Below are positions 1 through 33,276 of a DNA stretch of 33,276 nucleotides, piece by piece. The stretch is from NCBI GenBank assembly GCA_016926205.1, contig JAFGPB010000021.1, positions 1-33,276 on the forward strand, read 5' to 3'. A program made the translations under genes and the position numbers. Within the stretch, counting starts at the first letter, position 1. Each line of letters starts with the position of its first letter. The notes below the pieces were generated by a model. The model was not told the origin of the DNA. It saw nothing but the letters and a program-made list of their open reading frames with translations, and searched no databases. The DNA is from Bacteroidales bacterium. Its GTDB lineage: Bacteria > Bacteroidota > Bacteroidia > Bacteroidales > UBA10428.

Positions 1-2
1 AA

Positions 3-86
3 TACAGATATGCAGGGACCCTGATCAAAAACACATACATTGCGGGCAAAATTGAAAGCATGAATGTGCTTTACAAACATATCTGA
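3..86 (+). CDS. 3' end of an unidentified protein (partial, runs off the left edge)
   Basis: An open frame enters from the left edge and encodes 27 residues (YRYAGTLIKNTY... ending NVLYKHI) before a TGA. It is too short for the ORF track. The composition looks like an ordinary protein C-terminus, and the stop lies 12 bases before the metF stop, giving a tight convergent arrangement like the others in this window. I do not recognise the family. It could be a chance open frame, since 27 codons without a stop is not strong evidence by itself. Confidence 0.4.
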   Translation, partial: YRYAGTLIKNTYIAGKIESMNVLYKHI

Positions 87-98
87 ATGGGGTTCAGA

Positions 99-962
99 TC
101 AGAGGTGCAGTGATTCGAAGACTTCGACTGCCGCACGGGATTTGTTCAGCGTATAGAAATGAATTCCGGGGGCGCCTCTGTCAAGGAGATCCATACATTG
201 CCTGATGGCAAAGTCGACACCGGTCTGATATGATTTCTCAGGATTGTCTTTGTACCTTTCAAGCTTTTCATGCAATTCAGCAGGGATGCGGGCGGCGGTC
301 ATATCAGCGAACCTGTTGACCTGAGCATAGCTGGTGATGGGTATGATCCCGGGTATGATCCTGCATTTTATACCGCTCTCACGGGCGCGCCTGGCAAAAC
401 TGAAATATGCGTCGTTTTCGAAGAACAGTTGTGTGATCAGGAAATCAGTGCCTGAATTGTATTTGTTTTTCAGATGTCCGATGTCTTCCTCCAGAGTTTG
501 CGCTTCAGGATGTTTTTCGGGATATGCTGCCCCGCCTATTGAAAAAGCATAATGTTTCCTGACAAAACGGATCAGATCACTGGCATGTGAAAATCCGTCT
601 TTTGGAGCCTGAAAAGAAACGGATCCTTTCGGTGGATCTCCCCTGAGGAGCATCAGGTTTTCAACACCAAGCTTTTGAAGGTTCAGCATATCACTAAAGA
701 TCTTATCCCTGTCAGAACCCACGCAAGTGTAATGTGCCACGGTTGTCAGTCCGATTTTGTTCTGAAGGTAGTCGACCAGTGCAAAAGTTTTTTCCTGGCT
801 TGAACCTCCTGCTCCATAGGTTACAGAGACAAATGAGGGATTGAGCTTAACAAGCTGGCCTACATTAATTCCGAAATCAACTGCCGAGATCTCGTCTTTG
901 GGAGGGAAAAACTCAAATGAGAATGTCCTATCCGTATGTTGCATAATTTCCCGGATCTTCAT
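99..962 (-). CDS. metF: methylenetetrahydrofolate reductase (MetF)
   Basis: Flavoenzyme that reduces 5,10-methylene-THF to 5-methyl-THF, the methyl donor used by MetH. At 287 residues it is close to the roughly 295 of E. coli MetF. Family hallmarks are visible: the N-terminal FSFEFFPPKD with the catalytic-site Glu, SVTYGAGGS, the NLMLLRGDPP strand-loop, and FLITQLFFEND in the second half of the TIM barrel. It lies 45 bases downstream of metH on the same strand, so the two are very probably one operon. No separate promoter is evident in the short gap. The ATG start matches the usual N-terminus of the family. Confidence 0.96.
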   Translation of the reverse strand: MKIREIMQHTDRTFSFEFFPPKDEISAVDFGINVGQLVKLNPSFVSVTYGAGGSSQEKTFALVDYLQNKIGLTTVAHYTCVGSDRDKIFSDMLNLQKLGVENLMLLRGDPPKGSVSFQAPKDGFSHASDLIRFVRKHYAFSIGGAAYPEKHPEAQTLEEDIGHLKNKYNSGTDFLITQLFFENDAYFSFARRARESGIKCRIIPGIIPITSYAQVNRFADMTAARIPAELHEKLERYKDNPEKSYQTGVDFAIRQCMDLLDRGAPGIHFYTLNKSRAAVEVFESLHL

Positions 963-1007
963 GATCTGCTTACTGATACATTATATACGGTGCGTTTGCG
1001 GGCTTTG

Positions 1008-4000
1008 TTATCTGTAATTCAAATTTGATGCCAGAAGATTTTCTATCCGCCTCAATGACAGGCCTTTTCTGAAGGCATAATCTGAAGCCTGATCCCTGCT
1101 GATTTTGCCTACATGAAAATATTTTGAACGCGGATGCGCAAAAATAAGTCCGCTTACAGATGCAGGGGGATTCATTGAAAATGTTTCGGTAAGCGTAATT
1201 CCCGTATTGTGTTCAGCATCGAGCAAACGGAACAGCATTTGTTTCTCAGAATGATCCGGACAGGCGGGATACCCGTGGGCAGGTCTGATTCCCCTGTATC
1301 TTTCCAGCAGAAGAGCTTCGGGGGACAGGTTTTCATCCGGAGCGTATCCCCACAATTCTTTTCTCACCTTTTCATGTATCAGCTCGGTAAAGGCTTCCGC
1401 CAGTCTGTCGGCCAGTGCTTTGACCATAATGATACGATAGTCGTCCTGCTTGCTCTCAAATTCCCGTATCATCGATTCTGTACCCAGACCGGCAGTGACG
1501 GCAAATGCCCCGATGTAGTCTTCCAGTCCGCTGGATTTCGGTGCAATGAAATCGGACAGGCATAAATTTTCCAAGCCGTTGGTCTTCAATTCCTGATTCC
1601 TGAGGTTGCAAAAACGTGTCTGAACTTCCTGCCGGGTATGGTCCCTGTAAACCTCAATGTCATCACCCACAGCATTGGCTGGAAAAATTCCAATCACCGC
1701 ATTTGCAGTTATACGTCCTTCAACGGAAATCCAGTCAAGAAACGCAATCGCGTCATCATAAAGCTTTCTTGCCTCGGATCCCTTTTCAGGATCATTCAGG
1801 ATGTCCGGAAACCTGCCTCTCAATTGCCATACGACAAAAAAGAAAACCCAGTTGATGTATCGCCGGATCTCTTCAACCGAATAATTCTTATATATTTTAA
1901 TTCCCGTAAACCGTGGGATATTGATTGGTTCCTGGTCCCAGTCAATCTTAAGTCTGTTTTGCCTGGCTGCTTCAAGTGTAATGTATTCGGTCCTTTTTTT
2001 CACGCCCTCGTATGTCCTGCGCAATTCTTCATATTCATCCCGCATCAGCCTTTCGAATGACCTGTTTTTGGATGCGGACAGCAGGTTGCCGGTAACTCCG
2101 ACACTTTTTGAAGCATCTTTCACATGTACGACCGGTCCGTGATAATGTGGCGCTATTTTCACTGCAGTATGTATTTTGGAAGTTGTTGCACCACCGATCA
2201 GCAAGGGAATATTTACATGCTGTTTTTCAAGCTGTTTGGCAGCATCCGCCATGATTTCGAGGGAAGGTGTGATCAGTCCGCTTAATCCGATGATATCAAC
2301 TTTGTTGTTGAGGGCCTCCCTGATGATCTTTTCCGTCGGGACCATCACACCGAGGTCAATTACCTCATAATTGTTACATGAAAGTACGATGCCGACAATG
2401 TTCTTGCCTATGTCGTGCACATCGCCCTTTACCGTGGCCAGCAGAATCTTACCGGCTGAACGGATCCCGGATCCCGGATCCGTATCCTTTTCCTGTTCAA
2501 TGAAAGGCTGAAGGACAGACACTGCCTTTTTCATCACCCGGGCACTTTTAACCACCTGGGGAAGAAACATTTTGCCTTCACCAAAAAGATCACCCACGAC
2601 TGACATACCGTTCATCAGAGGACCTTCAATCACGTGAAGGGCCTTCGGATATTTTTCTCTTGCCTCAAGAACATCTTCTTCGATATAATCCGTAATTCCT
2701 TTGATGATCGCATGATTGATCCTGTCCTCCAGATCCATGGAACGCCATTCAAGTGCTTTGTCCTCTCTAGCCCTGCTGATCTGGTTTTTACCTGCATACT
2801 CAATCAGGCGTTCCGTGGCATCCTTCCGCCGGTTTAACACCGCATCTTCAGTCAGTTCAAGCAGATCAGCAGGAAGTTCGTCGTAAACTGCAAGCATACC
2901 GGGATTGACTATGCCCATATCCAGACCTGCCCTGATGGCGTGGTAAAGAAAAACCGAATGCATGGCTTCCCGAATGATATTGTTGCCTCTGAAAGCAAAG
3001 GAAAGGTTGCTGATACCCCCGCTTACCTTTGCATGCGGCAGGTTCTCCTTGATCCAGGTCACCGTCCTGATGAAATCCACAGCATAATTGTTGTGTTCCT
3101 CTAAACCTGTGCCGATGGCAAGAACATTGGGATCAAAAATGATGTTTTCCGGTGCAAATTCTGCTTTTGTGGTCAATAACCGGTATGCTCGCTCGCAGAT
3201 CGAGATCCTGCGTTCATATGTATCCGCCTGACCTTGTTCATCAAAAGCCATGACCACGATGGCAGCACCATATTGCTTCACCTTCCCGGCATATGAAAGG
3301 AAAACTTCTTCTCCTTCTTTCAGGCTCAGGGAATTCACAACCGGTTTGCCCTGAACACATTTCAATCCTGCTTCCAGGACCGACCATTGGGATGAATCGA
3401 TCATAAACGGCAATTTTGCGATCTCCGGTTCGGAAGCAAGCATGTTTAAGTAACGCACCATACATTGCTCCGCATCCAGCATGGCATCATCCATGCAAAT
3501 ATCCAGTATCTGTGCGCCGCCTTCAACCTGGTCACGCGCTATGGCGACAGCTTCCTCGAATTTTTCCTCGCGTATCAGCCTGGCAAATTTTGCAGAACCT
3601 GCAACATTCGTTCGCTCACCTACATTGACAAAATTGCTCTCACTGGTGATTTTCAGGGTTTCGAGTCCGCTGACACAGGTGACGGTCTGCAACGCCGGGA
3701 TGTTCCGGGGCGGATAGGCCGATGCAAGTTCAGCAAAAGCTTTAATATGTTCAGGAGTAGTTCCGCAGCAGCCTCCAAGAATATTCAGGCATTTGTTTTC
3801 AAGATAATCCGTGAAAAGCGCTTTCATGCTTCCGGGTGTATCGTCATATTCACCGAACTGGTTGGGAAGTCCGGCATTGGGATGGGCGCTGGTAAAATAA
3901 GGCGATTTATCCGCCAGTTCGCGTACATAGGGAAGCATTTCTTTTGCCCCGAGGGCACAATTCACGCCGACGCTCAGGGGCCGGGCATGGGATACGGAAT

Positions 4001-4691
4001 GAAGAAATGCTTCGATCGTTTGTCCGGACAGCATTCTGCCACTTGCATCCGTTATTGTGGCTGAAATCATGACAGGCAGTCTTTTCCTCTTATTTTTGAA
4101 AAGCTCATCAATCGCGTATAACGCAGCCTTTGCATTGAGTGTATCGAAAACGGTTTCGATGAGCAGCAGATCGGCACCACCTTCCATCAACGCCCGGGCC
4201 TGTTCTCCGTATGCAGCAACCAGATCATCAAAGGTGACGGCCCGGAAACCCGGATCATTCACATCAGGCGAAAGGGATGCCGTTTTGTTGGTCGGTCCGA
4301 GTGAACCTGCAACATACCTGGGTTTTGAGGGATTGCGACTGGTAACATCATGCGCTGCAACGGCGGCGATCCTTGCTGATTCATAATTCATTTCGTATAC
4401 AAAGCTGCTCAGTGCATAATCGGACTGGGATATTGCATTTGCGTTGAATGTGTTGGTCTCGATAATATCCGCGCCTGCATTCAGGTATTCAAGGTGTATC
4501 TGCTTTATCGCTTCCGGTTGTGTGAGGGAAAGGACATCATGATTTCCCTTCAGGTTGCTCCTGTGGTCACCGAACCGTTTTCCGCGATAGTCGTTTTCCC
4601 CAAACCGGAGTTTCTGTATAAGTGTTCCCATTGCTCCGTCAAGCAACAGGATCCTTTCAGACAGCAGGTCTATTATATCTGGTTTGTTCAT
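1008..4691 (-). CDS. metH: cobalamin-dependent methionine synthase (MetH)
   Basis: Transfers the methyl group of 5-methyl-THF to homocysteine through cobalamin. The length is 1227 residues, like the E. coli enzyme, and all modules are present in the usual order. The homocysteine domain (about 1-330) has zinc-ligand Cys245 in VNCALG and Cys308/Cys309 in GGCCGTT. A pterin domain follows (about 350-620), then the four-helix cap (about 650-735). The B12 domain carries [10 protein letters not shown] with cobalt-ligand His759, the same number as in E. coli, and SGLITPSLE. The activation domain (about 895-1227) has [12 protein letters not shown] near 1135. The enzyme therefore appears complete, including the AdoMet reactivation module. 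It is the first gene of a metH-metF pair. No cobalamin or SAM riboswitch was recognised in the roughly 150-base upstream gap. Confidence 0.97.
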
Positions 4692-4729
4692 GACTTGTTC
4701 AATCCGGTTGAGGAGGTTGCTAAAAGAGG

Positions 4730-4737
4730 CAAAGTTA
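4730..4737 (-). promoter_or_regulatory. putative -7 promoter element for metH-metF
   Basis: Read on the minus strand this is TAACTTTG, a full match to the Bacteroidota -7 consensus TAnnTTTG. It sits about 40 bases before the metH ATG and implies a leader of roughly 30 bases. A -33 TTTG at the expected spacing is not visible, so the call rests on the -7 match and its position. Confidence 0.45.
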
Positions 4738-4841
4738 ATAAAGCAGATCCATTAATTATGAATACACAACCAAAGAAATACACTCACCATAACATTTGGG
4801 ACAAGCGGATAATGCCGGGTAAGTTTGTACAGTTGGGCACT

Positions 4842-6746
4842 TTACTGCAAGAGTTTTAATAATGTGCTGATGTTGGTTTCATTAATTATGTTTTTGCCCT
4901 GTGGTGTGTACATGTAATTCAGGCGTTCCATATAACGTTCCAGGATCCGGGGCCTTACAATTTTTAAGGTACTGTTCAACAACCGGTTCTCTTCGGTAAA
5001 ACCTTCATCAATAAGGGCGAAACTTGCGGGCAGCCAACGATACGGGAACATACCATCAAACTTACCCCCTTTCAGAAACTGATTGATCTGAAAACTGATC
5101 AGCTGAATGATCAATCCGGGCATGTCTGCATTTGCCTCAATACCATGTTTTTTCATATAGGACATAATTGAAGCGACATCCGGATATATCAATGCACTGG
5201 TATAAGCATTCTGATTGTTGTAAAGGACACATTGATCAATAAAATCCGAATGCTGAACGATTGACTCTTCAATGCTTTCGGGACTGTATTTTTCCCCGTC
5301 ATCACTGATCAAAAGACTTTTAAATCTGCCCAGGACATACAGGAATCCGTCACGGTCGAAATAACCCAGATCGCCAGTATACAACCATCCGTCCCTGATT
5401 GTTTCCTGTGTCGTCTGAGGATTTTTCCAGTAACCCACCATTACATTCTCTCCTTTCACGACAATTTCTCCCGGTTCGCCGACCGGAACCTCCCTGCCTT
5501 CATCATCGCAGATCTTAACGTCGATATTATCGACCAGGGTTCCCGATGAACCCATCTTATGCCTTGCAGGCGTATTCGCCGATATCACGGGTGAAGCCTC
5601 CGTAAGTCCGTACCCCTGGTACATGGGAATTCCAATGCCATAAAAGAATTTTTGCAGGTCGATGTCAAGCAATGCGCCACCACCAATAAAATATTCAAGC
5701 CTGCCGCCAAAATTTTCACGGATTTTCCTGAAAATTATTAGATCAAAAATATCATTAAGAAGCTTTAAAAGGATCCTGAATCCTTTGCCCTTATTGAATC
5801 CCGTGCCGTTGTAAAGATGTGCGATCTTCAGTCCGGCATTGAACAGTTTCACTGCTGCCTGTCCTTTTTCCCTGATACCTTTTTCAATGTTCTTCCTGAA
5901 GTTCTTCGCCAGTGAAGGTACGCTCAACAGCAGGTAAGGCCTGTTTTCCTTAATATTCACGGGAATGTTCTTCAGGGTTTCCATAGGTGTCGATCCGACC
6001 TGAACGGAGGCAAGACTTGCTCCACATGACATGAGTGTATAGATGCCGCATGTATGTGTGAACGAATGGTCCCAGGGTAAGATCAGAAGGGTAGTCCAGA
6101 ACATGGGTATGGTAAAAAGGCTCAGGGACTGTTCGATGTTGGCGGTATAATTCCGGTGGCTCAGTACAATACCCTTGGGATCTGCCGTCGTTCCGGAAGT
6201 GTAACAGATGTTTGCATAATCGTTCTCAGTGACGGACTGCCATCTTTCCTGCAATTGGATGGCATGCTTCCTGAGGAATTCCCTGCCACTTTCAATGATA
6301 TCGTGATAATATAAAACAAAATCCTCATTGTGTTCCGTTTCATCAAGAAGAATAATTTTTTCCAGTGCTCCGAGGTCCTGTTTAAGCGGAAAAATCTTTT
6401 TTGCCTGGTTTTTTGATACAATGATGTATTTTGCTTCAGAATGATTCAGCCTGAAAATGAGATCGGCAGGTTCCGAGAGTCTCACAGAAAGGGGTACATC
6501 AACTGCACCTGCAAAAAAAATACCGAGCTCACAGATCACCCAGTCATTTCTGTTCTCCGAAAGCAATGCGATCCGGTCTCCTTTTTTTATTCCCAGCTGC
6601 ATAAGTCCGGCTGCGAAATAATGAACTTTTTCCTGTACTTCTTTAAAGGTTGTGCCTTTGTAATTATTATTGCTTTTTTCCAGCAGAAAAACGTTATTGC
6701 TGTATCTGGTCACGCAATCTTCGAAAAGACGGGGCAGAGTTCTCAT
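4842..6746 (-). CDS. AMP-dependent long-chain fatty acid--CoA ligase
   Basis: ANL-superfamily adenylating enzyme that activates a fatty acid to acyl-AMP and then acyl-CoA. The 634 residues match the long-chain acyl-CoA synthetase type. Visible core motifs are the phosphate-binding loop YTSGTTADPKG (about 184), YQGYGLTEASP (about 379), YTGDLGYFDRDG (about 457) and GRFKSLLISDDGEKYSPE, the hinge to the mobile C-terminal domain. There is no signal peptide, so the protein is cytoplasmic or membrane-associated. It lies 150 bases upstream of metH on the same strand and 136 bases downstream of an orphan response regulator. The gaps suggest independent transcription. The chain-length preference cannot be read from sequence alone. 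Confidence 0.9.
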   Translation of the reverse strand: MRTLPRLFEDCVTRYSNNVFLLEKSNNNYKGTTFKEVQEKVHYFAAGLMQLGIKKGDRIALLSENRNDWVICELGIFFAGAVDVPLSVRLSEPADLIFRLNHSEAKYIIVSKNQAKKIFPLKQDLGALEKIILLDETEHNEDFVLYYHDIIESGREFLRKHAIQLQERWQSVTENDYANICYTSGTTADPKGIVLSHRNYTANIEQSLSLFTIPMFWTTLLILPWDHSFTHTCGIYTLMSCGASLASVQVGSTPMETLKNIPVNIKENRPYLLLSVPSLAKNFRKNIEKGIREKGQAAVKLFNAGLKIAHLYNGTGFNKGKGFRILLKLLNDIFDLIIFRKIRENFGGRLEYFIGGGALLDIDLQKFFYGIGIPMYQGYGLTEASPVISANTPARHKMGSSGTLVDNIDVKICDDEGREVPVGEPGEIVVKGENVMVGYWKNPQTTQETIRDGWLYTGDLGYFDRDGFLYVLGRFKSLLISDDGEKYSPESIEESIVQHSDFIDQCVLYNNQNAYTSALIYPDVASIMSYMKKHGIEANADMPGLIIQLISFQINQFLKGGKFDGMFPYRWLPASFALIDEGFTEENRLLNSTLKIVRPRILERYMERLNYMYTPQGKNIINETNISTLLKLLQ

Positions 6747-6882
6747 AATATCATATGTTTTTTATTTCAGGACCAATATAAAATAAAAAAACGAATGCTG
6801 AAACTGCAGGCTGTTAAAATCAATGGCCCGTCAAGAATTTGATGAGGAAGGAATTCGAAATGGCTGTCAAGATACTTGCAAC

Positions 6883-7278
6883 TTAACGGGTGGCGACAGG
6901 ATTCAGCAAATTTGCAATGCGGCTGAGCAAATCTTCAATGCTGACAGGTTTTGAAACGTAATCATCGCACCCTGCTGCCAGACACTGCTCGATTTCATCG
7001 CTGTATGTATTGGCGGTGTGTGCGATAATGGGAAGCTCGGGCTTGAATGATTTGATCTGCCTTACAGCTTCGAGTCCGTCCACTACAGGCAGTTGCAAAT
7101 CCATGATCACAATGTCAATATATTTATAAATCTTACAATAATCTATTGCCATTCTTCCGTTAATGGCCCAGATGACTTTGATTCTTGTAAACCTAGCAAA
7201 GATCAGTTCCAGATAACGGTAATTCATTTCGTCATCTTCTGTGATCAGTATGGTCCGGTTGCTCCAGTCGTACGACAT
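6883..7278 (-). CDS. single-domain response regulator (CheY-like receiver)
   Basis: A stand-alone receiver domain with no output domain. The acidic pair (TEDDE), phospho-acceptor Asp (VIMDLQLP), switch Thr (IIAHTA) and conserved Lys (YVSKPV) are all present, so it should be phosphorylatable. I chose the internal ATG (MSYDWSNRTILI...). The track's longer form from 7308 adds ten residues that precede the usual start of the fold, and either is possible. No histidine kinase is adjacent, so it is an orphan likely fed by a hybrid kinase elsewhere. It is divergent from dnaX. Receivers of this kind with the VSKP ending often resemble the detached receiver of hybrid kinases, but the partner is unknown. 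Confidence 0.85.
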   Translation of the reverse strand: MSYDWSNRTILITEDDEMNYRYLELIFARFTRIKVIWAINGRMAIDYCKIYKYIDIVIMDLQLPVVDGLEAVRQIKSFKPELPIIAHTANTYSDEIEQCLAAGCDDYVSKPVSIEDLLSRIANLLNPVATR

Positions 7279-7467
7279 GATTTTAACGCTTAAAAGATTT
7301 GTTTTCAATTATGTATACGATTGCTCCCGGGTTACACTGAACTTTAATTGATGAATAGTTCAGGGTTGGTGTCGAACAGATTCTTTGACACGATTAAAGA
7401 GGTTGTGTATGTTCGAAAAATGTTCATTGTTATCTGTCTCTGATCCCGATATGATGTCAGAAATAGA

Positions 7468-7475
7468 TATCTTTG
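7468..7475 (+). promoter_or_regulatory. putative -7 promoter element for dnaX
   Basis: TATCTTTG is a full match to TAnnTTTG, 18 bases before the dnaX ATG at 7494. Transcription from it would begin after the track's start at 7473, which supports the downstream ATG as the true start. No convincing -33 TTTG is seen at the usual spacing. Confidence 0.5.
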
Positions 7476-7493
7476 CACTTTAAGTTCATATAT

Positions 7494-9245
7494 ATGGCTA
7501 ATTATATTGTATCTGCCCGGAAATACAGACCTGTGTCTTTTGATGCCGTTATCGGACAATCCGCTGTGACCGCCACACTCAGAAATGCCGTCAGAACAGG
7601 ACAAATTGCGCACGCGTATTTGTTCTGTGGACCACGGGGTGTGGGAAAAACAACCTGCGCGCGTATTCTTGCACGGACCCTGAATTGTTACAATCTTGAC
7701 GATTCCGCAGAAGCATGCGGAACATGTGAATCCTGTATGGCCTTTAATGAATCCAGGTCATTTAACATTCATGAACTTGATGCTGCTTCCAACAATTCTG
7801 TCGATGACATTCGCAGTCTGATTGAAAGAGTGCGAATTCACCCCCAGGTAGGGAAATACAGCATATACATCATCGACGAAGTGCACATGTTGTCCCAGTC
7901 GGCTTTCAACGCTTTCCTGAAAACACTTGAAGAACCGCCCCTGCACGCAATATTTATACTGGCAACGACTGAAAAGCATAAGATACTTCCTACCATTCTT
8001 TCACGTTGCCAGGTTTTTGACTTCAACAGGATCAGAGCAGAAGATATCATAACCTATCTGATGAAGATTGCAGATTCAGAAAATGTAAGATATGAAAAAG
8101 ATGCATTGCATGTGATTGCCGTCAAAGCAGAAGGTTCCCTGCGTGATGCCTTATCGATTTTCGACCAGACTGTAAGTTTTACCGGTAATAACATCACCTA
8201 CAAGGAGGTTGTGGATAACCTCAATGTGCTTAACCATGAGTACTATTTCAGGCTGACGGAAGCTTTTCTGGATCGATTGACTGCAAACGCATTGTTGATC
8301 TTTGATGAGATCCTTTCAAAAGGTTTTGACGGATTCCATTTCATAGGCGGTTTGTCAGGACATTTTCGCGATCTTCTGGTGAGTCATGATGTGGAAACCA
8401 TTCAATTGCTGGAAGCGGGTGAAACGATGAAGGACCGGTACATGAAACAGGCTTCTTTATGCACTCCTGAATTTTTGTTTCAGGCACTTGAAATCTGCAA
8501 CCAATGTGAAGTCGGTTATAAATCAAGCAAGAATCAGCGGTTTCATGTTGAACTGGCACTGATCAGACTCAGCAATCTAAATGCTGAAAAAAAAAACCTG
8601 AATCTTAAAAAAGATCAGATATTTGTTCCAGAAATCGCTTCATCTTCCGGAAACAAGGCAAAAGAGAATGCAAGGATCACAGAAGAGCATCACAACGTTA
8701 TACCCAAGGCGATAATTAATGAACCGGGTAATAAGTACACGGTTTCCGGTAAGAACATATCCATAAAAAAAGCACTGGCAGCAAAACCGGAGGAGCATAC
8801 TGAAGGTGATCAGGAACCGGATGAGGTTGGCATGGAATTGCCTGAAGATCATCACGGTTCGGGTTATAGTGAAGGAACGATATCAGAGGAGTTTCTGCAG
8901 ATGTGCTGGACAGCATACGCGGATCAGATCCGAAAGATCAGGCCCAGAATGTCTGTTGCGCTTAAATGCACCCGACCGGAAATCTTCCCGGGGAACAGAA
9001 TCAGAATAACGTTAAGCAATCAGGCACAGCTTGAAGAATTTAATAAGAACACAAGAACAGAATTGGAAAGATTTCTGCAGCGTGAATTGCAAAATCGGGA
9101 AGTCTCGGTTGAAATATCAATTTCCGAAACTGCTGAGGGAGATCATGTCAAATTATATACAAATGATGAGAAATTTGTCCATATGAACAAGAAAAATCCA
9201 GTACTGTCAAAATTAAAGGAAACTCTAAACCTGGAACTGGAATAG
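7494..9245 (+). CDS. dnaX: DNA polymerase III subunit gamma/tau
   Basis: Clamp-loader ATPase of the replicative polymerase. The AAA+ core is complete: Walker [10 protein letters not shown], a cysteine-rich zinc module (CYNLDD...CGTCESC), Walker B IIDEVHML, sensor 1 ATTEKHKI and the arginine finger in LSRCQ. It is followed by the lid and collar domains and a less conserved charged tail (about 370-460), then a C-terminal region that would contact the polymerase. I start at [13 protein letters not shown] because the family begins with this sequence and because the -7 element lies just before it. The track's version adds seven residues. The gene is followed 26 bases later by icd on the same strand. 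An internal A9 run near 8587 lies in the linker. Confidence 0.95.
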
Positions 9246-9271
9246 ATCAGAACACAAATCACAGGCCTCAA

Positions 9272-10504
9272 ATGGAAGGAAAAAGAATATACAATCAGAA
9301 CGGAACACTGATCGTGCCCGATCATCCTGTCATTCCCTATATCGAAGGTGACGGAACCGGTCCGGATATCTGGGCGGCTGCCGTCCGTGTATTCGATGCA
9401 GCAGTCGGAAATGCTTATGCCGGAAAGCGCAAGATTTTATGGAAGGAGGTGATGGCCGGAGAGAAATCCTTCCAGGCATCTGGTGAATGGTTGCCCGATG
9501 CAACACTGGATACAATCAGAGAATATCTTGTGGCCATCAAGGGGCCTCTCACCACGCCCGTGGGCGGAGGCATACGGTCCTTGAATGTTGCCCTGCGGCA
9601 GATACTTGATCTCTATGTATGTCTCAGGCCCATCAGATATTACGAGGGTGTGCCTTCTCCCGTTAAAAATCCAGCACATACAAGTATGGTCATCTTCAGG
9701 GAAAATTCGGAAGATATTTATGCTGGAATTGAATGGATGTCCGGATCCGATCCGGTAAAAAAAGTCATTGACTTTCTGGTTCGTGAAATGGGTGTTACAA
9801 AAATCCGTTTTCCGGAATCCTCTTCCATTGGAATCAAACCTGTTTCAAGGGAGGGTACTGAAAGACTGATAAGGTCTGCCATCCGTTACTGCATCAGGCA
9901 CCGGCTGCCTTCTGTGACAATGGTTCATAAAGGAAACATCATGAAATACACGGAGGGAGCATTTCGTGACTGGGGCTATCAGCTGGTAAAGAACGAATTC
10001 AATGCGGTTGAAATTGACGGAGGTCCATGGTGCAGCATGAAAAATCCGGATTCAGGGGAAGAGATCCTTATTAAGGATGTCATTGCAGATGCTTTTTTAC
10101 AGCAAATTCTTACGAGACCCGCTGAATATTCTGTTATTGCCACCCTGAACCTGAACGGAGATTATATTTCGGATGCCCTTGCCGCAATCGTGGGAGGAAT
10201 AGGAATTGCTCCGGGAGCCAACATCAATTATGAGACCGGACATGCTGTTTTTGAGGCCACTCATGGCACAGCACCCAAATATGCCGGAAAGGATATGGTA
10301 AATCCCGGATCATTGATATTGTCAGGTGTGATGATGATGGAATACCTCGGTTGGGACGCTGCCGGTGAACTGATCATTAAAGGATTGCAGAAATCCATTA
10401 AAGCCGGAAAAGTGACCTATGATTTTGAAAGGCTTCTGCCCGGTGCCACCAGGCTCAGATGTTCGGAATTTGCCAATGAAATCATCAGGAATATGAAATC
10501 ATAA
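9272..10504 (+). CDS. icd: NADP-dependent isocitrate dehydrogenase
   Basis: TCA-cycle enzyme converting isocitrate to 2-oxoglutarate and CO2 with NADP. The 410 residues align with the E. coli-type homodimeric enzyme (416 residues). Visible features are [10 protein letters not shown] at the N-terminus, substrate-binding Ser103 in [12 protein letters not shown] (the residue AceK phosphorylates in E. coli), [14 protein letters not shown], and HGTAPKYAG. In the last motif Lys336-Tyr337 correspond to the residues that select NADP over NAD, and TYDFERL near the end agrees. The 26-base gap after dnaX suggests read-through transcription. No aceK or aceA is in the window, so regulation by phosphorylation is not implied. 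Confidence 0.96.
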
Positions 10505-10531
10505 ATGCTGGTAAAACCGTTTGAAATGGTT

Positions 10532-10539
10532 TATTTTTG
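10532..10539 (+). promoter_or_regulatory. putative -7 promoter element for secA
   Basis: TATTTTTG matches TAnnTTTG and lies 24 bases before the secA ATG at 10563. It falls inside the track's longer ORF (TTG at 10521), which argues for the ATG start. A TTTG occurs at 10520 but is too close to serve as the -33 element. Confidence 0.45.
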
Positions 10540-10562
10540 CAATATGCAGAACAGAAGATAAT

Positions 10563-13500
10563 ATGGAACTAGGAAACGTTTTAAAGAAGTTTTTCGGAAG
10601 TAAGTCACAGCGTGATATTAAGGCGATATTACCTCAGTTGCGTGAAATTCACGAAGAATACGAGAAAATAGTATTGCTCGGGAATGATCAGTTGCGCGCA
10701 AAAACTTCAGAACTGAAAGAATACATCCGCGGTAATATTCGTGAAGATGAAGATCGGATCGTGCAACTGAAACAGGAGATTGAGCCGGGGACATTGGAAG
10801 TGGAAAAAGTGGAAGAGTTCTACAACGAAATTGACAAAATCGAAAATGAGATTGCCGTAAAGACTGAAACAGCACTCATGGATATACTTCCTGTGGCTTT
10901 TGCAATCGTAAAAGAAACGGCACGCAGGTTCAAGGAAAATGATTATATAGAAGTAACAGCCAATGATTTTGATAAAGAGCTTGCCGCTAAACGTGACAGT
11001 GTTCAGATCGTCGGCAACAAAGCAAGGTATTTGAAAACATGGATTGCCGGGGGCAATCCGACGACATGGGATATGGTCCATTATGATGAACAGCTGATCG
11101 GAGGTGTTGTGCTGCATCAGGGTAAAATCGCGGAAATGGCCACAGGTGAGGGCAAAACATTTGTCGCTACGTTGCCGGTATTTCTGAATGCACTGGCGGG
11201 TAAGGGAGTTCATATTGTTACGGTAAATGACTATCTGTCCAAACGGGATTCAGAATGGATGGGACCTGTCTTTGAAATTCACGGACTTACTGTGGATTGC
11301 ATTGACAAACATCAGCCAAATTCCGAATCAAGAAGGAAAGCATATCTGGCAGACATTACCTATGGTACCAACAACGAGTTCGGTTTTGATTACCTGCGCG
11401 ATAATATGGCCATTAATCCGTCCGATCTGGTTCAACGGAAACACAACTATGCCATTGTCGATGAGGTTGACTCGGTATTGATCGACGATGCAAGAACGCC
11501 TTTGATCATTTCCGGTCCGGTTCCCAAAGGAGACATTCAGTCATTTGAGGAATTCAAACCACAAGTCGAAAAGCTGGTGAATGCGCAGCGCAATCTGGCA
11601 TCTAATTTTCTGGCCGAAGCAAAAAAGCTCATCAGCGAAGATAAAACGGAAGACGGAGGATTTAAGCTGCTGCAGGCTTTTAAAGGATTGCCAAAAAGCA
11701 AACCACTGATCAAGTTCCTGAGTGAACAGGGAAACAAAGCCCTGTTGCTGAAGACCGAAAACTTCTATATGCAGGAGAACAGCAAGAATATGTTTAAAGT
11801 TACGGATGATCTGTATTTTATCATTGATGAAAAGCTGAATTCTGTCGAAATGACTGAAAAGGGAATTGACCTGATAACGGGTTCTGCAGATGATGCAAAT
11901 TTTTTCATCATGCCTGATGTTGGTTCAGAGATCGCCGAACTTGAAAAATCTGATCTGTCACCTGCAGATAAACTCACCAAGAAAGATCAGATTCTGCAGG
12001 ACTATGCAATAAAATCTGACCGCATCCATACGGTTAATCAGCTGCTTAAGGCTTATACCATGTTCGAACGTGATGTTGATTATGTAGTGATGGACAATAA
12101 GGTGAAGATCGTCGATGAACAGACAGGCCGCATTCTTGAGGGGAGGAGGTATTCCGAGGGACTTCATCAGGCAATCGAGGCAAAGGAAAGGGTTAAGGTT
12201 GAAGCAGCAACACAAACCTTTGCCACGATCACATTGCAGAACTATTTCAGGATGTACAGAAAGCTTGCAGGTATGACCGGAACAGCTGAGACGGAAGCGG
12301 GAGAGTTATGGAACATTTACAAGCTGGATGTCGTTGTGATCCCAACGCACCTTCCGGTAGTCCGGGATGACAGGGATGATTTGGTATACAGGACCAAAAG
12401 GGAAAAATACAATTCTGTCATTGAAGAGATCCTGAACCTGCATGATCACGGACGACCCGTACTGGTGGGAACTACATCAGTAGAGATTTCGGAATTGCTA
12501 AGCAGGATGCTTAAACTGAAAGGCATCAAGCATAATGTGCTGAATGCCAAATTGCACCAGCGTGAAGCCGAGATCGTTGCTGAAGCAGGGAAAAGCGGGA
12601 CAGTTACAATTGCCACAAATATGGCGGGAAGAGGCACTGACATCAAACTCAGTGAAGAAGTCAGAACGGCGGGTGGTCTGGCCATCATCGGCACAGAAAG
12701 GCATGAATCCAGGCGCGTGGACCGGCAATTGCGGGGTCGTGCCGGCCGCCAGGGAGATCCGGGTTCTTCGCAATTCTATGTATCTCTTGAAGATGACCTG
12801 ATGCGGCTTTTTGCTTCAGACCGGATCGCTGGCTGGATGGCGCGTATGGGATGGTCGGAAGGAGAACCCATTCAGGCAAAAATGATCACACAGTCCATAG
12901 AAAGGGCGCAGAAGAAAGTTGAGGAAAACAACTTCGGGATCAGAAAGCGGTTGCTTGAATATGATGATGTGATGAACTCCCAGCGCGAAGTGATCTATAC
13001 AAAAAGAAAACATGCATTGTTTGGTGAACGTATTGAGGTGGATGTAGCAAGTATGATGTATGATGTATGTGAGAGTATTGTTGAACAGGGTCACGGAACA
13101 GTCGACTTTGAAGAATTCCGGTATAATGTTTTTCGTTATTTGTCAGTGGAAACCCCATTTCTGGATAAGGATTACATCAAATTATCACCTGTAGAGATCA
13201 CCGACAAATTATACAGAACTTTAAGAGAAACCTTTCAGAGAAAACAGTCACTTATTTCAAAACAGGTTTTCCCGGTCGTTAAGGAGGTTTATGAAAAACA
13301 GGGAAAACAATATGACAATATTGTCGTACCGATCACAGATGGTACAAAAGTATACAATATTGTAACCAACCTCGAGAAGGCCTATCATACAAACGGCGAG
13401 GAACTTGCAAAATCGTACATAAAAAACATTATCCTCCATGTCATTGATGATGCATGGAAAGAGCATTTGCGTGAACTGGATGATTTGAGGCAGTCTGTCC

Positions 13501-13865
13501 AGACCGCCACATATGAGCAGAAGGATCCTCTGCTGATCTATAAGTTCGAGTCTTTTGAACTTTTCAGGAACATGATCGACAAGGTCAACAAAGATGTGAC
13601 CGGCATACTGATCCGGGGTCAGATCCCAGTTCGCGATTCAAGCGGTATACAACGTGCTCAGGGACCCAGACGAACGGACTACAGCAATCTCGAAGCACAA
13701 AAACGTGAATTTCAGCGTGAACATTCAGAAGGAAGGAGAAAAGAAGAACATGTCCAACCCGTAAGGGTGGAGAAGAAAGTCGGAAGGAACGATCCCTGTC
13801 CCTGCGGCAGCGGGAAGAAATACAAACATTGCCATGGTGCACCTTCCATGGCAACAAAGGGTTGA
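10563..13865 (+). CDS. secA: preprotein translocase ATPase SecA
   Basis: Motor ATPase that pushes unfolded preproteins through SecYEG, supplying among others the signal-peptide proteins encoded to the right. The first motor domain has MATGEGKT and [19 protein letters not shown]; the second has [12 protein letters not shown] and [14 protein letters not shown]. The C-terminus carries the zinc-binding SEC-C motif [19 protein letters not shown]. At 1100 residues it is about 200 longer than E. coli SecA. Extra sequence sits in the preprotein-crosslinking region (about residues 318-492), as in other Bacteroidota. I use [15 protein letters not shown], since the track's start is a TTG lying upstream of the -7 element. 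The stop is 7 bases from the convergent dapA stop. Confidence 0.97.
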
Positions 13866-13872
13866 TCCGGAT

Positions 13873-14760
13873 TCATTCAGCCAGAGCTTTGACCAGTCCC
13901 TGTAACTTCCTGTAATGTTTTTCACTTACGGGAACAAGGGGAAGACGGACATGGTTCTGTGCAATTTTTAAGATTTCCAGTACTGCTTTAATGCCTGAAG
14001 GGCTGCCTTCTTCAAACAATGCTGACATCATACCGAGCAATTTGTACTGTAATGCTGCAGCTTCGGGAAAATTGTTCCTTAAAGCATGATTAACAATGTC
14101 CGAAAACTCTTTCGGATAAGCATTTGCTATAACGGATATGGCACCTGAGGCCCCCAGCGATATCATGGGCAGTGTAAGTGCATCATCACCGGAAATCACC
14201 AGAAAATCATCAGGTTTTTCTTTAAGGATCTGCATGATCTGGCTAAAATTGCCCGAAGCTTCCTTGACGGCGATGATGTTCCTGAAATCGCGTGCAAGTT
14301 TTACCGTGGTTTCAGCAGCTATATTTGATCCGGTCCTTCCGGGTACATTGTACAGGATGACCGGGACCGGGGACACCTGCACAATGGCTTTATAATGCAT
14401 GTATATTCCATTTTGGGATGGCTTGTTGTAATAGGGGGCAACGGAAAGCAATGCGCTCACACCCTCGCAGTCAAAATGACTGATGGCATCAACGACGTCC
14501 TGCGTATTGTTGCCTCCGATACCAATAACAACGGGAATTCTGCCGTTGACAGATTCCAGCACAAAACTGACAACCGCTTTCTTTTCATCTTTTGAAAGGG
14601 TGACAGATTCACCGGTAGTGCCCAGGACAACCACATAGTTCACCCGGCCTTCGACAATATGGTCTATGAGCTTACCGAGCGATGGAAAGTCGATGCTGCG
14701 ATCATTTCTGAAAGGTGTCACTATAGCAACACCTGTACCTGTAAGTCTTTTCTTCATCAT
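13873..14760 (-). CDS. dapA: 4-hydroxy-tetrahydrodipicolinate synthase (DapA)
   Basis: Condenses pyruvate with aspartate semialdehyde, the first committed step to diaminopimelate and lysine. The 295-residue (beta/alpha)8 barrel has the Schiff-base Lys166 in AVKEASG, the catalytic Tyr in ILYNVPGRTG, the GTTGES loop and ISGDDALTLPM. Its ATG overlaps the stop of the upstream DUF6913-like gene (ATGA), so the two are translationally coupled. A second ATG follows immediately, leaving the start uncertain by one codon. Confidence 0.96.
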   Translation of the reverse strand: MMKKRLTGTGVAIVTPFRNDRSIDFPSLGKLIDHIVEGRVNYVVVLGTTGESVTLSKDEKKAVVSFVLESVNGRIPVVIGIGGNNTQDVVDAISHFDCEGVSALLSVAPYYNKPSQNGIYMHYKAIVQVSPVPVILYNVPGRTGSNIAAETTVKLARDFRNIIAVKEASGNFSQIMQILKEKPDDFLVISGDDALTLPMISLGASGAISVIANAYPKEFSDIVNHALRNNFPEAAALQYKLLGMMSALFEEGSPSGIKAVLEILKIAQNHVRLPLVPVSEKHYRKLQGLVKALAE

Positions 14761-15413
14761 GAATTGTCTTTTTTGATGATCAAAAGGTAGTGTAGGAGCT
14801 GATTTATCAGAAAGTTAAGCTGAAGCTCAGATTCTGTCTTTTTTGTCATATCAGGATCAAAATTTCTTTCTTTAAAATTTTCAGGTTTTCCGGAATATAT
14901 CTCAGACTGCAGCTTCCTCATCTCTGCTTTTTCCTTTTCTATATCAATCATCAGATCAAGAATATTATCCTCAGGGGTATATCTGCCTGCTTTAAATCTG
15001 GCAGGTGAAAGGGCGGTAATATACTGAATGGGATAATGGTTTTCAAGGCTCAGGTCGATCAGAATGTCAAAAGGTTCATTCATGAATTTGTCCGTAATAT
15101 CCGAACAGGGTTTATGGTACCAGTTCAGATTGCCCTTATGAAAGAAATCAAAGCCTTTTCTGTACAGATACTGATCAATCAGGTTTTTGCTTTGGACATA
15201 GCCCAGTATGCTCACTTCAACATCGTGTTCTGAAATTCTTTTTGCCAGGTCTCTTATGATTTCAAAACTGTTCAGCTCGGTTGCATTATAAATAACACCG
15301 ATTTTCCTTGCTTCAGCCAAATTGCAGACCACAGGATTCCGTTTTCTTTTCTTCAGTTGCTTTTTCAGCATAAAACTGCCGACACGGATTTTAATTTCAC
15401 CAAGCCATTCCAT
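14757..15413 (-). CDS. conserved Bacteroidota protein, DUF6913-like
   Basis: A 218-residue protein without signal peptide or membrane segment and with a basic N-terminus (KKQLKKRKRN). It continues ARKIGVIYNATE, a Rossmann-like beta strand, and later FDILIDLSLENHYPIQYITAL. The pattern resembles the uncharacterised DUF6913 family found in Bacteroidota. I know of no established function. It overlaps dapA by 4 bases and is probably the promoter-proximal gene of a two-gene operon, hinting at a role coupled to lysine or cell-wall precursor synthesis, but this is inference from position only. An internal ATG (MLKKQLKK) at residue 15 is an alternative start. Confidence 0.75.
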   Translation of the reverse strand: MEWLGEIKIRVGSFMLKKQLKKRKRNPVVCNLAEARKIGVIYNATELNSFEIIRDLAKRISEHDVEVSILGYVQSKNLIDQYLYRKGFDFFHKGNLNWYHKPCSDITDKFMNEPFDILIDLSLENHYPIQYITALSPARFKAGRYTPEDNILDLMIDIEKEKAEMRKLQSEIYSGKPENFKERNFDPDMTKKTESELQLNFLINQLLHYLLIIKKDNS

Positions 15414-15579
15414 GATGCAATTTTATGAAAAATAACCAGACAATTGTAAAAAAACTTATTCAGTCTGAAAAAACGGGTTTCTGTCTATGAAAACGGCTTA
15501 TCCTTCTATTCCTTTTGCCCCTGTAATTGACATTATTGTAAATTAGTATCTTAATTGATGTTTATGACTGTTGGATACA
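15414..15579. promoter_or_regulatory. divergent intergenic region (DUF6913-dapA / lytS-lytR)
   Basis: An AT-rich 166-base gap between divergent operons. The promoters must lie here or just inside the genes, but only imperfect -7 matches were found: TCCTTTTG at 15510 on the plus strand, and TACAATTG (complement of 15441-15448) on the minus strand. No RNA structure was recognised. Confidence 0.3.
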
Positions 15580-16908
15580 ATGGAAAACAAGTTTTCAGGC
15601 AACACTGCTAAAGTTGCACTGCATATTATGGCATGGGTCATTCTGATTGTTTTGCCACAATACCTGGGAGGGCGCTATTGGGGCAACAGCAATCTTTTTA
15701 CATGGTGGTTTTTTGTGAATACCGGGACCTACCTGATCATTTTCTATGCCAATTACCTGTTTCTGGTTCCCAGATTTTATATTGCGGGCAAAAGACTTGT
15801 ATACTTTTTAGCCGCAATAGTTTTAATGGTTGGGATATACTATCTGACTGAATTTTCAAACGAAACCTTCTTTAGAATAAAGAGAACGGAATGGCTGACC
15901 TCTTTAGCCGATTCTTCCAGACAGGATACGATTGGTGTTGTCACGTACAAGGGAGTTCAGGAACGAATTGCACGGAATGCAGATGACAGCAGCCTGATCG
16001 CTGACTTTGCCGCGAATGCAGGCAGAGCAAAAAACCGTACAGATACAGCTTTCAATGTTGGCACCAGGAATGATTCGGTAAGATTTTACCGGGGTTCGGA
16101 CGGTGTTTCAGGTTTTGGCCAGCCTCAGACTGACAACGCTGAAAGAAGACCTAGACCACCCAATGATCTGAGAAATCTGTTCCGGCCATTTCCTTTTCAT
16201 GTTTACAACTATGCATTAACGGCGCTCTTTTTTACCTTTTTTTCGCTGGGATTGAGAGTAATGGAACGACATGCAAGAATTGAAAAGAGACAAAAAGAAC
16301 TTGAAAGGGAAAAGCTGAATTCAGAGCTGGCATTATTAAAAAACCAGATAAGCCCACATTTCTTTTTTAACACACTGAATAATATTTACGCTCTTATTGC
16401 CATCAATACATCAGATTCTCAGGAGGCTGTGCTGAAGCTTTCCAGACTGATGCGTTACCTTCTTTATGAATCGGAACAAGGCAAGACTCGGCTCAGCAGC
16501 GAAATTGAATTTATGAACAATTATATTGATCTGATGAGGTTGAGGATGAGTGATAAGGTTTCATTGTCCGTCGGTTTCCCGGAGGATTATGAAGATTGTT
16601 CATTGCCACCCCTGCTTTTCATACCTTTTATTGAGAATGCCTTTAAACATGGTATCACGTACCGTGAAAAACCGTATATTGAGATTTCCATGCACCTGAA
16701 AAAGGAGAAGCTTATTTTCCATTGCAGCAACAGCATTGGGAAAAAGTCCATCGAAGAGGAAAGGGAGCAGCATAACGGCATAGGTCTGGACAATGTTACT
16801 AAAAGATTGAAACTGCTTTTCCCGGATCAGCATAAGTTGAAAATTGATCAGAGCACAAAAGATTTTCACGTGCACCTTGAAATAGACCTTAAGCAATATT
16901 CACAATGA
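15580..16908 (+). CDS. LytS/YehU-type sensor histidine kinase
   Basis: Inner-membrane sensor kinase of the His_kinase (PF06580) type. Three hydrophobic segments occupy about residues 15-110, followed by a polar loop of roughly 100 residues presumably outside the membrane. A fourth segment (YNALTALFFTFFSLGLRVM-like) and a short coiled coil lead into the catalytic part. Phospho-acceptor His260 lies in QISPHFFFNTLNN, and the ATP-binding N-box is PFIENAFKHG. I start at the ATG (MENKFSGN), since the track uses an upstream TTG. The stop overlaps the ATG of the LytTR regulator by 4 bases, defining a cognate pair. The long loop is larger than in many kinases of this type and may be the sensor. The signal is unknown. 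Confidence 0.92.
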   Translation: MENKFSGNTAKVALHIMAWVILIVLPQYLGGRYWGNSNLFTWWFFVNTGTYLIIFYANYLFLVPRFYIAGKRLVYFLAAIVLMVGIYYLTEFSNETFFRIKRTEWLTSLADSSRQDTIGVVTYKGVQERIARNADDSSLIADFAANAGRAKNRTDTAFNVGTRNDSVRFYRGSDGVSGFGQPQTDNAERRPRPPNDLRNLFRPFPFHVYNYALTALFFTFFSLGLRVMERHARIEKRQKELEREKLNSELALLKNQISPHFFFNTLNNIYALIAINTSDSQEAVLKLSRLMRYLLYESEQGKTRLSSEIEFMNNYIDLMRLRMSDKVSLSVGFPEDYEDCSLPPLLFIPFIENAFKHGITYREKPYIEISMHLKKEKLIFHCSNSIGKKSIEEEREQHNGIGLDNVTKRLKLLFPDQHKLKIDQSTKDFHVHLEIDLKQYSQ

Positions 16909-17618
16909 TCAGAACCATAGTAATTGATGATGAGCCACTTGCTTTGCAGCTTGTGGAAGGATATGCGGAAAAAACACCGGGTTTAAAGCTCGTTGGCAAA
17001 TTTGACAATCCGCTGGATGCTTTGGAATTCATGTCCGGGGAGAGCGTAGACCTGATTTTCGTGGATATCCAGATGCCTGATCTGAACGGTATTGAATTTA
17101 CACGTGCTTTGGAGAAAGGACCTAAGGTCATTTTTACAACGGCATATGAAAAATATGCGCTTGAAGGTTTCAGACTGGATGTCGTGGATTACCTGCTGAA
17201 ACCTTTCAGCTATGAAGAATTCCTCAAGGCTGTAAATAAAGCCAGCCGATTGATAAAGCTTGAGCAGGGAATGCAAAATCAGATAGCAGCTGATGATGAA
17301 TTTCTTTTCCTGAAATCAGAATATAAAATAAAAAGGATCAATTTCAATGACATCCTTTATATAGAAGGGCTTAAGGATTACATAAAAGTTTATACCCAGA
17401 ATGAAACCAGGCCCGTATTGTCATTAACCTCTTTAAAACTGCTTGAATCAAAACTTCCAGGTTCAAAATTTATGCGTGTGCACCGTTCATTCATAGTGAA
17501 CCTGAGAAAAATCCATACCATTGAACGTAGCAGAATCGTGTTCGGGAAGACGTATATTCCGGTAAGCGAACAATACAAAGATAAATTCCAGGATTATGTG
17601 AACAGAAATTTTCTGTAA
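16905..17618 (+). CDS. LytTR-family DNA-binding response regulator
   Basis: A 237-residue regulator with an N-terminal receiver (acidic pair VIDDEP, phospho-acceptor Asp54 in IFVDIQMPD, conserved Lys in YLLKPFS) and a C-terminal LytTR DNA-binding domain (about 135-237). The latter includes ILYIEGLKDYIKVYT and MRVHRSFIVNLRKI. It is coupled to the upstream kinase by a 4-base overlap. LytTR regulators bind short direct repeats upstream of their targets. The targets here are unknown, and the neighbouring lipase gene is convergent rather than divergent. Confidence 0.95.
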   Translation: MIRTIVIDDEPLALQLVEGYAEKTPGLKLVGKFDNPLDALEFMSGESVDLIFVDIQMPDLNGIEFTRALEKGPKVIFTTAYEKYALEGFRLDVVDYLLKPFSYEEFLKAVNKASRLIKLEQGMQNQIAADDEFLFLKSEYKIKRINFNDILYIEGLKDYIKVYTQNETRPVLSLTSLKLLESKLPGSKFMRVHRSFIVNLRKIHTIERSRIVFGKTYIPVSEQYKDKFQDYVNRNFL

Positions 17619-17623
17619 TCCAT

Positions 17624-18880
17624 CTATTTGGATTCGAGTTCATTGAACCAAAGAATTGACGCAACTCCCCAGGGTATGACACCTGTGTTGTGCACAAGTC
17701 CTTCAAATTCAAAAAAATTCACCCGGTCTGTGGTTACACCGATTTGAATGAAATCATCAAATATTTCAGACGACTGCGAGGGTGGCACATCAAGGTCATC
17801 CGAACCATGGTAGAAATTTATGTATGAACTTGTATTCCAGGCATATGTACTGTTATCTGCCATCGCGTTTCTGAGCTGTGCAAAATCAGCCCCGTCTGTG
17901 AAATCCTCTATGACTTCAGTGGTGATCAGATCCTCTATTACACCGGTAAGTTGCGCGTTGATCTGAGCACTTGACAAACTACCGTTAAACAACCCGGGAA
18001 TAAGGCTGGCATAAGGTTCATTGAAAAACTTGTCCATTTCATCCTGAATGGTTCCATAAACCTTTTGTGCATAAATGAAATAGGGAAGATACATGGGACT
18101 GGGTATGGTTACCTGACTTATAAAATATTCCGTTATGGAAATCAGATCGTAGGCACCGGCCCCACAGGATGCGGCAACAACATCAAATCCGGGATCAGGG
18201 CCGTTTTCAATGGCATCAAGAACAGACAATGTCGCGCCTCCTCCCTGTGAATATCCCATCAGGTAGTAATTTCCGCTACAGCTCGCGGTAATGCCCCTGA
18301 CATCGACCAGTTCAACAGCAGCCTTGATCATGTCAATCACTGACCGGTCAGTACATTCCTTATTGAAATAAGGATGCACGATGTCTGCGGAAGCCCCGAA
18401 TCCGATATAATCAGGCATGACCATGATATAACCGTTCCCGGCCATACTCTGGATCAGCTGATATTCCGTCCGGAAAGGGTCCATACTTGGCACATCGTCA
18501 TTCAATGTCGTGGTGCCATTCTGAAAACTGATCAGCGGGAAAGCTTCACCGGCTGAGGGAACGCAAACCAATCCGGAAGCTTCAATAAGAGAATCTCCAT
18601 AGTATGTTTCATAAGTGATCCTGTATACATCGACACCGTATTCCGTATTGGTGAGCAGAGATCCGGCACCGGCTTCCGGGTATTGCTGGTTCAGCATGGT
18701 CAGCATAAACTGTATCGATGACAGGTTGAGTGTGCTCACTTTTTCATATTCGAGCAGAAGGTCACCATAGAATTCTTCGTCGTTGGTCTTATTACATGAC
18801 GCAACAATGATACTGATTACAACGGTCAGCATCATGCATAAACCTGGCAGAGGTTTTAATGAGTTAAGTCTTTTCATCAC
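17624..18880 (-). CDS. secreted lipase-like alpha/beta-hydrolase lipoprotein
   Basis: A 418-residue protein with a lipoprotein signal peptide (hydrophobic stretch ending VASC, lipidated Cys29), so probably anchored in a membrane. The body is an alpha/beta hydrolase resembling secretory lipases. The nucleophile is Ser211 in GYSQGG, followed by a likely acid in HGSDDLDVP (about 361) and a catalytic His in GLVHNTG (about 397). The spacing fits a complete triad. The substrate is not evident; an ester lipid, or another esterase or acyl-transfer substrate, is possible. The stop is only 5 bases from the lytR stop (convergent). The start has two adjacent ATGs (MMKR). Confidence 0.85.
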   Translation of the reverse strand: MMKRLNSLKPLPGLCMMLTVVISIIVASCNKTNDEEFYGDLLLEYEKVSTLNLSSIQFMLTMLNQQYPEAGAGSLLTNTEYGVDVYRITYETYYGDSLIEASGLVCVPSAGEAFPLISFQNGTTTLNDDVPSMDPFRTEYQLIQSMAGNGYIMVMPDYIGFGASADIVHPYFNKECTDRSVIDMIKAAVELVDVRGITASCSGNYYLMGYSQGGGATLSVLDAIENGPDPGFDVVAASCGAGAYDLISITEYFISQVTIPSPMYLPYFIYAQKVYGTIQDEMDKFFNEPYASLIPGLFNGSLSSAQINAQLTGVIEDLITTEVIEDFTDGADFAQLRNAMADNSTYAWNTSSYINFYHGSDDLDVPPSQSSEIFDDFIQIGVTTDRVNFFEFEGLVHNTGVIPWGVASILWFNELESK

Positions 18881-19236
18881 TAAATATTCTGAATTTATTC
18901 ATAAATCTTGCTTCTCCAAAGTACAATGCATCAAAATTTAATGGCCTGATCATCCTTTCATTTCCGGTCTTTAAGAAAACAGGAAATTAAAAAGTTATAT
19001 CCCGACTGATGCAGGATGAATATGCCCGGACAAATTTAGTGCTTATTCTGAAATATGGCATATCCTTCCGGTACATCTTCCATCGGGAACAGGATGAACA
19101 GTACTATTCATAATGCCGCTCACGGTTTCCGCATCCTGCGAATCATCAACGGATACCCTTTCAATCAGGGTCGATCAGTTCATCTCAGATCTTGTCCTCC
19201 GGATCTTCATGCTTTCACCTATCTGTAAATACGGAT
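18881..19236. other. 356-base gap without a convincing gene
   Basis: The only stretch above 300 bases without an assigned gene. Its left end is the AT-rich upstream region of the lipase gene. The rest holds only short open frames: a 57-codon plus-strand frame near 19055-19230 and a 43-codon minus-strand frame (VSVDDSQDAETVSG...). Neither has a recognisable family or start context. No perfect -7 element, riboswitch or strong hairpin was seen. It may be decayed coding sequence. Confidence 0.5.
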
Positions 19237-19920
19237 TTACTGCAAAGACATCAAAATATTAAAAACAGCATTGTTCAGGTTTTTGATCGCCAATGAAATA
19301 TTCCAGTTTTCAACCTTGCGGAGTTCCACGAAATAGGATATGGCACGGATTTGAAGGAACGGTATGTTTTCCATCAGGCAAACATAAAAAAATGCTGCGC
19401 CTTCCATGGTAACGATGTCACAATTGAATTTGCTTTTTATCTTCTGAATGTTTTCTATCTTTTCGTGCATGGTGTTCAAGGTAATTGATTTCACGGTAAC
19501 AAGCGAATCCACTGAAGACAGCTCAAATGTGCCAATGCTGCGCAGTACTTCACCTGTAAACGGAAATGAATCTTCCTGAAGCATCTCTTTTTCGCTCAGC
19601 GTGAAAAAAGAGTTTTTATCTTCAAATCCCAGGTCGGCAAACTGGTCCTGAATGACATTCACGATGACGCCAAGTTCCAGAAAGTAGTCAAAACTGCCTG
19701 CAATACCAGCATTTATAGCAAGATCATAGTTGAAAATGCTGAATGTTTTTAAAAGCTGATACGTCATGAAGACACTACCGTGACCCGTGACAAGAATATC
19801 TATGTCCAGTATACCCATATGGTAGCTGGATAGATTTTCATTCAGTTGTGCGACAAAATCGAGTTTGTCACGCAATTCCTTAACTTCTTTGTTTGTGGCA
19901 GTAACAATAAGGATCTTCAT
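19237..19920 (-). CDS. mqnB: futalosine hydrolase (MqnB-like)
   Basis: Nucleosidase of the MTA/SAH-nucleosidase fold that removes the base from futalosine (or 6-amino-6-deoxyfutalosine) in the alternative menaquinone pathway. Visible features are INAGIAGSF, the strand with FADLGFED, the purine-site VTMEGAAFFYVC, and RAISYFVELRKVENW. The extended MEGAAFFYVC and the C-terminal arginine/tryptophan stretch favour MqnB over MTA/SAH nucleosidase, although the substrate is inferred. No other mqn genes are in the window. I use the ATG at 19920 (MKILIVTAT); the track adds a TTG-led pair of residues. It is divergent from folE. Confidence 0.82.
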   Translation of the reverse strand: MKILIVTATNKEVKELRDKLDFVAQLNENLSSYHMGILDIDILVTGHGSVFMTYQLLKTFSIFNYDLAINAGIAGSFDYFLELGVIVNVIQDQFADLGFEDKNSFFTLSEKEMLQEDSFPFTGEVLRSIGTFELSSVDSLVTVKSITLNTMHEKIENIQKIKSKFNCDIVTMEGAAFFYVCLMENIPFLQIRAISYFVELRKVENWNISLAIKNLNNAVFNILMSLQ

Positions 19921-19982
19921 GAGCAATTCTGTTAAGTCAGGGATGGGATAAAGTCATTGAACCCTGATAAAGGTTTTTCGAA

Positions 19983-19990
19983 CAAAAGTA
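19983..19990 (-). promoter_or_regulatory. putative -7 promoter element for mqnB
   Basis: On the minus strand this reads TACTTTTG, a full TAnnTTTG match about 63 bases before the mqnB ATG. The upstream -33 position does not show TTTG. Confidence 0.4.
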
Positions 19991-20065
19991 AATTCCTCAT
20001 GGAAATGTCAGTCTTTCTTAAGAATAATTCAACACTTTAGTAAACAATTTTTGAAATATTCGGGT

Positions 20066-20073
20066 TAAATTTG
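20066..20073 (+). promoter_or_regulatory. putative -7 promoter element for folE
   Basis: TAAATTTG is a full match to TAnnTTTG, about 87 bases before the chosen folE start. A TTTG occurs 12 bases upstream, which is shorter than the usual 19-21 spacing. A second imperfect copy (CATTTTTG) lies near 20102. Confidence 0.4.
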
Positions 20074-20147
20074 TCGTCATCTGAAAAATCTAAAGTTATA
20101 ACATTTTTGGTATGTTCGGCAGAATAGGGCCAATTGACAAGTTACAT

Positions 20148-20152
20148 AGGAG
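20148..20152 (+). promoter_or_regulatory. Shine-Dalgarno-like AGGAG that decides the folE start
   Basis: AGGAG lies 7 bases before ATG 20160, giving the one clear SD-like site seen in this window. It favours [10 protein letters not shown] over the upstream ATG at 20112 (MFGRIG). Confidence 0.45.
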
Positions 20153-20159
20153 TACCCAT

Positions 20160-20798
20160 ATGGAAGCAAAGAAAATAATACTGGAAGGCATATCCGAAGC
20201 GGGATTTGAAAGAATTGACAAGTTTAACGGAAGAAGGACAAAGTCTCTTGCTGCATTGTACAGGAAAGTACTCGCCAACCTGGGTGAGGATCCCTTGAGG
20301 GAAGGTCTTCTGAAAACTCCTGACCGGGTAGCCAAGGCAATGCAATATTTCACACATGGTTATTTTATTAATCCGGCAGAAATTTTGAAAGCTTCAAGTT
20401 TTCATGAGGATTATAAACAGATGGTCATCGTGAAGGATATTGAGTTGTACTCCCTCTGTGAACATCATATGGTGCCTTTTTTTGGTAAAGCTCATGTGGC
20501 TTACATACCCAACGGAACCATAACGGGACTGAGCAAAATTGCCAGGGTTGTGGAAGCATTTGCCCGGAGGTTACAGGTCCAGGAAAGGCTGACCGTGCAG
20601 ATCCGCGACTGCATTCAGGAAACCCTGAATCCCATGGGCGTTGCCGTAGTTATCGAAGCTAAACATCTTTGTATGATTATGCGCGGCGTACAAAAACAAA
20701 ATTCCGTTACTACAACCTCTGCTTTTACAGGATGTTTTCTAAAGGATAACCGCACACGAGAAGAATACATTCATATGATCGGAGTAAAACTTCATTAG
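20160..20798 (+). CDS. folE: GTP cyclohydrolase I (FolE)
   Basis: Converts GTP to 7,8-dihydroneopterin triphosphate, the entry to folate and to queuosine precursors. The type IA catalytic core is clear: [15 protein letters not shown], zinc ligands in [12 protein letters not shown] (Cys and His) and in [11 protein letters not shown] (second Cys), [17 protein letters not shown], and the QERLTVQI loop. The chosen ATG gives 212 residues, in the family range. The track's form adds 16 residues without family resemblance and lacks an SD. The product feeds the folate pool used by MetF and MetH, although those genes are 15 kb away and not linked in an operon. Confidence 0.95.
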
Positions 20799-20872
20799 GC
20801 GGATAAAGGTCATTGAGGAGAGGACGTCCAATATACTCCGGCCACAATCACTTCTGGCGGCATACAATCGAC

Positions 20873-21448
20873 ATGACAGAATACAAAAGTAAATACTCAT
20901 TCTTTTTTCGCAATTTGCTGAAAGGACTCATCTGGCTTTCCGCCATCATCATATTGTTTGTTTTTGCCAAGCACAATATGGACAGGTCGTTGCTCCTGCG
21001 TTTTGAGCCTTTTCTTTCGAAAACCGCACTGGTCATCACAGTTTTTTGCATATCTGAGATCGTTTTCGGGATCATTCCTCCGGAATTATTTATGCTCTGG
21101 GCATTGCGAACCGGAGAGGTGACAGGCTACATCGGGTATGTGGCGTTATTTGCTGTTCTTTCCTACCTGGCAGGTGTGCTGGGTTATCTGTTCGGCAGGT
21201 ACCTGAACACCACAAGATTATACCGGTATTTGCGGAACCGGTTTCTGACCAGGACCGAGCAGTTGCTGCAGACCTACGGACTGTATCTGATCCTGGTGGC
21301 TGCACTGACACCTGTGCCTTTCTCAGCGGTGGCCATGTTGGTGGGATCGGTGAAATATCCGGGAAAAAATTATGCCTGGTGGTCCTTGTCACGCTTTATC
21401 CGGTTCACGGTGTACGCATGGATTATCTGGGAAGCGAATATGCTGTAG
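20873..21448 (+). CDS. VTT-domain (DedA/SNARE-associated-like) inner-membrane protein
   Basis: A 191-residue multi-pass membrane protein. Hydrophobic segments lie at about residues 15-35, 47-70, 80-105, 125-150 and 165-185. The DedA/VTT hallmarks are a polar re-entrant stretch (GYLFGRYLN), a central amphipathic part, then ALTPVPFSAVAMLVGSVKYP, where the P-x-P-F-S/A pattern is typical. Members of this superfamily act as lipid scramblases or in membrane homeostasis; the role here is unknown. I start at ATG MTEYKSKY because the track's TTG start adds a polar N-terminus without support. It lies 75 bases after folE on the same strand and may be co-transcribed. It converges on the GIN-domain gene. 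Confidence 0.75.
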   Translation: MTEYKSKYSFFFRNLLKGLIWLSAIIILFVFAKHNMDRSLLLRFEPFLSKTALVITVFCISEIVFGIIPPELFMLWALRTGEVTGYIGYVALFAVLSYLAGVLGYLFGRYLNTTRLYRYLRNRFLTRTEQLLQTYGLYLILVAALTPVPFSAVAMLVGSVKYPGKNYAWWSLSRFIRFTVYAWIIWEANML

Positions 21449-21468
21449 GTCATCGATTATCAAGCCAT

Positions 21469-22188
21469 TTATTTTTTGTTGATGCTTCCTGCACTTGAAC
21501 TGTGCATTTCAATGATTTTCGGATCCCCCATGTAGTTGATGTCACCGGCACTGCTTGACCTGAATTTTGCTTCCCCCGTAATATGAACATTTGCATTTCC
21601 TGCACTTGAAACAGAAACATCGGCTGACTCTGCAACCAAATCATAGGCATCAAGATCACCGGCACTGCTCAGGTCAGCGTACAGGTTTTTTACCGTACCT
21701 TTCAGATAAGCATTACCTGCACTTGAAATATCGATTGCAATTTCTCCGGCTTCAAGTTCCAGTCTGAGATCACCAGCACTGCTCATATCAATATTCATTT
21801 GCTCCGTCCTGATCAGATTTTCCCCCGTAATATCACCGGCACTTGAAATGTCGATTGACTGAATTACAGGACAGGTAACATAAACAACTTTTGATTCTGC
21901 CATCCGGATGTTCTTCTCGGAATTAATGTGCAGGACCGAATTGGAAACTTCTGTAATGATCCATTCGTGCAGGTTCTGGTCAGCTTCCACAATCACTTCT
22001 GTATTTTGTCCCTGTGTAAGATAGACATCAATGCCACTGCTGACTTTAATTCCATTAAAATCAGATAGATTGCGGATTTCTTGTACAACATTTCCGTCTC
22101 CGGTAATTGAATCCGTATAGCTGACAATACAGCCACCCGGAATCATTACAAGAAACAGCAAGCTAAAAATTGTTTTGCTGGTTTTCAT
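21469..22188 (-). CDS. GIN-domain (DUF2807) lipoprotein with SSAG[DN] repeats
   Basis: A 239-residue secreted lipoprotein (signal peptide ending PGGC, Cys20) of the head-GIN/DUF2807 type, annotated in databases as a putative auto-transporter adhesin. After the opening VVQEIRNLSDFNGIKVSSGIDVYL-type segment, the central and C-terminal parts contain seven copies of [IMLVS]SSAG[DNS] spaced about 19-20 residues (57-61 bases). This is a beta-solenoid signature with one turn per repeat. The function is unknown; a cell-surface structural or adhesive role is inferred. It lies 114 bases downstream of porP on the same strand, with a possible terminator hairpin between, so it is probably a separate unit. 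Confidence 0.85.
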   Translation of the reverse strand: MKTSKTIFSLLFLVMIPGGCIVSYTDSITGDGNVVQEIRNLSDFNGIKVSSGIDVYLTQGQNTEVIVEADQNLHEWIITEVSNSVLHINSEKNIRMAESKVVYVTCPVIQSIDISSAGDITGENLIRTEQMNIDMSSAGDLRLELEAGEIAIDISSAGNAYLKGTVKNLYADLSSAGDLDAYDLVAESADVSVSSAGNANVHITGEAKFRSSSAGDINYMGDPKIIEMHSSSAGSINKK

Positions 22189-22269
22189 GATCGTGATTTC
22201 TATTAAAGACGAAAAATATAAACCAGCGCTGCAGATTAAGAAAAAATTCAGGATTGTATATTGTTTTCT

Positions 22270-22290
22270 GGATCATTCATGTCATGATCC
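22270..22290 (-). terminator. possible terminator hairpin after the porP operon
   Basis: A perfect 7-base stem GGATCAT/ATGATCC (22270-22276 and 22284-22290) with a 7-base loop, starting 12 bases after the PorP/SprF stop on the minus strand. There is no T-run after it in that direction, so intrinsic termination is doubtful; it may be an RNA-end-stabilising structure. Confidence 0.35.
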
Positions 22291-22302
22291 TTTCCATAAA
22301 CA

Positions 22303-23340
22303 TTAATACCTGTTCAGCCATTTGTAACGGCGGGCGTTATCCCCGAATTTAACTGCGGCCATGATCTCATGAGATCCGAGCGTGCGGGCACCAATGGCAT
22401 TAAAGGTGTAGTCAAAAGCGTATCCAAAGTAGAATTTATCCACACGGACGCCTGCCATAATGATGGCTGACGATCCTTTGCCGTTGAAGGTCTCCTCAAC
22501 CAGACTGTAACTGCCTCCGGTACGGTAGGAAAGACCCACCCAGTAATTCTCCTGGAAATACAATTTTGCATTCAGATCGATCTGGGCAATGAATTTTTCC
22601 GTGGTTTTAAACAGGAAGGATGGTTCCAGAAGGAGTTCCCGGTTGATCTCAAACCTGTATCCTGCGATAATGAAATAATGCCGCATCATTCTGAATCCCG
22701 GACCGTCTTTATCGGCACCCAGTTTCAGCGGGCTCTGAAACAGCTGCATGGCCGAGATGCCCGCATACAGATGCTGATCAGTGTAATAGACCCCAAAATT
22801 TGCATCCGGTATCAATGCTGATTTTTCAGTGTTCAGCAACAGCGGGTCATCAGGATCAAGCAGACTCATCTTTTCTTCATTGATTCGAAACTGGTAGCCT
22901 GTAAGGGAAACACCGAAAGAAAGCTGTGATGCTGAAAATTCAATATGGTAACTGTATGTCCCCTGGAGTCCGGTACGGTTAAAAGCTCCGGCCATATCCG
23001 TAAACGCGTAACCGCCGTATCCGACGCGGCCGCTGCGCGACATGACCCTTCTGCGCTTTCTGATGGAGGCTGAACGGGAGATATAACTGTTTCGCAGCAA
23101 CCTGGTCTGTGCACTGATGGCATAGGTCCCGGGTGCATCTTTCATCCCGAGCCATTGCTCCCTTGCAGTCACATTGATCGCGGTATATCCCTCATGGCCT
23201 GCCACAGCTGGATTGATGAGAAATGCATTCATCATATACTGGCTGTATACAGGCAGCTGTTGTGCACCTGCCCGTAAAGGCAATATCAGCAGAAGCAATA
23301 CAGCGCACGGGACCAATATCTGCAATCTTTTGTTTTTCAT
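22303..23340 (-). CDS. PorP/SprF-family type IX secretion outer-membrane protein
   Basis: A 345-residue protein with a signal peptide (cleavage likely after AGA, about residue 26). The family signature follows directly: QLPVYSQYMMNAFLINPAVAG, where the Q-Y-M-x-N-x-x-x-I-N-P-A-x-A-G pattern is diagnostic. An alternating beta-strand body predicts an outer-membrane barrel (for example GVYYTDQHLYAG and YFGYAFDYTFNAIG). Family members such as SprF assist export or surface attachment of one specific T9SS cargo encoded next door. Here the upstream genes encode a giant adhesin-like protein and a T9SS type B protein, the same arrangement as sprB-sprF. It is the last gene of the four-gene operon, 62 bases after the CHU_C gene. 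Confidence 0.93.
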   Translation of the reverse strand: MKNKRLQILVPCAVLLLLILPLRAGAQQLPVYSQYMMNAFLINPAVAGHEGYTAINVTAREQWLGMKDAPGTYAISAQTRLLRNSYISRSASIRKRRRVMSRSGRVGYGGYAFTDMAGAFNRTGLQGTYSYHIEFSASQLSFGVSLTGYQFRINEEKMSLLDPDDPLLLNTEKSALIPDANFGVYYTDQHLYAGISAMQLFQSPLKLGADKDGPGFRMMRHYFIIAGYRFEINRELLLEPSFLFKTTEKFIAQIDLNAKLYFQENYWVGLSYRTGGSYSLVEETFNGKGSSAIIMAGVRVDKFYFGYAFDYTFNAIGARTLGSHEIMAAVKFGDNARRYKWLNRY

Positions 23341-23402
23341 TTGGTTCTCGGTTCTTCCATCAAATGGTTCTTACAATATCGTCAGTTTTTCAAGAGAGCT
23401 TT

Positions 23403-24422
23403 CTATCGGATCAGATTCACGTACCCCGTAATGGGTTCAATATGATAAACATTAATATCAAGTACAAAATAATACGAGTCCATGGGCATTTCCTTGCCTG
23501 ACATAGATTCCCCGTTCCACGGATTGACAAAAACATCATTTGTTCTCCAGATGAGCCTTCCCCAACGGTCGTAGATCTCAAGCACAGCATCCGGAAACAT
23601 GTCTGTATTCGGTATGATCCATGTATCGTTCTGTCCGTTTTTGTCACCCGGTGTGATGGTGTTCGGCATATTCTCGAACAGGATATATATATCACACACT
23701 TCAAGTACAAGTGTGTCGGATCCTCTGCATCCGTTGAAATCAGTTACTTCAACCCAGATTATTTCAGGTTCCGTACGTCTGCTGTCAACCAGGATCGGAT
23801 TGATGATGTCCCCGGTCGACCATTGATAATTTGCATAATCCCCGGCATCAATAAGCCATGTATCATTCCCGCACAAGGCCGTATCACTTCCAAGATCCAC
23901 CACAGGCAACGGAAAGATCTCGAGATGGGCTGAATCATAACCTACGCAGCCGTCGGCTCCTGTAACCTGCACCCAGACCGTTCCCGGATCGCTTGTTACA
24001 AAGGTGGAATTCGTGCTGTTATCAGACCAGAGATAACTCAGAGCATAACCATAAGACGTTTCGGCATCAAATTCATAACTGTCACCTTCACATACACCGA
24101 CATCATCTCCGATATCCGCAACAGGTGCCTGAATATTCAGCTCAGCTTCCACCGGGGCACCAAAACATCCGAATTCCGATTGTTCTGTCACGGTTATCCT
24201 GTGTGTCCCCCTGTCATAGTTCCATCTGACAACGATCGTATCATTGCCCTGGCCCCAGATGATCTCACCACCTTCAACATCCCAGAAGAACACCGAGTTT
24301 TCCCAGCCCGTCACACCATAAGCCTCCGTGTTGCCGGCACAGGCATACGGCAGATCCTGCCCGTGCCCCAACACGGAGTACATGATGATGAACAGAAACA
24401 ATATGATGTTACGTCTGATCAA
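23403..24422 (-). CDS. small secreted protein with T9SS type B (CHU_C) C-terminal domain
   Basis: A 339-residue exported protein (signal peptide ending GHG-QDLP). An N-terminal PKD-like domain (FFWDVEGGEI...IVVRWNYDRGTH, about 40-95) is followed by two Ig-like segments opening with VCEGDSYEF and ALCGNDTW. The C-terminal 90 residues show the gliding-motility-type CTD: NTITPGDKNGQNDTW, LEIYDRWGRLIWRTN, NPWNG and YYFVLD...GYVNLIR. This domain directs export through the type IX system and surface delivery, probably with the PorP/SprF-like protein encoded next. Type B cargo are usually large adhesins, so this short one could be a carrier or anchor subunit for the two upstream products. That role is inference. 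Confidence 0.9.
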   Translation of the reverse strand: MIRRNIILFLFIIMYSVLGHGQDLPYACAGNTEAYGVTGWENSVFFWDVEGGEIIWGQGNDTIVVRWNYDRGTHRITVTEQSEFGCFGAPVEAELNIQAPVADIGDDVGVCEGDSYEFDAETSYGYALSYLWSDNSTNSTFVTSDPGTVWVQVTGADGCVGYDSAHLEIFPLPVVDLGSDTALCGNDTWLIDAGDYANYQWSTGDIINPILVDSRRTEPEIIWVEVTDFNGCRGSDTLVLEVCDIYILFENMPNTITPGDKNGQNDTWIIPNTDMFPDAVLEIYDRWGRLIWRTNDVFVNPWNGESMSGKEMPMDSYYFVLDINVYHIEPITGYVNLIR

Positions 24423-24498
24423 TCTGAAATTCTGTTTGACGATGCCTTAATGTGTTGTTAGATAAGATCACTCAATATCATTCGGACGATAAATACCT

Positions 24499-25539
24499 TT
24501 AATAATTAAAAGTATTGGGCACAGAATAGATCGGACCTGTTGAAGGTGTCGGATTCACAACAAATGATACCGTCTGATTGGTAAAATCATAATAGGAAAC
24601 ACTTCCCGCCAGATAATCCGACTTATGGGAAATATTGGATACCAAACCATTCTGGGCTGCATCACCGGTTCTGGTCACTCTGTAAGTATACCTGGTTCTG
24701 GCATCGGTGCCCCCGTCCTGTAAAATATCCAGAGCATCTGTATCAAAAGTAAATGTGAAGTCAGGGGTTGTCGTTACAAATGCAGCATTGGTCAGCGTAC
24801 CCAGATTTGATCCCTTCAGCTTTCCATCGAGCGGAAAATCCTGAATGACGGTCTCAGACTGCTCTACCGAGATCACATTCCCGTCACCGTCCAGCAGTTC
24901 AATGGTTTCAGTGATCTGAAAAGCGTATGATGCCAACGCATCCGGAACTGCTTCATTAAAGGATATTGTAACCGTCTGTGCAAGCTGGTCACCGCAAATC
25001 TGATAAGACTGGTCAGCAGCGATTTCCTGCCATGATCCGCCGGGATTTACAGAAATGGTACCGGTTGGTGGAGCGATCACGCTGACATTCATCACTGTGG
25101 GACTTGCGTCTTCACATCCGCCAAAGGATGCCGGGGCTTCTTCGGTGACATTAATCTCATAATCACCAGCCTGCAGATACTCGATTTCCACATAGTTGGC
25201 AGGTGATCCCCCTCCCAAGTTCGGAGCAGTGCCGGGATCGGTGGGTGCAGTCCAGTTCCAGCTGAATCCTGCAGTGAGTACCCAGCCGTCGCCTGCGTTA
25301 TAGTCAGGATGGTAAACCGGATCCGGAAGCGCATAGTAGCCCATTGTGGTCCCGCCTGTTTTTAAAGTCACATAATCGATGTTGGTCGGAGTTTGAGTAT
25401 CGGAATCATACTCCTCATAATCATCGTCCACGAAAGTCGTCTGACCGAATAAGGTCAAATTCAACAGCATTGCCGCAGCAACGCCAAAAACAGTTTTCAG
25501 AAAGATTCGATTTTTCATTTTGATAATCATTTGGTTCAT
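24499..25539 (-). CDS. secreted 346-residue operon partner with P-x-TGPxYxVPNxF tail
   Basis: I recognise no named family. The signal peptide (KNRIFLKTVFGVAAAMLLNLTLFG-Q) shows export. A PKD-like segment follows (GFSWNWTAP...EYLQAGDYEINVTEE, about 85-150), then a beta-rich region with a single Cys (QICGDQ) and a C-terminal tail PSTGPIYSVPNTFNY. The tail resembles that of the giant protein upstream. No type A or B T9SS domain is visible. It lies 27 bases after the giant gene and 76 before the CHU_C gene, so it is inside the operon. Three nearby ATGs (residues 1, 4 and 8) are possible starts; the third (MKNRIF) leaves the cleanest signal peptide. I infer it is a structural subunit of the same surface assembly. 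Confidence 0.8.
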   Translation of the reverse strand: MNQMIIKMKNRIFLKTVFGVAAAMLLNLTLFGQTTFVDDDYEEYDSDTQTPTNIDYVTLKTGGTTMGYYALPDPVYHPDYNAGDGWVLTAGFSWNWTAPTDPGTAPNLGGGSPANYVEIEYLQAGDYEINVTEEAPASFGGCEDASPTVMNVSVIAPPTGTISVNPGGSWQEIAADQSYQICGDQLAQTVTISFNEAVPDALASYAFQITETIELLDGDGNVISVEQSETVIQDFPLDGKLKGSNLGTLTNAAFVTTTPDFTFTFDTDALDILQDGGTDARTRYTYRVTRTGDAAQNGLVSNISHKSDYLAGSVSYYDFTNQTVSFVVNPTPSTGPIYSVPNTFNY

Positions 25540-25566
25540 AAATTAAAATTATTTGCATGTTATTGG

Positions 25567-28500
25567 TTATTCAATAAAATCATTTGGAACATAATACGAT
25601 GGACCGGTTTCCGGTCTTTTATAAACTTCAACATTCAGCTCCATGTCATCGATGGCACGACATCCACTGGCATTTGTATAATTCACGGAAACCGTCTGTA
25701 GGCCTATCGTTTCCCAGGTAACCGTTATTGAATTGTCGGCTGAGGTGCCGCCTGCCGAGATGGTCCCTCCGATGATGTTCCAGCTGTAGTCTGCCCTGCC
25801 CATTTCCGTGGTATACGTTTCGATACCTCCCGTGCAAACGATGACATTTCCGTCGATGACGGGAACAGGCCTGGTATGAACGGTCATGATGATGTCTTCA
25901 CTGTAATCCGAGCACCCCGATGCATTTGTGACCACAACGCATACAATATCCCCGTCGGTCAGGGATGTTGTGATATATGTGGATGATGAACCGTTCTGGA
26001 CGGAAATTCCATTTACATAGAAGTTGAAATTCACTCCGCCTCCAGCTGTGAAGGTCACACTTTCCCCGGAACAGATCGCATTGTCTGCGTCGCTGCCTGA
26101 CAAGGATGCTGTCGGCGATTCATATACCATAACGGAATTCGTATCCACGACACCGCCGGTAAATCCTGTCAGCCTGTACCTTCCTGCAACAGAAGCAATT
26201 ATTGTATAAGGATTTGAGGACGTAGACACAGGCTGGTCGGGTCCGCCATCGACCGAGTAAGTAAATTCATATGGACCGGCTGTACTTGTGAACATGACGA
26301 ACAGGTCGTCACCCGTACAGGCATCTTCCGTACTTAAAAAACTGGCCCTGGGTTTTAGTATGGATACCGATCCCAGTGTGTAATCATGTTCATCAATATC
26401 CATTTTTAACAGGGTTTGTGCCGTTCCGTCGTAATCATCTCCTGAAGCCAATGTGCTTTGAGCTTCCCAGCTCGAAGTCCCTGTATTGTATTCAGCAATC
26501 CTCAAGTCACTGATGCCGTTTTGTGTGGTCAGGGGTGTGACATCGCTCTGTTCATCCCAGCGAAGTTTGACATACGCCTGTTTTCCGGCAGGACCTTCGA
26601 CATGCCAGTATTCAGTCGAACTTACTGCAGTCAGCGGCAGGGTGACATCTGAAGAAGCATGACCGGTATTGAAATACTCAGCTTCCCAGGTACCCTGACT
26701 GGCGTCCAGCAAACCTGTCACCCCATAGCGTGAATCCTTCCCGGTTGGAAAATCAAAATCATCCCCTTCAAAGATGGATTTTGACATGGGACCGCTTACA
26801 TATGAACCGGATGACCCTGCTGCTGGGATCACTGTACTGCTCCATTCAAGCATTTCCAGCAGATTTGTGGACGTTGTGGTGATCACACCATCCGTGAGCA
26901 GCAGGTTACCGTTCAGTTCCAGCGGACCGTTCAGTGTCAGTCCGTATACGTTGTCAATTTCAAGGTTGTTGAAAGCATTGGAACCGGTAAAATTCCCTGC
27001 AGCTCCTCCAATTTCCTGTGATGCATACCCTTTGAAGGAAATTGTGGCTCCCGGACCGCTGCCGCTGATAAATGCTCCGGTATTCAGTCTTTCAATACCA
27101 CCGAACAGCGTTATTTTTCGGTCAAAATCTTCATTATTTAAAACAGGACCATCAATCCGAAGCAAATCACAAATTACCAGGTCCTTGTCAGGCAATGTCC
27201 GTATGCCCGTTCCTGTGAAAAAGAGATTTCTTACTGTATCAATCCGGTCGGCAATAATGGTATAGTCTGTATTTCCTCCATATTCCAGGATCCCACCAGA
27301 ACAGGACAGGAATGAGGTAAATCTTCCTGCAGGAAGGACGGGTCCTGTCAGGTAAAGTTTGCCTGTTCCTTCCAAATGACCCAGGTTGTGTCCGTATGTT
27401 GATCCGACATCCAGTGTTCCGTTGATGGTGGTCCTATATGCAAACCTCCTGTTTCCGTTGGTTGTGACTGAGTCCTGGGCCCTGATGATCACAATGAAAC
27501 CGTTCGGTCCGCCTGCCGGTGCGACCGGTGTCCAGATGTTTACATCATCCCATGCACCGTCTGAATTGCTCGTGTATACAGGTACCTCATCAGGAATGGC
27601 ATCATCGGTACCGGCTGTGTATTCTCCTCCCAGATTTGACGTACCGGCCGGAAAATCAAATGAAATAACATTCAGGGCTTCGTTTACATTATCCGTCGAG
27701 GATCCCGGTGCAGCCTTGCTCCAGTCAGTTCCCGGAGGAACGATCAGTCTTGCTGCCACGTAATCACTTTCCGGACCCAATACATCGGTTTCTGAATAAT
27801 GGAGTTGCAGGTTGCCCTCAAAATCTGAAATTCCGGTACTTTCCACTTCCCAGTAATACTGAAGGACGTTGTTGCCATCAGTCACTGCGGGATGGCGGTC
27901 ATTGATCACATTGACCCTGATTGAGCCTGCCGTAATGTTTTCGGTAATGCTGAGTTCAGCGGGTGTATATTTTCCCGTTACACCTAAGGGATAATTAAAG
28001 GAAGCGGGTCCTGTTGCGAATGACTTTCTGATACCAACATTGCTCAGAACACCGTCAGGTTTGATCATTTTTTCCGGACCGAAACCGCTGCCTGTAATGT
28101 CACTGTTGATACCCAGACTCAGCAGGTGCTGGTTGATGTCAAGCACACCCCTTGTCAGCAGGAGATCCTCGCTTAAGGAGATGCTGTTTTGCAGTCTGGC
28201 ACCGGAACTGTTGTCAAGTTCAAGTCTCCCGTAAGTGCCCGCTCCGGATAGCAGCTGGAGCACAGTTCCGTTCAGCAATATTCCTCCTGAACCTCCATCA
28301 CTGGTGTGCACAGCATGGTTCACCACATTGCCCCTGGCATTTACGTCATACGTCAAGGTTGAAAAAGTACCGCTGCTTATGGTCAGTGCATTGCTGACGG
28401 TTATATTGTTGTCAAGTGTAACGGAAGTGAAAGGATTCAGGACCAGATCGTAAAACCAGGTGCTGGTACTTCCCTCAATGGACTGTATGGTCCCGTTCAG

Positions 28501-31500
28501 CGTTGTCGTGTTGGTTCCCGGCGTATAAGTACCGTTGTTGATGAAATCTCCTTTCAGGGATACGTTGATGTTGTTTGAGGTGAAATAACTGTTTGCGTTA
28601 CTGATCGTAAGACTTCCATTCAGGTTTAAAGGATTGACCATGATTTCAAGTGTGTTAGCAGCTCCAGTTCCCTCAATGTTCAGGTTATTCAGCTCAATGT
28701 TCGCGTCCAGCTTCAAAGTCTGGACTCCGACATTCTGTGTCCCGAAATAGATTGTGCCGCCTGTAACTGAACCTGATGCCGGACGCAGGTAGAGATCGCC
28801 GTAAGTTGTTCCCCCTCCCCTCACAAGGGTGAGTGTTCCACCCGACATGGTGAATTCGCTGCCCGTGTTTTCAATTTCCAGCTTTGCGCGGGTTGCCAGC
28901 TGATTGTTGCCGTTGATCGTAACAGAGCCATCCGATTGTCTGTATTTCAATACATTACTTGTGCCGGAAGCGCTCCGCCTGATCTGTCCATTGACGATCA
29001 GAGTGCCTCCCTGAATTTCAATCTCAGAAAATCCTGAAGCTGAGTATTCTATATCATTATTATAACCGGGACCAGCAACAGGTCCAACGTATATTGATCC
29101 GTTCATCAAGGTCAGCTTGCCATCAAGAAACAGATCATTGTCATTGCTGTTGCTGTTGCCAATGTATGCGACAGCAGAAGCATTATCCAAATACAAGCCT
29201 GCTGTGGCCGGGATTGATAATGTACTTGTTGTTGTCAGGTTCAGACTGCCTGTCCGCAGGAACCTGAATGTGCCATTCTGCAATGTGAGCCAGTCATTTA
29301 CCGGTGTCGAAAACGTGATTCCCGAAACATCGACTGTAATGGTTGCAGACTGTGATGTACCTTTGTTGACCGTAACATTGCGCAGTGTTGTACTGCCGGT
29401 ACCCGTCAGAACAGTATTGTCAGATCCTGCAAAGGTTATGTCGCAGGATCCTGAATTGTTAAAATTGACTGTGCCATTGTTTGTGATGTCACCGTAAATG
29501 AACAGGGAATTGGCAGTGGTACCGGCATTCTGCACGCTGAATGCGGCTCCGGCAGAAACTGACAGCCCGCCATTTACCGTCCACTCCTGGGCACTGCCAT
29601 TTCTGAACTGCAATGTTCCGGATGTTACAGAAACATTGCCGAGTGCATTCATGGTCCTTGAGGCATTGCTGTTCAGGTATACAGATCCTGTTGCCGCCCC
29701 TTGTACCGTTATGTCACCGTAAAGTGTCATGTTCACGTCGGGCATGGTTATGGTTTGTCCTGTCCCTGGTGTCAGTAAAAGATTCCTGTAGCAATTCAGT
29801 AAATCACCTGAATTCGATGTAATCGGAATGATATATGGTCCTCCGTAGTATTCCACCGTCCCACCTTCAGGTCCCCTGAAGGCTGAAAAGTCACCTTTTG
29901 GGAAAATATTGGTTGAGATCCTGATGATCCCGCTTCCGTTGACCGGATTGGTAACCACGCCGAAATAAAGGTTGTTCCTGTCATTGCAGTTCAGTACTCC
30001 CGTTGCCTGGATCTGTAGGTTTCCGGATTCATTGTCATTGCGGTCAGCTGTAACAGTGTGACCGTTCCTTATGACAGCAGGTGTATTCCTGTCAGGCCAG
30101 TTTCCGGAATTTATATTTGTTATTGTATCAATCACCCAGGTGTTTTTATTGCGCCATGCACCGTCCTGCCTGCTGTAAAATACCTGCACGGAACCGAAAG
30201 GATTCAGGGGAGCCGGCGAATCGTCTCCTGCAGTATAATCTCCATCAATATAACCGGCGCCATCGGGCCAGTTTATTACGTTGTTGACATGATCAAGATC
30301 ATCCGTCGCACCTCTGCTCCAGGTGAAAGTCGATGGATCATATCTCGCAGGTACATAATCTTCTTCAGTTGCTCCGTTTTCTGAAGAAACATCCGATTGA
30401 TCATATATAAATGTCTGGCTCACCGTTGCCGTTCCCAGGTTGAATCCCGACGATATTTCGCGCCAGAAATAGGTCAGACTGCGTTGTTTTCCATTTGCGC
30501 TGGTCTGCATTTGTTCAGCATCCACAGGGTATACGGTCAGTGAACCATAAGATGCCGGAGTGGTGCTGAGTGTGAAGGTCATCGGGGTATACCTGATGCC
30601 TCCCGGTATAACACCAATGGGAAAAAAGAAAGTATTTGTGCTGAAAGTCTTTGTTATTCCTTTGTCACCTATGTCACCGGTGGTCGCTATAAAACGGGTG
30701 GCGGAAAAAGATCCTGAAAGACTTGCTCCGGTACCCAGATTCAGGTTATGGATCCCAATATTCAGGATCCGTTCACTCTGCAAAGTCAGAATTCCTTGAA
30801 CAGAAATGTTTGCATCCAGTGAAACTGAAGCCGAACCTGCAACACCATTTGTATTGTTCAGACTCAGGTTCTGGAAGATACCGCTCCCGTCACCACCAAT
30901 TGTCTGCACTCCGGTCCCTGACAGGATGATCAGTCCGGTTCCCTCATGAATCCCTGAATTGTTGACATTACCTGAGACATTGATCGTATGTCCTCCATCA
31001 TTGTAAGTACCGGCATTCAGGTTAAAGTTCCCGCGTACCGGCAGGGTATTGGGAATTGTCCTGAAAAAAACAAGCGATCCTTCAGGTTTATCGATGACCA
31101 GGTTGCTGAAACCTGAAATAACGGTTCCTTCATTTGTATAAGTATGGTTACCACCGCCAATGAAACCGGTCGTATTGTTCCCTGGAACATATACGGCACC
31201 GGATCCGAGGGTAAAATTGCCTCCTACTGTCAGGTTATTGTTGTCTGCGTCGAGCGTCCTTTCTTCAAGTATGAAATCATTCAAGACAGTCAGATCATGC
31301 TGCAGAATGTAATCCAGATTGGACCCGGATGCAGAAGTGTCTTTTAATGTCAGGTTATAGAATGGTACCGTGGAATAGATCTCGAAACTGGTCTGGTCAT
31401 CTGCATTGCTGGGACGCACTACGGTGACCGTACCCCCGGTGACGCTGTAATTTGATGCACCCACACGAATATCGATGCCATTCGTGGCGGTCGTGTTGAC

Positions 31501-32991
31501 CCCTGCAATATAGATGTTCCCACCTGACATGTTGAAAACTAAGTCTTCAGCCGGGAGGGCAAATACGGCGGACTGGTTCCTGGAATCGGAAAAACCGGTT
31601 ATTCTGAGTGAGCCGCCGGTCTGGTGATAGGTTACCCTTCCGTTGACATCGGCCTGTTTGACCTGGGTGGTGTAAACGGTGCCTCCTTCGATCAGTATGT
31701 AACCAGGTTGCGCCATGTTGCCGGAATAGGTAATACCTCCCGTATTGTTCCTGTTCGTAAAGGTTCCGGCAGAAACGCGTAACAAACCGTTTACTGTAAT
31801 GCCCCTCCAACCGCCTCCGTCATCTGATGTTGCAACATGAGCACCATCGATCCACAATCCTGCCGTCCCCGGGATATGGAACTCCCGGATATCCCCTGAT
31901 CCTGTATCTTCACCCAGAGCGGGAATATCCACTGCACTGCGGAGCTTCAATGTCCCGTTTTGCAAAACCAATGCCAGCGTACTCCAGTCGCCGCTGGTTC
32001 CGGAGACCGGACCGAAGAGGCGAAAATTGGCAGCATCAGTCGATGTTACCGTTAATACATAGGTGCGGTCCGTTCCCTTATCCAGGAAGAGACGGTAAAA
32101 ATCCGTCGTTCCCGCACAATGCAGGATGTTGTCTGATGCTCCTGCAAAGGTGAAGTTCGCTGCTCCGTTTGTGGCAGCAGTATACTGGGACGAGTTACTC
32201 AGATCGATGGTTCCATAATTCATGAGATCACCATCCAGACTGATGTTGTGGATCGCATTAAAATTACCAGTATTGAGTATCCCGCCTGACGAAACAGTGA
32301 AATTGCCGGACAGGGAAATTGTACGTACAGTCGTGTTGTTGCCTATTCTTGCGGTTATGGTGCCCGTCCCCTGGGTTCTTGAAATATGAAAATCTCCGTG
32401 TACTGTGAGGTTACTTCCTATTGTGACCGTATGGCTGCTGGCAGTGTTATCAGTCTTCAGTATTTTGAGATTGTTGTATGTAGCCTGAGTCAGCGTTCCT
32501 GTGAAATTGCAGTATTCCGTGGTACCGCCTCCGGGCATGACAAATGTGTTTGCAGTAACCAACGGAAAGCTGGCCGAGGTGAGTCTCAGGGTTCCCTGGC
32601 CTTCCAGTGCCTGAACCGTATTGGTAAACTGATATGTGCTCAGGGAAAGTACACCACCGCTGTTGATAACAATGGTCAGACCGGTTGCCGTTACGTCAGA
32701 TATAAGCGTTACAGTGCGTGAAGACAATATGTAAACCGAATCGCCTGACGCAGGCACCTGTGAACCTATGAGCGTCGTCCCCCCCGGATCAGTAGTCCAG
32801 GTATCTGCATTGTCCCAGTTGCCTGACTGGTATGAATACAATGTAATTGCCTGCAGGCTTGAGAAAAAAGTTGTTATTACAAGAATGGCAAGGATCAAGA
32901 AATTTCTTGAAAAGAGCAATTTTTTCAAGAATATATTGAATATGCCAGGGCAACCAACGGGAGTGTTTATATTGTCTGATTTCTTTCGCAA
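25567..32991 (-). CDS. giant secreted beta-helix adhesin-like protein, three repeated modules
   Basis: About 2474 residues, Asn/Thr/Ser/Gly-rich. The signal peptide is KKLLFSRNFLILAILV...SSLQA. Three related modules follow, each starting with a Y-x-S-x-x-[DS]G-x-W-x(5)-W header: YSYQSGNW (about 52), FYSRQDGAW (about 938) and YTSNSDGAW (about 1806). Each continues into a long parallel beta-helix-like stretch of N/G-rich turns. Each closes with a beta-sandwich-like unit marked F-x-x-P-x-G (FFFPIG about 791, FNYPLG about 1666, FDFPTG about 2079). From about 2216 there are Ig/PKD-like domains and the tail PETGPSYYVPNDFIE. No type A or B T9SS domain is seen, although PorP/SprF and CHU_C genes follow. 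The start is odd: no in-frame ATG before about residue 150, so TTG (32991 or 32928) is likely. Surface adhesion is inferred. Confidence 0.85.
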   Translation of the reverse strand: MRKKSDNINTPVGCPGIFNIFLKKLLFSRNFLILAILVITTFFSSLQAITLYSYQSGNWDNADTWTTDPGGTTLIGSQVPASGDSVYILSSRTVTLISDVTATGLTIVINSGGVLSLSTYQFTNTVQALEGQGTLRLTSASFPLVTANTFVMPGGGTTEYCNFTGTLTQATYNNLKILKTDNTASSHTVTIGSNLTVHGDFHISRTQGTGTITARIGNNTTVRTISLSGNFTVSSGGILNTGNFNAIHNISLDGDLMNYGTIDLSNSSQYTAATNGAANFTFAGASDNILHCAGTTDFYRLFLDKGTDRTYVLTVTSTDAANFRLFGPVSGTSGDWSTLALVLQNGTLKLRSAVDIPALGEDTGSGDIREFHIPGTAGLWIDGAHVATSDDGGGWRGITVNGLLRVSAGTFTNRNNTGGITYSGNMAQPGYILIEGGTVYTTQVKQADVNGRVTYHQTGGSLRITGFSDSRNQSAVFALPAEDLVFNMSGGNIYIAGVNTTATNGIDIRVGASNYSVTGGTVTVVRPSNADDQTSFEIYSTVPFYNLTLKDTSASGSNLDYILQHDLTVLNDFILEERTLDADNNNLTVGGNFTLGSGAVYVPGNNTTGFIGGGNHTYTNEGTVISGFSNLVIDKPEGSLVFFRTIPNTLPVRGNFNLNAGTYNDGGHTINVSGNVNNSGIHEGTGLIILSGTGVQTIGGDGSGIFQNLSLNNTNGVAGSASVSLDANISVQGILTLQSERILNIGIHNLNLGTGASLSGSFSATRFIATTGDIGDKGITKTFSTNTFFFPIGVIPGGIRYTPMTFTLSTTPASYGSLTVYPVDAEQMQTSANGKQRSLTYFWREISSGFNLGTATVSQTFIYDQSDVSSENGATEEDYVPARYDPSTFTWSRGATDDLDHVNNVINWPDGAGYIDGDYTAGDDSPAPLNPFGSVQVFYSRQDGAWRNKNTWVIDTITNINSGNWPDRNTPAVIRNGHTVTADRNDNESGNLQIQATGVLNCNDRNNLYFGVVTNPVNGSGIIRISTNIFPKGDFSAFRGPEGGTVEYYGGPYIIPITSNSGDLLNCYRNLLLTPGTGQTITMPDVNMTLYGDITVQGAATGSVYLNSNASRTMNALGNVSVTSGTLQFRNGSAQEWTVNGGLSVSAGAAFSVQNAGTTANSLFIYGDITNNGTVNFNNSGSCDITFAGSDNTVLTGTGSTTLRNVTVNKGTSQSATITVDVSGITFSTPVNDWLTLQNGTFRFLRTGSLNLTTTSTLSIPATAGLYLDNASAVAYIGNSNSNDNDLFLDGKLTLMNGSIYVGPVAGPGYNNDIEYSASGFSEIEIQGGTLIVNGQIRRSASGTSNVLKYRQSDGSVTINGNNQLATRAKLEIENTGSEFTMSGGTLTLVRGGGTTYGDLYLRPASGSVTGGTIYFGTQNVGVQTLKLDANIELNNLNIEGTGAANTLEIMVNPLNLNGSLTISNANSYFTSNNINVSLKGDFINNGTYTPGTNTTTLNGTIQSIEGSTSTWFYDLVLNPFTSVTLDNNITVSNALTISSGTFSTLTYDVNARGNVVNHAVHTSDGGSGGILLNGTVLQLLSGAGTYGRLELDNSSGARLQNSISLSEDLLLTRGVLDINQHLLSLGINSDITGSGFGPEKMIKPDGVLSNVGIRKSFATGPASFNYPLGVTGKYTPAELSITENITAGSIRVNVINDRHPAVTDGNNVLQYYWEVESTGISDFEGNLQLHYSETDVLGPESDYVAARLIVPPGTDWSKAAPGSSTDNVNEALNVISFDFPAGTSNLGGEYTAGTDDAIPDEVPVYTSNSDGAWDDVNIWTPVAPAGGPNGFIVIIRAQDSVTTNGNRRFAYRTTINGTLDVGSTYGHNLGHLEGTGKLYLTGPVLPAGRFTSFLSCSGGILEYGGNTDYTIIADRIDTVRNLFFTGTGIRTLPDKDLVICDLLRIDGPVLNNEDFDRKITLFGGIERLNTGAFISGSGPGATISFKGYASQEIGGAAGNFTGSNAFNNLEIDNVYGLTLNGPLELNGNLLLTDGVITTTSTNLLEMLEWSSTVIPAAGSSGSYVSGPMSKSIFEGDDFDFPTGKDSRYGVTGLLDASQGTWEAEYFNTGHASSDVTLPLTAVSSTEYWHVEGPAGKQAYVKLRWDEQSDVTPLTTQNGISDLRIAEYNTGTSSWEAQSTLASGDDYDGTAQTLLKMDIDEHDYTLGSVSILKPRASFLSTEDACTGDDLFVMFTSTAGPYEFTYSVDGGPDQPVSTSSNPYTIIASVAGRYRLTGFTGGVVDTNSVMVYESPTASLSGSDADNAICSGESVTFTAGGGVNFNFYVNGISVQNGSSSTYITTSLTDGDIVCVVVTNASGCSDYSEDIIMTVHTRPVPVIDGNVIVCTGGIETYTTEMGRADYSWNIIGGTISAGGTSADNSITVTWETIGLQTVSVNYTNASGCRAIDDMELNVEVYKRPETGPSYYVPNDFIE

Positions 32992-33276
32992 GCGTATTGT
33001 TTTTGGTCTACTTATGAAAATTCAGGCAAAGGTTTTGTATGAGATTTCATATGAATACGGAATTTGGTCCAATAGGTTATCAAATACAGTTTGAAAGAAA
33101 AAATAAATTGATAAAACCTCATCACATGAAGACATTCGTTTCAGCTTTACGGATATAATCTGCATGAAATCCAGATAAAATCCTTATGATATAAAGCTAA
33201 TCAGAATAGCGGTATTGTGGAATTAACATACAACCGACTTATTTTAATATAACGCTGTATATTAATAATTTATAAT
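32992..33276 (-). promoter_or_regulatory. upstream region of the surface operon
   Basis: An AT-rich 285-base stretch reaching the right edge, with no gene supported. It must contain the start of the four-gene operon's transcript unless that lies beyond the window. Only an imperfect -7 match (AACCTTTG, complement of 33027-33034) was found. The in-frame stop at 33022-33024 limits how far upstream the giant gene can begin. Confidence 0.35.

Follow-up and report, generated by a model that had tools for sequence, protein, structure and literature searches.

A short C-terminal tail private to a CHU_C-PorP surface module of Bacteroidales: a proposed docking peptide for giant exported proteins

Introduction

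The closest described relatives of the locus reported here are pairs of a type IX secretion system (T9SS) type B protein and its cognate PorP/SprF protein, such as PG1035-PorP, SprB-SprF and Fjoh_3952-Fjoh_3951. For PG1035-PorP and SprB-SprF, both export and anchoring to PorP have been shown (PMC9143113; PMC12618676), and the published type B shuttles are produced in stoichiometric amounts and are not recycled (PMC12618676). In the case of SprF, a Cys-X-Cys tail makes the connection to GldK and the gliding track (PMC12635249).

The locus analysed here lies in a 33,276-nucleotide stretch of DNA from a Bacteroidales bacterium (the window). By sequence and gene order, its CHU_C and PorP/SprF genes are members of the type B systems and supply the anchor. 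Compared with the described pairs, the module adds proteins without a C-terminal domain (CTD) that have a short tail in common, a feature not described in the T9SS literature examined. Bacteroidota commonly encode giant adhesin-like proteins in which no secretion signal can be recognised, and how these are exported and anchored has, to our knowledge, not been explained. With the tail, such giants can be found by a short profile and assigned to a defined surface module by a simple sequence rule.

Results

Two adjacent proteins with unrelated bodies end in the same tail

On the (-) strand, the window encodes a giant exported protein of 2474 aa (25567..32991) whose body is G8-like, repetitive and beta-rich, with G8 as the only Pfam/NCBIfam match, and whose last domain is PKD/Ig-like. 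Next to it lies the gene for a 346-aa protein, here called mid (24499..25539, (-) strand), which consists of a signal peptide with the likely start at MKNRIFLK, two Ig-like domains (D1 and D2) and the tail; none of the mid proteins tested, including this one, gave a Pfam/NCBIfam match above the cut-off. The initial annotation had placed both genes in an operon with a type B CTD gene and a PorP/SprF-like gene, and these are indeed the genes that come next after mid. The first encodes a CHU_C protein of 339 aa (23403..24422, (-) strand) with an N-terminal Ig-like domain (D1), two more Ig domains and a T9SS type B CTD (PF13585/TIGR04131, E=8e-17 and 4e-13); the second encodes a PorP/SprF-family outer-membrane barrel (22303..23340, (-) strand; PF11751, E=2.5e-71; TIGR03519, E=6e-75). 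All genes are co-directional with gaps of 27-76 bp, so that the operon rests on layout and not on expression data. Similarly, export is supported by Sec-like signal-peptide N-termini, which were judged by eye only. SprA, the T9SS translocon, is encoded in the window genome. A co-directional DUF2807 (head GIN domain) gene at 21469-22188 of the window ((-) strand), 114 bp downstream of the PorP gene, apparently lies outside the conserved module.

The tail of the giant, PETGPSYYVPNDFIE, is encoded at 25570..25614 plus stop ((-) strand) and matches the tail profile with E=1.4e-9. That of mid, PSTGPIYSVPNTFNY, is encoded at 24502..24546 plus stop ((-) strand), and its family consensus reads P-x-T-G-P-[IV]-Y-H-I-x-N-x-[WF]. 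As noticed in the initial annotation, the two tails are identical at nine of 15 positions (P, T, G, P, Y, V, P, N and F) and both stop two residues past the F; outside the tail the proteins differ, their bodies being unrelated. In the 2.24-Mb window assembly the motif occurs at two sites only, in the giant and in mid, and together with the better conservation of the tail core (see below) this places the shared tail beyond chance.

Like the T9SS signals of types A, B and C, the tail is C-terminal and sits on exported Bacteroidota proteins without another export signal. Unlike these signals, it comprises only ~12 residues, has no fold of its own, matches no model and is limited to genomes with the mid module. 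The Pfam and NCBIfam models agree with the earlier view that the giant and mid lack a classical CTD: neither protein matched type A (PF18962/TIGR04183) or type B (PF13585/TIGR04131, a C-terminal domain of ~85 residues). No Pfam/NCBIfam match was obtained for type C (~100 residues, cl41395) either, with cl41395 itself outside the scan; its length does not fit. A known CTD type was rejected for the tail, for type C only by length and within the models scanned. We found no published description of the tail, the T9SS literature examined giving CTD types A, B and C only, and a text search for the string TGPIYH (subscription papers and preprints outside its scope) had no literature match.

Conservation of mid is highest in the tail core

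Searching with the body of the mid protein revealed homologues in 21 of the 295 genomes of the order, and every complete protein of this set ends in the tail. In the 21-row alignment of these homologues (A1), the tail core reaches 3.6 bits per column compared to 1.7-2.2 for the rest of mid, which makes it the best conserved part of the protein, and P332, T334 and G335 are invariant. As the homologues were found by whole-protein similarity, this conservation is unbiased. An 8-row alignment (A2) had the tail as its only pattern, and the conservation derived from it (A4) is biased, hence the use of A1.

The gene order mid - CHU_C - PorP is found in the loci of the 21 genomes wherever the contig is long enough. 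On a larger scale, a single nine-residue pattern, P[VTN]TGP[IV]Y[HT]I, was scanned over 84,980 genomes and matched 49 stretches, 37 of them encoding a relative of mid. Nearly all are from Bacteroidales MAGs; the exceptions are a contig with the label Acidobacteriota and an isolate, Perlabentimonas gracilis M08_MB. CHU_C and PorP/SprF genes lie downstream of mid in all 37 named loci. The core genes mid, CHU_C and PorP/SprF are as a rule present as one set per genome, while the number of giants per genome varies from 0 to 5.

Several loci deviate from the window in detail. The Acidobacteriota-labelled contig (L120) carries a complete module of the Bacteroidales type, perhaps through a binning error. 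At four loci (L085, L103, L114, L121), two PorP/SprF genes follow CHU_C, the second product ending in RRYRWLERY and not in LNRY. Tandem mid paralogues are present at L082, L083 and L182-L185, where the second tail has diverged to T-x-P-I-x-H-I-x-N (e.g. TQPIKHIQN, TSPIQHLKN); these differing tails suggest ordered docking specificities. A TPR-repeat protein adjoins the module at L069, L070, L071, L076, L077 and L081 (Pfam-confirmed for L070, L071 and L077), often together with a further uncharacterised protein of ~285 aa; both are absent from the window.

The tail is confined to genomes with the module

A tail profile of 25 positions (A3) was scanned on the 295 genomes of the order, on 297 genomes across the phylum and on the module-bearing genomes. 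In the order, 28 of the 295 genomes matched, ~26 of them convincingly, and mid is present in all 26 convincing genomes, 25 times by the mid profile and once as a divergent mid (G432). Apart from these 25, the mid profile matched only one giant with an Ig-like match (G659). A giant tail without mid in the same genome was not found in the 295 genomes, and the 297 genomes across the phylum gave no convincing tail match outside the window genome. CHU_C is encoded in 277 of the 295 genomes and the tail in only ~26, so the tail is not a general T9SS signal. It occurs only at C-termini and only in genomes with mid, CHU_C and PorP, as expected of a component of this module, and is private to it.

Some candidates were discarded. 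Tail matches in G481, a genome of the order, and in G193 turned out to be chance on inspection (L186, L188), and a match in a 21-aa frame (G568) was taken as chance. In a phylum-wide DNA pattern search, the majority of matches beyond the window had the sequence TGPG-Y-x-[IVM]-P-N, which differs from the tail, is apparently conserved and provides no evidence of the tail. Many Bacteroidota that do not belong to the class of the window contain TGPG-Y-P-I-P-N (L016-L039; family f25 and others), usually a single time per genome; it is probably part of an unrelated conserved protein.

Within 21 mid-positive genomes, the tail profile retrieved mids and giants, the latter of up to ~5,100 aa and often far from the operon. 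Where the operon has no giant, tailed giants of ~500-5,000 aa were found elsewhere in the genome. The distance to the stop codon was 0-5 residues in 36/36 inspected hits (E down to ~0.09). When 615 proteins were searched with a regular expression, 84 matches were terminal and 3 internal, and the reversed-motif control matched 3 times. The prediction that profile hits would be C-terminal only was thus fulfilled. The accompanying prediction, clustering next to CHU_C and porP, applies to the mid-type hits (37/37) but not to many of the tailed giants, which lie elsewhere in the genome.

Tails of mid and giants vary together

The identity between mid and giant tails is 53% within taxonomic families and 36% between them (block permutation, p ~0.0002). 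The permutation treats families only as blocks, and the similarity within families is partly phylogenetic. Family variants are ...GNNxAK in f147, TGExYHVKN in f136 and HIxNxW in f151. Such likeness of mid and giant tails within a family is expected if one partner reads both. Between the P and the Y, Q, P, S or A predominates in giants, as opposed to I or V in mids, which could reflect slightly different binding sites. A Mantel-type comparison of tail distances with those of mid D1/D2, CHU_C D1-D3/CTD and PorP resulted in correlations of 0.09-0.40 and did not point to a clear receptor. CHU_C D1 is not more conserved than D3 or the CTD, so D1 is not marked as the binding site in this way.

AlphaFold2 predicts two Ig-like domains for mid; behind the last D2 strand (323-329), the tail continues as an extended segment (pLDDT ~87, then 67). 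Foldseek searches with this model returned generic Ig/pilin matches only (TM ~0.2). D1 of mid is homologous to D1 of CHU_C (hhalign 91%). As the last domain of several giants also matches D1, this domain is not unique to the proposed acceptors. The last domains of the giants are PKD/Ig_7-like and unrelated to D2 of mid despite the matching tails. For the Ig repeats of the CHU_C protein, the closest solved structures are those of the Aureispira grappling-hook protein GhpA; unlike CHU_C, GhpA is one very long protein, and only the repeat fold is common to both (TM ~0.3).

Discussion

Our comparisons establish that the core is constant and the giants are variable, that the C-terminal tail is private to this system and that tail variants are concerted. 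The ending is common to otherwise unrelated large exported proteins of some Bacteroidales and always found in genomes that encode the anchor; we therefore read it as a plug, probably to one common anchor, with which the proteins perhaps also exit from the cell. The initial annotation had considered sorting, cleavage, docking or polymerisation as functions. Docking fits best, and a canonical sortase signal or general T9SS sorting is unlikely. Specifically, we propose, with a probability of about 0.55, that the tail is a docking peptide that ties the variable giants and the mid linker to one CHU_C-PorP base.

According to this model, the type B CTD would direct the CHU_C protein out of the cell through the T9SS, and PorP would keep it anchored, as inferred by analogy with the described pairs. 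Mid would dock by its tail onto the CHU_C-PorP base and the giants by theirs onto mid or the base, two inferred steps for which there are no binding data. The predicted result is a surface appendage with a base, a linker and an exchangeable tip. As receptors we consider the N-terminal Ig-like domains of mid and CHU_C most plausible, although this has not been demonstrated. Many tailed proteins on one scaffold would resemble dockerin-cohesin systems, and a terminal strand could complement a neighbour as in donor-strand pili; in contrast to both, there is no sequence match to those families and binding of the tail is undemonstrated. The window PorP, which ends in DNARRYKWLNRY (RRYKWLNRY), has no Cys-X-Cys tail of the kind by which SprF is tied to the gliding track, so that a gliding adhesin is less likely than a static appendage.

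Giants without a CTD may reach the outside within this complex, and a role of the tail in secretion is not excluded. An extended claim, which we advance only tentatively, is that this C-terminal peptide of ~12 residues constitutes an undescribed export-and-docking code in Bacteroidota, by which several giants that lack known T9SS signals use a single type B base and a single PorP shuttle in common and piggyback on CHU_C.

As the main rival to docking, the tail could itself act as a new short T9SS export signal that is recognised by the PorP/SprF shuttle or the translocon and takes CTD-less proteins across the outer membrane. The tailed proteins have signal peptides and no CTD and must leave by some route, their tail occupies the position of a CTD, and PorP is always in the module, at L085, L103, L114 and L121 even twice. 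Known CTDs, however, are folded domains of ~80-100 residues, secretion by type B requires >200 residues (PMC10202324), and the far wider distribution of CHU_C than of the tail argues against such a signal. In addition, CHU_C, mid and several giants would all depend on a single PorP; given stoichiometric, unrecycled shuttles, docking to CHU_C is favoured over several tailed proteins each using that PorP. We regard the export signal as doubtful. If the tail did carry proteins through the T9SS, the known signal types would have to make room for a short, non-domain signal or for the co-export of complexes. Dependence of export and of attachment on the tail can be separated experimentally.

Homophilic or head-to-tail polymerisation, in which the tail inserts into another copy of mid (or of a giant) and CHU_C stops the filament, appears unlikely to us. 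Mid does have both a tail and D1, and the tandem mids with different tails (L082, L083, L182-L185) look as if made for ordered links, but direct evidence is missing, and a hub suits better the usual single mid per genome next to several giants with the same tail.

Even less support remains for covalent processing, i.e. a sortase-like transpeptidase that cuts the P-x-T-G core and joins the protein to a partner. Invariant P, T and G and giant tails of the form [ILR]PETG resemble LPXTG signals, and large surface proteins with a C-terminal P-x-T-G core and a base-shaft-tip logic are also known from Gram-positive sortase pili. The tail system differs from these in having no sortase, no membrane-spanning segment and no basic end: the proteins stop 8-12 residues after TG without a hydrophobic segment, and conservation continues past the G (P, Y, H, I, N), unlike in sortase signals. 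Sortase PF04203 was found in 0/22 tail-bearing genomes with positive controls, and a canonical sortase signal was rejected on this basis; processing by a non-homologous enzyme, for instance PorU, remains possible. That the motif is merely the end of a common Ig/PKD domain is hardly tenable: such domains typically show the preceding strand and P-x-P, and giants do end PKD/Ig_7-like, but the internal recurrence named beforehand as the refuting outcome was looked for and did not appear, mid D2 and the last domains of the giants are unrelated though their tails match, and tail variants track the genome and not the domain.

The docking model predicts a testable architecture of one base and many tips in the cultured Perlabentimonas gracilis. 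Strain M08_MB (L105, G686:C20) has the module and, elsewhere in the genome, two tailed proteins in frames of ~3272 and 524 aa with the tails PETGPQYHIPNTHGM and PETGPQYHIPNTYGE, and is a possible experimental host.
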